Shown here: positions 1 through 64,000 of the stretch, piece by piece
Numbering within the stretch: the first letter of the stretch is position 1
How the letters are laid out: every line of letters begins with the position of its first letter
From: Asticcacaulis taihuensis
GTDB lineage: Bacteria > Pseudomonadota > Alphaproteobacteria > Caulobacterales > Caulobacteraceae
DNA: 64,000 bases
Assembly: GCF_900100255.1 (NCBI RefSeq)
Contig: NZ_FMTS01000001.1
Location: 1,302,001 to 1,366,000 of the forward strand
Direction: 5' to 3'
The notes under the pieces: generated by a model
Database searches by the model: none
The model's input: the letters and a program-made list of their open reading frames with translations, nothing else
Told to the model about the DNA's origin: nothing
Position numbers and translations under genes: made by a program

Positions 1-256
1 CCACCAGACAAGGTAAGGCCAGCGCATAGCCGCGTTCCTCGAAAATTTGCAGAAGCGGGAATGGATTGATCTCGCTCTGGATGGGCCAGTAGCCGGCGAT
101 GATGGCGTCTCTGTCAGGCCATGCGCGGTGCTCATCGAGATGTGCCTCAGCGATCTCGGCCAGCATGTCCCCCGCCAACGGAGAACTTAAGGCAAAAGCG
201 GCGCGGCGGCGCTTCATTTCGTTGCGCAGCAACGGCTTCTGGTCGGCCATCAGCAT
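1..256 (-). CDS. ygfA: 5-formyltetrahydrofolate cyclo-ligase, N-terminal part
   Basis: This gene is cut by the left window edge; about 85 N-terminal codons are visible. The family converts 5-formyl-THF to 5,10-methenyl-THF with ATP in cytosolic folate metabolism. The translation shows the family's basic N-terminal helix (KPLLRNEMKRRR), then AGYWPIQSEINPFPLL and the strand GYALALPCLV, which match the start of the YgfA fold. The ATG at 256 has a GGAG eight bases upstream; an ATG two codons later is the alternative. The gene lies directly downstream of a probable 6S RNA on the same strand, as in the ssrS-ygfA arrangement of many proteobacteria, and this supports both calls. Confidence 0.85.
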   Translation of the reverse strand, partial: MLMADQKPLLRNEMKRRRAAFALSSPLAGDMLAEIAEAHLDEHRAWPDRDAIIAGYWPIQSEINPFPLLQIFEERGYALALPCLV

Positions 257-319
257 AGTCAGTTCTCCGGCTTGCTGTTAACTCTTACCAGACCCGGCAT
301 AAAAAAGCACGGTTGAAAG

Positions 320-498
320 TCAGGCAGGGTGGCGGCGCCATAAGAGCCGTGTCGATGCGTTTAAATCCTCTCAGACCTGACTAGTCAGGTGGGAACCAGG
401 TAACTAGGACCACGGTCCAGATCAGAGCCAGTCCCCGTTCTAAGTGATTAAGGTCAGAAGGAATAGTGATCGCCACGCGAGCCACAGCAAGACCCGCC
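320..498 (-). ncRNA. ssrS: 6S RNA (ssrS), approximate ends
   Basis: 6S RNA binds the housekeeping RNA polymerase holoenzyme as a promoter mimic. Read on the minus strand, positions 372-351 resemble the conserved E. coli 6S stretch from GAGAAGCC to CGACGACAC: here GAGAGGATTTAAACGCATCG followed by ACAC. The first transcribed bases (GGCGGGT, near 497) can pair with ACCCTGCC (330-323) to close the long hairpin, and GTGGCG with CGCCAC extends it. Positions 375-390 (ACCTGACTAGTCAGGT) would form an internal hairpin. A well-spaced promoter sits just upstream and ygfA follows downstream. The ends are inferred from the closing stem and promoter; a T-run at 306-301 could extend the 3' end. Confidence 0.65.
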
Positions 499-504
499 AT
501 GGCT

Positions 505-533
505 TATATAGGCCGCCATGCCGGCGAACTCAA
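505..533 (-). promoter_or_regulatory. Sigma-70-type promoter of the 6S RNA
   Basis: On the minus strand TTGAGT (533-528) is followed, after exactly 17 bases, by TATATA (510-505). This predicts a transcript starting near 498, at the base of the 6S closing stem. No coding start lies close downstream, so it fits an RNA gene. Confidence 0.6.
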
Positions 534-543
534 GAACCTTCGC

Positions 544-1737
544 TCAAAGCAGGGTCGCGGCCACGGGAAGGACGGGCGGCGTCGCGGCCTCGACATTCAG
601 TAGGCTGTCCTCAAAATCGACAAGAATGTCGGCGAATTCCTGCGGCGTCAGCCGCATGTGCGCCATGCGCGCGCCCATGCGGTAATCCCAGAACGAGCCG
701 ATATGACTGAGGATGCCGATGCTTTCGCCCAGTTCGAAGAACATCTTCGGGCCGGCGAGCAGGAACTTGCGGAAAGGCGCCGGGTCAGCCCCTTGCGTCA
801 GCGCCAGATAGGCCTCGTCATAGACCTTCAGCGTCTTGCGGGTTGAAACGATGGCGGTGATGATCTTCCTGGCCAGTCGCGGCCTCACCTCTGCCAGGTA
901 ATCGCGCGTCGCGGTATCGATCGGCCCTATGGTGCGGTAGGTCTGCAAGCCGTCAACCACCTGCTTGATATCAGCCTGAAGGTGCGACTGGCGCCATTTG
1001 AAATATAGAAATCCGCGCCATGAGAACATGCCCTCGGCGAAATCACCGTCGCTCATACGGAAGGTCTGCTTGAGCGGATCGAGGTCGCTGTCGAGATTAT
1101 TGGCCAGGATTTTTGAGGTCAGCTTTATTGCTGCGGCTTCCATGCCGGCGCCAAAAGCCGTCATGACCAGGTGCTCGATTTCCGCGTTGGCAAAGCCCAC
1201 CATTTCGCAGAGATCATGCGATGAAATTTTCAGGTAACAGGGATCGGGATTAAAACCGAAACGGGCCAGATGCTCGCGCACCAGGAAGGGATCGAGCGAC
1301 GGAATTCCGTCCAGATGCTGGAGTATCTGGAGGTCCGGATTGCTGGCCAGGTTTTCGTCACTGAAATACGAGCGGGTGAAATTGACGAAGCCGGACTGGT
1401 TGACGAAGATCGATCGCCCCCCCAGGCGCAGATCGCTTGCATCGAAAGGCAGGATGATCTTGGTGGCCGTCCGGCGCGGGTGGGCGAACAGATCGCGCTC
1501 GGCCGGCCGCAAGGTGTGCTTGACCAGCAGGGCCTTGTTAAGCTGGGAATTGCGAAAGAACGGATTGCCCGCATAGCCTTCGGTGCGGCCGCTGGTGGCG
1601 AATATCTGCGAGAGGTTGAGAACCCGGCTGGTCGATGCCGTTTCGCCGAGATTGGCCAGGTTTCGGACATCGCGCGCGCCCTGGCTGCCTGATTTACTAT
1701 AGCCAGACTTACTGAAAGATGCCGCCCCCGCGTGCAT
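544..1737 (-). CDS. Hypothetical protein, 397 aa
   Basis: I do not recognise the family. The protein is soluble-looking, with no signal peptide or membrane segment. The first 45 residues are rich in Ser, Gly and Ala and probably disordered; the rest is mixed alpha/beta with a basic C-terminal half (for example RPRLARKIITAIVSTRKTLKVYDEAY) and a tail of Val, Ala and Pro. It is the largest open frame of the region and shows ordinary coding bias. The ATG at 1737 has no convincing Shine-Dalgarno sequence, so a later start is possible. It lies upstream of the 6S RNA on the same strand, but that RNA has its own promoter. Confidence 0.6.
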   Translation of the reverse strand: MHAGAASFSKSGYSKSGSQGARDVRNLANLGETASTSRVLNLSQIFATSGRTEGYAGNPFFRNSQLNKALLVKHTLRPAERDLFAHPRRTATKIILPFDASDLRLGGRSIFVNQSGFVNFTRSYFSDENLASNPDLQILQHLDGIPSLDPFLVREHLARFGFNPDPCYLKISSHDLCEMVGFANAEIEHLVMTAFGAGMEAAAIKLTSKILANNLDSDLDPLKQTFRMSDGDFAEGMFSWRGFLYFKWRQSHLQADIKQVVDGLQTYRTIGPIDTATRDYLAEVRPRLARKIITAIVSTRKTLKVYDEAYLALTQGADPAPFRKFLLAGPKMFFELGESIGILSHIGSFWDYRMGARMAHMRLTPQEFADILVDFEDSLLNVEAATPPVLPVAATLL

Positions 1738-1851
1738 GAATGAACTTTCTGCTCAGAAATAGCTGGGGCTTTTTGCCGCCAGACTATAAGGTACACTACT
1801 GCCCCTGAGCGTAGTCAAAAACAATTAAGGGCTTATAAATTTTCCATAAAG

Positions 1852-2178
1852 ATGCTGCGTAAAATGGCTGAAGCTCCCTCAAAAACGGATGGCGCCTGTA
1901 AACAGGCGCCTGGCATTTTCGCTCCCGTGATCGATCGGGCGCGCTGCGAAGGCAAGGCCGATTGCGTCGTCATCTGCCCTTATGAAGTGTTTGAACTGGA
2001 TATCCTGCCGCCGGAAGATCGCAAGGGCCTCGGCCCCCTGGCGAAGGTAAAGGGCTTTATCAATGGCTGGAAGCAATCCTTCGCGGTCAATGCCGATGCC
2101 TGCCGGGCCTGCGGATTGTGCGTCGCGGCCTGTCCGAAAAAGGCGATTACCCTCACGCGTGTTTCCAACGGCGATTAA
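1852..2178 (+). CDS. 4Fe-4S ferredoxin
   Basis: This is a small electron carrier of 108 residues. One cluster motif (C-x5-C-x3-CP, in CEGKADCVVICP) lies near residue 30 and a canonical CRACGLCVAACP motif near residue 85, so one or two 4Fe-4S clusters are likely. About 40 residues between the motifs form an insertion typical of alphaproteobacterial ferredoxin-family proteins. The ATG at 1852 and a second ATG at 1864 (MAEAPS) are both possible; neither has a strong ribosome binding site. No redox partner is adjacent. The gene converges on the MFS exporter gene across a short hairpin. Confidence 0.85.
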   Translation: MLRKMAEAPSKTDGACKQAPGIFAPVIDRARCEGKADCVVICPYEVFELDILPPEDRKGLGPLAKVKGFINGWKQSFAVNADACRACGLCVAACPKKAITLTRVSNGD

Positions 2179-2251
2179 ATAGCCGTTGGCAAGGGCGACC
2201 GCCCGTCCGAGCTTACGCGAGGAGCCATGCGGCGCTTGAGCTGAAAAGACT

Positions 2252-2271
2252 CTAAGACCGCAAGGTCTTAG
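2252..2271. terminator. Hairpin between convergent ferredoxin and exporter genes
   Basis: CTAAGACC-GCAA-GGTCTTAG is a perfect 8-bp stem with a tetraloop. It overlaps the exporter's stop codon. On the minus strand it is followed shortly by CTTTTC, so it could end exporter transcription; on the plus strand the U-tract is missing. Confidence 0.5.
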
Positions 2272-3791
2272 GAAAAATCCGCGTCGCTGAGCGTTTCGCC
2301 GGTCGCTTCTTCCGCGGCTTTGGAGACCGGCATCTCGCGCGAGCGCAGCGGGCGTTCCTGCATCGACCACAGCGCCAGAAAGGCCAGCCCCATAGATACC
2401 GCCGCGCCCGTAAAGATCGGCTTGTAAATGCGCGCCGGATCGCTGACGCGGCTCAGTGCATCCGCGGACAGGGCGCCATTGAAGCTGCCACCGAACAGGG
2501 CATAGAGTTCACCGAACAGGATCGCGCCGAAGACCGCTACCAGCAGCGCACCGCCCAGGGAGCGGAAGAAGTTCATCACGCCCGTAGCCGTGCCCATTTC
2601 GTGACGCTCGACGGCGTTCTGCACCACGACGGTCGCCACTGGGAAGGTCGAGCCGACCGCCGCATTGGCGAAGAAAAGCCCACCGATATAGGCCCAGAGA
2701 TTCAGCCGGTCACCAATCACGGCCATGCCCGCATAAATCACCGCGCCCGCAAACAGGCCGATCATCGGCATGAGCTTGTAACCCGTACCCTTGCCGCGTG
2801 CCATCATCTGGCCCGACAGGATTGACCCGCCGACAACCCCTAGCGCCAGCGGCGTCATCACCATGCCGGCCTGGGTGGCGCCCATATGGTAGATCAGTTG
2901 CACATAGAGCGGGTTATAGGCGCTGACCGACATCAGCGCCCCCATGCTCAGGGTGGAGACCAGTATGGCGCGCACGATGACGCCGTCCTTGAGGATGCCG
3001 GTCGGGATCAGCGGTTCGGCGGCGGTGCGCAAGCGTAAGGCGAACAGCCCCCAGAAGGCCGCCGAAACGATATAGACGGCCCACAGCGGCACACCCATCA
3101 CGGCCGCACCGCGCGTATTGATGGCCAGCAGAAGGATAATGGCCGCCGCCGCCATCAGGACCGCGCCCAGCCAGTCAATGCGGTGCGGGCGTTCATATCG
3201 CGGCAGTTTCATCAGGCCGCGCGAGACGATCCACAGCGCCACAGCCCCAACCGGCAAATTGACCCAGAAGATCGACTGCCAACCCAGGTGTTCGGACAGC
3301 ACGCCACCGAGGATCGGGCCGCCCAGGCTGGAAGCGGTGAAAACCGCCGCGAAGACGCCCTGAATCCGGCCGCGCTCCTTCGCCGTGACGATATCGGAAA
3401 TCACGGTCTGGACCAGCGACATTAGCCCGCCGCCGCCCAGGCCCTGCACCGCGCGCGCGGCGATCAGCACATACATGTTGGGCGACAGGCTGCACAGCAG
3501 TGAGCCGAACAGGAAGATGCCGATGGCCATCAGCAGGGTCGTGCGCCGGCCGATAATATCGGCCAGCTTGCCATAGAGCGGCGTCACCACCGTCGACGAC
3601 AGCAGGTAGGCCGTGACCATCCACGGCAGATGCTGCACATCACCCAGCTCGCGCCCGATCGTCGGCAGGGCGGTCGAAACAATGGTCTGGTCAAGCGCCG
3701 CCAGCAACAGCACCGCCATCAGGCCAATGATGATTCGCTGCACGTCCTTCGGTTCCATGGCCGGGGCCGTTGCAGGTTTTGTCTGGTTCAT
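2268..3791 (-). CDS. MFS multidrug exporter, DHA2 (EmrB/QacA) family
   Basis: A 507-residue inner-membrane proton antiporter with about 14 hydrophobic segments, the usual size for 14-TM DHA2 drug exporters. The start of TM1 (LLAALDQTIVSTALPTIGRE) carries the family's conserved Asp in a D-x-TIV-x-ALP motif. The cytoplasmic loop has YGKLADIIGRR, and RAVQGLGGGGLMSL and GGPILGGVL match antiporter motif C. The C-terminus is hydrophilic and acidic. No EmrA-type adaptor or TolC gene is next to it and no regulator is adjacent, so the substrate cannot be predicted. The start follows a hydrophilic 20-residue leader. Confidence 0.9.
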   Translation of the reverse strand: MNQTKPATAPAMEPKDVQRIIIGLMAVLLLAALDQTIVSTALPTIGRELGDVQHLPWMVTAYLLSSTVVTPLYGKLADIIGRRTTLLMAIGIFLFGSLLCSLSPNMYVLIAARAVQGLGGGGLMSLVQTVISDIVTAKERGRIQGVFAAVFTASSLGGPILGGVLSEHLGWQSIFWVNLPVGAVALWIVSRGLMKLPRYERPHRIDWLGAVLMAAAAIILLLAINTRGAAVMGVPLWAVYIVSAAFWGLFALRLRTAAEPLIPTGILKDGVIVRAILVSTLSMGALMSVSAYNPLYVQLIYHMGATQAGMVMTPLALGVVGGSILSGQMMARGKGTGYKLMPMIGLFAGAVIYAGMAVIGDRLNLWAYIGGLFFANAAVGSTFPVATVVVQNAVERHEMGTATGVMNFFRSLGGALLVAVFGAILFGELYALFGGSFNGALSADALSRVSDPARIYKPIFTGAAVSMGLAFLALWSMQERPLRSREMPVSKAAEEATGETLSDADFS

Positions 3792-3934
3792 CCGGTCATC
3801 CCCGTTATTTCAGTTTACAGACTGTATTATTTTCTCGGCACACGCAAGCCCCGGATAGAGTCTTGACGTCGCGTCGGCTTTTCATCAGACATAGACGGGC
3901 AAAAAAACAATATATAACCGTTGGGAGCCGCCTG

Positions 3935-4504
3935 ATGAAACGCCCGATTACCGTTGTCGCCACCGCTGCCTTTCTGGCCGCCCTGCCCTTAACCGCAATC
4001 GCCGCGCCCGATATCGCCAGCCGCATGGTCAATCATCCCGCCGCCGATCAGTGGGGCATTTTCGGCACCGGCGAAAAGCACGAACTTGTCAAGGATACCA
4101 CCGTGCGCGGCGGCGCGGCCCTGCAGGTTACCTCGGCCGGCAAGGGCGCCAATCCGTGGGATATCCAGGCGGGCATATCCAATTCAAAGGCGGTCAAAAA
4201 GGGCGATGTCGTCCTGCTGGCCTTCTGGGGCCGGACGGTCACGCCGGGCAGCGCGTCTGTTCCCGCCGTAGTGCAGCAGGCCGCCGCGCCCTACACCCGT
4301 ATCGGCGAGCAAACCCTGACCCTGACCCCCGACTGGCGGCTGCATTATGTCACCGCTACCGCCGACCGGGACTACCCCGCCGGCACGCTGGGCGTCAGCG
4401 TGCAACTGGCGACCGGCGCCCAGACCGTGGCACTGGGGCCGGTTTTCCTGCTCGATTTCGGCCCCGGTTACGATCCGAAATTCCTCCCGCGCAACATTCC
4501 GTAA
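3935..4504 (+). CDS. Secreted carbohydrate-binding-like protein, 189 aa
   Basis: The open frame extends upstream, but the ATG at 3935 begins a clear signal peptide (MKRPITVVATAAFLAALPLTAIA-A) and has GGGAG nine bases upstream. The mature protein of about 165 residues looks like a jelly-roll module: alternating strands, VVLLAFWGRTVTPGSASVPAVVQ, LTLTPDWRLHYVTATAD, and a closing strand VALGPVFLLDFG. This pattern is known from CBM4/9-type galactose-binding-like domains beside xylan- or glucan-degrading enzymes. It precedes the GH3 operon on the same strand, with a separate promoter between, and probably acts in the periplasm on the same glycans. The ligand is unknown. Confidence 0.7.
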   Translation: MKRPITVVATAAFLAALPLTAIAAPDIASRMVNHPAADQWGIFGTGEKHELVKDTTVRGGAALQVTSAGKGANPWDIQAGISNSKAVKKGDVVLLAFWGRTVTPGSASVPAVVQQAAAPYTRIGEQTLTLTPDWRLHYVTATADRDYPAGTLGVSVQLATGAQTVALGPVFLLDFGPGYDPKFLPRNIP

Positions 4505-4568
4505 AAAGAGCCTTGTTACTGCAAACGTTATCAGCCCACTTCCTTTTGCAGAGCCTGTTTTTTCGCTT

Positions 4569-4596
4569 TTGACAGCGCTGTTTTCGTCTATAAACA
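4569..4596 (+). promoter_or_regulatory. Promoter with LacI-type operator before the GH3 operon
   Basis: TTGACA (4569-4574) and TAAACA (4591-4596) are 16 bases apart. The perfect palindrome ACAGCGCTGT (4572-4581) overlaps the -35 box, where a repressor would block polymerase. A weaker palindrome with the AACGTT core (GCAAACGTTATC, near 4520-4531) lies upstream. Both resemble operators of LacI-family sugar regulators. Confidence 0.5.
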
Positions 4597-4685
4597 TCCC
4601 AAGCCAGTCCGACCGGTTTTCGGTCGCAATAAATATGCGGTGCCGGCAAAGGCGCCCTGCGTTCACATCTTGGGAGATACCTCTT

Positions 4686-7010
4686 ATGACTTCACAAATT
4701 AAGGCCCGTTTCGGCCTCCGTTTGCTGGCGACCACGGCTCTTATCGGCGCCTTCGCCCTCACCACCGCCGCACACGCGCAAACCACCAACGCCCCGCCAC
4801 CTGCGCCGACCGTCCGCACCGATGTGCCGGCCGATCGCCCCTGGATGGATACCAGTCTGAGCGCGGAAGCCCGCGCCGAACTGATCCTTAAGGAGATGAC
4901 CCTGGCGGAAAAGCTGCAACTGACCTTCGGCTATTTCTCGACCGATGCCAAATGGTCGATCACCCCGATCAAGAACTACGTCTTCCCCAAGGAGGGCCTG
5001 CCCTACTCCGCCGGCTTCGTGCCCGGCATCGAACGCCTCGGCATCCCCAACCAGTGGCAGACCGACGCCGGCGTCGGCGTCGCCACCCAGACCGTGCCTG
5101 AAGCGGCCCGCACCGCCGATCTGCCGCGCGGCCGCACTGCCCTGCCCTCCGGTATCAATACCGCCGCCACCTGGAACCCCGAAGTCGCCGAAGCCGGCGG
5201 CGCCATGATCGGCAATGAAGCCTTCCTCTCCGGCTTCAATGTCCAGCTCGCCGGCGGCATGAACCTGATGCGTGAACCGCGCAACGGTCGCAATTTCGAA
5301 TATGGCGGCGAAGACCCGCTTCTGGCGGGCATCATTACCGGTCATGAGATCAAGGGTATACAGTCGAACCACGTCATCTCGACCCTGAAGCACTACGCCT
5401 TCAACGACCAGGAAACCAACCGCAACCAGATGGATCACCAGATCGAGGACAAGGCGGCGCGCGAATCCGACCTGCTCGGCTTCCAGATCGCCTATGAAAC
5501 CGGCAATCCCGGCTCGGTCATGTGCTCCTATAACCGCGTCAACGGTCACTATGCCTGCGAAAACGACTGGCTGCTGAACCAGGTGCTGAAGACCGACTGG
5601 GGTTTCAAGGGCTATGTCATGTCGGACTGGGGCGCGACGCACTCCACCACCCAGGCTGCCAATGCCGGCCTTGACCAGCAATCCGGCTGGGCCTTCGACC
5701 GCTCGCCCTATTTCCACGGCGCCCTGCGTGAAGCCGTCAATAACGGCTATGTCTCTCAGGAACGCGCCAACGACATGGCTAAGCGCATCCTGTGGGCCAT
5801 GTTCGAGGTTGGCCTGTTCGATACGCCGGTCAAGGGCGACCAGGCGACGACCATCGACTTTGAGAAGAACGGCAAGGTCAGCCAGACCGACTCCGAAGAA
5901 GGCATGGTCCTGCTGAAGAACACGCCGGGTCTCCTGCCGCTCAGCAAGACGGCGAAGTCAATCCTGATCGTTGGCGCCCATGCCGATGTCGGCGTGCTGT
6001 CGGGCGGCGGTTCGTCCCAGGTCTATCCGAAGGGCGGCTCGCCGGTGGCGGATGAATATGGCAAGGGCTTCCCAGGGCCTAAGACCTGGTATCCGTCCTC
6101 GCCGATGAAGGGGATTCAGGCCCGCACTACCGCCGCCGTCACCTATGTCGACGGCAAGGACGTGAAGGCTGCCGCCGCGGCGGCGAAAAAGGCCGATGTC
6201 GTCATCGTCTTTGGCGAGCAATGGACCGGCGAAGGCTTCGATGTGCCGGACCTGAACCTGCCGAACAATCAGGACGCCCTGATCTCGGCCGTGGCCAAGG
6301 CCAACAAGAAAACCGTGGTGGTGCTGGAAACCGGCGGCCCGGTCGTCATGCCATGGCTTTCCAAGGTCGGCGCCGTTATCGAAGCCTGGTATCCCGGCTC
6401 AAACGGTGGCGAAGCCATTGCCCGTGTCCTGACCGGCGAGGTCAATCCATCCGGTCACCTGCCGGCCACCTTCCCGGCCTCGCTCGACCAGTTGCCGCGC
6501 CCGGTGCTGGAAGGCGATCCCAAGCTCGATTCCGACTCGCATCCGATGAGCAATTACAACATCGAAGGCGCGGCCGTCGGTTACAAGTGGTTCGACAAGA
6601 AGGGCTATAAGCCGCTCTTCCCGTTCGGCCACGGCCTCTCCTACACCACCTTCGCCCTGTCAGACCTGACAGCCGCCGCCGAGGGCAAAGGCGTGAAGGC
6701 CAGCTTCTCGGTGAAGAACACCGGCGGGGTGGCCGGCAAGGAAGTGGCGCAGATCTACGTCTCCGGCACCGGTTGGGAAGCGCCGAAACGCCTCGGCGCC
6801 TTCCAGAAGGTCGAGGTCGCACCGGGTGAAAGCCAAAGTGTTTCCGTCACGGTTGATCCGCGCCTGCTGGCCACCTACGACTCCGCCAGCAAGACCTGGA
6901 ACATCGCCGCCGGCGATTACAAGGTGATGCTGGCGACCTCGGCAGACGATATCGTCCAGACCGTCACTGTGCATCTCGATGCCCAGACTCTGGACGTCAG
7001 AGGCAAGTAA
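4686..7010 (+). CDS. Beta-glucosidase-type glycoside hydrolase family 3
   Basis: The frame is open further upstream, but the ATG at 4686 has GGGAG close by and starts a signal peptide ending near AAHAQ, giving a 774-residue periplasmic enzyme. The order is: GH3 N-terminal barrel (about 50-380), with LKHYAFNDQETNR and the nucleophile Asp314 in VMSDWGATH; GH3 C-terminal alpha/beta domain (about 420-650), with VVIVFGEQWTGEGFD and YPGSNGGEAIA; then PFGHGLSYTTF and a fibronectin-III-like domain (about 690-765). It should release glucose or a related sugar from the non-reducing end of oligosaccharides. The next two genes overlap it, so it heads an operon. Confidence 0.92.
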   Translation: MTSQIKARFGLRLLATTALIGAFALTTAAHAQTTNAPPPAPTVRTDVPADRPWMDTSLSAEARAELILKEMTLAEKLQLTFGYFSTDAKWSITPIKNYVFPKEGLPYSAGFVPGIERLGIPNQWQTDAGVGVATQTVPEAARTADLPRGRTALPSGINTAATWNPEVAEAGGAMIGNEAFLSGFNVQLAGGMNLMREPRNGRNFEYGGEDPLLAGIITGHEIKGIQSNHVISTLKHYAFNDQETNRNQMDHQIEDKAARESDLLGFQIAYETGNPGSVMCSYNRVNGHYACENDWLLNQVLKTDWGFKGYVMSDWGATHSTTQAANAGLDQQSGWAFDRSPYFHGALREAVNNGYVSQERANDMAKRILWAMFEVGLFDTPVKGDQATTIDFEKNGKVSQTDSEEGMVLLKNTPGLLPLSKTAKSILIVGAHADVGVLSGGGSSQVYPKGGSPVADEYGKGFPGPKTWYPSSPMKGIQARTTAAVTYVDGKDVKAAAAAAKKADVVIVFGEQWTGEGFDVPDLNLPNNQDALISAVAKANKKTVVVLETGGPVVMPWLSKVGAVIEAWYPGSNGGEAIARVLTGEVNPSGHLPATFPASLDQLPRPVLEGDPKLDSDSHPMSNYNIEGAAVGYKWFDKKGYKPLFPFGHGLSYTTFALSDLTAAAEGKGVKASFSVKNTGGVAGKEVAQIYVSGTGWEAPKRLGAFQKVEVAPGESQSVSVTVDPRLLATYDSASKTWNIAAGDYKVMLATSADDIVQTVTVHLDAQTLDVRGK

Positions 7011-7438
7011 TGGGCCTGCGTTTCGAGGTGACGACAGACACGGCGAAGATCGATTTCGATGCCGTCTATCGTTTCCTCAACGCTGAGTCATCGTGGGCTG
7101 AGGGCATTCCGCGCGATCTGTTTGACAGGGCGATGCGGAATGCCCTTTGTTTTGCCAGCCTTCTGGCGGGCGAGCAGATTGCCTTCGCCCGCGTGATTAC
7201 GGACTGCGCCACCTTTGCCAATCTGGTCGATGTGTTTGTGGTGCCGGAATATCGCGGCAATGGCTACGCCACCCGTCTGCTGGAGCAGGTGTTCGCCCAT
7301 CCGGACCTGGTAGGGTTGCGGCGCTTTACTCTGGCCACCAGCGACAAGCACGGCCTCTATGAAAAGTTTGGCTTTCATGCGCCTTTAAGGCCGGACACCC
7401 TGATGGAAAGATACGATCCGGACATCTATAAGAAATGA
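7010..7438 (+). CDS. GNAT family N-acetyltransferase
   Basis: A 142-residue cytosolic acetyltransferase. The acetyl-CoA-binding motif appears as VVPEYRGNGYATRLLEQ (R/Q-x-x-G-x-G/A), followed by a C-terminal YEKFGFHAPL strand typical of the GNAT fold. The start codon shares one base with the GH3 stop codon (TAATG) and the stop overlaps the next gene by four bases, so it is translationally coupled in the operon. The substrate is not predictable; the family includes many small-molecule acetyltransferases. Any link to sugar metabolism comes only from context. Confidence 0.85.
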   Translation: MGLRFEVTTDTAKIDFDAVYRFLNAESSWAEGIPRDLFDRAMRNALCFASLLAGEQIAFARVITDCATFANLVDVFVVPEYRGNGYATRLLEQVFAHPDLVGLRRFTLATSDKHGLYEKFGFHAPLRPDTLMERYDPDIYKK

Positions 7439-8217
7439 TGCGCTATCTGCTGCCCGTCTTGCTCCTAGTCCTCGCCCCGGCCGCCCTTGCCGAGGATTAC
7501 CAGAGTTCTTCCCCGCGCCAGCCGGCGGTCGAGAAGGACTGGGGGCCGTGGCTTGGGCCCTACCGTGCAGGCATCGTCGCCAAGATGGGCGAGGACTTCG
7601 GCGAGCAATATATCTATGCCGCGCAGAATGCCGCCCTGCCAGCCCCGGCGGCGAATGAACAGCGCGTGGTTTTTATCGGCGATTCGATCACCGACCGCTG
7701 GAACCTGGCCAAGTTCTTCCCCGGCAAACCCTATATCAATCGCGGCATCGGCGGACAGGTCAGCCCGCAAATGCTGGTGCGCTTCCATGCCGATGTGGTG
7801 GCGTTGAAACCGAAGGCCGTGGTGATCCTGGCCGGCATCAACGATATCCAGGGGGCACTACAGGTCGAGACCGAAGCCCAGATCGTGGCCAACTACACCG
7901 CCATGGCCGAAATCGCCGAGGCCAATCACATCAAACCTATCTTCACCCTGCTGATGCCGGTCAATAACTACACACCCAATGCGGTGACCATGCTCTCGGA
8001 CCGCAAGCCGGAACGCGTGGCCTGGCTCAACGCCTGGCTGTCCGGTTTCTGTCAGGCGCATGGTTACGGCCTGATCGATTATGGCCCGATCCTGCGCGAC
8101 GGCAAGGGCCTGCTGAAGGCCGAATATACCTCCGACGGCATCCACCCGAATGACGAAGCCTATGCGCTTATGGCGCCGGTGGCCGAAGCGGCTATTGAAG
8201 CGACGGTGAAAAAGTAA
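7435..8217 (+). CDS. Secreted SGNH/GDSL hydrolase
   Basis: A 260-residue protein with a signal peptide (MMRYLLPVLLLVLAPAALA). SGNH blocks are complete: GDS in VVFIGDSITDRW (nucleophile Ser, about residue 83), Gly in RGIGGQ, Asn in LAGINDIQG, and the Asp-His pair in SDGIHPNDEAY. Such enzymes often deacetylate xylan-type or other polysaccharides, which would suit an operon with a GH3 exo-glycosidase; this substrate is inferred. The gene overlaps the acetyltransferase by four bases (ATGA) and is the last gene before a large inverted-repeat element. Confidence 0.88.
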   Translation: MMRYLLPVLLLVLAPAALAEDYQSSSPRQPAVEKDWGPWLGPYRAGIVAKMGEDFGEQYIYAAQNAALPAPAANEQRVVFIGDSITDRWNLAKFFPGKPYINRGIGGQVSPQMLVRFHADVVALKPKAVVILAGINDIQGALQVETEAQIVANYTAMAEIAEANHIKPIFTLLMPVNNYTPNAVTMLSDRKPERVAWLNAWLSGFCQAHGYGLIDYGPILRDGKGLLKAEYTSDGIHPNDEAYALMAPVAEAAIEATVKK

Positions 8218-8257
8218 GCGGTTCAGTGCTTAGCAGCACTGGTCATTACAAGAAGTG

Positions 8258-8406
8258 ATCCACAGATTACACAGATTGCACAGATTTTATTAGTTCTCTC
8301 TTACCGCCGATAACCTGTGGTGCGAAGCGCTATTCCACTATGAAGGCATTCACTGAATCGGCCGGAAACGTCCTGATAATCTGTGCAATCTGTGTAATCT
8401 GTGGAT
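8258..8406. repeat. Long inverted repeat built of CACAGATTN units, copy 1
   Basis: The left arm (8258-8286) and right arm (8378-8406) are perfect 29-base inverted copies. Each arm is a tandem of the 9-mer CACAGATTA/G. About 90 bases of unrelated sequence form the loop. It lies between the GDSL gene and dprA, both on the plus strand. A related element lies at 31887-32117. It could fold as a hairpin and terminate transcription, but has no U-tract. Confidence 0.9.
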
Positions 8407-8473
8407 ACCCTTCTTCTCTTGAGCCACCCTGAAAAGCCTGTTAGCGTCGCGCGATTATTGAAGGACCACAACC

Positions 8474-9598
8474 ATGGGATTTGACCGTATCGCGGCGGCC
8501 GCTGATGAACCTGAGCGCATCGCCCGCCTGCGTCTGGCGCGTACCCAGCGCATTGGCCCGGTCAATTTCGCCCAGTTGATGCAGCGTTTCGGCACCGCCA
8601 TCAGGGCGCTGGAAGAACTGCCGCATGTGGTCAGGCGTACCGGCGGCTCGCTGACGCCCTATCCGCTCGCCAAACTGGACGAGGAACTGGCCCGTGCCGA
8701 TGCGGCCGGCGCGCGGCTGATCGTGTTGGGCGATGCCGATTACCCCGCCCTGCTGAAACAGATCGACGCCGCCCCGCCGGTTTTGTGGACCCTGGGGCCG
8801 CTCAAGCCGCGCCAGAAGGCCATCGGCATTGTCGGGGCGCGTAATGCCTCCGCCGCAGGCCAGAAGATCGCTCAGACCCTGGCCCATGACCTCGGTGAGG
8901 CCGGTTTTCACGTCATTTCCGGACTGGCGCGCGGCGTCGATACCCGCGCCCATGAGATGTCAGTGAAAACCGGCACGATCGGCGTCCTGGGTGGCGGTGT
9001 GGACGATATCTATCCGCCGGATAATCGCGGTCTGTACGAACAGATCCGCGCCCACGGCCTGCTGGTATCGGAAAGCCCGGTCGGCCACCGCGCCACGGCT
9101 TCGGACTTTCCCCGCCGCAACCGCATCATTTCCGGCCTGTCGCTCGGCACTGTCGTGGTTGAAGCCGAACTGCGCTCCGGGTCGCTGATCACCGCCCGCC
9201 TGGCCGCCGAACAGAACCGCGAGGTCTTTGCCGTCCCCGGTTCACCGCTTGATCCGCGCTGCCGCGGCACCAATGACCTGCTGCGCCAGGGCGCCAACCT
9301 GTGCGAAGGCGCCGAGGATATCATCCGCGTTCTGGAAGCCCAGATGGGCTTCAATGCCCCCGAAGCCAGTGAACCCGACTCCGCCTTGCCGGAAATCACC
9401 CTCCCGCCACAAAGTGAGGATGATATCGCCCGCGTCAGCCGCAGTTTGCTCGATCTGGTCAGCGAAACGCCGGTCCACCGTGACGACCTGCTGCGCTTAT
9501 GCGGCGCGCAGACCTGGATCGGCCTGGCCGCGCTCAGCGAACTGGAAGTGGCCGGACGGTTTACGGTCAGTGATGGTGGTTTTTACAGCCATTCCTAA
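8474..9598 (+). CDS. dprA: DNA-processing protein DprA
   Basis: DprA protects incoming single-stranded DNA during transformation and loads RecA. The 374-residue protein has an N-terminal helix-hairpin region (about 10-80), the Rossmann-like DprA core with GIVGARNAS, VISGLARGVDTRAHE, PRRNRIISGLS and GSLITARLAAEQ, and a C-terminal winged helix (about 310-370). The length matches the family. The ATG follows AGGACC. It stands upstream of topA, a common pairing in alphaproteobacteria, and its 3' end overlaps a small convergent gene by four bases. Confidence 0.95.
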   Translation: MGFDRIAAAADEPERIARLRLARTQRIGPVNFAQLMQRFGTAIRALEELPHVVRRTGGSLTPYPLAKLDEELARADAAGARLIVLGDADYPALLKQIDAAPPVLWTLGPLKPRQKAIGIVGARNASAAGQKIAQTLAHDLGEAGFHVISGLARGVDTRAHEMSVKTGTIGVLGGGVDDIYPPDNRGLYEQIRAHGLLVSESPVGHRATASDFPRRNRIISGLSLGTVVVEAELRSGSLITARLAAEQNREVFAVPGSPLDPRCRGTNDLLRQGANLCEGAEDIIRVLEAQMGFNAPEASEPDSALPEITLPPQSEDDIARVSRSLLDLVSETPVHRDDLLRLCGAQTWIGLAALSELEVAGRFTVSDGGFYSHS

Positions 9599-9813
9599 CT
9601 GCGTTCGCCGTCAAGGCTGCTTGAGATATTTCCCTCATTTGACGAAATATCCCCGGAGCCATGCGCCATCATCAGCGCCCGTCTAAGATCATGCCCCAGC
9701 GCGACGCAACCGGCACGTTCGGCCATCTGCGCCAGTTCCTGGGCGATTTCATTGATATATTCCAGCACATCGCTTTGTTGATGAACCAGGCTATTATCTG
9801 AGGTCGTGGACAT
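9595..9813 (-). CDS. Small hypothetical protein, 72 aa
   Basis: An unrecognised small soluble protein. I chose the ATG at 9813 because GGGGAG lies nine bases upstream; a longer frame to 9861 lacks such a site. Residues 10-45 form a probable amphipathic helix (VLEYINEIAQELAQMAERAG), followed by a Ser/Gly-rich acidic tail. It overlaps the dprA stop by four bases in the convergent direction and faces away from topA. The clear ribosome binding site makes it a plausible gene. No function is inferred. Confidence 0.5.
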   Translation of the reverse strand: MSTTSDNSLVHQQSDVLEYINEIAQELAQMAERAGCVALGHDLRRALMMAHGSGDISSNEGNISSSLDGERS

Positions 9814-10081
9814 GTAAATACTCCCCGCGATTACATGGTTAATATGTATCATCGATTGCATTTAAAAAACTAACAATTTTAGATTGTGCTTTGAAATATT
9901 TTATTAGCGTTGACAGAAAACAATTCGCTCAGCATGTATGCCGCCTGTTCCTTGAGCATCCGGCCGGCCGCGACACTTGATTAATCGGCGCGGCGCATGA
10001 TCTAAGGGCTGCGTTTGTCGTCCCCATTCCTTTGTCCGCACGTTCCTTCGCGGACGCGATTTTCGCCTGACAAGAGATTTT

Positions 10082-12715
10082 ATGACCGTTGTTATCGTAG
10101 AAAGCCCGGCCAAGGCCAAGACCATCAACAAGTATCTTGGCAAGGGTTTCACCGTTCTGGCCAGCTTTGGCCACATCCGCGACCTGCCGTCGAAGGATGG
10201 ATCAGTCAGACCGGACGATGACTTCGCCATGACCTGGGAGGTCGATCCGAAATCCTCGAAACGACTCAACGATATCGCCGACGCCATCAAGACGTCCGAC
10301 CGCGTTATCCTCGCCACCGACCCGGATCGGGAAGGGGAAGCAATCTCGTGGCACGTTCTGGAAGTGCTCAACAAGAAAAAGGGCCTGATGAAGGACAAGC
10401 AGGTCCAGCGCGTCACCTTCAACGCCATCACCCAGTCCGCCGTCCAGACCGCCATGGCCTCGCCGCGCGACATCGATATGGAACTGGTCGATGCCTATCT
10501 CGCCCGCCGGGCGCTCGATTATCTCGTCGGCTTCACCCTGTCGCCGGTGCTTTGGCGCAAGCTGCCCGGCGCCCGCTCGGCCGGCCGCGTGCAATCGGTG
10601 GCGCTGAAAATCGTCGTTGATCGCGAAATCGAGATCGAAAAATTCAAGACCGAGGAATACTGGACGGTCGATGCCGAGGTCTCGGCCAATTCGCCCCCCT
10701 TCAATGCCAAGCTGTTCACCTATAACGGCAAGCGCCTGGGTAAGTTCGACCTGCCGAATGAAACGGCGGCCTTTGCGGCCCGCGACCTGGTGAAGCGCTC
10801 GCAGTTCACTATTACGGAGGTCGACCAGAAGCCCGGCAAGAAGTCACCGCCGCCGCCCTTCACCACCTCGACCCTGCAACAGGAAGCCGCGCGCAAACTG
10901 GGTTTCAGCGCCTCGCGCACCATGCAGACTGCGCAAAAGCTCTATGAGGGCGTCGATATCGGCGGTGAGACCGTTGGTCTCATCACCTATATGCGGACCG
11001 ACGGCGTCTATGTCGAGCCGGGCGCCATCAACGAGATGCGCAAGGTGATCGGCGAGCGTTACGGCGCGCCTTATGTGCCGGAAAGCCCGCGTCTCTACAA
11101 GGCCAAGGCCAAGAACGCCCAGGAAGCCCACGAAGCCATACGCCCCACCTCCGCCTTCCGCCGCCCTGAAACCCTGCGCCTCGAAGGCGATCAGGCACGT
11201 CTTTATGAACTGATCTGGAAGCGTACCCTGGCCTCGCAGATGGAGCAGGCGCGCGTCGAGAACACCACGATCAACCTGTTCACCGCCGACAAGCAGACCT
11301 CCCTGCGCGCCACCGGCCAGGTCGTGACTTTCGATGGCTTCATGGCCGTCTATGAAGAAGGCAAGGACGATGATGGTGACGAAGACGGCGGCCGTCTGCC
11401 GATGGTCCAGGCCGGCACGATCGCCGATGTGCATACGTCTAAGGCCGACCAGCACTTCACCGAACCGCCCCCGCGTTATTCGGAAGCCACTCTGGTCAAG
11501 AAGCTGGAAGAACTCGGCATCGGCCGCCCCAGCACTTACGCCTCCATCCTGACCGTGCTGCGCGATCGCGCCTATGTCCGCATGGACAAGAACCGCTTCA
11601 TCCCGGAAGACAAGGGCCGCCTGGTCACCGCCTTCCTGGATCAGTTCTTCCATCGCTATGTCCAGTACGATTTCACCGCCGACCTGGAAGAAAAGCTCGA
11701 TCTCGTTTCCGCCGGCGAACTGAACTACAAGACGCTGCTGGCCGATTTCTGGAAGGATTTCCACGCCGCCGCCGAAGGCATGACCGAACTGCGCACCACC
11801 CAGGTTCTGGACGCGCTGAACGAGTCTCTGGGGCCGCTCATCTTCCCCGACAAGGGCGATGGTTCTAATCCGCGCGCCTGCCCGGTCTGCGGCAATGGCC
11901 AGCTTTCCTTGAAAACCTCGCGGTTCGGCGCCTTTATCGGCTGTTCCAACTATCCGGAATGCAAGTTTACCCGCCCCGTGGGTTCGCCTGACGCGGAAGG
12001 CGCGGAAAACGGCGCCTCAGGTGACCGCGAACTGGGTGTTGATCCCGAAACCGGCAAGACGGTGGCGCTCAAGATCGGCCGCTTCGGTCCCTATGTGCAG
12101 TTGGGCGAAGCGGAATCGAAAGAGGACAAGCCGCCGCGCTCTAGCCTGCCAAAGGCCTGGCCGGCCGCGACCATCGATCTCGAACGGGCGCTGAAACTGC
12201 TATCCTTGCCGCGCACCGTTGGCATCCATCCGGAAGACAAGACGCCGATCAAGGCGGGTCTCGGCCGCTTTGGTCCCTTCGTGGAAACCGGCGGCACCTA
12301 TGCCAACCTGTCGAGCTTCGATGAAATCTTCGAGGTCGGCCTCAATCGCGCCGTTGACCTGATCGCTGAAAAGCGTGCCGGTGGTGGCGGCAAGGGCCGT
12401 GGCGCGGCCGCCGCGCCGCTTAAAGAGTTGGGCACGTTCGGCGAAGGCGGCGACAAGATCTCGGTCATGGCCGGGCGCTATGGCCCCTACATCAAGTGCG
12501 GCAAGGTCAATGCCACCCTGCCCAAGGACGTGACACCGGAGACGGTGACGCTTGAGCAGGCCATAGAGCTGATCAACGCCAAGGGCGGTCCCGCCACCCA
12601 GGCCAAGAAAGCGCCGGCAAAGAAGGCCGCTGCCAAGAAACCGGCTGCCAAGACCACGGCCGCGAAAAAGCCGGCTGCAAAGAAGACGCCAGCGAAGAAG
12701 GCAAAGGCAGGTTAA
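10082..12715 (+). CDS. topA: DNA topoisomerase I
   Basis: A type IA topoisomerase of 877 residues that relaxes negative supercoils. The TOPRIM domain starts at the N-terminus (VIVESPAKAKTINKYLG, then ATDPDREGEAISWH). The active-site Tyr lies in GLITYMRTDG, about residue 306. A single four-Cys zinc ribbon (CPVCGNGQ to CSNYPEC) lies near residue 600, followed by three FGPYV-type repeats (GRFGPYVQLG, GRFGPFVETG, GRYGPYIKCG) and a Lys/Ala/Pro-rich basic tail of about 40 residues. In the roughly 270 bases upstream, a TTGACA stands at 9912-9917 and a GTCCGC/GCGGAC hairpin lies shortly before the start. AAGAG precedes the ATG. Confidence 0.97.
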   Translation: MTVVIVESPAKAKTINKYLGKGFTVLASFGHIRDLPSKDGSVRPDDDFAMTWEVDPKSSKRLNDIADAIKTSDRVILATDPDREGEAISWHVLEVLNKKKGLMKDKQVQRVTFNAITQSAVQTAMASPRDIDMELVDAYLARRALDYLVGFTLSPVLWRKLPGARSAGRVQSVALKIVVDREIEIEKFKTEEYWTVDAEVSANSPPFNAKLFTYNGKRLGKFDLPNETAAFAARDLVKRSQFTITEVDQKPGKKSPPPPFTTSTLQQEAARKLGFSASRTMQTAQKLYEGVDIGGETVGLITYMRTDGVYVEPGAINEMRKVIGERYGAPYVPESPRLYKAKAKNAQEAHEAIRPTSAFRRPETLRLEGDQARLYELIWKRTLASQMEQARVENTTINLFTADKQTSLRATGQVVTFDGFMAVYEEGKDDDGDEDGGRLPMVQAGTIADVHTSKADQHFTEPPPRYSEATLVKKLEELGIGRPSTYASILTVLRDRAYVRMDKNRFIPEDKGRLVTAFLDQFFHRYVQYDFTADLEEKLDLVSAGELNYKTLLADFWKDFHAAAEGMTELRTTQVLDALNESLGPLIFPDKGDGSNPRACPVCGNGQLSLKTSRFGAFIGCSNYPECKFTRPVGSPDAEGAENGASGDRELGVDPETGKTVALKIGRFGPYVQLGEAESKEDKPPRSSLPKAWPAATIDLERALKLLSLPRTVGIHPEDKTPIKAGLGRFGPFVETGGTYANLSSFDEIFEVGLNRAVDLIAEKRAGGGGKGRGAAAAPLKELGTFGEGGDKISVMAGRYGPYIKCGKVNATLPKDVTPETVTLEQAIELINAKGGPATQAKKAPAKKAAAKKPAAKTTAAKKPAAKKTPAKKAKAG

Positions 12716-12719
12716 TCTT

Positions 12720-12852
12720 GATCCTCCCCTGCGGAGCGGGGGAGGTGTCGAGCAAGCGTAGCGCGTCGAGACGGAGGGGGCGATCCTCTAACGATTGCCC
12801 CCTCTGTCGCGGCCTTCGCCGCGCCACCTCCCCCGCTTCGCAGGGGACGATC
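12720..12852. repeat. GC-rich palindromic repeat, head-to-head pair
   Basis: Each unit has a CTCCCC...GGGGGAG stem-loop, the spacer GTG, a second variable hairpin and the tail GGAGGGGGC. Two units face each other with tails inward, about 16 bases apart. The pair fills the whole gap between the convergent topA and alkB genes and may act as a bidirectional terminator. Confidence 0.85.
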
Positions 12853-12854
12853 AA

Positions 12855-13478
12855 CTACAGCGCCTTCCGAAACGTCAGATTGTAACGATGCCCACCTATG
12901 GGATGGTGTCCTGCCCTCAGCGTCAATACACCATGAAACGCCTTGCGCGCCGGGCCGCCCCAGACCACGACATCACCATGATGGAGCGTAATCTTCTCCA
13001 CCGGATCGCTGCGTTTCAATCCGCCAAATTGGAAAGTTGCTGGCAGGCCCAAGGACACCGACACGATCGGCGCCGAGTAATCGCCTTCATTGATATCCTG
13101 ATGTAGCCCCATCTTCGCGCCAGGTTCATAGCGGTTGATCAGGCAGCCATCGGGCGTGAAATCAAACCCCGCGACCGCCGCCGCCCGGTGCGCCAGATCA
13201 AGAAACACTGACGGCATATCCGGCCACGGTTCTCCGCTCAACGGGTCCAGACGATCATAACGATAGCCCTTGGTATCCGCCACCCAGCCGATCCCGGCAT
13301 TGGTCATGGCCACCGACATGCGGCCGCCGCCCGGCACAATCATATGCCGAAACGGCGCGGCGGCCGCCACCGCCTTAATAGCTGCCACCAGGGCCATATC
13401 ATCTGCCAGGGCAAAGCCGCGCAGGATCGCCACGCCTTCGCGCTCGAATGCCTCTCCAAACAGATCAGGCTGCGTCAT
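12855..13478 (-). CDS. alkB: Alpha-ketoglutarate-dependent DNA repair dioxygenase AlkB
   Basis: AlkB oxidatively removes 1-methyladenine and 3-methylcytosine lesions. The 207-residue protein keeps the Fe(II) ligands (HQD in LHQDINEGDYS, and His in ARKAFHGV) and the 2-oxoglutarate-binding RYNLTFR motif at the C-terminus. I chose the ATG at 13478 because MTQPDLFGEAF aligns with the start of E. coli AlkB; seven more codons are open upstream. It overlaps the preceding oxygenase gene by 14 bases and is the last gene of the ada operon. Confidence 0.92.
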   Translation of the reverse strand: MTQPDLFGEAFEREGVAILRGFALADDMALVAAIKAVAAAAPFRHMIVPGGGRMSVAMTNAGIGWVADTKGYRYDRLDPLSGEPWPDMPSVFLDLAHRAAAVAGFDFTPDGCLINRYEPGAKMGLHQDINEGDYSAPIVSVSLGLPATFQFGGLKRSDPVEKITLHHGDVVVWGGPARKAFHGVLTLRAGHHPIGGHRYNLTFRKAL

Positions 13479-14178
13479 GGAAAATGATACCCAGCGCATG
13501 CCGCCGCCCTGACCTGACCCGCGATACGCCGTGGCGCATGGTGACGCGATAACTGCCGCGCGTCCCCGAAACCGGCCGTTGCGACACGGCGAAGATCACC
13601 GCATCGCCCTGCTGGAGCGGCACCACCGATGGCACGGACTGCATTCGCGGGCGCTGCTCGGTCAGGACAAATTCGCCGCCGGTGAAATCCTCCTCCGGCC
13701 GCGACAACAGGATGGCCACCTGTAACGGAAAGACGTGCTCGCCATAGAGATCCTGGTGCAGGCAGTTGTAATCGTCCGCGCCATATTGCAGCAGAAGCGG
13801 CGTCGGGCGCGTTTGCCCGGCGGCATGACAGCGCGCCAGGAAATCTTCATGCGCGGCTGGAAATCGCACCTCCAGCCCCATGCGTTCCTGCCATCGGTTG
13901 GCGATCGGCACGAGTTGCGAATAAAGCCGTGCACGCAGGTCCGCCACCTTGTCCGGCAGCGGATAGGCGAAATATTTGTACTCACCGCGTCCGAAGCCAT
14001 GCCGCGCCATATGGACCTGGCTGCGGAAGACCGGCTGTTCGTAAAGCCCAGCCAGCGCCTGGCAGGCTTGCGGCGCGATCAGCCCCGGCAGGACCGCGAA
14101 ACCGCGCTCATCGAGATCGCGCCCGATGGTCTGCCATTCGTCGAATATCTGATCAGAGAAGAGATCGGCTTCAAACAT
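13465..14178 (-). CDS. 2OG-Fe(II) oxygenase of the PF09859 (DNA alkylation repair) family
   Basis: A 237-residue Fe(II)/2-oxoglutarate oxygenase with HQDLYGEHVFPLQV (His-x-Asp ligand pair, about residue 140), the distal part VTMRHGVSRVRSGRRHALGIIFHDA, and FTGGEFVL between them. This is the pattern of the family annotated as an oxygenase acting on damaged DNA, usually encoded with ada or alkB. A perfect AAGGAGG precedes the ATG. The gene overlaps ada by eight bases and alkB by 14, so the three are translationally coupled. The lesion it repairs is not established here. Confidence 0.82.
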   Translation of the reverse strand: MFEADLFSDQIFDEWQTIGRDLDERGFAVLPGLIAPQACQALAGLYEQPVFRSQVHMARHGFGRGEYKYFAYPLPDKVADLRARLYSQLVPIANRWQERMGLEVRFPAAHEDFLARCHAAGQTRPTPLLLQYGADDYNCLHQDLYGEHVFPLQVAILLSRPEEDFTGGEFVLTEQRPRMQSVPSVVPLQQGDAVIFAVSQRPVSGTRGSYRVTMRHGVSRVRSGRRHALGIIFHDAA

Positions 14179-15232
14179 TTTGGCCCTCCTTCAGCAAAAG
14201 CGCGCGCTTACGATCCACACCCCAGCGATAGCCGGATAATGCGCCGTCGGTTCGCACCACGCGGTGGCAGGGAATGGCAATGGCCAGGGCATTGGCGGCG
14301 CAGGCGCCGGCCACCGCGCGCACAGCGGCCGGGGCGCCGATCATCTGCGCCACCTCGGCATAGGAGCGCGTTTCTCCGGCCGGAATGGCGCGCAGGGCCT
14401 GCCAGACGCGTTGTTGGAAGGCGGTTCCGCGAATATCCAGCGGCAGGTCCAGCATTTGCCCCTGATCGATCAGGCCGACCACCCGTGCCACGGTCTGCTC
14501 GAACGCGGCATCCGCCCCGATCAGATTGGCCTTGGGAAAGCGATCCTGAAGATCGCGTACCAACGCCCCAGCATCGTCACCCAGCGTAATCGCGCAGATG
14601 CCCTTGTCCGATTGCGCCACCAGCACCGCGCCCAGCGAACACTGGCCGACAGCAAAACGGATATCGCCCGCCCCGCCCGTCTGGAAGGCTTTCGGCGTCA
14701 TGCCAAGGATCGCATCCGAGCGTTCATAAAACCGGCTTGAGGAGCCGTAGCCTGCCTCATAAAGCGCCGCGGTCACCGCCTCGCCGGCGGTCAAGCCTTC
14801 ACGCACCTTTTCTGCCCGGTGCGCATCGGCATAGGCTTTCGGCGTCAGGCCGGTGACCGCCTTGAAGCGACGGTGGAAATGGTGCGGGCTCAGCCCTGCC
14901 CGCGCCGCCATATCCGCAAGCGGAGGCGTTTCTTCCGCCCCTTCGATAAACCGGCAGATATCGGCGATCATTTCGGCCTGTTTAGTCCGCACACTGTCTT
15001 CACGCGGTCGGCAGCGCTTGCAGGCGCGAAAGCCCGCCATCTCAGCCGCCTCGCAGGTGGCATAAAAGCCGACATTTTCCGGCCTGGGCAAACGCGACGC
15101 GCAATCCGGCCGGCAGTAGACGCCGGTCGTTTTGACGCTGTAGAAAAAGTCACCGGCTTCGCGGCGCGTGAGGGTGTCCCAGCGCGGGTCTAGCGTCACC
15201 GATGTGGCGGTATCTGGCATAAGATCAAGCAT
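14171..15232 (-). CDS. ada: Ada: O6-methylguanine-DNA methyltransferase and transcriptional activator
   Basis: The 353-residue protein has the complete Ada architecture. The N-terminal methylphosphotriester zinc domain has four Cys (GVYCRPDCASR, then FRACKRCRPR). An AraC-type helix-turn-helix follows (about 90-185, LSPHHFHRRFKAVTGLTPKAY). The C-terminal methyltransferase (about 195-350) has the acceptor Cys in AIPCHRVV. After methylation the N-domain activates its own operon, here ada-PF09859-alkB. AAGGA stands seven bases before the ATG. An inverted repeat upstream may be its operator. Confidence 0.95.
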   Translation of the reverse strand: MLDLMPDTATSVTLDPRWDTLTRREAGDFFYSVKTTGVYCRPDCASRLPRPENVGFYATCEAAEMAGFRACKRCRPREDSVRTKQAEMIADICRFIEGAEETPPLADMAARAGLSPHHFHRRFKAVTGLTPKAYADAHRAEKVREGLTAGEAVTAALYEAGYGSSSRFYERSDAILGMTPKAFQTGGAGDIRFAVGQCSLGAVLVAQSDKGICAITLGDDAGALVRDLQDRFPKANLIGADAAFEQTVARVVGLIDQGQMLDLPLDIRGTAFQQRVWQALRAIPAGETRSYAEVAQMIGAPAAVRAVAGACAANALAIAIPCHRVVRTDGALSGYRWGVDRKRALLLKEGQNV

Positions 15233-15312
15233 AGCATTTTCCTTCCCAAAAGGCGTGTGAATTCCTGTTTAGATGAAGGCTGCGCCCGCAAAACTCCGGC
15301 CCTTGCGGTCTA

Positions 15313-15340
15313 ATTCGCACAGGCGGGTCAAAATGCGAAT
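15313..15340. promoter_or_regulatory. Inverted repeat between ada and tamA
   Basis: ATTCGCA (15313-15319) and TGCGAAT (15334-15340) are perfect inverted copies, 14 bases apart, in the 235-base divergent region. This could be the site where methylated Ada binds, 80-110 bases upstream of its start, or a site for a regulator of tamA. The assignment is a guess from position. Confidence 0.35.
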
Positions 15341-15467
15341 CGCCACGCACTTTCCACATCGATTTTTTGTGCAAATTTAACGCACGAGACGTAAAGATCG
15401 CGCGCGGCATTCCCTTGCCGCATATTTCGAGGGCCCGATTATTCCTACCCCCACGACCCGTTTCGCC

Positions 15468-17561
15468 TTGACCGCCGGCCCAGTCATGCTGGGTCTGGGG
15501 CTTTTAGCGACGGCTGTTCAGGCCCAGGAAATGGCCCAGGAAACGACAGCAGTCGAAGTACCGGCGGTCAAGCCGGCCCAGGAAGAAGCGCCGCCCCTGC
15601 CCGACAATCCGCAGGACGCCCCGATCATTACGGATGACGATTTCAACGCCGCCCTGCCCCCGATCGAGGCAACGACCGCCCCACCAGCGGAACCCACGCC
15701 TGAGGCGACCCCAGACACCCTGCCTGAGGTCACCGCCACCGATGATCCGGAACTGGATGCCCCCTTGCCGGCGCTGGAAGGCTATGATGTCCAGCCGAAC
15801 CAGATGGCCGCCACCGAAGAGGCCCTCCCGGAAATCCGCTATGTCACCGTGGTCGACGGCCTGCATGACATCCACCTGAACGATGAATTCAAACCCCTGT
15901 CGGCCCTGATGAACGGCAAGGGCAAGGCCGCCAATGTCGCCCAGGTGCGCGCCCGCGCCACCGAAGACGAAGCCCTGATCCTGCGTCTGCTGAAATCACA
16001 AGGCTATTACGACGGCACTGTCACCACCAGCCTCGCCCAACCGAGCGAGGCGGGCGGCCCGGTCCAGGCCCATATCGTCGTTACACCCGGCCCGGCCTAT
16101 CACTTCGGCCTGATCATGGCCGATGCCCAGCCGACCCTGCCGCCCGACCTGATCCGCAATGCCCTGCCGCTTCAACCCGGCGAGCAGATCATCGCCACCC
16201 ATGTGCTGGCAGCCGAGGCCAACGTCAGCGTGGTCCTGCAACAATCCGGTTACCCGTTCGTCAAGGTCGGCGAGCGCGATATCCTGCTCGATGGCGCCAA
16301 ACTGACCGGTGACTATACGCTGAAGGTCGATACCGGCCACCGCGCGCGCTTCGGCGGCTTCAAATCCGATGGCAAGGAAGCCTTCAGCGCCGATCACGTC
16401 GCCGCCCTCACTCGCTTCGAGAAGGGCGACCTTTACGACAATCGCAAGGTTGATGACCTGCGCGAGGCCCTGGTCTCGACCGGCCTGTTCCGCTCCGTGG
16501 CGGTCGAACCCGTGGCCACCGGCATCTTCGCCGCTGACGGCTCGGAATATGTTGACCTGCTCGTCCACCAGCAGCGCGGCCCCTATCGGACGATCGCCGG
16601 TGAATTCGGCTACAATACCGGCGAAGGCGTCACCGCCACCGCTTCCTGGCAGAACCGCAACAAGTTCCCGCCCGAAGGCGCCCTGATCATCACCGCGGCA
16701 CTGGGCACACAGGAGCAGGGCCTGACCACCACCTTCCGCCGCTCCAACGCCAAAAAACGTGACCGCACTTTCCAGCTTTCCTCGGCCCTGACGCACAATA
16801 TTTATGACAGCTACGAAGCCTATACCTTCAATGTGGCCGGCTCCGTGGCGCGTGTCTCGACGCCTTTGTGGCAGAAGGTCTGGACCTGGTCCTATGGCTT
16901 CGACCTGGCCGCCTCGCGCGAAGCCACCGACGGGGTGGTCAATTTCAGCGACGCCGCCGATAACTACTATATCGCCGCCCTGCCGACCAAGCTGGCCTAT
17001 GACCGGTCCGACAGCCTGCTCAACCCCGCCACCGGCTATCGCGCCAGCGCCGAGGTAACGCCGCTGATTTCGCTGTCAGGCGGCGGGGCCAGCATCCGCA
17101 CCGTGTTTGACGCCAGCTATTACTATCCGATGGGTAACAAGGCGGTCATAGCCGCGCGCAGCCGCCTGGGTGTCATCTATGGCGGCGAACTGGACAAGAT
17201 ACCCCCGTCACGCCGCCTCTATGCCGGCGGCGGCGGCAGCGTGCGCGGTTACAGCTATCAGCAGCTCGGCCCGCATGATGCCACCGGCACCGCCACGGGG
17301 GGCTTGAGCCTGTTCGAAGCTTCGGTCGAATACCGTTACCGCATGGGCGATATCGGCATCGTGCCGTTTATCGATATCGGCCAGTCCTATGCCTCGACCA
17401 CGCCGTCCTTCTCCGACCTGCGCGTCGGCTTCGGTATCGGCGCGCGGCTCTATACCAATTTCGGACCGATCCGCATCGATGTGGCTACACCGGTCAACCG
17501 CGACAAGTCCAACGGCGAGCCGCAGATCGCGCTCTATGTCGGCATTGGGCAAGCATTCTAA
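15468..17561 (+). CDS. tamA: Omp85-family outer-membrane translocation protein TamA
   Basis: An outer-membrane beta-barrel that works with TamB to insert or supply other envelope components. Of 697 residues, about 25-115 form an acidic Pro-rich linker, 120-370 hold POTRA-type domains, and 375-697 form the Omp85 barrel with GGGGSVRGYSYQQLGP and the final strand ending in Phe. The marked start is a TTG without a ribosome binding site, giving a short signal peptide (ending AVQAQ). The frame stays open upstream; an ATT codon at 15441, seven bases after GAGGG, would give a fuller signal peptide. The stop shares a base with the tamB start. Confidence 0.88.
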   Translation: MTAGPVMLGLGLLATAVQAQEMAQETTAVEVPAVKPAQEEAPPLPDNPQDAPIITDDDFNAALPPIEATTAPPAEPTPEATPDTLPEVTATDDPELDAPLPALEGYDVQPNQMAATEEALPEIRYVTVVDGLHDIHLNDEFKPLSALMNGKGKAANVAQVRARATEDEALILRLLKSQGYYDGTVTTSLAQPSEAGGPVQAHIVVTPGPAYHFGLIMADAQPTLPPDLIRNALPLQPGEQIIATHVLAAEANVSVVLQQSGYPFVKVGERDILLDGAKLTGDYTLKVDTGHRARFGGFKSDGKEAFSADHVAALTRFEKGDLYDNRKVDDLREALVSTGLFRSVAVEPVATGIFAADGSEYVDLLVHQQRGPYRTIAGEFGYNTGEGVTATASWQNRNKFPPEGALIITAALGTQEQGLTTTFRRSNAKKRDRTFQLSSALTHNIYDSYEAYTFNVAGSVARVSTPLWQKVWTWSYGFDLAASREATDGVVNFSDAADNYYIAALPTKLAYDRSDSLLNPATGYRASAEVTPLISLSGGGASIRTVFDASYYYPMGNKAVIAARSRLGVIYGGELDKIPPSRRLYAGGGGSVRGYSYQQLGPHDATGTATGGLSLFEASVEYRYRMGDIGIVPFIDIGQSYASTTPSFSDLRVGFGIGARLYTNFGPIRIDVATPVNRDKSNGEPQIALYVGIGQAF

Positions 17562-20500
17562 TGGCGCGCAAACCGAGACAACCAAAACCGCCCGTGGAAC
17601 CGGTGGAAACACCGGAGGCGTTGTCGCAGCCCGCGCCACTCCACAATGACGACCTTCACCTGAAGGATCGCGTGGAAACCGTTACCGAAGAGGTCGTGGA
17701 GACCGTCAAGGCGCGCACCGGTTTTGACCTGAGGCGCATCAACTGGTGGAAAGTATCACGCTATATCGCGCTGTTTGTCATAGGCCTGGCGGTGTTGCTG
17801 GTGGCGGCGCTGACCGCGCTAAATACCCCGCCGGGTCGCCGCCTGCTGGTCGAATTCGCCACCGGCATCAAGCTCAATTCCGGCTTGCAGATCGAGATTG
17901 GTGAGATCGACGGCTCGCTCTATGGTGAAATGACCCTGCACGACGTCAAGGTGAAAGACCTCAAGGGCGTCTTTATCCAGAGCCCGGCCATTCACCTCGA
18001 CTGGCGGCCTTTCGGCTATCTCAACAAGCACGTCGATATCCGCGATTTCTCGACACCCAGGATAGAAGTCCTGCGCCAGCCGGTGCTCAATCCCAGCGAA
18101 ACACCGAAGAACAATGGCCCGCTGCTGCCGGACCTCAATATCGACATCAACCGCCTGAAGGTCGACGCACTGGTGCTTGATGCGCCCGTGCTGGGGGAAG
18201 CGCATACGATCGCGTTCAATGGCCAGGCCCATCTGCGCCACAAGCGATTGAAGATCGACGCCGCCGCCATCAGCGAAAAGGGTGATCATGCCCAGGTGCT
18301 GATCGATGCCGCGCCGGATAAGAACGAACTCGATATCAAAGCCAATCTCGACGCCCCGGCCGATGGCGTAGCGGCTAAAATGCTCGGTTTCGACAAGGCC
18401 TTTACCGCCGATATTGGCGGAAAGGGGACCTGGAAACAATGGAATGGCCGCGCCATTGCCGATTTCGGGCCTGATAACCTGCTGAATCTCAATGTCACGG
18501 CGCAGAGCGGGACCTTCCATATCACCGGCGCCACACACCCCGATCTGGTCCTGGCCGGCGATACGGCTGCCCTTTTCAAGCCGGCGGTCATGATCGACCT
18601 GACCTCGAAGATGAAGGACCGGGTGTTTGACAATGTGCTGGCCCTCTATACCGACGCCCTGCGCGTCGACGCCAGGGGCACGGTCGACTTGGGCCATAAC
18701 CATTTCCGCAAGCTGGAGTTTCATGCCCGATTGCTCAAGCCGGATGTGCTCGGCAAGGATTTCACGGCTTCCGACCTGCGCGCCGATCTGGTTGTCGATG
18801 GCAATTTCGACAGCCCCCGCATCGATTATGATCTGGCCGCCAAACGCTTCGATCTGGCCGGCATTAAGCTCGATGGGCTTACCGCCAGGGGCAAGAGCCG
18901 CATCACCGATGACGGCGTGATCCTGCCCATCAATGCGCAACTGATCTCCCTGACAGGCATCGCCGACCAGGTCGATCCGTTGCTAACGCACCTGAAGCTC
19001 GATGGCGAGGTCCGCCTGAATGACGGCAAGCTGACCAGCAACACCATCCGGATCAATTCCGATCGCATCAAGGCCACGGGCACGATCACCGGCAATCTGA
19101 AGGACAATCTGTTCCTGGCCAAGGTGAAAGCCAATCTCAATAATTACGCGGTCGAAGGCGTTGGCACGGTCAATGTCTCGACCGTCGCCGATGTCAGGTT
19201 GAACAAGGGCCGCGTCAGCGTCGCCGGCACCGCCAATGCCCAGACGACAAAGCTGGAAAACGGTTTGAAAGGCTTTCTCGGCGGCAATGCCAAACTGAGC
19301 GGCGCCTATGCCTATAGCGAACAGGGTGTGGTGACCTTGCGCAATCTCAGCGGCAAGGCACCCGACTTCACCCTGATTTCAGCTTCCGGTTCGCTGGCTC
19401 CTAACGGCACCATCTCGCTGAACGCCAGGGCCAATTCGACCCAATATGGCCCGCTCGATGCCGTGGCATCCGGCACGCTTGACCACCCCAACGCGGTCAT
19501 CCACGCCGCCAATCCGGGCCTGGGTGTCCAGATGGTCGATGTCACGGCCAGGCTTTCCAGCACGCCGCAGGGTTTTACCCTCCTGGCCGATGGCGGCAGC
19601 GCCTACGGCCCGTTCGACGCCGATGCCCTGATCATTACCGAGGGAAAGCCCCTGCGCATCGATATCCACAAGGCGACTTTCGCGGGTGTAGATGCCTCGG
19701 GCCTGCTGACCCAAAGCGATGCCGGCCCTTTCACCGGCACACTGGCGATCAGCGGTTCCGGCCTCAAGGGCACCGCGCTTCTCTCGGCGCAGAATGGCGA
19801 CCAGGCCCTGGCGATCAATGCCACCGGCAATGCCGTCACCGTGCCGGGCGACGTAAAGATCTATGTCGGCCGCACCCTCGTCGCGGCCAATATTGTGCTG
19901 CATGACCAGATGTCGCTAAATGCCGATGTCCAGATGGCCGACATGCGCTACCAGGATTTCGTGCTGGCCACCGGCCGCGCCAAAATTGCTATGACCGGCG
20001 AGCGCGGCACCATCCAGGCCGTCGCCACCGGCAAAAAGGATGTGCCGTTCAATCTCGCCGTAAATGGCACTATCGCGCCTGATACCTACACCTTCGCGGC
20101 AAAAGGGGCGGCCAATGATATTCCCTTCAAGCTCAATCATCCGGCGGTCATCCGCAAAAGCGGCACCGACTGGGTGCTCCAGCCGGTCAAGGTGGTGATG
20201 TCGGAAGGAAATATCGACCTCTCCGGTCGCTTCGGCGAAAACCTGAAGGCGCAGGCCCGCCTCAACAATCTCGATCTCAGCCTGGCCAATATGGTGCAAA
20301 AGGATCTGGGCCTGACCGGCACAGCCGATGGCGCCATCGACTTCTCCCAGACCGGCAACAGCTTCCCGACCGCCCGCGCCAATCTCAAGATCAGCCACTT
20401 CTCACGCGCCAGCGCCGCCGTGGTCTCCACGCCGGTCGATATCGTGCTCGACGCCCAGCTTAATCCCGATCGCAGCCCGGCCAATAACTATGTCCATGCC

Positions 20501-21874
20501 CTCATTCGGCAGAGCGGCAGCGTGGTCGGCCGCGCGCAACTGGCACTCACGCCCGCCAATGGCGGCGACTGGATCGCCGATATCAACAGCGGCGGTATCA
20601 GCGGGGGGGTGCGCTATAATGGCCCTGCCGGGATGCCCTTCTCGCTCGCCGGCCTGCCGCGCCAGCAGCTCTCCGGTGCCGTAGCTCTGGCGGCCGATAT
20701 TTCCGGCCAACTCAATGCCCCGCGCCTCAACGGTGTGGTCAAGGCCACCAGCCTGACCTATGACAATGAAAGCATCGGCACACGCATCACCAATATCGCG
20801 CTGGATGGCCGCTTCACCAGTGATCGCCTGGAACTGACCAGCTTCACGGGCCGCGCTGGAGACGGCACGGTCACCGGCAATGGCTGGGTCAGCCTGGCCG
20901 CCGCACAAAAATTCCCCATGCTGATCCATGTCGAGATGAATAATGCCCGCCTGGCCCGCAGCGATGCGATCAACTCCACCGTTTCCGGCACGATCGATGT
21001 CACCAACAGCGAAGCCGACGGGGGGCTGATCAGGGGCGATTTGCGCCTGCCCCTGCTCAGATATGTTATTGTCAAACAGGCCGCGGCCGAGGTGGCGGTG
21101 CTGGATGGCGTCCGTCGCAAGGGCGAGGAGGCGATCACCCAGTCGGCCATCGCTCTGCCGGCCTTCTGGCGGCTCGATATCCGCGCCCGCGCCGATAACC
21201 AGATCTTCGTCTCCGGCATGGGCCTGGAATCGGAATGGTCGGCGCGCCTGCGCGTCACCGGCACAACGAAAGACCCGCGCATCGTCGGCGACATGAAGGT
21301 AGTACGCGGCAACTATACCTTCGCCGGCCGCTCCTTCGACATCGATACCGGCACCATCACCTTTGATGGCGGCCCGGTGGCTGATCCCGAAATCAACCTG
21401 ACCGCCAGCGCCGATGTTCAGGATGTCACCGGCATCATCAAGGTGACCGGCTCGGCCCAGCGTCCGTCCATCGCCTTCTCCTCCACACCGGCCCTGCCGC
21501 AGGATGAAATCCTGTCGCGGATGCTCTTCGGCGAAAGCGTCGCCAATATCTCGCCCACCGAAGCCCTGCAACTGGCCTCGGCGGTCAATGGCCTGAACGG
21601 CGGCACCGACTACCTCAATCCGCTCGGCGCCCTGCGTTCGGCTACCGGCATCGACCGCCTGCGCGTGGTCGGCGCCGATACCACCACCGGCCGCGGCACA
21701 TCGGTGGCGGCGGGCAAATACCTGACCAATAATGTCTATGTCGAGATTGTCACCGACGCCAAGGGCTTCACCGCCACCCAGCTTGAGGTCGCCCTGTCGC
21801 GCAGTCTGAGTATCCTCTCGACCACAGGAAATGCCGGCACGGGCGCGAGTGTCAGGTATTCAAAGGATTATTAA
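17561..21874 (+). CDS. tamB: Translocation and assembly module protein TamB
   Basis: A 1437-residue AsmA-like protein that spans the periplasm from the inner membrane to TamA and is thought to move phospholipid or assist barrel assembly. One membrane segment lies near residues 65-88 (YIALFVIGLAVLLVAALTAL), after a Pro-rich cytosolic tail. The rest is a long run of beta-strand repeats forming a hydrophobic groove. The C-terminal 350 residues match the conserved TamB/DUF490 domain (GNYTFAGRSFDIDTGTITFDG, then LFGESVANISPTEALQLASAV). The start overlaps tamA (TAATG), so the two are coupled. The length is normal for the family. Confidence 0.93.
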   Translation: MARKPRQPKPPVEPVETPEALSQPAPLHNDDLHLKDRVETVTEEVVETVKARTGFDLRRINWWKVSRYIALFVIGLAVLLVAALTALNTPPGRRLLVEFATGIKLNSGLQIEIGEIDGSLYGEMTLHDVKVKDLKGVFIQSPAIHLDWRPFGYLNKHVDIRDFSTPRIEVLRQPVLNPSETPKNNGPLLPDLNIDINRLKVDALVLDAPVLGEAHTIAFNGQAHLRHKRLKIDAAAISEKGDHAQVLIDAAPDKNELDIKANLDAPADGVAAKMLGFDKAFTADIGGKGTWKQWNGRAIADFGPDNLLNLNVTAQSGTFHITGATHPDLVLAGDTAALFKPAVMIDLTSKMKDRVFDNVLALYTDALRVDARGTVDLGHNHFRKLEFHARLLKPDVLGKDFTASDLRADLVVDGNFDSPRIDYDLAAKRFDLAGIKLDGLTARGKSRITDDGVILPINAQLISLTGIADQVDPLLTHLKLDGEVRLNDGKLTSNTIRINSDRIKATGTITGNLKDNLFLAKVKANLNNYAVEGVGTVNVSTVADVRLNKGRVSVAGTANAQTTKLENGLKGFLGGNAKLSGAYAYSEQGVVTLRNLSGKAPDFTLISASGSLAPNGTISLNARANSTQYGPLDAVASGTLDHPNAVIHAANPGLGVQMVDVTARLSSTPQGFTLLADGGSAYGPFDADALIITEGKPLRIDIHKATFAGVDASGLLTQSDAGPFTGTLAISGSGLKGTALLSAQNGDQALAINATGNAVTVPGDVKIYVGRTLVAANIVLHDQMSLNADVQMADMRYQDFVLATGRAKIAMTGERGTIQAVATGKKDVPFNLAVNGTIAPDTYTFAAKGAANDIPFKLNHPAVIRKSGTDWVLQPVKVVMSEGNIDLSGRFGENLKAQARLNNLDLSLANMVQKDLGLTGTADGAIDFSQTGNSFPTARANLKISHFSRASAAVVSTPVDIVLDAQLNPDRSPANNYVHALIRQSGSVVGRAQLALTPANGGDWIADINSGGISGGVRYNGPAGMPFSLAGLPRQQLSGAVALAADISGQLNAPRLNGVVKATSLTYDNESIGTRITNIALDGRFTSDRLELTSFTGRAGDGTVTGNGWVSLAAAQKFPMLIHVEMNNARLARSDAINSTVSGTIDVTNSEADGGLIRGDLRLPLLRYVIVKQAAAEVAVLDGVRRKGEEAITQSAIALPAFWRLDIRARADNQIFVSGMGLESEWSARLRVTGTTKDPRIVGDMKVVRGNYTFAGRSFDIDTGTITFDGGPVADPEINLTASADVQDVTGIIKVTGSAQRPSIAFSSTPALPQDEILSRMLFGESVANISPTEALQLASAVNGLNGGTDYLNPLGALRSATGIDRLRVVGADTTTGRGTSVAAGKYLTNNVYVEIVTDAKGFTATQLEVALSRSLSILSTTGNAGTGASVRYSKDY

Positions 21875-21881
21875 GCAAGGA

Positions 21882-22019
21882 ACCCCACCACCATTGCTTC
21901 GCAATGGTCCCCCTCCCCGACAAGTCGGGGAGGTATAAGAAAAGGATGCACCTAATTTATACCTCCCCATCTCTGATGGGGAGGGGGACCGCGCCTCTCT
22001 TGAGGCGGGGTGGTGGGGC
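21882..22019. repeat. GC-rich palindromic repeat, type II pair
   Basis: The outer arms CCCCACCACC and GGTGGTGGGG enclose two units, each with a small variable hairpin, the box GTCCCCCTCCCC and a GGGGAGGT stem. This subtype differs from the copies at 12720 and 51110 in lying next to a CCACCACC arm. It fills the gap between the convergent tamB and hydrolase genes. Confidence 0.85.
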
Positions 22020-22029
22020 TTCTTGCTTT

Positions 22030-22896
22030 TTACTTTTCCAACTCAGCCAAATCCGCCAGAAACGCCTCAATCGCCGTCACGGCTTCCGGTTCATCCAGCA
22101 TCGGCGCATGGCCGCGATTGGCGACCGTTACGGCGCGCATCCCCGGATGTGTCTCCAGCATCTTGCCGAAGGTCGCTTCCGATAAAAGATCGGACAGTTC
22201 CCCGCGCACACCCAGCACCGGTATCTCTTTCAGCGCCTCCCAGATGCCCCACATATCCGGCGGCGCCACCACAGGCCCATCCGGATCGAAAGCGCCGGAA
22301 ATGCCCGGATCGTAGGCGGACACCGGAACGCCGTTCTGTTCGTGATAGGTCCGGCGCGCGAAAGCCAGCCAGTCGTCCTCCGTATAATCCGGAAAGGCGA
22401 CATCATTGGTCTGTTTGGCCCGCGCCGCGGCATCGGCCCAGGAGCGGATCGGCGGCGACTTGCCGACATAGGACTTGATGCGCTCAAGCCCCGCCACGTC
22501 GATCTCCGGCCCCACATCGTTGATCACCATGCCGATCACCGCCTGCGGGGCGATCATGCCCATGATCATCGCCATGATGCCGCCCATCGAGGTGCCGATC
22601 AGAGCCGCGCGGGCAATGCCGAGATCGCCCATCAGCTTGAACATATCCTGCACATAAAGCGCCGGCGTATAGTTGGCCGGTTCCGCATCCCAGTCCGACC
22701 GACCGCGGCCGCGCTGATCGACCGCGATCACCCGATAGCGTTCTGCCAGGCGCGGCGCAATCACCTCGAAATCGGCTGAATTGCGCGACAGGCCGTGCAT
22801 ACAGATAACCGGCATACCCTGACCACCATAATCACGGGCATACAGCTTCACCCGCAGGTCATGGCTGTCGTAATAGACATCTTCATAAGCCGTCAC
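22030..22896 (-). CDS. Alpha/beta-fold hydrolase
   Basis: A 288-residue cytosolic hydrolase. The oxyanion strand reads VICMHGLSRNSADF, the nucleophile is Ser103 in GTSMGG, and the catalytic His lies in NRGHAPMLDEPEA near the C-terminus; the acid is probably in the VLGVRGELSDLLS strand. DQRGRGRSDWD is typical of the haloperoxidase/lactonase-like group of this superfamily. There is no signal peptide. It is 12 bases downstream of the DUF3443 gene on the same strand and could be co-transcribed with it. The substrate is unknown. Confidence 0.87.
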   Translation of the reverse strand: MTAYEDVYYDSHDLRVKLYARDYGGQGMPVICMHGLSRNSADFEVIAPRLAERYRVIAVDQRGRGRSDWDAEPANYTPALYVQDMFKLMGDLGIARAALIGTSMGGIMAMIMGMIAPQAVIGMVINDVGPEIDVAGLERIKSYVGKSPPIRSWADAAARAKQTNDVAFPDYTEDDWLAFARRTYHEQNGVPVSAYDPGISGAFDPDGPVVAPPDMWGIWEALKEIPVLGVRGELSDLLSEATFGKMLETHPGMRAVTVANRGHAPMLDEPEAVTAIEAFLADLAELEK

Positions 22897-22908
22897 GCAC
22901 GATATCCC

Positions 22909-24186
22909 TTAGAAAGCGACATAGGGACCAAGCGTGCCGCCGGCATTGCGTCCGGCGATCGCCGTATAAACCTTGCGGCCATAAAAGAACGGCAGGCCGA
23001 AATCAAAGCTGTTGCTGTAGGGCTGGAGATTGTCGAACCCGTTCGGATCGCCGCCCAGGCCGGGCAGGACATAGTTCGGCCCCTGGACCAGTTGGTCGGT
23101 GTTGTCGAGGGTGAAATTGACCACCTTGCTGGCGCCGTTACTGCCCGTCAGACTGGCGCTCAGATCAAGCGACGAGGTCGGACAGTAGAAGCCGGCCAGG
23201 TCGCCGGTGCAGCCGGTAATGGCGCTGTCGCTGAAGCCATAGAAATTGGTGCCGCTGTCGATAAAGCTCTGGGTCAGGCCGACGCCCTTGTAGGTCGCCG
23301 TGATCAGGCCGTAATTGTTGGCGGTCAGTATGGTCTGGCTGCCCAACTGGTTATTGGTCTGGGTGCCTATGCCAAAATAGAGCTTGCCGGTCAGGCCGAC
23401 CACACCGGGATGCGCCACCGCCGGCAGGTCGATCACCGTGCCGTTATTATTGACAGTCATGCGCGCCACCGGATTGGGCACCTGAGACGAGGTGGCCAGT
23501 ATCGTGCCCGTGCAGGTGGCCGAAACACAGGTGTAATAATAGCCGTTGTTCGTCGTGCCGGCGCAATAGCTGCCGCAATCGCTGACGCCCATGCCGATGC
23601 CGATAATGCCATTGGCGCCAAAATCGGCGATGGTGTCGTGGCTGGTGCCGCCGCCCGATGAACAATCCGTCGGCACATTGGCATAGTCGCCGGTATCGCC
23701 GATCACCAGCATGGGCATGTTGCTCACGGATTCGCCGCCGATAGTGAAATCCGCCGTCCGCACCGAGCCGAAAACATAGCCATCGACATACTGGTAACAT
23801 TCACCGACGCCCTTGCCGCCGGTCGTGGTGTGCGGCAGGGCGGCGCGCATGGCCGTGCTCAGGGCTTCGTTTTCGATACGCAGCCCCACCGAGCCGGTAT
23901 CCATGATGATGTGATCGATGGTCTGGCAGGTGGCGGTGCCCGGCGCACAGATCTTCACCGTCACGAAGCCGATATTGACATTGCCCGCCACGCCCGTCGG
24001 TCCCGGATCAACCGAGACGGTGGTGTAATTGGCAAGGGTTACGCTGCTGGAAGACGAAGACGAAGACGACGAACTGCTGGAACTGCTGAATGAGCCGCCC
24101 CCACTAGACGAACCGCCACCGCCCCCTCCGCCGCCACAGGCGGCGAGCAGGAGCAGGAACCCGACCAGGAAAATATGCGGCTTCAT
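22909..24186 (-). CDS. DUF3443 lipoprotein with pepsin-like aspartic protease motifs
   Basis: A 425-residue outer-membrane lipoprotein: lipobox LLLLAAC with Cys17, followed by Gly, not Asp. Residues 18-48 are a Gly then Ser linker with a run of 15 Ser. The remainder fits family DUF3443. It shows the landmarks of family A1 proteases in order: Asp96-Thr-Gly-Ser (IIMDTGSVGLRI), GIIGIG at 193-198, GKLYFG near 267, Asp310-Ser-Gly-Thr (FIDSGTNFYGF), and the C-terminal FGLPFFYGRKVYTAI, like the closing ILGDVFLR-YYTVFD strand of pepsin. Several Cys could form disulphides. The protease reading is my inference. It overlaps the DUF2844 gene by four bases. Confidence 0.8.
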   Translation of the reverse strand: MKPHIFLVGFLLLLAACGGGGGGGGSSSGGGSFSSSSSSSSSSSSSSSVTLANYTTVSVDPGPTGVAGNVNIGFVTVKICAPGTATCQTIDHIIMDTGSVGLRIENEALSTAMRAALPHTTTGGKGVGECYQYVDGYVFGSVRTADFTIGGESVSNMPMLVIGDTGDYANVPTDCSSGGGTSHDTIADFGANGIIGIGMGVSDCGSYCAGTTNNGYYYTCVSATCTGTILATSSQVPNPVARMTVNNNGTVIDLPAVAHPGVVGLTGKLYFGIGTQTNNQLGSQTILTANNYGLITATYKGVGLTQSFIDSGTNFYGFSDSAITGCTGDLAGFYCPTSSLDLSASLTGSNGASKVVNFTLDNTDQLVQGPNYVLPGLGGDPNGFDNLQPYSNSFDFGLPFFYGRKVYTAIAGRNAGGTLGPYVAF

Positions 24187-24656
24187 TGGGCGCCTCCCTG
24201 CAGGGCCTGGACCGGGAAGCCGCCGGGTGCCGTCTGCGGCAGATAGGCAAAGCCCCAGAAGGCGCCGCTGTGGCCGCCGGTGCGCACCACGAAATCGCTG
24301 TGGCTCGAAGCCAGGCCCCGTCGCATACGGATGCGCGGATTGGCTTTGTTGTCCGCCTGGAAGCGGTTGAAATAGCTGTCACCGAAAAGCTGTTTGAGGT
24401 TCGGCCGCTGCGGTCCCTGCCAGCTTACCGCAAAAACCGTACCGTCCGGCCGGATGAATTCGCGTGCCGTCGTGCCGCTCTCAAGGGTCATTTCATGCAC
24501 GCTGTAGGTCGCCTGATCGAGCCGCGAAGCTATGCGGGCATTGAGCCGCGCCCGATCGGTCTCGATGCTGGCCGCCTTACCGCCTAACGTGGCATGGGCG
24601 GGAACTGCCAGGGCCAGCATGGCCAGACATATCGACCCCGTAATGACAGACCGCAT
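24183..24656 (-). CDS. DUF2844 secreted protein, partner of DUF3443
   Basis: A 157-residue exported protein with a signal peptide (SICLAMLALAVPAHA, cleaved before TLGG). The body carries family-typical stretches: GTTAREFIRPDGTVFAVSW, a central GDSYFNRF, and GAFWGFAYLP near the end. DUF2844 genes commonly sit directly before DUF3443 genes, and here the stop overlaps the DUF3443 start (ATGA), so the two products are made together. The function is unknown; it might be a folding partner, substrate or inhibitor of the putative protease. The upstream gap of about 90 bases, before hutC, must hold the promoter. Confidence 0.75.
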   Translation of the reverse strand: MRSVITGSICLAMLALAVPAHATLGGKAASIETDRARLNARIASRLDQATYSVHEMTLESGTTAREFIRPDGTVFAVSWQGPQRPNLKQLFGDSYFNRFQADNKANPRIRMRRGLASSHSDFVVRTGGHSGAFWGFAYLPQTAPGGFPVQALQGGAQ

Positions 24657-24749
24657 TTCAATACTCCTGTACCCAGCACCGGCAGACTATTCAATATGCC
24701 GGTTAATGCAATATGACCTGCCATCCGAATGGATCAAAGTTATGGCATA

Positions 24750-25445
24750 TTATCTCTGGTCGAAGCTGGCGATCAGCCGGTAGGCGCCGCCATCGAAGAC
24801 CTGCCGGACCGTGGTGATGCGTTCCGTCCCGCGCCATGTCCTGCGGTCGACCACCAGACAGGCCGTGCCCTCATCCAGCCGCAGATGGAGGGCGGTCTGC
24901 CCTTCCGCCGGCTGGGCGCTGATCTGGTTCTCCACATGCGTCCAGGGCACGACGCCAAGCAGCCAATGCCCCGGCGACTGACGGGTGAAATCAACACTTT
25001 CGGCCTGCGGCACCGCTTCGAGATTGATCAGCCGGCGCTCAAAGGCCAGCGGCTTGGCCGAGGCGAAATGCAGGCCGGTCAGCGCCAGAACCTTGCCGCT
25101 TCCGGCCAGTTCCCGTTCCTCGTCGCTGTTAGCCTTATGAAGGGCATAGGACAGCAGCTCAAATCGGTAGACTTCCCCGCGCGCCGTGATCTCATGCTGA
25201 ATATCGGGAATATCGAGCACGGTCGAATCCAGCCGCGGCAGGCGCACAAACGTACCCGCGCGCTTGCGGCGTTCAATCAGACCGCCTTCATCCAGAGGCG
25301 TCAGCGCCTTGTTGACCGTCATACGCGAGACGGAATATTGCGCCATCAGTTCGTGCTCGAACGGAATGCGGTCGCCAGGCTTCAGTGCGCCTGAGCGGAT
25401 CTGGTTCTCGATATCGTCACGAATTTTTTGGTGAAGCGGCTTCAT
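24750..25445 (-). CDS. hutC: Histidine utilisation repressor HutC (GntR family)
   Basis: A 231-residue regulator that represses hut genes until urocanate binds. The N-terminal winged helix-turn-helix reads LKPGDRIPFEHELMAQYSVSRMTVNKAL; residues 85-231 are the UTRA ligand domain, with FASAKPLAFERRLINLE and a C-terminal VRQVFDGGAYRLIASF. The frame is open much further upstream, but the ATG at 25445 overlaps the hutF stop (ATGA) and gives the usual length. Its likely target is the inverted repeat at 26757-26794, which would make it autoregulatory. Confidence 0.93.
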   Translation of the reverse strand: MKPLHQKIRDDIENQIRSGALKPGDRIPFEHELMAQYSVSRMTVNKALTPLDEGGLIERRKRAGTFVRLPRLDSTVLDIPDIQHEITARGEVYRFELLSYALHKANSDEERELAGSGKVLALTGLHFASAKPLAFERRLINLEAVPQAESVDFTRQSPGHWLLGVVPWTHVENQISAQPAEGQTALHLRLDEGTACLVVDRRTWRGTERITTVRQVFDGGAYRLIASFDQR

Positions 25446-26743
25446 GAGGCCAGTCTTTGCATCAGCTTGCGATAATCGGCAAGAACGGCGGCGCGTTTGA
25501 TATGGCGGCCGCCCTCTACCTGTTTGCGGCCAAAGCGCCAGACGCAATCGATCGGTGACCGCGCCGAGGCGAAAACGAAGCTGTCCAGGTCGCACTCCAG
25601 ACTGACGATATCCGCCGGCTGGCCGATAGCGATTCCTGATTGAACGCCAAGCGCCTGCGCGCCATCGAGCGCGCGGATATAGAGGCTTTCTCCACATGAA
25701 GAATTGGCCAGCACATTGCGTTCACAGTGGATCAGGCGCTGGCCATATTCGAGCAGGCGCAGCTCCTCGGCGGCGCTGATCAGCACATTGGAATCCGAGC
25801 CAATGCCGAAGCGCCCACCCTGCTTCAGATAGTCGCGCGCCGGAAAAACACCATCCCCCAGATTGGCCTCTGTAATTGGGCACAGGCCGGCTATGGCGCC
25901 GGATTTGGCCAGGCACGTCGTTTCCTCCGGTGTCATGTGCGTGGCATGGACCAGGCACCACTGATCATTGACCGGTGCATGGTCGAGCAGCCATTCCACC
26001 GGCCTTTGCCCCGTATGAGCCAGGCAGTCCTCGACCTCCTTCACCTGCTCGGCGATATGAATATGAATCGGCGCGCGCGGCGCCAGCGGGATCAAGGCCG
26101 TCAGTTCTTCCGGTGTGACGGCACGCAAGCTGTGCGGCGCTATGCCAACCACCGCATCATCCAGACGTGCGGCATGTCCGTGACTGGCATCGAGCAGCCG
26201 CTGGAAACCATCGAGATCGTGGATGAAGCGCACCTGCCCCGGCGTCGGCGGCAAGCCACCAAAACCGGAATGGGCATAAAAAACCGGCAGAAGCGTCAGG
26301 CCGATGCCCGTGGCCTCGGCCGCCGCCAGGATACGCCCGCCCATCTCCGCCGGATCGGCAAAGGGCCGGCCGTCAAAATCATGATGCAGATAATGGAATT
26401 CGCCGACACGGGTAAATCCGCCCTCCAGCATCTCCATATAGGCCAGTGCGGCGATAGTTTGCAGCTCATCCGGCCCGATCCGCGCCTGGAATTTATACAT
26501 CTGCTCGCGCCATGACCAGAAGCTGTCTTGTTCCGAGGTCCGCCGTTCCGTCAGGCCGGCGATAACGCGCTGGAAGGCGTGGCTGTGCAGGTTGGGCATT
26601 CCCGGCACCCCAATCGCGTGGCGCTCTCCCTGAGGCATCGTGTTGGTTTCAATGCTCGTAATCCGGCCATTTCCGATGGTCAGCAACACATTGGACTGCC
26701 AGCCGGACTTGAGCAGCGCTTTTTCAAACCAAAGTGATGACAT
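25442..26743 (-). CDS. hutF: Formimidoylglutamate deiminase HutF
   Basis: HutF deaminates N-formimino-L-glutamate to N-formyl-L-glutamate, a step of the five-enzyme histidine pathway. The 433-residue amidohydrolase has metal-binding NLHSHAFQR near residue 60, EFHYLHHDFDG, HIHIAEQ with conserved His, LVHATHMTPEE, and GIGSDSNVLIS with the C-terminal Asp ligand. I prefer the ATG at 26743 (MSSLWF), preceded by AAGG, over a TTG five codons upstream. It is divergent from hutI and runs into hutC. Confidence 0.93.
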   Translation of the reverse strand: MSSLWFEKALLKSGWQSNVLLTIGNGRITSIETNTMPQGERHAIGVPGMPNLHSHAFQRVIAGLTERRTSEQDSFWSWREQMYKFQARIGPDELQTIAALAYMEMLEGGFTRVGEFHYLHHDFDGRPFADPAEMGGRILAAAEATGIGLTLLPVFYAHSGFGGLPPTPGQVRFIHDLDGFQRLLDASHGHAARLDDAVVGIAPHSLRAVTPEELTALIPLAPRAPIHIHIAEQVKEVEDCLAHTGQRPVEWLLDHAPVNDQWCLVHATHMTPEETTCLAKSGAIAGLCPITEANLGDGVFPARDYLKQGGRFGIGSDSNVLISAAEELRLLEYGQRLIHCERNVLANSSCGESLYIRALDGAQALGVQSGIAIGQPADIVSLECDLDSFVFASARSPIDCVWRFGRKQVEGGRHIKRAAVLADYRKLMQRLAS

Positions 26744-26756
26744 GTGCCTTGCGCTC

Positions 26757-26794
26757 AATATGTCTATACATTATGAATTATGTATAGACATATT
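26757..26794. promoter_or_regulatory. Probable double HutC operator between hutF and hutI
   Basis: A perfect 15-base inverted repeat, AATATGTCTATACAT (26757-26771) and its complement (26780-26794), with an 8-base spacer. Each arm is itself a near palindrome (TGTCTATACA / TGTATAGACA) of the TGTNTANACA type bound by HutC-group GntR regulators. It lies within 20 bases of both divergent starts, so one repressor assembly could shut both operons. Confidence 0.8.
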
Positions 26795-26812
26795 AGGCGA
26801 GTCTGAGAAGCC

Positions 26813-27994
26813 ATGCAATGCGATACGGTCTGGACAAATTGCCGCCTGCTGGCCCGCGCCGGTCAGCCGCTGATCGACAAGGGCATGATCGCCGCAAAAA
26901 ACGGGCGCGTCGTATATGCCGGGCCCGCGACGGATTTCGACGCCCCGACCATCGATCTGGGCAGGCGACTGGTGACCCCCGGCCTGATCGATTGCCATAC
27001 CCATTTGGTCTTCGCCGGCAACCGCGCCCATGAGTTCAAGCTGCGGCTCGATGGTGCCACCTATGAGGAGATCGCCCGTGCCGGCGGCGGCATCCTCTCG
27101 ACCGTCACCGCCACTCGCGCCGCCTCCGAAGACGAACTGATCACCGCCGCCCTGCCCCGGCTGGATGCCTTGATCGCTTCCGGCGTCAGCACCATCGAAA
27201 TCAAGTCCGGCTACGGCCTGACTCTCGAAGATGAGCTGAAAATGCTGCGCGCCGCGAAAGCCCTGGAACGCCGGCGCCCGGTGCGGGTCATGACCACGCT
27301 GCTCGGCGCCCACGCCCTGCCGCCGGAATACAAGGACCGGCCAGACGCCTATATCGATGCCGTCTGCCACGAGATGATCCCGGCCGTGGTAGGCCTGGCC
27401 TCGGCGGTTGATGTCTTCTGCGAGGGCATCGGCTTCTCGCCGGCTCAGACGGAGCGCGTCTTCCAGGCCGCCCAAGCGCATGGCCTGCGCGTCAAGCTGC
27501 ACGCCGAACAGCTCTCCAACCTGCACGGCGCAGCCCTGGCGGCACGTTATGGCGCCCTGTCCGCCGACCACCTCGAACATCTTGACGCAGATGGTATCGA
27601 GGCCATGCGCGACGCCGGCACGGTGGCCACCCTCCTGCCCGGCGCCTTCTACTTCATGCGCGAGACTTATCTGCCGCCGATCGAAGGTTTGCGCGCCGAA
27701 AACGTCCCCATGGCCATCGCCACCGACTGCAATCCCGGCACCTCGCCGCTGACTTCGATCCTGATGGCAATGAACATGGCTGCCACCTGCTTCCGCCTGA
27801 CAATCGATGAATGCCTGGCCGGCGTCACCACCAATGCTGCGCAAGCGCTCGGCCTGTCGCACGAAATCGGCACCTTGGAGGCCGGCAAGTCATGCGACCT
27901 CGCCATCTGGGACTGCGCCGAACCGGCCGACCTCGTCTATTTCATTGGCGCCTCGCCCCTCCATTCCCGCGTATTCCAAGGTCAAACTATATGA
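26813..27994 (+). CDS. hutI: Imidazolonepropionase HutI
   Basis: HutI hydrolyses 4-imidazolone-5-propionate to N-formimino-L-glutamate. The 393-residue amidohydrolase shows the metal motif [17 protein letters not shown] near residue 62, [40 protein letters not shown], and [11 protein letters not shown] with the conserved Asp. The start lies 18 bases after the HutC operator, with GAGAAG upstream. The stop overlaps hutH by four bases. Length and motifs are normal for the family. Confidence 0.95.
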
Positions 27995-29523
27995 TCCTCA
28001 CTCCCGGCTCCGTCACCCTGGCGCACTGGCGCGCGATCTATCGCGGCGAAGCGTTCTCGCTCGATCCCGCCTGCCTGCCGCACGTCGCCGAGAGCGCCTC
28101 GGCCATCACCCGCATCCTGGCCAAGGGCGAGCCGGTCTATGGCATCAATACCGGTTTCGGCAAGCTGGCCTCGACGCGCATCGATGACGCCGATCTGGCG
28201 ACGCTCCAGCGCAATATCATCCTCTCTCATGCTGCCGGTGTCGGTGCGCCGTCGCCGAAACCCGTGGTCCGCCTGATGCTGGCGCTGAAACTGGCCTCGC
28301 TGTCACAGGGCGCTTCCGGCATCCGGGTCGAGACGCTCGAACTGATGGAAGCCCTGCTGGCCCACGATCTGATACCAGTCATCCCGTGCCAGGGATCGGT
28401 GGGGGCTTCCGGCGATCTGGCGCCGCTGTCGCATATGGCCGCCGCCATGCTGGGCGTTGGTGAAATCGAAGCCGCCGGGGTGCGCAAGCCCGCCCTGCAG
28501 GCCCTGACAGATGCCGGCCTGAAGCCCCTCGATCCCGGCCCGAAGGAAGGCCTGGCCCTGCTCAACGGCACGCAATTCTCGACCGCCAATGCGCTGGCCG
28601 GCCTGTTCGAAGCCGAGGTGCTGATGCAGACGGCGCTGATCACCGGCGCGCTCTCAACCGAGGCCGCCAAGGGTTCGGATGCCCCGTTTGATCCGCGCAT
28701 CCACACCCTGCGCCGCCATCGCGGCCAGATCGATACCGCCCACACCTTGCGCGAACTGATGAGCGGTTCAAGCATCCGCGCTTCCCACCTGAAAGGCGAC
28801 GCGCGCGTCCAGGACCCCTATTGCCTGCGCTGCCAGCCCCAGGTTATGGGCGCCGCGCTCGATGTTTTACGCCAAGCGGCTGCCACGCTGGAAACCGAGG
28901 CCAATGGCGTCACCGACAATCCGCTGATTTTTACTGATCGCGACGGCACGGCGGATGAAGCCCTGTCTGGCGGCAATTTCCATGCCGAGCCGGTGGCCTT
29001 CGCCGCCGACATGATCGCGCTGGCGATCTGCGAGATCGGCTCGATTGCCGAGCGGCGTATCGCCATGCTGGTCGATCCGGCGCTGTCGGGCCTACCGGCC
29101 TTCCTGACTCCAAAGCCCGGCCTCAATTCCGGCTTCATGATCCCGCAGGTGACCGCCGCCGCACTGATTTCCGAAAACAAGCAGAAAGCCTATCCGGCCA
29201 GCGTTGATTCCATCCCGACCTCGGCCAACCAGGAAGACCACGTCTCCATGGCCGCCCATGGCGCGCGCCGCCTGATGGAAATGGCCGAGAACGCCTTTGC
29301 CGTCATCGGTATCGAACTGCTGGCCGCCGCCCAAGGCTGCGATTTCCACGCCCCCCTCACCTCGTCCGAGGCGCTGGAACGCGTCCGCACCCTGACCCGC
29401 TCGTCTGTGCCCGCGCTCGATCACGACCGCCATTTCCATCCGGATATGGCCCTGGCCATTGAGCTTGTCCGTTCCGGTGCTGTCATCAAGGCGGCGAACA
29501 TAAACCTGCCGACGGTGGAATAG
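27991..29523 (+). CDS. hutH: Histidine ammonia-lyase HutH
   Basis: HutH removes ammonia from L-histidine to give urocanate, the first step of the pathway. The 510-residue enzyme has the Ala139-Ser140-Gly141 triad ([14 protein letters not shown]) that cyclises to the MIO cofactor, the [11 protein letters not shown] segment with the active-site Tyr, and [15 protein letters not shown] longer frame begins upstream, but the ATG at 27991 overlaps the hutI stop (ATGA) and gives the standard length. A palindromic repeat separates it from hutU. Confidence 0.95.
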
Positions 29524-29533
29524 ACACAATCGA

Positions 29534-29657
29534 TCTCCCCCTCTTGGAGGGGGAGCTTGGAAATTGCGTTCAGCAATTTTCAAGAGGGGGTAAATGCCCC
29601 CGACAGAGTTACCCCCTCCGGCGCTGCGCGCCACCTCCCCCTCCAAGAGGGGGAGAT
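29534..29657. repeat. GC-rich palindromic repeat inside the hut operon
   Basis: The arms CTCCCCCTCTTGGAGGGGGAG at the left and their complement at the right enclose an AAATTGC...GCAATTT hairpin and CCCCCTCC...GGGGG boxes. It belongs to the same family as the copy at 12720, with longer stems. It lies between hutH and hutU, where it may lower readthrough or protect RNA ends. Confidence 0.85.
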
Positions 29658-29678
29658 TTATAGAAGGATGAGCCACCC

Positions 29679-31331
<1,653 letters not shown>

Positions 31332-31344
31332 GTGAGCCTGTCCT

Positions 31345-31881
31345 GTGATTACCCATCTCCCTGCCTTGCAACGTGTCCCCCAGCCCTGGAAAAACGGCGG
31401 CGGGGTGACGCGCGAAATCGCCGTCTTCCCGGAAGGCGCAGGGCTGGAGAATTTTCACTGGCGGATCAGCATGGCCGAGGTCACCGAACCCGGCCCCTTT
31501 TCGCGCTTCGAGGGCATCGACCGCCATTTGACCGTCCTCAGCGGCCGGATGCGGCTGGATATGCCCGATGGCCGCCACGTGCTTGATGCCGGTGACAGTT
31601 CCGCCTTCGCGGGTGAAACCCCTGTCGAAGCCGCGCCGCTCCTGCCGGTGATCGACCTCAATGTCATGACCCGCCGCGGCCACGCGCGCGCCGAAGTCCG
31701 GCATATCACATCCGGCGTCATCCTGCCGTCGGATCTGGTGTTTCTGGTGGCCACAAAGCCGATGATCGTCACCGCCAATGGCCAGCGCTATGCGCTCCAG
31801 CCCCATGATGCGCTGAAATTTGAAGGCCTGGAAGGCGAACCTATATCGTCGGGCGACGGATATCTGGTGGTCTTTCCATAA
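31345..31881 (+). CDS. hutD: HutD family protein
   Basis: HutD is a bicupin-like protein found in hut operons; it is proposed to tune the pathway, perhaps by binding N-formylglutamate, but its function is not settled. The 178-residue product has the family signature WKNGGGVTREIAVFPEG near the start, then FHWRISMAEV and the FSRFEGIDRHLTVLSG cupin strands. The start is a GTG, 13 bases after the hutU stop, and matches the start of homologues. It is the last hut gene of this strand. No formylglutamate deformylase follows. Confidence 0.88.
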   Translation: MITHLPALQRVPQPWKNGGGVTREIAVFPEGAGLENFHWRISMAEVTEPGPFSRFEGIDRHLTVLSGRMRLDMPDGRHVLDAGDSSAFAGETPVEAAPLLPVIDLNVMTRRGHARAEVRHITSGVILPSDLVFLVATKPMIVTANGQRYALQPHDALKFEGLEGEPISSGDGYLVVFP

Positions 31882-31886
31882 GTTAA

Positions 31887-32117
31887 ATCCACAGATTGCA
31901 CAGATTAGCACAGATTAAGAAAGGAAAGGGATTAAGTGGGGTTCATCTCCTGATTTCCTGGTCAGTGCAGGACGCCTTATCTTAAAGAGCGCAAAGCGCT
32001 CAAGAGTAAGTCAGTTCCCGCACATTCCTTAATCTCTAAGTAGTGGACGAACACGTCCGTTTCTCCCCTTAATCCTCTTCCTTTCTTAATCTGTGCTAAT
32101 CTGTGCAATCTGTGGAT
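31887..32117. repeat. Long inverted repeat built of CACAGATTN units, copy 2
   Basis: The left arm (31887-31936) and right arm (32068-32117) are inverted copies of about 50 bases with one or two differences. They start ATCCACAGATTGCACAGATT and continue with a purine-rich stretch. The loop of about 130 bases has no recognisable gene. It lies between the convergent hutD and thiolase genes. The 9-mer unit is shared with the element at 8258, but the loop is not. Confidence 0.9.
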
Positions 32118-32125
32118 TCAAAATC

Positions 32126-33268
32126 TTAAACTATCTCCACCGCCACCGCCGTTGCCTCGCCGCCACCGATGCAGACAGCGGCCACACCGCGTTTCAGCCC
32201 GCGCTGTTTGAGGGCGTTGATCAAAGTCACGAGGATGCGCGCGCCCGAAGCCCCGATCGGGTGGCCCAGCGCGCAGGCCCCGCCATGGACATTCAATTTG
32301 TCATGCGGAATGCCGAGATCGTGCATGGCGATCAGCGCCACCACGGCGAAGGCTTCATTGACCTCGAACAGGTCGACATCTCCAATGCCCCAGCCGATCT
32401 TGTCCAGCAACTTGCGGACCGCCCCCACCGGCGCCCGGCTGAACCATTTTGGTTCCTCGGCATGGCTGGCATGACCGACAATGCGGGCGATGGGCGCCAG
32501 CCCCCTGGCCTCCGCCATCGAGGCGCGGGCCAGCAGCAGCGCCGCCGCGCCATCTGAGATCGAACTCGAATTAGCCGCCGTCACCGTGCCATCCTTGGTA
32601 AAGGCCGGTTTCAGGGTCGGTATCTTTTCCGGTCGCGCCTTGGCCGGCTGCTCATCGGCCGTGATCAGGCCCGCCTTCGTCTCCACCGGCGTGATCTCGG
32701 CGCTAAAATCCGCTTTCAGGGCGCGGTCGAGCGAGGCCAGGGCATAGTCGTCCTGCATCTGGCGGGTGAACTGATAGTGCGTGGCCGCTTCGTCGGCGAA
32801 AGAGCCCATCAGGCGGCCCTTGTCATAGGCATCTTCCAGGCCATCGAGGAACATATGGTCCTTGACCTCGCCATGCCCCATCCGCATCCCGGCACGCGCC
32901 TTAGGCAGCAGATAGGGCGCATTGGACATGCTTTCCATGCCGCCGGCCACAACCATACCCGCCGAGCCCGCCGCGATGGCGTCGCAGGCCAGCATCACCG
33001 CCTTCATCCCGGAGCCGCACATCTTGTTGACCGTGGTGGCCGGCACCGATACCGGCAGGCCCGCACCCAAGGCCGCCTGGCGCGCCGGCGCCTGTCCCTG
33101 CCCCGCCGGCAGCACGCAACCCATGATCACCTCGTCAGGCACCTGTCCGTTCAGCACGGCGCGGATTGCCGCAGCCCCCAGTTCTGGCGCGGTCACGGCC
33201 GCGAAATCGCCCTGAAAACCGCCCATGGGCGTGCGGGCCGCGCCCGCAATGATGATTGTCTCCGGCAT
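32126..33268 (-). CDS. Acetyl-CoA C-acetyltransferase (thiolase)
   Basis: A biosynthetic-type thiolase that condenses two acetyl-CoA to acetoacetyl-CoA, or the reverse. Of 380 residues, the acyl-accepting Cys is in NKMCGSGMKAV (about residue 88), the His in GGACALGHPIGASG (about 340), and the second Cys in VCIGGGEATA near the C-terminus. The length is slightly under the 390 usual for the family because of a shorter central loop. GAGGAAA precedes the ATG. It stands alone, so its role (fatty acid, polyhydroxybutyrate or isoprenoid precursor metabolism) is open. Confidence 0.92.
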   Translation of the reverse strand: MPETIIIAGAARTPMGGFQGDFAAVTAPELGAAAIRAVLNGQVPDEVIMGCVLPAGQGQAPARQAALGAGLPVSVPATTVNKMCGSGMKAVMLACDAIAAGSAGMVVAGGMESMSNAPYLLPKARAGMRMGHGEVKDHMFLDGLEDAYDKGRLMGSFADEAATHYQFTRQMQDDYALASLDRALKADFSAEITPVETKAGLITADEQPAKARPEKIPTLKPAFTKDGTVTAANSSSISDGAAALLLARASMAEARGLAPIARIVGHASHAEEPKWFSRAPVGAVRKLLDKIGWGIGDVDLFEVNEAFAVVALIAMHDLGIPHDKLNVHGGACALGHPIGASGARILVTLINALKQRGLKRGVAAVCIGGGEATAVAVEIV

Positions 33269-33419
33269 GATCGTTTCCTCTTGTTATTATAAGAAAATTA
33301 CACATGAAACTATTTTTCACAAGCGATTTGCCACGCGCCGTTTCACGCAACCATATCGCTTTTTTTCATAATTAGCGTAAGAGACGGGATAGAATATGAT
33401 CGCAATCAAGGAATCCGCC

Positions 33420-34310
33420 ATGCGCCTTCATACTGTCGCTCTCACCGCCCTCGCCTTGATCCTGCCCGCCTGTGCCCAGGCCGGCCCCAAGCCGGACGAT
33501 GCTCAGATTACGCCGGACGCGCACGCTTTCAGGATCGGCACTTACCAAGCCTGGAGCCTGCGTGACCTGACAAATGTCGTGCCTAATGACAACAGTGTCA
33601 TCGGCCAAGGACAGACGCCCGAAGACGTAGCCGTCGTGCTGAAAGCCGCCGGCCAGCCGACCGATCATATCACCCTGTCGATCGATGCCCTGCTGGTGAA
33701 GGCTGGCGATCATCTGGTGCTGATCGATACCGGTATGGGACCGAAAGCGCACGGCGTACTGATGCAGAGCCTGGCCAAGGCCGGCGTGACACCCGATCAG
33801 GTCACCGATGTGCTGATCACCCACAGCCACCCGGACCATATTGGCGGCCTGCTGACCGCTGAGGGCAAACCCGCCTTCCCGAAAGCCGTGGTGCGCCTGA
33901 CAGATGCCGAATGGGCCTCCGTGAAAGCCAATCCGCAACAGGCGGATTTCGTGACCGCCATCACGCCGCAGATACAGACCTTCGCCGGCGGCGCAGAAGT
34001 CCTTCCCGGTATCACGTCCGTTATTCTGAAAGGCCATACCCCCGGCCATACCGGCTATGAGATCACCTCAGGTGACGCGAAACTGCTCGATATCGGCGAC
34101 ATGGCGCACAGCGTCGTGGTCTCTCTGGCCAAACCCGAATGGCCCATGGGCTACGACGCCGACAAACCGGCCGGTGAAACCACCCGCCGCGTCGAACTGA
34201 CTGTTCTGGCCAAAAACGGCGAAACCATTTTCGCGCCCCATTTCCCCTTCCCCGGCACCGGCCAGATCGTCGCCAAGGATGATGGCTTCGCCCTGAAACC
34301 AATCGAATAA
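33420..34310 (+). CDS. Exported metallo-beta-lactamase-fold hydrolase
   Basis: A protein of 296 residues from the ATG at 33420 (a start eight codons earlier is also open). The N-terminus is a signal sequence with a possible lipobox (ILPAC). The metal-binding motif is HSHPDHIGGLL (about residue 138). Further ligands are His in GHTPGHTGYEI and Asp in LLDIGDMAHS, and a final His lies in FAPHFPFPG. The pattern fits the MBL-fold subgroup that includes lactonases and other hydrolases; a lactonase or beta-lactamase role cannot be told apart here. It is divergent from the thiolase and upstream of catalase. Confidence 0.85.
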   Translation: MRLHTVALTALALILPACAQAGPKPDDAQITPDAHAFRIGTYQAWSLRDLTNVVPNDNSVIGQGQTPEDVAVVLKAAGQPTDHITLSIDALLVKAGDHLVLIDTGMGPKAHGVLMQSLAKAGVTPDQVTDVLITHSHPDHIGGLLTAEGKPAFPKAVVRLTDAEWASVKANPQQADFVTAITPQIQTFAGGAEVLPGITSVILKGHTPGHTGYEITSGDAKLLDIGDMAHSVVVSLAKPEWPMGYDADKPAGETTRRVELTVLAKNGETIFAPHFPFPGTGQIVAKDDGFALKPIE

Positions 34311-34402
34311 AATTACCTTATCCAAAAATCAAAAATTACTGATTTTATTTGTTCTGACGCGCGGCGCACACTGATGGCACCCAAACCAAAGGAGATGCCC
34401 GC

Positions 34403-35899
34403 GTGTCAGAACAAGCCCCCAAATGCCCGTTTCACCAGACGACTACGGCCGGCGCGCCGGTCGTCGATAACCAGAACAGCCTGACCGCCGGTCCACGCGG
34501 CCCCGTGCTGCTCCAGGATTACCAGCTTATCGAAAAGCTGGCCCACCAGAACCGCGAACGCATCCCGGAACGCGTCGTCCACGCCAAGGGCTGGGGCGCA
34601 CACGGCACCTTCACCGTAACCCATGACATCACGCGATATACCCGCGCCGCCCTCTTCGCCCGCGTTGGCAAGCAGACCCCGCTGATCACCCGTTTCTCGA
34701 CCGTCGCCGGCGAGCTGGGCGCCGCCGACGCCGAACGCGACGTGCGCGGCTTTTCGGTGAAGTTCTATACCGAGGAAGGCAACTGGGATCTGGTCGGCAA
34801 CAACACACCGGTCTTCTTCATCCGCGATCCGTACAAGTTCCCGGACTTCATCCACACCCAGAAGCGCCACCCGAAGACGCACCTGCGGTCGCCCACCGCC
34901 ATGTGGGATTACTGGTCGCTGAGCCCTGAGGCTCTGCACCAGGTCACCATCCTGATGTCGGACCGCGGCATTCCCGTCTCGCCCATGCACATGAACGGCT
35001 ACGGCTCGCATACCTATTCGTTCATCAATGCCGTCAATGAGCGTTTCTGGGTCAAGTTCCACTTCAAGCCCCACAAGGGAAAGGTGAACCTGACCAATGA
35101 AGAGGCCGCCAAACTGATCGGCAAGACGCGCGAAAGCTACCAGGAAGCCCTGTTCGGCGCGATTGAAGCCGGCGACTTCCCGCGCTGGGACTTGTTCGTG
35201 CAGGTCATGCCGGAACTGGAGGCCGAAACCACGCTCTATAACCCCTTCGACCTCACCAAGGTATGGCCGCACGGCGATTACCCGCTGATTCCGGTCGGGG
35301 TCATGGAGCTGAACCGCAATCCGGACAACTATTTCAACGAGGTCGAGCAGGCCGCCTATTCGCCGTCGAACATTGTGCCGGGTATCGGCTTTTCACCGGA
35401 CAAGGTTTTGCAGGCGCGCATCTTCTCCTATGCCGACGCCCACCGTTATCGCTTAGGGACTCACTACGAGGCCCTGCCGGTCAATGCGCCGAAATGTCCG
35501 GTCAATACCTATCACGCCGATGGTCAGATGCGCTTCTTCGCGCAATTCGGCGGCAATCCGGATGCCTATTATGAGCCCAACAGCTTCGGCGGGCCGAAGG
35601 AAGCGCCGGAATACAGGGAACCACCGCTGAAGATTTCGGGTGATGCCGACCGCTATAACCACCGCGACGGCAATGATGACTACAGCCAACCGCGTGCGCT
35701 TTTCAATCTGTTCTCGGACGGTGAAAAGCAGCGCACCTGTGCGAGCATTGCCGGCTCGATGAAGGGCGTGCCGCAGTTCATCATTGAGCGTGCCCTGACG
35801 CACTTCGACCGGATCGACCCGGCCTATGGCGCCGGCATCCGCAAGGCCCTGGCTCACGGCGGCGACGCCGAAGTCCAGGCGACACGCAGTCTCGACTGA
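34403..35899 (+). CDS. katA: Monofunctional haem catalase
   Basis: Catalase converts hydrogen peroxide to water and oxygen. The 498-residue protein belongs to the small-subunit group. The active-site His is in [12 protein letters not shown], and [21 protein letters not shown] and the distal Asn region ([14 protein letters not shown]) follow. The haem-ligand Tyr lies in [14 protein letters not shown] (about residue 338). The start is a GTG with AAGGAG ten bases upstream. An AT-rich 90-base leader separates it from the MBL gene and may hold an oxidative-stress promoter. A strong hairpin follows the stop. Confidence 0.95.
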
Positions 35900-35905
35900 T
35901 ACAGA

Positions 35906-35937
35906 AACGCCGCTGTCTGTTACGAGACGGCGGCGTT
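35906..35937. terminator. Bidirectional hairpin terminator between katA and a small gene
   Basis: AACGCCGCTGTCT (35906-35918) pairs with AGACGGCGGCGTT (35925-35937) with one G-T pair and a 6-base loop. It lies seven bases after the katA stop and just before the end of the convergent small gene. Confidence 0.75.
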
Positions 35938-35943
35938 ACTTTC

Positions 35944-36204
35944 TCAGGCGTAGTGCCGATAAGGGAGTTCGCTGCGGGCGGGTGGCGTCTTGGCCTTCAC
36001 CGCCTGTTCGACCACGGGCCGGACATCGGGATGGATGGACTGCTGGTGGATTTCATAATTGGTATCCAAAAACCAGGCATTTTCCAGGGCTTCATCGAGC
36101 ACCAGCGACCAGACATTATGCGGCAGTCCGAGGCGATCTATAAGGGATTGTGAAATGTCGGCTTTTTCAAACATCAAATCTGCATTCAGGGACATGGGTT
36201 TCAT
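35944..36204 (-). CDS. Small hypothetical protein, 86 aa
   Basis: I do not recognise this protein. It is acidic and soluble, with a helical middle (IDRLGLPHNVWSLVLDEALENAWFLD) and a C-terminal Lys/Pro-rich part ending RHYA. There is no signal peptide or Cys. It converges on katA across a shared hairpin terminator, which supports its being a transcribed gene. Two starts are possible, ATG at 36204 and ATG at 36195; neither has a clear Shine-Dalgarno sequence. Confidence 0.5.
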   Translation of the reverse strand: MKPMSLNADLMFEKADISQSLIDRLGLPHNVWSLVLDEALENAWFLDTNYEIHQQSIHPDVRPVVEQAVKAKTPPARSELPYRHYA

Positions 36205-36526
36205 CCATATGTGACGGTGGCAGCAGGTTCAGCACCGGCACTATGGCGTTAACCTTTGGCTGTGGCGACTCAATTCGACGCCCCAAAAACGCTGCGTAAA
36301 AAGGCACTTTCAGACCTTCCTCCGCCTACGGATCAATGGCCTTATTACGCTTCCCCTGGCCTTTCAGACATGTCATTGAGTCCATGCCGTGAATCCGGAC
36401 AAGCCGCCACGCCCTCTTTCGCTGTCATGAGCGAAAACCATTCTGACACACGCCTGACATCTTATGTTCACAAATTGTGACAATCGACCCCGCCCCCCCC
36501 TTATCAAAGGGCGTTTGTGAGACGGA
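36205..36526. other. Non-coding interval upstream of the 86-aa gene
   Basis: No supported gene. An open frame on the plus strand (36256-36480) lacks a ribosome binding site and has atypical composition. The only structure I see is TCACAAATTGTGA (36468-36480), a palindrome about a single central base, which may be an operator, and a run of eight C bases after it. Confidence 0.5.
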
Positions 36527-39025
36527 TTAGCGTTTCACCCGCACATTGGCCTCATTGACCAGTTCGATATAGGCGGCGCCAACATTGATAACATATTCAT
36601 TTTCGCCCCAGAAGAACGGCCAGTCCTCTTTGTTTTCAGGGAAGTCAGGCTTGAGCACCAGCACGCCCGGCACCACGCCGCCAGCGATGAAGCTGAAATC
36701 GGCGCGATTATTGCCATAGGCCACTTCCTTTGAAACGGTGCCGACGCCGGACACAAACGATACGTTCGAGCCCGGATGCGTGCCGTAAATGTAATCCAGC
36801 GCCTGATAGACCGCATCCGTGCCGACAATGTCGGGAAATTCCCGGTTCAGCGCCGCGGCTGTCAGGCCGTATTCGACCACCGTGCCACCGCCGGCCCAGC
36901 CACCTTCGGTGATCGGCACACCGAACGGATTGGCCGTGGCCAGCTTATCGGCCTCAGCCTTCAAGGCCACAACCGTCGGCCGGACCTTGGCTTTGAAGGC
37001 TTTCGGCATCAGCGGCAGCGCCTGGGCCAGGGTCGCGGCATTGGCGCTGAAGGTCTTGTTGACCTCCGGCCACAGGGCCTCGATCCGTTTGGCGTATTGC
37101 GGCTCTTTCGTGGTGATCAGCAGTTCGACGGCGGCGGAAAGCTCTTCTTCAACCAGGTCGCCACCTGTGGTATTGCCGTGATGATAGAGGTTCGGCGCAT
37201 GGCTGTGTTCCTCGGCCCAGATCCGTTTGGCGATCGCCAATGACTTGTCAGCCAGTGGATCGTCGAAGTCTTTCAGCGCGCGGCTGGCGGCGGCCAGCGC
37301 CGCGATCGAGCCGTAATTCAGTGCCGAGGTGGTATTGGTGAAGGCCCAGCGATCGTCGGGCATCCCGCTCTTGCCATCCTTCACCTCGTCACGCGCCAGG
37401 GACGGATCATAGATCAAGCCGTCAGTCTTGGTCACGGCATCGCCGAGGTGCGGGTATTCCGCCACGTCCGGCTCGACAATGCCATTGATGGCATGGCCCA
37501 CGGCATCGAACTGCGCCACCAGTTGCAGCGTGCCGTGCTGGATCTGCTGCAACAGGTCGGGCTTGCCATCCGGCACATGGATATCGACGTAACGGCGCTG
37601 ATGATCGATCAGGGTATCGTCGCGCGTGAGGCCGAACTTTTCCCAGCTCTGCACCAGAGACCGCACCACGGCATAATGAGTCTGGGTGCGGATGTCGAAA
37701 TCGCCGGCATCAAACCAGCCGCCGACATTCAGTCCCGGAATATGCTCATAGGGCTTGTATTTTGTGTCCGTGCTTCCCGGCTTGGAGGCGTAAAGATCGA
37801 TATGATCATCCCCCGGCGGCGCCTGCATGGCGTCGTCGCGGTGGCTGTCACCGTGCCAGACCCGATAAGCCTCATTGACCTTCATATGGTCCATCGCCAC
37901 CGGCAGATAGACATCGAGCGTCGGCTCCCAGGCCGTGGCGTAGATATCCGGCGCGATACGGAACGGACTGGTGCGCTGGCCTTCATATTCGATGACATAC
38001 AGGCCCGGCCTGGTGACGCTGGAGAAATCGAAGGTGCGGTAATCATAGCGCAGATAGTGCCCCCAGGGCTTGGCCTCGGCGGTCAATACCGGCGTGAAGC
38101 TGCCATCCGCCCCCACCTCAAGCAGACGCGCCTCGGCGGCAGGCTTATCGTTCGGATCGAGTTCGATGACGGCCTTCTTGGCCTGCTGCGGCGCGTAGCC
38201 CAGTTGCGAATGGGCGATCATCGGTGGCCGCACCCAGCCGGCCACCGAATTGGCGGTCAGGGTCCAGGAAACCACCTCACCGACTTTTCCGGCCGGCAGA
38301 AGCGAGCGCACGACATACCAGCCGTTCTGCGCCTGGTTGCGGCCGTCATAAAGGGCGATATCGCTGTCGGAGGTCAACGCCACCCGGCGCGCCGGATCTT
38401 CCGGCGCCAGCACAAAACTCTTGCCGTGCGCCAGCGGCAACGGCTCGGTCTGCGGCAAGAGGCGCGACATCGGCACGCCCTCGCCCAGGCTCTTCATCGG
38501 GCCCGAAGGATAAAGCGGGAACGTCCCCGCCACACCATCGGCGAGATAGCTCTTGTGGAAATAGGCGGCCGGCAGGAACTCCATGTTTAGCCCGGCCCTG
38601 CCAATCAGGGCTTCCGGCAGGGGTTTGTCGAGGATCACGCTCAAGGCCACGCCCTCGCCTTTCGGCTCAACGCGCACCTGATAGGTGAAATCATATTTCG
38701 GATAGCTGATCGTGGTGGTGACAACGCCCGTTGCCTGATCCACCTGCCGGTCCTTCACCAGCCCCATCTCGTCCCACTGGCCCGGCGTCGGCATCAGGCG
38801 GACATCGCCATTAGTAGCCGTGCGCACGCCCTGCTGGATAAGCTCGACCCCGGCGATCTTGGCATCATTAAACAGGCTGTTGGCGCCATTGGCAAAGACC
38901 AGCACATTGACGCCGCGCGTCTCGAAATAGCCTTTGTCGTTCAGATGCAACGGTTCGGCCTGGGCGGCTACCGATAACATGACACCGGTAGCGACCGTCA
39001 GCATAAGCCTGTTCAGATGACGCAT
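36527..39025 (-). CDS. Glycoside hydrolase family 9 (endoglucanase type)
   Basis: An exported enzyme of 832 residues. The frame runs further upstream, but the ATG at 39025 has GGGAAG nearby and begins a signal peptide ending AAQAE. The first 300 residues are two beta-sandwich regions, the second like the cellulase N-terminal Ig domain (HSQLGYAPQQAKKAVIEL). The GH9 catalytic barrel then follows, with the DAGDFD motif (catalytic Asp pair, in GGWFDAGDFDIRTQ) and a C-terminal GENEYVINVGAAYIELVNE supplying the acid Glu. It should cleave beta-1,4- or mixed-linkage glucan. A LacI-type operator lies 23 bases before the start, so it can be controlled apart from the upstream cupin gene. Confidence 0.88.
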   Translation of the reverse strand: MRHLNRLMLTVATGVMLSVAAQAEPLHLNDKGYFETRGVNVLVFANGANSLFNDAKIAGVELIQQGVRTATNGDVRLMPTPGQWDEMGLVKDRQVDQATGVVTTTISYPKYDFTYQVRVEPKGEGVALSVILDKPLPEALIGRAGLNMEFLPAAYFHKSYLADGVAGTFPLYPSGPMKSLGEGVPMSRLLPQTEPLPLAHGKSFVLAPEDPARRVALTSDSDIALYDGRNQAQNGWYVVRSLLPAGKVGEVVSWTLTANSVAGWVRPPMIAHSQLGYAPQQAKKAVIELDPNDKPAAEARLLEVGADGSFTPVLTAEAKPWGHYLRYDYRTFDFSSVTRPGLYVIEYEGQRTSPFRIAPDIYATAWEPTLDVYLPVAMDHMKVNEAYRVWHGDSHRDDAMQAPPGDDHIDLYASKPGSTDTKYKPYEHIPGLNVGGWFDAGDFDIRTQTHYAVVRSLVQSWEKFGLTRDDTLIDHQRRYVDIHVPDGKPDLLQQIQHGTLQLVAQFDAVGHAINGIVEPDVAEYPHLGDAVTKTDGLIYDPSLARDEVKDGKSGMPDDRWAFTNTTSALNYGSIAALAAASRALKDFDDPLADKSLAIAKRIWAEEHSHAPNLYHHGNTTGGDLVEEELSAAVELLITTKEPQYAKRIEALWPEVNKTFSANAATLAQALPLMPKAFKAKVRPTVVALKAEADKLATANPFGVPITEGGWAGGGTVVEYGLTAAALNREFPDIVGTDAVYQALDYIYGTHPGSNVSFVSGVGTVSKEVAYGNNRADFSFIAGGVVPGVLVLKPDFPENKEDWPFFWGENEYVINVGAAYIELVNEANVRVKR

Positions 39026-39047
39026 GATACTTCCCTGTTTATTTTTA

Positions 39048-39061
39048 TGATAGCGGTAACA
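39048..39061. promoter_or_regulatory. LacI-type operator before the GH9 gene
   Basis: TGATAGCGGTAACA is a near-perfect 14-base palindrome around a central CG, typical of operators for LacI-family regulators of sugar genes. It lies 23 bases upstream of the GH9 start. A close match (GTTAGCGGTAAC) lies upstream of the TonB-dependent receptor gene at 46073. Confidence 0.6.
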
Positions 39062-39102
39062 TATCCCTTCAGACGAGACTGTCAACCAGCTAGTCCAGCC
39101 CG

Positions 39103-40134
39103 TTACCGGTTCAGTTTATTGAGCAGCAGGGCCCGCAGACGGCGGGCCTTCATCTCATCCATCGGCCCCAGATTGCCGCGGGCATGTTCGGGCAAATGCG
39201 CGCCGGCGCGATCGGAGGGACCGAAAACATAGTAGTCGAACAGGTCACGCCAGGCATCCTTTTCCGCCTGCGGCCTGTCGCGCAAAGACAGCAGCGCGTG
39301 CAACAGGGTATTCTGCGGCGTGTCCATGAAGGCGGGTGAGGTGTTCCACCAGTAATTGATGAGGATATTGAAGGGTTCCAGCGCCTCGACATGATGCCAC
39401 CACAGGGCGGGATAGAACAGCACGTCACCGGGTTCCAACTCGGCCACCTGTCCCGCCGCCACGGCCTCCCGGAAACGCGGGTAGCGCTCGAAATCCGGAT
39501 TATTGAAATCGACCATGCTGATCACCTGCCCGCCGGGCGTCGGCTCCAGCGGACCGGGGTAGAGATTGGCCACCTGGTTCGGCGGAAACAGGGTAAAGCG
39601 CCGCTTACCCGCTACGCAGACCGCCAGATTGTGCGACATGTCGTAATGCGCCGTGGCCGTGGTGCGGTTGCCGATCCAGATACTGGCCAGCGGCGGATTG
39701 GCGTCAAACATCGGGTGGTTGAGCACCAGTTCGTCATGCGCTCGCAAGCCCGGCAGGAACAGGTCGAGATCAGTCGAACCGATGTAAAAAGACGGCGGAT
39801 TAGGATCGCCCATATGTTCGGCAATCCGATCAAGCGCCTCATTGAGGTCACTCCGCCCGCCCTGGAAATTGAAGCCGGTGACGTCTTCATTGTAGGCAAA
39901 TCGCCCCGCCTGTTCAGGTTCGGCGACAAACAATGTCACCGGCCGCCCCTGATAGAACCGCCTCAGGTAATCCATGGCAGCCTGTGCAGAGGCGAGCCCC
40001 GCCTGCACCAGCGGCCAGTCCCGCGCCACGCCCTTCATGATAACCGGGGCCTGGGCGGCCATCAGGTCGTCATAGGGTATCCGATCCGGCACGATGCCGG
40101 TGATGATCCGGGTTTTGGCCGTAACGCCCGACAT
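39103..40134 (-). CDS. Cupin-8 (JmjC-like) Fe(II)/2-oxoglutarate oxygenase
   Basis: A 343-residue cytosolic protein of the cupin-like/JmjC group, whose members hydroxylate proteins or small molecules. The Fe(II) ligands are His and Asp of TATAHYDMSHN and the distal His in ALWWHHVEAL. RRFTLFPPNQVANLYPGP and FNILINYWWNT are family-typical. Genes of this type regularly stand with TonB-dependent receptors, SapC and halogenase-like genes in Caulobacter, Xanthomonas and sphingomonads, but their substrate is not known to me. It starts five bases after the sapC stop, in the same operon. Confidence 0.85.
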   Translation of the reverse strand: MSGVTAKTRIITGIVPDRIPYDDLMAAQAPVIMKGVARDWPLVQAGLASAQAAMDYLRRFYQGRPVTLFVAEPEQAGRFAYNEDVTGFNFQGGRSDLNEALDRIAEHMGDPNPPSFYIGSTDLDLFLPGLRAHDELVLNHPMFDANPPLASIWIGNRTTATAHYDMSHNLAVCVAGKRRFTLFPPNQVANLYPGPLEPTPGGQVISMVDFNNPDFERYPRFREAVAAGQVAELEPGDVLFYPALWWHHVEALEPFNILINYWWNTSPAFMDTPQNTLLHALLSLRDRPQAEKDAWRDLFDYYVFGPSDRAGAHLPEHARGNLGPMDEMKARRLRALLLNKLNR

Positions 40135-40139
40135 ATCCG

Positions 40140-40877
40140 TTAGGCGCCCTGTAGCTTGCGGTTTTTGAGAGCGATCAGGTGCGGCATATTGCCGAGTGAG
40201 GTCAGCACATAAAAAGCCATGGCCAGATAACCGCGCGCATTCAGACCGGCCAGTGCGGCACCATCCAGCCCCGCCAGGGTCTCACCGCTGATGGAGAACA
40301 GGTCTGGAATTTCATATCCCAAGTCATCATCGATACGAACATCAACCTTGACCGGCGCCACCAACCCCGCCTCAAGCCAGGCAGCAAAAACATCATCGTT
40401 CAGGCCCAGTCCACCGTGCAGCGTGCGCAGAACCTGAAGATAATGCTCCAGAACCGGCGCATTGCCACCGTGCGGTTTGAACAGCGGCTCCCCCTCGCTG
40501 CGGCTGAGACGGGGATGCCCAGGCTCCATCAGCATCATCGGCCCTTCACCATCGCTGCCTTCACGAAAACCCAGCAGGAAGGGACCGCGCGCCTGCTCGG
40601 CCGGTACATAGCGAGCGTTCCAGTCTTGGCTGTCGAGAAACAGGTTTTCGTCACGATCAAAACCCAACAGGGCGATGGCGTAAAAAGTCCCTTCCGCGTC
40701 ACGGCGGAAGAAGATGGGATATTCCCGCTGGACCTCGGCAAACTCGTTCGGATACACGCGGACCTGGTTAATGGCGTCACCAAAGCCGGCGGCATGACCG
40801 GTCATGACACGCAGATCGTGATGCTCGATATTGTCGAGAAGCACGGGTTTACTGTTTTCCATAATCGTCAGGTCCAT
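40140..40877 (-). CDS. SapC family protein
   Basis: A 245-residue cytosolic protein of the SapC family, named after a Campylobacter S-layer secretion gene but without proven function. The family pattern is present: an N-terminal strand region with YPNEFAEVQREYPIFFRRD, IALLGFDRDENLFLD, WNARYVPAEQARGPFLLG, and the C-terminal RGYLAMAFYVLTSLGNMPHLI. There is no signal peptide or membrane segment. The ATG directly abuts the stop codon of the halogenase gene (TAAATG), so translation is coupled. Confidence 0.85.
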   Translation of the reverse strand: MDLTIMENSKPVLLDNIEHHDLRVMTGHAAGFGDAINQVRVYPNEFAEVQREYPIFFRRDAEGTFYAIALLGFDRDENLFLDSQDWNARYVPAEQARGPFLLGFREGSDGEGPMMLMEPGHPRLSRSEGEPLFKPHGGNAPVLEHYLQVLRTLHGGLGLNDDVFAAWLEAGLVAPVKVDVRIDDDLGYEIPDLFSISGETLAGLDGAALAGLNARGYLAMAFYVLTSLGNMPHLIALKNRKLQGA

Positions 40878-42368
40878 TTAAGCTATAGCGGTCGGGCAAT
40901 ACTGTTTCAGGAAGGCGTCTTGCGGCATCATATTGGCCACGGTGTTATCAACCGTCGCCTTCAGGCCGTCAAACACCTGGTTCATTTCGGCCGGATTCAT
41001 GAGCGCGCCCAGACGATGCCACCCCTGCGGCTCCAGCCGTTGCCCCAGCATGACCTGCGCCCAGGAATCCGTCCGGAACAGTTCCCCCGGCTCCTGGTAA
41101 GCCATGCCGGACTCGCGGAAGAGATCGATGCGGCTCTGCAAGGAGTCAGGCACGGTCATCTCCGCGTTTTCCGGCCAGAACGGGCTGTCGGTGCGCTCGG
41201 TCAGCTTGTAATGCAGAATGACAAAGTCCCGCGCATACTCGGCTTCCCGGTCCGACAGCTCATTATAGCGCGCCACCAGCGCATCCGTGATGCCGAAGAA
41301 CGGGAAATTCTGAATCAGGTTCAGGATCGATTTCTGGAACAGGTGGATGCTGGTCGATTCCAGCGGTTCGATAAAGCCACTGGAAAGTCCCATGGCCACG
41401 CAGTTCTTGTTCCATATTTTCCGGCGCCGGCCGGTCTTGTATTTGATCACGCGAGGCGTGTTCACCATCGGCGCATCCAGGCTTTTCGTCAGCAGCGCGT
41501 GCGCCTCGTCGTCCGACATATGGGCGCCCGAATAGACCAGGCCATTGCCGACGCGGGTTTGCAGCGGAATACGCCAGCGCCAGCCGGCGGTATGGGCCAC
41601 GACCTTGGTATAGGGCAAGGGGGCGCCCGCCGATTCAGTCTGCACCGCCAGGGCCCGGTCGGTGCGGATCCAATGGCTCCAGTCCTCATAGCCCGTTTTC
41701 AGCGTTTCCTCGATCAGCAGGCCGCGGAATCCGGTGCAATCTATGAACAGGTCACCTTCGATCACTTCCCCGCTCGCCAGGGTGACCGAGGCGATAAAGC
41801 CTGTGCCGGCGTCCTGCTGCACGCTGACAATCTGCCCTTCCTGCCGCTTGACACCGGCCTCTTCGCTCAGCTTGCGCAGATATTGGCCATAGAGGACGGC
41901 ATCGAGATGATAGGCATAATTGATGGACAGGTTCTTATGGAGCTGAAACTTCCCGGCCATCGCCGCTTTCGTTTCCAGGCTGTAATCATCCAGCGATCCG
42001 CCAAGCCCTTTTGAGCGGGCCTCAAGCCAGATATTGTAGAAATGCGCCATCCAGGGCGACTTGCCGAGCGTGCCGAAAGAGTGGAAGTACCGGTCGCCCT
42101 GTCGCGCCCAGTTTTCAAAATCGATACCCAGTTTAAAGGTCGCATTCGTCTCCCTCATGAACGCCTGTTCGTCCACGCCAATCAGATGGTGAAAGGCCCG
42201 CACGGTGGGGATGGTCGATTCACCGACCCCGACAATACCGATATCGGCCGATTCAATCAGCGTGATATCCAGCACCGAACCAAGCAGGCGTGACAGGGCA
42301 GCGGCCGCGCACCATCCCGCGGTTCCGCCGCCGGCGATCACCACCTTTTTTATCATCTGCGCATTCAT
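40878..42368 (-). CDS. Tryptophan-halogenase-family flavoprotein
   Basis: A 496-residue protein of the FADH2-dependent halogenase family. The FAD site reads VVIAGGGTAGWCAAAALSRL, and the halogenase signature WxWxIP is present as GWRWRIPLQ. A Lys in the position of the chloramine-forming residue is seen in FKLGIDFENW. Family members linked to TonB-dependent receptors are numerous and mostly have no shown halogenase activity, so the reaction is uncertain. I chose the ATG at 42368 (preceded by GGGACGGG) over a GTG six codons upstream. A terminator separates it from the receptor gene. Confidence 0.88.
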   Translation of the reverse strand: MNAQMIKKVVIAGGGTAGWCAAAALSRLLGSVLDITLIESADIGIVGVGESTIPTVRAFHHLIGVDEQAFMRETNATFKLGIDFENWARQGDRYFHSFGTLGKSPWMAHFYNIWLEARSKGLGGSLDDYSLETKAAMAGKFQLHKNLSINYAYHLDAVLYGQYLRKLSEEAGVKRQEGQIVSVQQDAGTGFIASVTLASGEVIEGDLFIDCTGFRGLLIEETLKTGYEDWSHWIRTDRALAVQTESAGAPLPYTKVVAHTAGWRWRIPLQTRVGNGLVYSGAHMSDDEAHALLTKSLDAPMVNTPRVIKYKTGRRRKIWNKNCVAMGLSSGFIEPLESTSIHLFQKSILNLIQNFPFFGITDALVARYNELSDREAEYARDFVILHYKLTERTDSPFWPENAEMTVPDSLQSRIDLFRESGMAYQEPGELFRTDSWAQVMLGQRLEPQGWHRLGALMNPAEMNQVFDGLKATVDNTVANMMPQDAFLKQYCPTAIA

Positions 42369-42398
42369 ATGCCCGTCCCTGTTCACTTGACCGTCTGT

Positions 42399-42433
42399 AA
42401 AAAAAGGAAGGCCGCATTGTTATGCGGCCTTCC
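42399..42433 (-). terminator. Rho-independent terminator after the receptor gene
   Basis: GGAAGGCCGCAT (42406-42417) and ATGCGGCCTTCC (42422-42433) form a perfect 12-bp stem with a 4-base loop. On the minus strand the stem is followed directly by seven T residues (42405-42399). It lies between the receptor stop and the halogenase start, so downstream genes would be read only by leak-through or from another promoter. Confidence 0.9.
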
Positions 42434-42457
42434 CCTCAAGTTAAACCGATATCTGGT

Positions 42458-45400
42458 TTAGAACTTGTAACGAATACCCACGTCGTAACGTGTATCGAGT
42501 TCCTGATACATGACAACATCGGTCGGCACGCGGATATATTGCACCACATGTTCGCGGTTGATGTTCAGGGCCTCGAACGTCAGCATGAGGTTCGGGCGCA
42601 GTTCGTAGTTCAGAGTCGCATCCCACTGACCGAAGGCCGCGACATAACGACCACCGTTTTGCGAGGCATTGGCCTGAGCCAGATACTTGTCGCGCCAGTT
42701 ATAGACGATCCGGCCTTCGAAGCCATACTTCTCGTAGATACCCGTGATGTTGTAGGTATTGCTGAGACCTTCCAGAGCGAACTGGTTGCTGCCGAGCGGA
42801 TCGGCACCGTCGTCCAGAGCCACGTCACCGTTAACCGTGGTGCCGCTGGCGGCGATACCGAAGCCGGTGTCACCGAAGAAGTGCTGGATGGCGAATTCGA
42901 AACCGTCAATATTGGCCGTGTGGTTATTGACTGGTTGCGAAAGGACGAACGTCGCCAGAGGATCGGCGCTGTTGCTGACGACCTTCCAGTTCGGGTTGGC
43001 CCACAGATAGACCGACAGCGCATCCGTATCCACAGAAACGTGTCCGTCCGGCGCGGTATTGGTGTTCCACTCGTTCAGCGCCGTCGCCACGTCCCCGCCG
43101 GCCTGATCGATAAGGATCGTCATGGCAGACAGATTATTGGTGTTGGTGCTTGCACCGATGCTTTGAAGGGCAGCGACCGCAGCCCCCGAACGCGTGCCCG
43201 CCTTACCGGAAGCCGGATCGGTTATGCCGAACAAGGTGGTGTTGGTCGTGCCGTTACCAACGAAGTTCTGCACGGCCTTGCGGTAATAACCCAGCGAGAC
43301 ATAGCTGTTCTTGCCGTAGTACCATTCAGCCGACAGATCGAAGTTTTTCGATACCAGCGGCTTCAGAGCCGGGTTACCGGAAGAGGCCCGGTAGATACCG
43401 CCATTATAGCTGGCATCGCCCGGCGCACCGACGCTGGTCGTGGCGTACATCTGGCTGTATTGCGCACGAGCATCGGTCATGGAGGCCGACATACGCGCGA
43501 TGAAGTCATCCGTCACGTTCCAGGCCATGTCGAGGCTCGGCAGCCAGTTGCTGTAGTGCGATTCCACGGCATAGGGCTGGACGCTGGTGCCCTGAACAAC
43601 CGAGAAGTTGTTCTTCTGATCCCAGCGCAGGCCGGTCGGGATGTTCTGGTAAGCCGTCACCTTGACATTGGTGTCCTCGAAACGAACGCCACCCAGGATC
43701 TTCAACGGACGCGACAGGACTTCAGTCTTCAGCGAGTACTGCACGTAGGCCGCGTTGACCTTTTCCTCGACTTCGTTATGAGCGAAGCCGTTGAGGTTTG
43801 GCGTATTGGCCTTGGCATTACCGGTTACGCCGTTGGTGACAACGTTCTGGAACGCTGCACCGCTGCCATAATAGGCTTTCAGACCGTTATAGGCATCGAC
43901 AGCGTTAAAGCGGTAAGCCGTACCATCTGCCGTCGGCATGTCAACCGAAGTGAACTGGCAGGACAGACAGAATGCCTTGATATCCTGGGTGCCGTACTTC
44001 TGCAGGTCACCGGGGTTGAGACCGCCCCAGTCACCGAACTGCGCCTGATAGCCGGTGAACTCGGATTCGTTGACGTTCTTGTAGGCGTCGACGCCGAAGC
44101 TCAGCTTGTTGCTGTCGTTGATCTGATAGGTGGCATCAAACTTCGCCTGCTCGAGATCGTCGGTCTGTCTTGAGAAGAACTGATTGCTGTAACCCGAAGC
44201 GATGGAGGCGATGTCCTGCTTACCGGTCACCGACTTGGTCGGATCTAGCACCACATTTTGAATAGGCGCCGCCAGTTCACCAAAGGTGGTGGTGTTCGAT
44301 TTCACATAGGTCTGGGCCGCGCTGACGGTGTCAGACGACGAGCCGTCCGGATTATTGCCGCCCGAGCTGGACTTGGAGGCCGACAGATCGGCCGACAGTG
44401 TCCAGCTGTCGTTCGGATGCCACTTCACGTTCAGGCCCGTTGACTGGATCGTGGATTCCACGGCACGCAGTTCATTTTCGTAGCCCTGGTCCTTACCGGT
44501 CGGGATCGTGTCGGTTGCCGAAATCGCCGACTTGATGATCGGGTTATCGTCAAACGTAATGGCCGCATAAGGGCTGCGCGAGAACCAGTTGGTCAGCTCG
44601 GAGCGGGCTTCCTCGGCTTCCAGATGCGTGTAGAAGCTGTTGGCCGTGACGGTCAGATCTTCGGTCGGATTCCAGCGCAGGGTGACGGCGGCATTGGAAC
44701 GCTTCAGCGAATTTTCCGCATAGGTCAGACGGCTGTCGGTCGGCACGGCGATCAACTGATTCATGTCGGTCGGTGCGTTGGTGATATTGGCCGCCGCAGG
44801 CGCCTGGCCGGTCGTCAGCCATTTTGCATAGGTCTGGACGTTCCAGGAGTTAACGGTGTCCGAACGCGTCGAACCGGTCTTTTCCTGATACGAACCAAAC
44901 AGGGCGATGCCGAAATTGCTGCTGTCATTGGTCCACTGATAGGCGCCGGAGATTTCCGGTGTGACGCTCTTCTTCTTCAGAACCGTGCCGAGACCAGGAT
45001 TGTCCGTGGTCAGAGCCTTGACCGTGAAGCTGCCCTTCGAGCCCGAATGGACGAGCGGCTGCAGGGTGGCGATATTGATCGTGGCGCCGATGCCGCCGGA
45101 ATTGAGGTCGGCGCGGCCGGTCTTGTAGACCTGAACGGCCGAAACGCCATCCGATGCGATATTGCTGAAATCGAAGGCGCGGGTATTGCCCTGATTGCTG
45201 TCAGCGCCCTGACCGCCGCCAATGACGCCGATGGTCGAGGCCGGCATGATGCGGCCGTCAACGGTCGTCATGTTATAGCCGGGACCGAAACCGCGAACCG
45301 TGATCTGCTGGCCTTCGCCGTTGACGCGGTTGATCGACACGCCGGTGACGCGCTGCAGCGAGTCAGCCAGGTTGGTATCGGGGTATTTGCCAACGTCTTC

Positions 45401-45652
45401 AGCCGAGATACCGTCGACCACACCGTCGGCGTTCTTCTTGATGTTCATCGAACGCTGCAGCGAACCGCGAATACCGGTGACGACAATCACGGTTGAATCA
45501 TCTGCCGGCGCTGCCGCCGGGGCGGCGTCCTGAGCTGCGTCCTGTGCAAACGAAGGCGCGGCGATGGCGCAAATGGCCAGCGTCGAAACGCCACCCAGGA
45601 ACGCTGTACGCAACACCCTACCGGCGCGTTTCCTATTTACTCTACTTGTCAT
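42458..45652 (-). CDS. TonB-dependent outer-membrane receptor
   Basis: A 1064-residue receptor importing a ligand, probably an oligosaccharide, with TonB energy. The signal peptide ends PSFAQDA. An Ala/Asp-rich linker leads into the TonB box region (STVIVVTGIRGSLQRSMNIKKNA), and the plug follows (about 75-200; DGISAEDVGKYPDTNLADSLQRVTG, then INRVNGEGQQITVRGFGP). The 22-strand barrel ends YDVGIRYKF, with the terminal Phe needed for insertion. GVSINRVNGEG and the length above 1000 match the carbohydrate receptor class of Caulobacter and Xanthomonas. GGGAGGAC precedes the ATG. The upstream 708 bases hold LacI-type operators. Confidence 0.95.
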   Translation of the reverse strand: MTSRVNRKRAGRVLRTAFLGGVSTLAICAIAAPSFAQDAAQDAAPAAAPADDSTVIVVTGIRGSLQRSMNIKKNADGVVDGISAEDVGKYPDTNLADSLQRVTGVSINRVNGEGQQITVRGFGPGYNMTTVDGRIMPASTIGVIGGGQGADSNQGNTRAFDFSNIASDGVSAVQVYKTGRADLNSGGIGATINIATLQPLVHSGSKGSFTVKALTTDNPGLGTVLKKKSVTPEISGAYQWTNDSSNFGIALFGSYQEKTGSTRSDTVNSWNVQTYAKWLTTGQAPAAANITNAPTDMNQLIAVPTDSRLTYAENSLKRSNAAVTLRWNPTEDLTVTANSFYTHLEAEEARSELTNWFSRSPYAAITFDDNPIIKSAISATDTIPTGKDQGYENELRAVESTIQSTGLNVKWHPNDSWTLSADLSASKSSSGGNNPDGSSSDTVSAAQTYVKSNTTTFGELAAPIQNVVLDPTKSVTGKQDIASIASGYSNQFFSRQTDDLEQAKFDATYQINDSNKLSFGVDAYKNVNESEFTGYQAQFGDWGGLNPGDLQKYGTQDIKAFCLSCQFTSVDMPTADGTAYRFNAVDAYNGLKAYYGSGAAFQNVVTNGVTGNAKANTPNLNGFAHNEVEEKVNAAYVQYSLKTEVLSRPLKILGGVRFEDTNVKVTAYQNIPTGLRWDQKNNFSVVQGTSVQPYAVESHYSNWLPSLDMAWNVTDDFIARMSASMTDARAQYSQMYATTSVGAPGDASYNGGIYRASSGNPALKPLVSKNFDLSAEWYYGKNSYVSLGYYRKAVQNFVGNGTTNTTLFGITDPASGKAGTRSGAAVAALQSIGASTNTNNLSAMTILIDQAGGDVATALNEWNTNTAPDGHVSVDTDALSVYLWANPNWKVVSNSADPLATFVLSQPVNNHTANIDGFEFAIQHFFGDTGFGIAASGTTVNGDVALDDGADPLGSNQFALEGLSNTYNITGIYEKYGFEGRIVYNWRDKYLAQANASQNGGRYVAAFGQWDATLNYELRPNLMLTFEALNINREHVVQYIRVPTDVVMYQELDTRYDVGIRYKF

Positions 45653-45891
45653 GTAGTCCTCCCAACTTTGGTTTTTATGACAGACAGCGCGTCAGCCTAC
45701 GGGCTTCGTTCGCAAACGATCACCTGAAGGCAGACGCGTTTTTCCGGCCCGCGACACCAGCTTATCCGGCATCCGGTGGAAATTTTCGTGGGAAGCTGCG
45801 CCCCCAACGGACACGCCCCCACCCTACTAACGCTTACTAATCGAGACCTGACACGAGCCTATAAAGTCCTGCAACCCGTTCAATTTTCCCC

Positions 45892-45903
45892 GACAACGTT
45901 GTC
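45892..45903. promoter_or_regulatory. LacI-type operator upstream of the receptor gene
   Basis: GACAACGTTGTC is a perfect 12-base palindrome centred on CG, matching sugar-responsive LacI-family operators of the TGACAACGTTGTCA kind described in Caulobacter. It lies about 240 bases upstream of the receptor start. No regulator gene is present in the window. Confidence 0.65.
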
Positions 45904-46072
45904 AGTATCAAATTTGATCGCTAAACGCTATAGCCCCATTTTATGCCGTAATGAAAATTCCGGCGCTTCCTTCTCCAAACCTATCATTATCGCCGCGACT
46001 GTTTTTAATGGCCGCGATCAGCCTAGTTGCCTTTCCGGATATGGCTTTTCCACCCCGGTCCGGTTTTGGTAC

Positions 46073-46084
46073 GTTAGCGGTAAC
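46073..46084. promoter_or_regulatory. Second palindromic operator upstream of the receptor gene
   Basis: GTTAGCGGTAAC is symmetric except for one base pair of positions and shares the TAGCGGTAACA core with the operator before the GH9 gene. It lies 420 bases upstream of the receptor start, so it may belong to a distal loop-forming site. The role is inferred from the sequence match. Confidence 0.45.
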
Positions 46085-46360
46085 ACTCAGCCTTGAAACC
46101 GTCAATTATGGAAAAAGACCAATGCACATTTTTATGTGTGATTTGCAATTATGCAACAATACCGACGCGTGAAACACTGCCACAGCCCAAAATTGTAATA
46201 TTATTAAATTTATTGATATTACAATTAAGCGCGTTTTTTAGACTTTTAGCTATAGGATTGATTCGCCTGAACGACAGCATCCGGTAATTTTTCACTGTCG
46301 GAAGCTGGCACATACTACCGAATAATAGCTTCCATTCGCGGGCCGCTTCATACGCTCAAC

Positions 46361-48259
46361 TCACCCACCATGAAAGAAATCATGGATCTTCTGCGCCAGG
46401 GCGGCACTAATGCCTTCGATCTTCATCAGCTCATCGACCGTGGCACGCCCGACCTCGCGGCCGGAACCAAAGGCCGCCAGCAGGGCGCGCTTCTTGCGCG
46501 GGCCGATGCCTTCGATCTCATCGAGCGGATTTTTGGTAATGGCGGCATCGCGCTTCTGGCGGTTGGCACCGATAGCGTAACGGTGGGCCTCGTCGCGCAG
46601 GCGCTGCAAATAATAGAGCACCGGTGATTTCGGCTCCATCATGAAGGGCAAACGTCCGGGCATGAAGAAGCGTTCCATGCCGGCATCGCGGTCCGGCCCC
46701 TTTGCCACGCCGACGATCGGAATATCCTCCAGCCCCAGTTCGCTCATGACCGCCAGTACGGCATCAAGCTGCCCCTGTCCGCCATCCACCAGCACCAGGT
46801 CCGGCCGGCCAAAATTCTTCTCGCCTTCGGGCAGATCCTTTTCCTTGATCAGGCGCATGAAGCGCCGCCGGAAGACCTCCGCCATCATCGCGTAATCATC
46901 ACCCGGCCTGGTATCAAGATCACGAATGGTGAACTTGCGGTACTGGCCTTTCAGGAAGCCTTCCGGCCCGGCCACCACCATGCCACCGACCGCATGGGTG
47001 CCGCCCAGGTGAGAGTTGTCATAAACCTCGATCCGCATGGGCGGCGCGTCCAGCCCAAAGGCTTCGCAGACCCCTTGCAGAAGCTTCGATTGCGCGCTGC
47101 TTTCCGCCAGCCGGCGGCCAAGCGCGGCGCGGGCATTATTAAGCGCGTGCTGCACCACCTCGCACTTGTCCCCGCGCTGGGGCCGCAGCACCTGAACCTT
47201 GCGTTCGGCTTTAAGGCTTAACGCCTCCATCATCAGATCGGCTTCATGCAAATCGTGCGACACCAGGATCAGGCGCGGCACCTGGCGATCCTGATAGAAC
47301 TGCCCCAGAAACGCATCGAGAATGCTGCCGGCATCATCTTCCTGGTCGACACGTGGAAAATAGGCGCGGTCGCCCCAGTTCTGGCCGGCACGATAGAAGA
47401 CGACCTGGACACAGGCCGCGCCGCCTTCGTTGAATACGGCGAAGACATCGGCTTCTTCCTCGCGCAGATCGACCGAGGAGGACAATGACACATGGTTCAG
47501 CGCCCGCACCCGGTCGCGCAGATGAGCGGCGCGCTCGAAATCCATCTCGTCCGAAGCCTGCATCATCTCCTTCGACAGCCGGTCGATCACCGACCGGCTC
47601 TTGCCTTTCAGGAAGTCATGTGCCTGCCGCGCCAGGTCGCTGTAATCGGCCAGGCTGATAACGCCTGTACAGGGTGCGCTGCACCGCTTGATCTGGTGCA
47701 ACATGCAGGGCCGGGTGCGCGAAGCATAGACGCTGTCGGTGCAGGTGCGCAGGAGGAAGGCTTTTTGCAGCGTATCGAGCGTATGATTGACCGCTGACGT
47801 CGAGGCGAACGGGCCGTAATAGTCACCCGGAATGGTATGGGCGCCGCGGTGCTTGGTGATCTGCGCCGCCTCGTGGTCTTTGCGCACCAGAATCTCGGCG
47901 AACATCTTGTCGTCACGCAGCAGCACATTGTAACGCGGCTTCAGCGCCTTGATCAGCCGCGCTTCCAGCAGCAGGGCCTCGCCCTCGGTATCGGTACGCA
48001 GCAGCACCATTTCGTGGGTCAGGGCCACCATGCGGGCGATGCGCTGGGTATGAAATCTACCTTGCGCATATTGCAGCACGCGCTTTTTCAGCGATTTCGC
48101 CTTGCCGACATAAAGCACTTCGCCATCATGGCCCAGCATCCGGTAGACACCTGGCTTATCCGGCGCCAGGGCCGCCTCACGCCGGATCAGGGCCGCGCCG
48201 ATCAGCCGGGCGTCCGGCGCTTCGATAGTGATTTCGGGGTCTTCGGCGTCTGGGGTCAT
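46361..48259 (-). CDS. uvrC: Excinuclease ABC subunit C
   Basis: UvrC makes both incisions in nucleotide excision repair. The 632-residue protein has the GIY-YIG nuclease at 38-115 (PGVYRMLGHDGEVLYVGKAKSLKKRV), the UvrB-binding helix pair near 220 (EMDFERAAHLRDRVRAL), the RNase-H-like C-terminal nuclease (IEVYDNSHLGGTHAVGGMVV, DLVLVDGGQGQL), and a final helix-hairpin-helix pair (IEGIGPRKKRALLAAFGSG). The ATG at 48259 is followed by a short acidic leader of about 20 residues. The 3' side is the long receptor control region. I see no LexA box upstream. Confidence 0.96.
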   Translation of the reverse strand: MTPDAEDPEITIEAPDARLIGAALIRREAALAPDKPGVYRMLGHDGEVLYVGKAKSLKKRVLQYAQGRFHTQRIARMVALTHEMVLLRTDTEGEALLLEARLIKALKPRYNVLLRDDKMFAEILVRKDHEAAQITKHRGAHTIPGDYYGPFASTSAVNHTLDTLQKAFLLRTCTDSVYASRTRPCMLHQIKRCSAPCTGVISLADYSDLARQAHDFLKGKSRSVIDRLSKEMMQASDEMDFERAAHLRDRVRALNHVSLSSSVDLREEEADVFAVFNEGGAACVQVVFYRAGQNWGDRAYFPRVDQEDDAGSILDAFLGQFYQDRQVPRLILVSHDLHEADLMMEALSLKAERKVQVLRPQRGDKCEVVQHALNNARAALGRRLAESSAQSKLLQGVCEAFGLDAPPMRIEVYDNSHLGGTHAVGGMVVAGPEGFLKGQYRKFTIRDLDTRPGDDYAMMAEVFRRRFMRLIKEKDLPEGEKNFGRPDLVLVDGGQGQLDAVLAVMSELGLEDIPIVGVAKGPDRDAGMERFFMPGRLPFMMEPKSPVLYYLQRLRDEAHRYAIGANRQKRDAAITKNPLDEIEGIGPRKKRALLAAFGSGREVGRATVDELMKIEGISAALAQKIHDFFHGG

Positions 48260-48360
48260 TATTATGTATGCTTAGCATGAATCGCAGCCAATATATGGGA
48301 AGCCTGACGCAAAATCACACAGGTTTCCGGCAGCATAGGCCGCAACTGAAACAATCCGGC

Positions 48361-48378
48361 AATCACGCATCCGTGATT
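48361..48378. promoter_or_regulatory. Inverted repeat upstream of the acyltransferase gene
   Basis: AATCACG-CATC-CGTGATT is a perfect 7-base inverted repeat with a 4-base centre, 63 bases before the acyltransferase start and about 100 bases from the uvrC start. It could be an operator in this divergent region; there is no U-tract for a terminator. Confidence 0.35.
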
Positions 48379-48440
48379 GTGATTTGGTGTATGGCGCGCA
48401 TTGCCCTATATGGGGGCATTACCTCCGCCATCGAGACTCA

Positions 48441-49628
48441 ATGACGCCCGCCGCTTCCCTGACGCCTGCGCCGAAATCGCGTGAAATCCGCGCCCTCACG
48501 GGCCTGCGCGGCATCGCAGCCCTGTATGTGGTCTTCTTCCATGCCAATGGCCTGCACGCCTTTCCTATGGCGGTGCGTCCGTTCGTCAGCCACGGCTATA
48601 TGGCGGTCGACCTGTTCTTTATCCTCAGCGGCTTCGTCATGGCCATGACCTATGGCGGCCTGTTCGAGCACGGCTTCGACCTGAAGAATTTCAAGACATT
48701 CCTGCTGCTGCGCCTGGCGCGCATCTATCCGCTCTATATCCTGATGACGGTCATCACCGCCGTGATGATCACCACCGTGCTGAGCGACACCTACCGCTTC
48801 GATGATAATGTCCTGCGCGCCCTGCCCTTCAATATCACCATGAGCCACGTCTGGGGCCTGGCCTATTCGATCGTGCCGCCCTCCTGGTCGATCAGCACCG
48901 AATGGGCGGCCTATCTGCTGTTTCCGGTCAGTATTCTGCTCGCCCTGTGGCTGCCGCGCCGCTATGCCCTGCTGGGCGTGGTGGCCGCCTTTGGCATACT
49001 GATCGCCGTGGCCTATGGCCCACAGTGGATGACTCATCATCCTCATAGGGGCATCGGCAGGCTCGATGTCGTCCATTCCTATGCGCCGGGCACCACCCTG
49101 CGCTGTCTGGCGGGTTTCTATATCGGCCTCGTTGCCTTCCGCTTCAAGGATCTCGTGCCGGCGCGCGCCGCCGGTCTGTTCCTGCCGCTGGCGCTTTTTC
49201 TGCTGTGCTACAAATCGAACGATGTCTGGCTGATCGCCGTCTTCGCCGGCCTGATCATGAGCCTGAGCCACGACGAAGGCGTGATCGCCCGCCTGCTGCA
49301 AAACCGCGTCATCTACTGGCTCGGCCTGGTCTCGTTCGCCCTCTATCTGGTGCATGACCTGGTGCAGAAGATCATCTTCAAATCGCTGCCGGTCTGGGGC
49401 GCCGATCTCGGCCTGTCGAAAATGACCTGGGTGTTCGTCTCGGTCGCCATCTCTCTCGGCATCGCCGCCCTGGCGCACTACTATTATGAGAAGCCGTCAC
49501 GCATCTGGGCGCGCAACCTGATCAGGGCGCTGGAAAACCATGCCCCGGTCTTCAGCCGCGCCAACTATGTCAAACTGACCAACTATGTGCGTTCAGTCGC
49601 CGTGCGCCCGACGACACCAGCGGAATAA
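48441..49628 (+). CDS. Membrane acyltransferase, acyltransferase-3 (OafA) family
   Basis: A 395-residue integral membrane O-acyltransferase that transfers acetyl or similar groups to polysaccharides or other envelope molecules. The family's N-terminal motif is seen as REIRALTGLRGIAALYVVFFH, followed by VDLFFILSGFVMAM and about ten hydrophobic segments. WSISTEWAAYLLFP is the conserved central motif. The frame opens earlier, but the ATG at 48441 gives the usual cytosolic leader. There is no SGNH domain. It converges directly on the Nudix gene with no spare bases. Two relatives lie within 10 kb. Confidence 0.9.
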   Translation: MTPAASLTPAPKSREIRALTGLRGIAALYVVFFHANGLHAFPMAVRPFVSHGYMAVDLFFILSGFVMAMTYGGLFEHGFDLKNFKTFLLLRLARIYPLYILMTVITAVMITTVLSDTYRFDDNVLRALPFNITMSHVWGLAYSIVPPSWSISTEWAAYLLFPVSILLALWLPRRYALLGVVAAFGILIAVAYGPQWMTHHPHRGIGRLDVVHSYAPGTTLRCLAGFYIGLVAFRFKDLVPARAAGLFLPLALFLLCYKSNDVWLIAVFAGLIMSLSHDEGVIARLLQNRVIYWLGLVSFALYLVHDLVQKIIFKSLPVWGADLGLSKMTWVFVSVAISLGIAALAHYYYEKPSRIWARNLIRALENHAPVFSRANYVKLTNYVRSVAVRPTTPAE

Positions 49629-50102
49629 TCACCAGAGCGGGTCCGCAGGAAAGCCCATCAACGCTTCCTGAATCCGCCGCAATGATCCTTCGTTGATATT
49701 ATCCGGCAGGGCATCGAGCGCGAAAAAGCCGACATTCTTGATCTCGGCGTGTGAGGTCATCGGCACGTCTTCATACCGGTCGACGCGAAACAGCAGGACA
49801 TGATCACCGGGGAAGAACCGCTCATTGCTATGCACCGACAACAGCCTGGGTTGCTCCAGCGGATTGACGCCGGCCTCTTCGCGCAGTTCGCGCGCCACAG
49901 CCTGATGCGCCGTCTCGCCGGCATCCACCCCGCCGCCCGGCAGCCACCAGCCTTCGAGATAGGTATGCTCGATCAGCAGCACCTCGCCCTTCGGATTGAC
50001 CACCAGGCCGCGTACGCCGAGCGTCTTGCCGCGTGTCGCCCGGGAATAGGCAAAAAACAGCGGCCGTGAATAGGGTTCTACAACGCGTTTCCAGTCTTCC
50101 AT
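49629..50102 (-). CDS. Nudix hydrolase
   Basis: A 157-residue hydrolase of nucleoside-diphosphate-linked compounds. The Nudix box is complete: GGVDAGETAHQAVARELREEAGV (G-x5-E-x7-REL-x-EE-x-G), about residue 65. VRGLVVNPKGEVLLIEHTY precedes it, typical for the NTP-pyrophosphohydrolase-like group. The ATG at 50102 (MEDWKR) is preferred; nine more codons are open upstream and neither start has a strong ribosome binding site. Its stop codon is adjacent to the stop of the convergent acyltransferase. The substrate cannot be predicted. Confidence 0.9.
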   Translation of the reverse strand: MEDWKRVVEPYSRPLFFAYSRATRGKTLGVRGLVVNPKGEVLLIEHTYLEGWWLPGGGVDAGETAHQAVARELREEAGVNPLEQPRLLSVHSNERFFPGDHVLLFRVDRYEDVPMTSHAEIKNVGFFALDALPDNINEGSLRRIQEALMGFPADPLW

Positions 50103-50269
50103 GAATATACGATGGCGGCATCGGGGCACCGATGCAAGACGGCAACGACAATCTGTCTGATTAAATATCGTTTATGTCAGCGTGATTAAACTTGATTGGC
50201 GGGCGCTTGCCCCCTTGTCTCCGGCACGCAAGCCGGTTATCAAAAACCATTCATTTGCGGAGTCTGTCC

Positions 50270-50350
50270 ATGCTCGCCATCTCGATCCTCGGCCTGTTCC
50301 TTATCTTTATGGCCGTCATGAACATCATCGACTTCGGCCGCGTTGACTAA
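50270..50350 (+). CDS. 26-residue single-span membrane peptide
   Basis: This open frame starts MLAISILGLFLIFMAVMNII and ends with a short polar tail, DFGRVD. Nearly the whole peptide is one hydrophobic helix. GGAG stands eight bases before the ATG, a better ribosome binding site than its larger neighbour has. The last eight bases overlap the TTG start of the SDR gene in another frame, which suggests translational coupling. It is too short for usual gene calling. I know no function; small membrane proteins of this size often bind and adjust a larger membrane partner. Confidence 0.6.
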   Translation: MLAISILGLFLIFMAVMNIIDFGRVD

Positions 50351-51107
50351 ACGGGTCCTTCAAAGGACAGCCTTAGTCACCGGCGCCGCCAAGCGGATCG
50401 GCCGCGCCATCGCCATTGCCCTGGCCAATGCCGGTTATGATATCGGCGTCCATTATGGCCAATCGCGTGATGACGCCCTGGCGCTTGTCCGCGAACTGGA
50501 AACACTGGGCGTAAAGGCCTACGCCATTCAGGGCGATCTCAGCGATGTGGCCAGTGTCGCCGGCCTGATCGACAGGGCCCGTGAAGCGCTGGGCCCGATC
50601 GATGTCCTTGTCAACAACGCCTCCGTCTTCGCCGATGATCGCGCCCGCAGCCTGACCTTGGATAGCTGGCAGATGCACATGGACACCAATCTGCTGGCGC
50701 CGGTTCTGCTCTCCCAGGCATTTGCCGCGCAGAGCGATATCCGCGAAGGCGCCTCGATCATCAATATGATCGACCAGCGGGTCTTGAAGCCCTCCCCGCC
50801 CTTCTTCAGCTACAGCATGTCCAAGGCCGGCCTGTGGCACGCCACACGTACCCTCGCCCAGGCACTGGCGCCTCATATCCGCGTCAATGCGGTGGGGCCG
50901 GGCCCGACGCTCAAATCGATCCACCAGAGCGAGGCCGACTTCGCCCGCGAGGCCCGCTCGACCCTGCTGCAAAAGCCGACCTCGCCGGAAGAGGTGGCGG
51001 CAGCCGTGATCTACCTGCTCAGCGCGCCAAGCGTCACTGGCCAGATGATCTGCGTCGACTCAGGCCAGCACCTGAACTGGCGAACCTTGGATATGTTTGA
51101 TCTTTAA
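50343..51107 (+). CDS. Short-chain dehydrogenase, pteridine-reductase-like
   Basis: A 254-residue NAD(P)H-dependent SDR. The cofactor motif is TGAAKRIG, the TGxxxRxG form of pteridine reductase and FolM rather than the usual TGxxxGxG. NNAS follows near residue 90 and the catalytic pair is in YSMSKAG (Tyr-x3-Lys). This suggests reduction of dihydropterins or dihydrofolate, though folB and folK are not adjacent. The start is a TTG overlapping the upstream 26-codon gene by eight bases, so it is probably translated by coupling. A palindromic repeat follows at once. Confidence 0.82.
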   Translation: MTKRVLQRTALVTGAAKRIGRAIAIALANAGYDIGVHYGQSRDDALALVRELETLGVKAYAIQGDLSDVASVAGLIDRAREALGPIDVLVNNASVFADDRARSLTLDSWQMHMDTNLLAPVLLSQAFAAQSDIREGASIINMIDQRVLKPSPPFFSYSMSKAGLWHATRTLAQALAPHIRVNAVGPGPTLKSIHQSEADFAREARSTLLQKPTSPEEVAAAVIYLLSAPSVTGQMICVDSGQHLNWRTLDMFDL

Positions 51108-51109
51108 TG

Positions 51110-51163
51110 ATCCTCCCCTGCTTGCGGGGGAGGTGTCACGGCGAAGTCCGTGACGGAGGGGGC
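51110..51163. repeat. GC-rich palindromic repeat unit at the 3' side of the DUF559 gene
   Basis: One type I unit: CTCCCCTGCTTGCGGGGGAG, GTG, the hairpin TCACGGCGAAGTCCGTGA, then CGGAGGGGGC. Its tail points to the DUF559 gene, whose stop lies five bases away. The unit on the other side of that gene faces it in inverted orientation. Confidence 0.9.
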
Positions 51164-51167
51164 ACGA

Positions 51168-51527
51168 CTAGCTTTTCAGTTTATCCCGAACATACCGCAC
51201 AATCCCATCGCCGACATCATGCGCATCCGCCATTATATCGGCCGCCGGTATTCGCATGGTTTCGATCCCTCTTTCCGCAAACCACTGATCGCGCATGACA
51301 TCGCGCTGCGGATGGTCATGGCGCTCGTGTATCTGACCATCAACTTCAATGACAAGCTTGGCTTTTGCACAGTAAAAATCCGCGATAAACGGCCCTACCG
51401 GATGCTGTTTGCGGAAAGAGAAACCATCACGCGAATGCCCCTTCAATCCTAGCCACAACAGGACTTCGGCGTGAGTCATCTGCCTGCGAAAATGACGCGC
51501 CAATTTGATTTTCGCGCCTTCACGCAT
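51168..51527 (-). CDS. DUF559 endonuclease-fold protein
   Basis: A 119-residue protein of the DUF559 family, related to Vsr-like and PD-(D/E)xK nucleases. Visible features are LARHFRRQMTHAEVLLWLGLKG, the catalytic-looking FRKQHPVGPFIADFYCAKAKLVIEVDGQIH (Asp...Glu-x-Asp), and RIPAADIMADAHDVGDGIVRYV. The biological role of the family is not established. The ATG is preceded by GGAGGGGG, which is the conserved tail of the flanking palindromic repeat. Repeat units flank both ends in inverted orientation, so the gene sits where the short central spacer of a repeat pair would be. Confidence 0.88.
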   Translation of the reverse strand: MREGAKIKLARHFRRQMTHAEVLLWLGLKGHSRDGFSFRKQHPVGPFIADFYCAKAKLVIEVDGQIHERHDHPQRDVMRDQWFAERGIETMRIPAADIMADAHDVGDGIVRYVRDKLKS

Positions 51528-51530
51528 AAT

Positions 51531-51656
51531 GCCCCCTCCGGCTCGACAGGCTCGCCACCTCCCCCGCTTCGCAGGGGAGGAAGATAAACTCCGATCCTCC
51601 CCTGTAGCGAAGCGTACGGGAGAGGTGCCGGCGCGAAGTCGCCGGCGGAGGGGGCA
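51531..51656. repeat. Two GC-rich palindromic repeat units at the 5' side of the DUF559 gene
   Basis: The first unit (51531-51580) has its GCCCCCTCCG tail towards DUF559, and the stem CTCCCCCGCTTCGCAGGGGAG. The second (51594-51656) is turned the other way, with a GCCGGCGCGAAGTCGCCGGC hairpin and tail GGAGGGGGC near the end of the HerA-like gene. Confidence 0.9.
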
Positions 51657-51665
51657 AAACCGCCC

Positions 51666-53189
51666 CTACCGCCGCTTGGCATTCCCCATCATGCCGCGAA
51701 TCAGCGAACCGGCGATGGCAATGCCGATCGAACGAATGATCGGCACGGCGACCGACGTCACCGTCTTGGTCATCTGGGCCGCGGCCTTTTCCTTCGCCTT
51801 CTGCTCAGCCAGCCGCTCACGCTCTTCCAGTTTGGCCTGTTGCGCAGCAGCCTTGGCGGCTTCCTTTTCAGCGGCGGAAGGCGGAGGCGGCGGCGCATCC
51901 GCCTGCGCCTGGGCAAGCTTCGCGCTCAGGATTTCATAGGCCGACTCACGGTCTTTCACCGTATCGTAAACCCCCGCCACCGGCGACTTGGCCATGATAT
52001 CGGCGCGCTCGGCATCGCTGGCCGGTCCCATGCGCGAGGCCGGCGGACGGATCATCGCCCGGTCGCAGATATTGGGGATGCCCTTGATGTCGAGCAGCGA
52101 CACCAGTGCCTCACCCGTGCCCAGTTGCTGGAGCACTTCGATCGTCTTGAAGGCCGGATTCTCGCGGAAGGAATCCGCCGCCGCCTTCAGGCCCTTCTGT
52201 TCGGAAGGCGTGTAGGCGCGCAGGGCGTGCTGGACACGGTTACCGAGCTGCCCCAGCACCGTATCGGGGATATCGGCCGGATTCTGGGTGATGAAATAGA
52301 TGCCGACGCCCTTGGAACGGATCAGGCGGACGACCTGCTCGATCTTTTGCAGCAGGGCCGGTGACGCCTCATTAAACAGCAGGTGCGCCTCGTCGAAGAA
52401 GAAGACGAGACGCGGCTTTTCCGGATCGCCGACTTCCGGCAGTTCCTCGAACAGTTCCGACATCAGCCACAGCAGGAAGGTCGAATAGAGCTTCGGATTC
52501 TGCATCAGCCGATCGGAGGCCAGAATATTGACATAGCCCTTGCCGGAAATATTCGTCCGCATCAGGTCTTCCAGGCGCAGGGCCGGTTCGCCAAAGAAAT
52601 GGGCCGCGCCCTGGTTTTCCAGGGTCAGCAGGTTGCGCAGGATGGTGGCCACGGTGGTCGGGGAAATCTGGCCGTAGGTCTGGCTCAGGTCCTTGGCATT
52701 ATCCGAAATATGGTTGAGCATGGCGCGCAGATCGTTGAGATCGAGCAACAGCAGGCCCTCTTTGTCCGCTACGGCGAAGGCGATATTCAAAACGCCCTCC
52801 TGTACGTCATTCAGTTCCAGCAGGCGCGCCAGCAGCAGCGGCCCCATCTCGGAAATGGTGGCGCGGATCGGATGGCCCTTCTGACCGTACAGATCCCAGA
52901 AGATGACCGGCGCGGCGGCGGGCTGGAGATCGAGGTTCATGGATTTGGCGCGGTCCAGCACCTTGTCATTAAACTGGCCTGGCTGCGAAATGCCCGACAG
53001 GTCGCCCTTGATATCGGCGGCGAAGACCGGCACGCCGGCATCGGAAAAGGCCTGGGCCAGGATCTGGAGCGTGATCGTCTTGCCGGTGCCGGTGGCACCG
53101 GCCACGATGCCGTGGCGATTGGCGCGGCCATAGAGCAATATTTCCGGCTGGGTGGCCTGCCCGACAAAAGCACCTGTAGAATCCGCCAT
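51666..53189 (-). CDS. HerA-like helicase-domain ATPase (DUF853)
   Basis: A 507-residue ATPase of the DUF853 (YjgR-like) family. Walker A is [14 protein letters not shown] (about residue 35), Walker B is [14 protein letters not shown] (about 265), and [20 protein letters not shown] is the conserved sensor and Arg region. Near the C-terminus lies an Ala/Glu/Lys-rich coiled-coil-like stretch (about 430-475) followed by a Gly-rich hydrophobic end. HerA-family hexamers move DNA; the role of DUF853 proteins is unsettled. The gene stands alone with a repeat at its 3' end. Confidence 0.9.
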
Positions 53190-53219
53190 GATCTTGCTCC
53201 TCTGTAAGATGACCTGTTT

Positions 53220-54398
53220 TTACCGCACTGCCGGGCTTGGCGCCAGTAAGGGCCGCAAGCGTTTGGTGAGATATCGCCGCGCCGGCATTTCGAGATAGTG
53301 GAAACTGAGCCACCCCAATCCGCTGGCCAGCGCCATGAAGATCAGCAGACTTAAGGGCGAACCGAACAGGGCCAGTCTCACGGCCGGAGACAGGCCCGAC
53401 AGCCCCAGCATGATCGTCAGTTGCAGCGGAAAATGGATCAGATAGACCGAATAGCTGATGTCGCCGATCCAGGAAATGCGGTGCAGGCTGTCCCGGCTCA
53501 ACCACTTCACCCGCCAGTGCCCCTGCATCAACCCCAGGGCCAGCAGGCTCAGCGGCAGGACGACATAAAGAAATACCGGCACGCTCAGCCAGGTGCCCAT
53601 AAGGCCCGGCTCCATCAGCACATTGACCGGCCGAAAGCCACGCACATAGCTGATAATCCAGGCCACCGGCAGGATCACACATAGCCACAGCATCACCCGC
53701 CGTCGCCAGGTTTCATGCCGGCTCAATAACTGGACCGCATAATAGATCAGCCCGCCCTGAAAGAAGCTCGGCACGCCGCGCACGAAATCGACCGTCGGAT
53801 CGCTCATCAGCCGCAGGATCGCCCCGGCCACAAACAGCCCGCCAAGCACCCAGGGCCGGTTCCAGCCGAAAAAGCAGATGAGGAAAAACAGCGCGTAGAG
53901 AAAGACCTCGACCGAGATCGACCAGGCCGGCCCGTTAAAGGACTGCACCGCATAGGGCACCCATTGCTGCACCATGAAGAGGTTCAGCACGAAATTCAAC
54001 GGGGTGTCCTGGCGGTAGATGAAGTCATCGCCCGGATAAAGCGCCTGAAGCGCCACCACGACCAGAAGGGTCACGATATAGAGCGGATAGAGGCGGCTGA
54101 ACCGCGCCACGAAAAATGCCCACGCGCCGGTATGCCGGCTGGCAATCGCTTCGGCATAGAGCCAGAAAAAGACATAGCCCGATATGGCGAAGAACAGTTC
54201 CACAAAGAACTGGCCATAGAGATAGAGCGGCATGAAAATGGCGCTCAGCGGCATATGGGCATAGTCAAAACCGGCCGCATCGCTGATCAGCAGGAAGTGC
54301 TTGTAGTGGAAAAACACCACCACCAGGGCCGCCACGCCGCGCAGGATATCCAGCTCGTAGAAGCGGGCCTTGTGCGGATGGAGTGCGGCGTCTGACAA
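53220..54398 (-). CDS. Membrane acyltransferase, acyltransferase-3 (OafA) family
   Basis: A 392-residue multispanning O-acyltransferase. The start has FYELDILRGVAALVVVFFHYKHF, with the conserved Arg-Gly and His. QFFVELFFAISGYVFFWLY and WSISVEVFLYALFFL follow, and the C-terminus is basic. There is no SGNH extension. It probably decorates a cell-surface glycan, but no polysaccharide biosynthesis genes adjoin it. It lies 30 bases upstream of the HerA-like gene start, on the same strand, and 20 bases after the ispB stop, so it may be read with either. Confidence 0.9.
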   Translation of the reverse strand: MSDAALHPHKARFYELDILRGVAALVVVFFHYKHFLLISDAAGFDYAHMPLSAIFMPLYLYGQFFVELFFAISGYVFFWLYAEAIASRHTGAWAFFVARFSRLYPLYIVTLLVVVALQALYPGDDFIYRQDTPLNFVLNLFMVQQWVPYAVQSFNGPAWSISVEVFLYALFFLICFFGWNRPWVLGGLFVAGAILRLMSDPTVDFVRGVPSFFQGGLIYYAVQLLSRHETWRRRVMLWLCVILPVAWIISYVRGFRPVNVLMEPGLMGTWLSVPVFLYVVLPLSLLALGLMQGHWRVKWLSRDSLHRISWIGDISYSVYLIHFPLQLTIMLGLSGLSPAVRLALFGSPLSLLIFMALASGLGWLSFHYLEMPARRYLTKRLRPLLAPSPAVR

Positions 54399-54418
54399 GA
54401 GCGGTTCAGGCCATCATT

Positions 54419-55453
54419 CTAGGTTTGGCGTTCGACGCTGTAGACGGCGAGATTTTCCAAAGCGCTCCGCCACGGGCCGGCCTCGAATATTTCAAGCGAT
54501 GCGCGCGCCTTGTCGGCATAGGTGCGCGCCACGGAGCGGGCCGCATCCAGCGCACCGGAAGAAACCATCAGCCCCTGAGCCCGCTGGAAATCGCCATCTG
54601 CCTGCTCACGCCTGCCGATCACACGATCCCAGAAGGCCGCTTCCGCCGGCGTGGCCTGCATGGCCAGGATCAGCGGCAGGGTGGCCTTGCCCTCGGCGAA
54701 ATCGTCGCCCGCATTCTTGCCGAGATCGGCGGCCGACCCCTGGTAATCGAGGATATCGTCCTGGATCTGGAAGGCGAGGCCGAGATTCATGCCGTAATCG
54801 TACAGCGCCTGGATCTTTTCTTCCGAAGCGCCCGAAGCCACGGCGCCGCTTTCCGAGGCCGCGGCGAAAAGGGCGGCCGTCTTCGACGAAATGATCTCGA
54901 TATAGTCGGCTTGGCTGAGATTGAGGTCGAACGCCTTCATCAGTTGCAGCACTTCGCCCTGCGTAATCACTGCCGAGGCTTTCGACAGGATATCGAGGGC
55001 GCGCAAAGAGCCCGTCTCGACCATCAGCTCAAAGGCGCGGGCGAACAGGAAATCACCGACCAGAACGGAGGACGGCGCGCCCCAGATCAGGTGCGCGGCC
55101 ACCTTGCCGCGACGCAGTTGCGAGGAATCGACCACATCGTCATGCAGGAGCGTGGCGGTATGGATGAACTCGACCGCCGCGGAAAGATTGTAATGATGCG
55201 TATTTCCGGTGCCGCACAGGCGTGCCGCCGCCACGCACAGAAGCGGGCGCAGACGCTTGCCGCCGGCCGCGATCAGGTGCGCCGCCAGGGCCGGAATCAC
55301 CGCCACTTCGGACTGCATCCGCTCGGTGATCAGGGCATTGATATCGACCATGTCCGGATCGCACAGGCTGACCAGCGCTTTCACGTCCGGTTTTGCCGTG
55401 GTCTGAACCGCCTCCGGTGCGGGGCGCACAGTGTCGATATTGGCCGAATCCAA
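54419..55453 (-). CDS. ispB: Polyprenyl diphosphate synthase (quinone side chain)
   Basis: A long-chain trans-prenyltransferase that makes the isoprenoid tail of ubiquinone. The 344-residue protein has both Asp-rich motifs: LLHDDVVDSS (about residue 100, the first DDxxD) and FQIQDDILDYQG (about 235). GGKRLRPLL and the chain-length region (FIHTAT before the first motif) are typical of octa- or decaprenyl synthases; the exact chain length cannot be read. It is divergent from trmN6, a common alphaproteobacterial arrangement, with about 140 bases between. Confidence 0.93.
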   Translation of the reverse strand: MDSANIDTVRPAPEAVQTTAKPDVKALVSLCDPDMVDINALITERMQSEVAVIPALAAHLIAAGGKRLRPLLCVAAARLCGTGNTHHYNLSAAVEFIHTATLLHDDVVDSSQLRRGKVAAHLIWGAPSSVLVGDFLFARAFELMVETGSLRALDILSKASAVITQGEVLQLMKAFDLNLSQADYIEIISSKTAALFAAASESGAVASGASEEKIQALYDYGMNLGLAFQIQDDILDYQGSAADLGKNAGDDFAEGKATLPLILAMQATPAEAAFWDRVIGRREQADGDFQRAQGLMVSSGALDAARSVARTYADKARASLEIFEAGPWRSALENLAVYSVERQT

Positions 55454-55594
55454 AGCTGATACTCCTGAACTTTAACCTTTAGGCCATAAACCGCCTTGAC
55501 CGCGCAGGCAATGGGCCGCGATACTATTTAGCCACTTTCCGTGTGACAGTTTGCGCGACTGTGGCGCAAAAACGATCAGAAAACGATCTGGAAT

Positions 55595-56428
55595 ATGACT
55601 GGACACTTAGCAGAAATAAGTCTGCAATCCGACATAAAAACAACCGCGACCCATCTGCTCGGCGGCCGCGTCAAATTGATGCAGCCGAAGACCGGTTATC
55701 GCATCGGCATGGATGGCGCCCTGCTGGCGACGGCCTGCGCCAGCCTGCCAAAGGTCAAGACCGCGCTTGAACTGGGCTGCGGCGTCGGCGGCGCGCTTCT
55801 GTCACTGAAAATGCGCCGCCCGGCGCTGGCCCTGACCGGCATCGAGCGCGAACCGGACTATGCCGCCCTGGCCCGCAAAAACATTCGCCTCAACGATCTC
55901 TCCGACGTGACGATCATCGAAGGCGATATCGGCCAGGGGTACAAAGCCCCCCTATCCTCCCCTGCGTTAGCGGGGGAGGTGGCGGGCGAAGTCCCGCCGG
56001 AGGGGGCAAAACACCCTCCCCGCTTTGATCTCGTCTTCTCCAACCCCCCCTATTTCGACGACCCCGCTACCCTGCGCGCGCCGCACGAGGCCAAGCGTCC
56101 GGCCTGGATCGCCGATGACGGCCTGAACGCCTGGCTCGATTTTGCCCAAAGCGCCGTCGTCGATCAGGGCCATATCGTCTTTATTCATCGCGCCGACCGG
56201 CTGGCGGATATTTTAGGCGGCCTGTCTAAAAAGTGCGGATCATTCGTTATCCGTCCGATCCAGCCCTTCGTCGGCAAGGAGGCCAAACGCGTTCTCGTCC
56301 GCGCCCAGCGACTGGGCAAGGCGCCCCTGCGCCTCCTGCCGCCCCTGATCCTGCACGATAATGCCGCGCGCAAGCACACACCGGAAGTCGAATCTATTCT
56401 GCGTGGGGAAGCGGAATTGGGCTGGTAA
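55595..56428 (+). CDS. trmN6: tRNA1(Val) adenine-37 N6-methyltransferase (TrmN6), with repeat-encoded insert
   Basis: A 277-residue SAM-dependent methyltransferase. Motif I is LELGCGVGGALLSL (about residue 60), TGIEREPDYAALARKN follows, and the catalytic NPPYF motif is at 150-154, as in the TrmN6/YfiC group. Residues 118-141 (start KAPLSSPALAGEVAGEV) are encoded by a GC-rich palindromic repeat inserted in frame between the strand EGDIGQ and the catalytic strand FDLVFSNPPY. The insert should form a surface loop next to the active site. The stop overlaps the convergent acyltransferase gene by 35 bases. Confidence 0.88.
   Translation: MTGHLAEISLQSDIKTTATHLLGGRVKLMQPKTGYRIGMDGALLATACASLPKVKTALELGCGVGGALLSLKMRRPALALTGIEREPDYAALARKNIRLNDLSDVTIIEGDIGQGYKAPLSSPALAGEVAGEVPPEGAKHPPRFDLVFSNPPYFDDPATLRAPHEAKRPAWIADDGLNAWLDFAQSAVVDQGHIVFIHRADRLADILGGLSKKCGSFVIRPIQPFVGKEAKRVLVRAQRLGKAPLRLLPPLILHDNAARKHTPEVESILRGEAELGW
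55955..56008. repeat. GC-rich palindromic repeat inside trmN6
   Basis: A complete type I unit: CTCCCCTGCGTTAGCGGGGGAG, GTG, hairpin GCGGGCGAAGTCCCGC, tail CGGAGGGGGC. It is the only copy within a coding region in this window, and its 24 or so codons contain no stop in the trmN6 frame. Confidence 0.92.
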
Positions 56429-58253
56429 GCCGTCTCGCCCCGGCCATGCTCAAATGCTGGCCATTAAAATAGAGCACACCGGCCGCCGGATCGTACACCC
56501 GGCAACGCTGCGCATCACACAGCACATCCGAAGGCCGTAAGGTCGCCAGATTGTGGCTCTGGGAGAAAGCATCGAGCGCGGCAATCGTCTGGCCGTTTTC
56601 GCGGTCGTACTGCGCGCGCGACATGCCGACACTTGAAGGATCACGTCCCAACCGCAGGGCCAGCCCCACCTGTGACGGCGGGTCGAAGTCATAAACCGGC
56701 ACCGGATAGAGCAGCACGACCCGTTTGCCGGCGGCCTGAAGATCGAGTGCACTTAGTTCCAGCCCGCCCATCATGGCGGCGCTGTTTTCCGCGTCATAGC
56801 GGCGATAATTGACCGCCAGGATCACCGTTCTGATGTTCGGATCGGATTTCAGGTGCAGCAGCATATCGGCATTATGATCGCGACAGGCGCGGTTATAGGC
56901 GATGGTATAACCGACACTTGGCGGACAGGCCGAAGCAGTAATCTGGCGCACATCCTCGCCCTGATCCGCCAGCGCTCTGGCTAATTCGACGCCCTCGCTA
57001 TCCCCCCACACGGCCACCGATGGCACGGCACCGCCAAGCACACAGGTGTCCCGATAGTCCCGGCGCGCATTCTGGGCGATATGGCAGCGTTTTCGATCCG
57101 GGCTGAAGTCGTCAGCAGCAGCAAAGGCGGCGCGTTCGGCGGCATTGAAACGCTGCGGCATTCCCTTGGCGCCAAAAACCAGCAGGGCACTGACAATCGA
57201 GATCGTCATGGCAAGGCCCGCCCATAGCCACAGCCGGCGCGGGCGTTTTTCCAGAAACGGCCGCTCGATATAGCGACGCGACAGAGCGGCGAAAACGAAG
57301 GCCGCGATCACCGCCGCAAGCGCGATCCACCACGCCTCGCCAAGGACGATCCGTGCGAAAACCAGAAGCGGCCAGTGCCAGAGATAGAGAGAATAGGACA
57401 TATCACCGGTCCAGACCAGGGGCGGCGCAGCTATCAGTCTGTTGCCCCAGCCATCGGCGGTCAGCAGCAACAACGCCGCCCCCAGGCAAGGCGGCAAGGC
57501 CCACAGGCAGGGAAATGGCACGCGATCATTGAGAAAAATCAGGCTGGCGACGAGCAGAAAAATGCCCAGCACTGACAAGAGCCGCTTTATTTTGTCACCC
57601 AGGATAAAGCGATCCTGCGCCCAGACGGTCAGAGCCCCGATCAGCAGTTCAAAGGCGCGGGTCATTGGCAGGTAGAAGGCTGCCTCCGGTCGCGTCGTTA
57701 TCTGGGCTGCGATCAGCGATACCAGGGCCAGGGCCGCCAATACTGGCCACAGAAAGCGCCTCGCAAACCGCCGCAAGGCCAGCAGAAGCAGCGGGAAAAC
57801 GAGGTAAAACTGTTCCTCGACACCCAGCGACCAGGTATGCAGCAACGGTTTCAGACTGGCCGATGCGTCGAAATAATCCGCCAACCGGGCAAAGGCGAAG
57901 TTCGACAGGAACAGCGTGGTGAAAAATTGGCTATAGACCAGTTCGCTCAGCAGCTTGGGCGGCAGGATGATCAGCCCGGCCACCAGAGTGAAGGCCAGCA
58001 CCGCAAACAGCGCCGGGAACAACCGCCGCACACGCCTCTGGTAAAAATCGCGCAGGCGAAAGGCGCCCGCCTCCATATCCCTCAGCAGAATTTGCGTGAT
58101 CAGATAACCCGAAATGACAAAGAAGATATCGACGCCGGCAAACCCGCCGGGCAAGGCGGCATGACTGATATGAAACAGCACCACGGCCAGCACGGCAATC
58201 CCGCGCAGGCCCTGAATATCGGCGCGTTTCTGCGGGTGCGCGTCAGCCGTCAT
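56394..58253 (-). CDS. Acyltransferase-3 with C-terminal SGNH domain
   Basis: A 619-residue two-part O-acyltransferase. Residues 1-370 are the membrane acyltransferase with IQGLRGIAVLAVVLFHISHAALPGG, VDIFFVISGYLITQILL and WSLGVEEQFYLVFPLL. Residues about 400-619 are a periplasmic SGNH domain with VAVWGDSEGVELARAL as the Ser block. The usual DxxH near the C-terminus reads NGQH, so the catalytic Asp is Asn here and the SGNH domain may be weakened. I chose the ATG at 58253, which overlaps the ilvC-like stop by 11 bases; a longer frame is open. Together the domains acetylate envelope glycans. Confidence 0.88.
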   Translation of the reverse strand: MTADAHPQKRADIQGLRGIAVLAVVLFHISHAALPGGFAGVDIFFVISGYLITQILLRDMEAGAFRLRDFYQRRVRRLFPALFAVLAFTLVAGLIILPPKLLSELVYSQFFTTLFLSNFAFARLADYFDASASLKPLLHTWSLGVEEQFYLVFPLLLLALRRFARRFLWPVLAALALVSLIAAQITTRPEAAFYLPMTRAFELLIGALTVWAQDRFILGDKIKRLLSVLGIFLLVASLIFLNDRVPFPCLWALPPCLGAALLLLTADGWGNRLIAAPPLVWTGDMSYSLYLWHWPLLVFARIVLGEAWWIALAAVIAAFVFAALSRRYIERPFLEKRPRRLWLWAGLAMTISIVSALLVFGAKGMPQRFNAAERAAFAAADDFSPDRKRCHIAQNARRDYRDTCVLGGAVPSVAVWGDSEGVELARALADQGEDVRQITASACPPSVGYTIAYNRACRDHNADMLLHLKSDPNIRTVILAVNYRRYDAENSAAMMGGLELSALDLQAAGKRVVLLYPVPVYDFDPPSQVGLALRLGRDPSSVGMSRAQYDRENGQTIAALDAFSQSHNLATLRPSDVLCDAQRCRVYDPAAGVLYFNGQHLSMAGARRLTSPIPLPHAE

Positions 58254-59244
58254 TCGCCGCCTTCGCCACGCCATCAAGATAACGCTTGGTCGCATCGAGC
58301 CGGTTGTCTTTCAGGGCCGCGCGGCGGCCAAGCAGGTCCGGGCTGCCGGCATTATAGTCGGCCATCAGTTGCCGCACGAAATCGCCCGACTGCACATCTT
58401 TCAGCACAGCCTGCATGGCCTGCTTGCTGGTTTCGTTGATAATGCGCGGACCGGTCAGGTAGGCGCCGTATTCCGCCGTATTACTGATTTTTTCGAAACC
58501 GCCGGACATGCCGAGCTCCCACAGCAGGTCGACCACCAGCTTCAGTTCATAACAGGTCTCGAACCACGCCACCTCCGGCGGATAACCCGCATCGACCAGG
58601 GTCTGGAACCCTTCGGTCACCAGATTGCGCGTGCCGCCGCACAGCACAACCTGCTCACCGAAAAGATCGCTCTCGCACTCGTCCTTCATGGTGGTTTCCA
58701 GAATGCCCTTGCGGCCGCAACCCAGCGCCGCGGCAAACGACAGCCCCAGCGCTTTCGCGTGTCCGGTCGCATCCTGCTGGACGGCGAACAGGCAGAAGAC
58801 ACCCTCGCCCGCCACATAGATATCACGGATGCGCGGCCCGATGCCCTTGGGCGAGACCAGCAGCACATCGACATCGGCGGGCGGTGTCACCAGTCCGAAA
58901 TTACAGGAAAGCCCATGCGCGAATATCAGCGCCTGACCGGCGCGCAGGTGCGGATTGATCTCGTCGGCAAAGAGTTTCTGGTGCGCTTCGTCCGAGGTCA
59001 GGACGATCAGCACATCGGCCCACTGCACACCTTCGGCTACCGTCACCACCTCAAAACCGTCGGCCTCGGCTTTGGCACGGGTCTTCGAGTCCGGTTTCAG
59101 CGCCACCCTGATCTGCGTCACGCCGGAATCGCGGGCATTCAGCGCCTGAGTGCGGCCCTGAGATCCATAGCCGATCACCAGCACCTTGCACGCGCGAATG
59201 ACGGAGAGATCACAATCGCGGTCATGATAAACGAGCAGTGGCAT
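58243..59244 (-). CDS. ilvC: Ketol-acid reductoisomerase, divergent
   Basis: A class I-type KARI of 333 residues, the enzyme of valine and isoleucine synthesis. Residues of catalysis are kept: HG in IFAHGL, PKG in VSPKGIG, metal ligands in ESDLFGEQ and in FETCYELKLVVDL, and Ser in ISNTAEYG. Several near-invariant stretches differ: GSQGRTQALN for GSQGHAHALN, HGLSCNF for HGLNVHF, GIGPRIRD for GPGHTVRS, and WELGMSGGFEKIS in place of YEGGIANMNYSIS. It may be a paralogue with an altered substrate. The ATG at 59244 matches usual KARI starts. Confidence 0.82.
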   Translation of the reverse strand: MPLLVYHDRDCDLSVIRACKVLVIGYGSQGRTQALNARDSGVTQIRVALKPDSKTRAKAEADGFEVVTVAEGVQWADVLIVLTSDEAHQKLFADEINPHLRAGQALIFAHGLSCNFGLVTPPADVDVLLVSPKGIGPRIRDIYVAGEGVFCLFAVQQDATGHAKALGLSFAAALGCGRKGILETTMKDECESDLFGEQVVLCGGTRNLVTEGFQTLVDAGYPPEVAWFETCYELKLVVDLLWELGMSGGFEKISNTAEYGAYLTGPRIINETSKQAMQAVLKDVQSGDFVRQLMADYNAGSPDLLGRRAALKDNRLDATKRYLDGVAKAANDG

Positions 59245-59298
59245 GGGGAGAACTCGCAAAAGAATCGTACAAGAATGCTTGTTTTAGGCTATTAAGGA

Positions 59299-59386
59299 AG
59301 CCCCCTCCACCCCATTCGGGGTGGCGGCACTACCGCTTCGCTGTTTGAGTGCGGTGGTCCCCCTCCCCCGCTTCGCAGGGGCGGAG
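59299..59386. repeat. GC-rich palindromic repeat before thyA
   Basis: CCCCCTCCACCCC...GGGGTGG and an inverted GTCCCCCTCCCCCGCTTCGC..GGGG unit, related to the type II copies but degenerate. It lies between the divergent ilvC-like and thyA genes, so it may overlap their promoters. Confidence 0.75.
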
Positions 59387-59421
59387 AAGAGGAAAGCAGT
59401 CAAGTCGTCGTGGAAGTGCCC

Positions 59422-60228
59422 ATGTTTGATCACCCCGAATACCAGTATCTCAATCTTGTCCGTGATATCATGGAGAACGGCGTGGCGCGGGCCGACCGCA
59501 CCGGCACCGGCACACTGGGGCTGTTCGGCCGGCAGATCCGTTTCGACCTCTCCAAAGGCTTCCCGCTCCTGACCACCAAGAAGGTGCATTTCAAGTCGAT
59601 TGCGGTGGAGCTTTTGTGGTTCCTGCGCGGCGATACCAATGTCAAATATCTCCACGATCACGGCGTCACCATCTGGGACGAATGGGCCGATGAAAACGGC
59701 GACCTGGGCCCCGTCTATGGCAAGCAGTGGCGTTCCTGGGCGGCGCCGGATGGCCGTGTCATCGACCAGATGAAAAACCTCGTCGAGAACCTCAAGACCA
59801 ATCCCTTTTCGCGCCGCCATGTCATTTCCGCCTGGAACCCGGCCGAGGTCGACGATATGGCCCTGCCGCCCTGCCACTGCCTGTTCCAGTTCTTTGTGGC
59901 AGATGGCAAGCTGTCCTGCCAGCTTTACCAGCGCTCGGCGGATATATTCCTGGGCGTGCCGTTCAATATCGCTTCCTATGCCCTGCTGACCCATATGGTG
60001 GCGCAGGCGGTCGGCTTAGAGGCGGGTGATTTCGTCCATAGCTTCGGCGATGTCCACCTCTACACCAACCATATGGAGCAGGCGAAGACCCAACTGGAAC
60101 GCACGCCGTTCGACTTCCCGACCTTGAAAATGGCCCCGAAAACCGACCTGTTCGGCTTTGACTATGCCGATTTCACCATCGAAAACTACCAGTCGCACGG
60201 CGCACTGAAGGCGCCTGTCGCCGTATGA
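59422..60228 (+). CDS. thyA: Thymidylate synthase
   Basis: ThyA methylates dUMP to dTMP with methylene-THF, producing dihydrofolate. The 268-residue protein has [14 protein letters not shown] near residue 20, the catalytic Cys in [12 protein letters not shown] (about residue 150), [21 protein letters not shown], and the C-terminal [15 protein letters not shown] chose the ATG at 59422 with GGAAG upstream over a GTG four codons earlier. It overlaps folA by four bases, so the dihydrofolate product and its reductase are made together. Confidence 0.96.
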
Positions 60229-60749
60229 TCGGAAAAGTCATACTGGCGCTTGTCGTTGCCATGAGCGACAACGGCGTGATCGGGCGTGACGGCGGCCTGC
60301 CGTGGCACCTGCGCTCCGACCTGAAGCGTTTCAAGGAAATCACCCAGTTCAAGCCGATCATCATGGGCTCGACCACCTGGGACTCGCTGCCGAAAAAGCC
60401 CCTGCCCGGCCGGCTGAACATCGTCCTTAGCCGCGATCCCCGCATGGAGGCTGAGGGCGGTATCATCTGCACCAGCCTGATGGAAGCGCTCGATATTGCC
60501 CGCGAACACGCCGCCGATGACGGGGCTGACGAAATCTGCGTGATCGGCGGGGCCAATGTCTATGAACAGACCCTGCCCAAGGCCGACCGGCTCTATGTCA
60601 GCCATGTCCATGCCGATGTCGAGGGCGATGCGCACTTCCCCCCCATCGATCCGGCGGTGTGGCAGGTGACCTCGGAGGAGTCGTTCTCGAAGACCGAAAA
60701 CGATGACCACGATTTTACCCTGCGCGTCTATGATCGGGTGAAAAAGTAA
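60225..60749 (+). CDS. folA: Dihydrofolate reductase
   Basis: FolA reduces dihydrofolate to tetrahydrofolate with NADPH, regenerating the cofactor used by ThyA. The 174-residue enzyme has [21 protein letters not shown] with the active-site Asp (in HLRSDL), [27 protein letters not shown] for NADPH binding, and [23 protein letters not shown]. The ATG lies within the thyA stop (ATGA). Length is normal. A palindromic repeat follows the gene. Confidence 0.95.
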
Positions 60750-60752
60750 GAC

Positions 60753-60897
60753 GCCCCACCACCACGCCCGAAGACGGGCGCGGTCCCCCTCCCCATCAAA
60801 GATGGGGAGGTACGAGAATTTTCTATGCTTCTACCTCCCCAGTTTACTGGGGAGGGGGACCGCACGACGCGCGAAGCGCTAGATGCGGTGGTGGGGC
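60753..60897. repeat. GC-rich palindromic repeat, type II pair
   Basis: The outer arms GCCCCACCACC (60753) and GGTGGTGGGGC (60887-60897) enclose two units with GTCCCCCTCCCC boxes, GGGGAGGT stems and variable hairpins, as in the copy at 21882. It fills the gap between folA and the convergent hypothetical gene. Confidence 0.85.
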
Positions 60898-60907
60898 ATC
60901 TCACTTT

Positions 60908-62161
60908 CTAAGGAATCCCCGCACCGGCCTTGAGCATATCGCCCAGGCCGAAGCCCTTTTTCTTCTTTTTCTTGTCACCGGCCGGCGCGCTGTCATCCCC
61001 CTGATTGCCGCCCATCATACCGGCCATATCCTGGCCCAGCATCCCGCCGGTTGAGGTCTTGTAACGCACCTTGGTTTCCCAGGCGATGTTCCACGGCGTT
61101 TTCGGATCGGCCGGGCGCGGCGGATAGCTGAAATTGGCCTCCCCGCCATAGGCCGTAATGCCGTAGATCGCCCCTTGCACGTTCTGCCCTACCTCGGCCG
61201 GCACGGTGCAGGTGGTGGTCTCGCCCGGCAAAAGCGCCTTGTTGCCCAGCAGACGGTCGATATCGTTCGGCGTCAGATAGTCCGGCGCCATGCCCATCCA
61301 GCCGGTCTGCACCTGGGCCGATGTCCACATCACCATCACCGTCTCGCCATTTTGCTGGCCGCCGCCCATGGCCGTGGCGACGATCCCCTTCGCTCCGGGA
61401 ATGGCGGTCCAGGTCAGGCGCGTGGCGCCCGTGGCGTCGGTCGCATTGCCGGTGACGTCGATCGGGTCCATGAAGTCCTGCGCCTGGCTCAGGGTGAAAT
61501 CGATCTGCGGGCTGTAATTGCCCTTCACCGTATGGGCGCCGGCGAGCGATCCTTTAACGTCCTTTGCGCTCTGGCTGTTGGGCCATTCGCCATAGGTCTT
61601 GGCTGTCGTTGGCGACGGCGGATGCACCGCATCGAGCGCGATCGGCTTGAACATGGACAGCGCCATGGTCTGACGCTGCGTCGGATCGGCAATCTTCGCC
61701 AGATCGATCACCAGCGGCTGGCCGGCCGGGGCGTGTGCGCCACAGCCCCAGAAGATCAGTATCTTGCCCTTGGGCGTTTCGTGATCGGTCGTCTCGCCCG
61801 GCGCATAGTCGCGCTTGACCGGCGTGCCCGGCGTATAGCGCAGCGGCAGATTACCGGTGCCCAAACCGGCCGGCGGCAGGTGATCGGCCGCCGCGGCACC
61901 GCTGGCTGCCTGACTGGAACCCAGCCGTAAGTAAAGGCTGTGATGGACATTATCCCCGCCGCCCATCATGCCCATGATCGAACTCATGGAAGGCTTGCCG
62001 CCGCCGAGTGACATGCCGCTGGTCGTGGCGGTATCCACCCAGTAGCGCGCCACCGGACCGGTAACGACTTGCTTGACGGGCGCCGCCGCCTCAACCGGGC
62101 CAAGCCCCACGCCCACCCCGGCCATTACGCATAAAACTGACAGACGCTTTACAGAACGCAT
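60908..62161 (-). CDS. Secreted hypothetical protein, 417 aa
   Basis: An unrecognised exported protein. The ATG at 62161 has GGAGG five bases before it and starts a signal peptide (LSVLCVMAGVGVGLGPVEAAA). Residues 30-75 include SMSSIMGMMGGG, and a second Met/Gly run occurs near residue 385 (GQDMAGMMGGNQG). Between them the sequence is beta-rich, with ILIFWGCGAHAPAGQPLVIDLA and IDVTGNATDATGATRLTW. The end is DKKKKKKGFGLGDMLKAG, a basic tail with a short amphipathic helix. Only two Cys are seen. The clear signal peptide, ribosome binding site and coding bias make it a real gene; no function is inferred. Confidence 0.7.
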   Translation of the reverse strand: MRSVKRLSVLCVMAGVGVGLGPVEAAAPVKQVVTGPVARYWVDTATTSGMSLGGGKPSMSSIMGMMGGGDNVHHSLYLRLGSSQAASGAAAADHLPPAGLGTGNLPLRYTPGTPVKRDYAPGETTDHETPKGKILIFWGCGAHAPAGQPLVIDLAKIADPTQRQTMALSMFKPIALDAVHPPSPTTAKTYGEWPNSQSAKDVKGSLAGAHTVKGNYSPQIDFTLSQAQDFMDPIDVTGNATDATGATRLTWTAIPGAKGIVATAMGGGQQNGETVMVMWTSAQVQTGWMGMAPDYLTPNDIDRLLGNKALLPGETTTCTVPAEVGQNVQGAIYGITAYGGEANFSYPPRPADPKTPWNIAWETKVRYKTSTGGMLGQDMAGMMGGNQGDDSAPAGDKKKKKKGFGLGDMLKAGAGIP

Positions 62162-62263
62162 AGCCACCTCCGCGCCGATCGGCATTTCCAGTTTGCAATT
62201 TCAGAGAATTATCGCAGACTGGATACGCCGGATCGGCGCGGCTGGCAATGTGAAAGAACGCCG

Positions 62264-63358
62264 TTAGACGAGCGATCCGAGAAGCGCGCGTTCAAAGCCC
62301 TTCGCTTCCGTGCCGCGGCCGGCGCGGATCTTTTCCACCCATTCCGGATCGGCCAGAAGCGCGCGCCCAACGGCCACCAGATCAAATTCGCCGGCATCGA
62401 GCCGCTTCAGCAGCCCATCGATCGAGGCCGGTTGCGACACCTCGCCGCCGAAAGCCGCGATGAACTCGCCTGACAGCCCGACCGAGCCGACCGTAATCGT
62501 CGGCGCGCCGGTGATCTTCTTGGCCCAGCCGGCAAAATTCAGGTCACTGCCCTCGAACTCCGGCTCCCAGAAACGACGTTGCGAGCAGTGCAGGATATCA
62601 ACGCCGGCATCCAGTAGCGGCGTCAGCCACTCCTCCATTTCGTCCGGCGTTTTGGCGACCTTGGCGTCATAGACCGGCGACTTGAACTGCGACAAACGAA
62701 TGATGACCGGGAAATCCGGACCGACCGCGGCCCGCGCCGCCTTGACCACCTCGACCGCAAAACGCGTGCGTTCGCCCACCGTAGCGCCGCCCCATTTATC
62801 GCTGCGCTTGTTGGTGCCGTCCCAGAAGAATTCGTCGATCAGGTAGCCATGCGCGCCATGCAGTTCGATGGCGTCAAACCCTATCCGCTTCGCATCGCCC
62901 GCCGCGCGGCCAAAGGCGGCGATTGCGTCGGCGATATCGGCCTCGCTCATCGGCGCACCGACCGTGCCGCCATTCACACCGATGCCGGAAGGGGAATCCA
63001 TCGGCGTCGGACGATAATCGGGATTGTTGCCGAACGCCGCGCCCGTATGCCAGATCTGCGGCGCAATCTTGCCGCCCTTGGCATGAACGGCCTCGACGAC
63101 CCTGGCCCAGCCATCCAGCGCTTCGCCGTAGATATTGGGGATATTGGCTTCGTTCTTGGAGGCCGGACGCTCGATAACCGTGCCTTCGGTCAGGATCAGC
63201 CCGACATTGTTTTCGGCGCGACGCTCATAATAATCGGCCACCGCCTGGTTCGGCACACCGCCCGGCGAGAAGTTCCGCGTCATCGGCGCCATGACGATGC
63301 GGTTTTGCAGGGTCAGGTTTTTCAGGGTGAAGGGCGAAAACAGGGTATTGAGGGACAT
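62264..63358 (-). CDS. Old yellow enzyme family NADH:flavin oxidoreductase
   Basis: A 364-residue FMN-containing ene-reductase. The start LFSPFTLKNLTLQNRIVMAPMTR supplies FMN contacts, and QIWHTGAAF is the loop near the flavin. FDAIELHGAHGYLIDEFFWDGTNKRSD holds the substrate-binding His pair region and Tyr, and AVGRALLADPEWVEKIR binds the phosphate. It should reduce activated C=C bonds of enones or act on nitro compounds with NAD(P)H. No regulator or partner gene is adjacent. The ATG is about 90 bases from yjdM on the same strand. Confidence 0.92.
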   Translation of the reverse strand: MSLNTLFSPFTLKNLTLQNRIVMAPMTRNFSPGGVPNQAVADYYERRAENNVGLILTEGTVIERPASKNEANIPNIYGEALDGWARVVEAVHAKGGKIAPQIWHTGAAFGNNPDYRPTPMDSPSGIGVNGGTVGAPMSEADIADAIAAFGRAAGDAKRIGFDAIELHGAHGYLIDEFFWDGTNKRSDKWGGATVGERTRFAVEVVKAARAAVGPDFPVIIRLSQFKSPVYDAKVAKTPDEMEEWLTPLLDAGVDILHCSQRRFWEPEFEGSDLNFAGWAKKITGAPTITVGSVGLSGEFIAAFGGEVSQPASIDGLLKRLDAGEFDLVAVGRALLADPEWVEKIRAGRGTEAKGFERALLGSLV

Positions 63359-63446
63359 GCGGCAACTCCGTAAGCGTATCAGTTGCTGATATGGTTACGG
63401 TATGCTGCGGTGCAAGATCACATGGCTCAAGAATGTGCGGCGCCCC

Positions 63447-63803
63447 CTAATCAGTGACCTTCTTTACGAATTCCGATTTCAGTCCCATCGCCCCGATACC
63501 GGGCACCTTGCAATCAATATTATGATCGCTGTCGACCAGGCGGATATTCCTGACCTTGGTGCCGACCTTGATGACATCCGAGGAGCCTTTCAGCTTCAGA
63601 TCCTTGATGAGGGTGACCGTATCGCCATCCTGCAACACCGCGCCATTCGCATCGCGGACCACGAGGCCGCCCTCATCCGCAGCTTCCGCCGCACCGTCAG
63701 CGGTGCGCGGCCATTCATGGGCGCATTCCGGGCAGATCAGAAGTGCCCCATCTTCGTATACATAGGTGGACTGGCATTTGGGGCACGGCGGCATTTCACT
63801 CAT
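63447..63803 (-). CDS. yjdM: Zinc-ribbon protein YjdM (PhnA family)
   Basis: A small protein of 118 residues. The N-terminal zinc ribbon has CPKCQS and CPECAHEW (two CxxC knuckles, about residues 6-28). The C-terminal PhnA domain has [28 protein letters not shown] and [26 protein letters not shown]. Despite the old name it is not the phosphonoacetate hydrolase, and its function is uncertain. I chose the ATG at 63803 (MSEMPPC); four more codons are open upstream. Confidence 0.93.
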
Positions 63804-63846
63804 AACAACACTCACTATTCAGAGGGTGAACAATTCAGGCGGGGCA

Positions 63847-64000
63847 TCACTTCAACGCTTTCAAAACCCGCTCTGCGATATTCTTGAACCGCGTCGCTAT
63901 ATCGCTCTGCGGCGCCAGCGCCGTCACCGGCTTGCCTTCATCGCAGCCCTTGCGCATGGCGGGGTCAAGCGGCACCTCACCCAGGAAAGGCACGTTCAGC
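63847..64000 (-). CDS. mrp: Mrp/NBP35-type Fe-S cluster carrier ATPase, C-terminal part
   Basis: The gene runs off the right edge; about 50 C-terminal codons are visible. The segment LNVPFLGEVPLDPAMRKGCDEGKPV, then APQSDIATRFKNIAERVLKAL, matches the end of Mrp/ApbC proteins, P-loop ATPases that carry Fe-S clusters to apoproteins. The characteristic FLGEVPLDPxxR and a D-x-G-x-PV pattern are kept. The P-loop lies outside the window. It ends about 45 bases upstream of yjdM on the same strand. Confidence 0.88.
   Translation of the reverse strand, partial: LNVPFLGEVPLDPAMRKGCDEGKPVTALAPQSDIATRFKNIAERVLKALK

Follow-up and report, generated by a model that had tools for sequence, protein, structure and literature searches.

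DUF3443, a predicted pepsin-fold lipoprotein family of bacteria with an upstream partner gene, DUF2844

Results and Discussion

We identified a predicted pepsin-fold aspartic protease in DUF3443, a domain of unknown function, encoded in a 64,000-nucleotide stretch of the Asticcacaulis taihuensis genome (hereafter, the window). The modelled fold and the conserved residues suggest that it is a working protease, to which we give a probability of about 0.78, and DUF3443 is probably a new protease of the cell envelope, one that has DUF2844 as its dedicated partner. If true, DUF3443 would add an exported family, beyond the reach of PF00026 sequence profiles, to the pepsin-type enzymes, which are counted as rare in bacteria. 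Two domains of unknown function would together gain a testable identity, and experiments could directly address how propeptide-less bacterial pepsins are regulated. Searches of the open-licence literature found no paper about DUF3443, DUF2844 or their accessions, and no title on a pepsin-like lipoprotein or outer-membrane family of this kind, although the fold may have been noted elsewhere. Neither window protein matched an NCBIfam model at its cut-off.

Organization of the DUF3443 protein

The gene (22909–24186, minus strand) starts with ATG and encodes 425 residues. Residues 52–425 matched the Pfam family PF11925 (DUF3443) with an E-value of 1.8e-119 and a score of 399.4 bits (curated cut-off 25), covering profile positions 4–367 of 367. 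By eye, the protein begins with a signal peptide ending in a lipobox (residues 1–17, LLLLAAC17; 24136–24186, minus strand), and many relatives have similar N-terminal starts, which were judged by eye and left uncounted. A poly-Gly/poly-Ser spacer follows (residues 18–48; 24043–24135, minus strand). The protein would thus leave the cytoplasm, receive a lipid at Cys17 and stay attached to the cell envelope through a flexible Gly/Ser tether. The modelled domain has its first strand at residue 54, and the distance from Cys17 to this strand is too short to leave room for a pepsin-type propeptide.

The domain contains one Asp-Thr/Ser-Gly motif per lobe, as in pepsin family A1. All of the following features lie on the minus strand. 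The first catalytic motif, D96-T-G-S (residues 96–99; 23890–23901), is in the N lobe, and the second, D310-S-G-T (residues 310–313; 23248–23259), is in the C lobe. A presumed flap hairpin (residues 125–149; 23740–23814), with model strands at 125–133 and 136–149, carries an aromatic residue, 133, at a position like that of pepsin Tyr75. The first psi-loop motif is G193-I-I-G196 (23599–23610), and the second, F394-D-F-G397 (22996–23007), lies 87 residues past Asp310. An earlier note on this DNA, which gave no strand for the gene, had read a pepsin-like set of landmarks from the sequence, and the translation places each of them at the residues it quoted: Cys17, preceded by LLLLAA and followed by the Gly/Ser spacer, DTGS at 96–99, GIIGIG at 193–198, GKLYFG at 267–272, DSGT at 310–313 and the closing motif FGLPFFYGRKVYTAI at 396–410. 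In the proposed mechanism, Asp96 and Asp310, one from each lobe, would activate water across the cleft, and the flap hairpin would close over the substrate with residue 133.

Predicted fold and kinship to pepsins

The predicted structure, a confident model (pLDDT 96.4), has two pepsin-like lobes in one chain, and all 50 entries listed by a VIA-align structure search were pepsin-type, which bears out the two-lobed fold proposed in the earlier note. Sequence identity in the structure alignments with eukaryotic A1 pepsins was 12–19%. That the two catalytic Asp face each other across one cleft is implied by the two-lobe alignment only.

Kinship is much fainter in sequence comparisons. A profile-profile check by hhalign against three bacterial PF00026 proteins was weak (probability 2.9%, E-value 0.016), yet it paired DTGS with DTGS and GIIG with GILG; the result against six such proteins was weaker still. 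The case for a pepsin-like protein therefore rests on the fold and the invariant motifs. An HMM built from 81 DUF3443 members gave E-values of 1.4 or worse against fetched PF00026 proteins. When the 81 members were scanned against known families at E-values up to 10 (a range in which most matches above about 0.1 are removed by the HMMER filters), PF00026 was absent from the matches. The same scan found Asp_protease_2 in four members (best 5.5e-4), the PE-PGRS_C aspartyl peptidase-like domain in one (7.3e-5) and gag-asp_proteas in one (0.011), along with further weak matches to unrelated families. Thus, of the proposed assignment to family A1, the fold and the two catalytic motifs stand and membership through PF00026 does not; given this and the weak hhalign result, we call DUF3443 A1-like and keep it out of family A1.

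The DTG and DSG words are short, and sequence searches alone give no significant E-value link to pepsins, as would be expected if the motifs had arisen by chance in an unrelated beta-rich lipoprotein. This explanation is hardly credible, being contradicted by the predicted two-lobed fold, the pepsin-type VIA-align matches and the invariance of the motif columns described below.

Conservation of the motifs

We examined how often the motif pair occurs elsewhere, using a strict pattern of two hydrophobic residues and D[ST]G[STA], followed after 140–260 residues by a hydrophobic residue and D[ST]G[STA]. None of 1072 other ORFs of at least 250 residues from 80 related loci matched, and among 60 window ORFs of this size the sole match was the DUF3443 gene itself, so the motif pair is above chance. 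Among 87 ORFs that cover the DUF3443 region in the 80 loci, some of them out of frame, just 46 contained the strict pattern; the residue two before Asp96 was Gln in 23 and Glu in 9 rows of the 81-row alignment. Column counts, with both Asp residues present in 81 of 81 rows, are better evidence than this tally.

The counts were taken from an alignment of residues 49–425 of the window protein and the matched parts of 80 relatives, which were the best 80 of at least 501 confirmed among 593 pattern-matched stretches in species genomes; since only the best were kept, the alignment is tilted to closer relatives. Asp96 and Asp310 were invariant, as were Ser99, Gly101, Arg103, Gly196, Gly312 and Gly397. 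The rows had Thr (77) or Ser (4) at position 97, Gly (78) or Ala (3) at position 98, Ser (65) or Thr (16) at position 311, and Ser (76) or Thr (5) at position 313. Positions 194 and 195 were Ile, Leu or Val in all 81 rows, and position 395 was Asp in 79. Ten cysteines were each conserved in 74–81 rows, and several of these cysteines are near enough in sequence that they may pair. Conservation of both Asp across the family, which the earlier note had made a test of its proposal, was also observed in a second alignment of 23 rows from another collection that has some genomes in common with the first: both residues were invariant, being present in 22 of 22 homologues. They were kept as well in a plasmid-borne member (28% identity) and in two tandem paralogues.

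Departures from pepsins and the question of activity

Compared with eukaryotic A1 pepsins (Irpex lacteus proteinase, 1wkr; pepsin; plasmepsins; BACE1), to which it has low identity and no PF00026 link, DUF3443 has several features of its own: the predicted lipid anchor, a Phe/Tyr flap residue, Arg103 and an Asp in the second psi-loop motif. Of the 81 rows, 62 had Phe at position 133 and 19 had Tyr, the window protein being one of the latter; the presumed equivalence of this position to pepsin Tyr75 comes from its place in the hairpin and not from superposition. The residue seven past Asp96 is the invariant Arg103, which we take to be the counterpart of pepsin Trp39. The hydrophobic-hydrophobic-Gly motif is present in the first psi loop (194–196), and the second reads Asp-(Trp/Phe/Leu/Tyr)-Gly (395–397).

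A pepsin fold can bind without cutting, as in the xylanase-inhibitor proteins of plants. The three departures above, namely a flap aromatic that is mostly Phe, an Arg at the Trp39-like position and an Asp in the second psi loop, would be consistent with a DUF3443 that no longer cuts and whose cleft binds a ligand or protein, with DUF2844 as ligand or co-receptor, and PE_PGRS16 has an aspartic protease fold for which no activity was observed (PMC6819658). Regarding the flap, homologues with Phe at this position are described as proteins whose activity had not been demonstrated, and a Tyr-to-Phe mutant of rhizopuspepsin retained activity in weakened form (PMC2761423). A dead binding protein is possible but unlikely, as it would fit poorly with the invariance of both Asp: Ser99 and Gly312 are likewise present in all 81 rows and Gly98 in 78, and paralogues that have lost cysteines keep both Asp, which a binding protein would not need. 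We prefer the reading of DUF3443 as an active protease.

Comparison with bacterial aspartic proteases

DUF3443 is predicted to be two-lobed in one chain, and retropepsin-like proteases are of the single-lobe type. Bacterial aspartic proteases described as retropepsin-like include APRc (PMC4140852) and RloA, the latter secreted and with signal peptides (PMC12239564). Closer in type are the shewasins and the Sinorhizobium/Marinomonas group, pepsin-type two-motif enzymes like DUF3443 (PMC2761423, PMC4814920). Shewasin D is active at acid pH, inhibited by pepstatin and mostly cytoplasmic; shewasins, like DUF3443, have no prosegment (PMC4814920). Members of the Sinorhizobium/Marinomonas group have Phe at position 75 (PMC2761423), as do most DUF3443 proteins at the presumed counterpart, 133. 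Rawlings and Bateman reported A1 homologues from seven bacterial species, all without a signal peptide (PMC2761423). What sets DUF3443 apart from both groups is its lipoprotein signal, its partner gene and a set of ten conserved cysteines.

Another related case is PecA, a mycobacterial surface aspartic protease whose PE-PGRS_C domain has DTG and DSG motifs (PMC6819658). It resembles DUF3443, as predicted here, in being a surface-associated bacterial aspartic protease, and it was PE-PGRS_C that one of the 81 members matched in the family scan. However, PecA is a PE protein secreted by the Type VII pathway, and the word lipoprotein is absent from the available text of PMC6819658.

A partner gene upstream

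Directly upstream of DUF3443, on the same strand, is a gene (24183–24656, minus strand) whose product, of 157 residues, matched PF11005 (DUF2844, E-value 4.1e-35) and has a signal peptide by eye. Its stop codon overlaps the DUF3443 start in an ATGA sequence (24183–24186, minus strand), and a GGGAGG Shine-Dalgarno-like site for DUF3443 (24193–24198, minus strand) lies inside its end, 6 nt before the ATG; together these make translational coupling of the two genes likely. With a profile seeded by the window DUF2844 and iterated on the loci, a homologue was found upstream in 78 of 80 DUF3443 loci, always on the same strand (74 by a stricter automatic tally); it lay no more than 1.3 kb from the matched DUF3443 part in 77 cases and 3.1 kb away in one (L071). 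As for the other two, no DUF2844 was found in 6 kb upstream at L068, and the sequence of L045 extends only 27 nt upstream. No other conserved neighbour of these loci was found by our method, which has limited sensitivity.

The same association was seen in 398 genomes drawn across the phylum. DUF3443 scored over the cut-off in 10 of them (an eleventh match was below it), and DUF2844 was present in the same 10. Initially, 16 DUF2844 and 14 DUF3443 genes were listed there; each of the two surplus DUF2844 genes was followed by an initially unscored DUF3443 (one stretch was read), giving at least 16 of each, i.e. a 1:1 count. These are lower bounds, as a capped number of candidates was scored in each genome. 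The DUF2844-DUF3443 pairing is new here.

Secreted eukaryotic pepsins have an N-terminal propeptide, which DUF3443 lacks; thus, the DUF2844 protein, encoded by its own gene, may serve as prodomain, inhibitor or chaperone. This protein, secreted and made just before DUF3443, would most likely fill the propeptide's part as a folding helper or inhibitor. A role of this kind in trans, as prodomain or inhibitor, would account for the lack of a propeptide as well as for the fixed gene order, the 1:1 count and the coupling. We tentatively propose, at less than even odds, a two-gene system in which DUF2844 folds and restrains a membrane-tethered pepsin as a prodomain would. The shewasins count against this argument, as they likewise have no prosegment, and no such partner is mentioned for them in the available text of PMC4814920.

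Alternatively, DUF2844 could be the substrate and DUF3443 a dedicated processing protease that trims it, the trimmed product then acting alone. The 1:1 occurrence in the sampled genomes and the upstream position of an exported partner agree with such a role nearly as well as with a prodomain or inhibitor in trans, and PecA offers a precedent, as exported proteins are processed by this surface aspartic protease (PMC6819658). The invariant and near-invariant residues of DUF2844 are spread over positions 42–125 of a 138-residue segment and are not gathered at one linker, a thin argument against trimming, which we consider conceivable but rather doubtful.

Distribution and divergent members

DUF3443 is scattered rather than common among the bacteria sampled. 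A family search detected it in 11 of 100 genomes, one of which is the genome of the window. Judging from titles among the matches listed (at least 501 confirmed of 593), it occurs in Alpha-, Beta- and Gammaproteobacteria and in two metagenome-assembled genomes labelled Acidobacteriaceae. Two Asticcacaulis relatives (L025 and L026) have 79% and 71% identity to the window protein. Of five plasmid matches, four carry no annotation beyond that of a DUF3443 protein, and for the fifth no gene is listed.

Several members depart from the common architecture. A divergent DUF3443 on a Caballeronia plasmid (L126:2983-4053; 28% identity by tblastn) keeps Arg103 along with the catalytic Asp; its annotated start leaves no signal peptide, and the open frame continues further upstream. 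No DUF2844 was found in its 7 kb stretch, and DUF2844 is present beside another plasmid member, L127. In genome G410, the genes form a tandem DUF2844-DUF3443-DUF2844-DUF3443 array (L124:3006-7102), in which some otherwise conserved cysteines are missing from both DUF3443 copies and the Gly/Ser and Pro/Thr spacer of one copy is long. A 4118-aa open frame with repeat-like stretches (L020:1-3240, G233) has DTGS and DSGA in a pepsin-like setting and matched DUF3443 below the cut-off (E-value 3.9e-4); it may be a giant protein of the cell surface into which an aspartic protease domain is built. By eye, the presumed signal is separated from the DUF3443 domain by a repeat-like segment containing a C[TS]A[SN]GAW motif in the relatives L049, L052, L055, L056, L075, L085, L089, L090, L093 and L096. 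This segment is perhaps an Ig-like spacer; Big_3_5 was weakly matched by 3 of the 81 members.

In the window, an alpha/beta hydrolase gene (22030–22896), also on the minus strand, starts 12 nt past the stop of DUF3443, and the two may share a transcript; alpha/beta hydrolases were not among the recurrent neighbours of DUF3443 loci. An apparent histidine-utilisation cluster (24750–31331) adjoins the DUF2844-DUF3443 pair, with a GntR/UTRA regulator recognised by Pfam and deiminase-, imidazolonepropionase-, HutH- and urocanase-like ORFs recognised by eye. On the other side of the pair is TamB (17561–21874), also recognised by Pfam.
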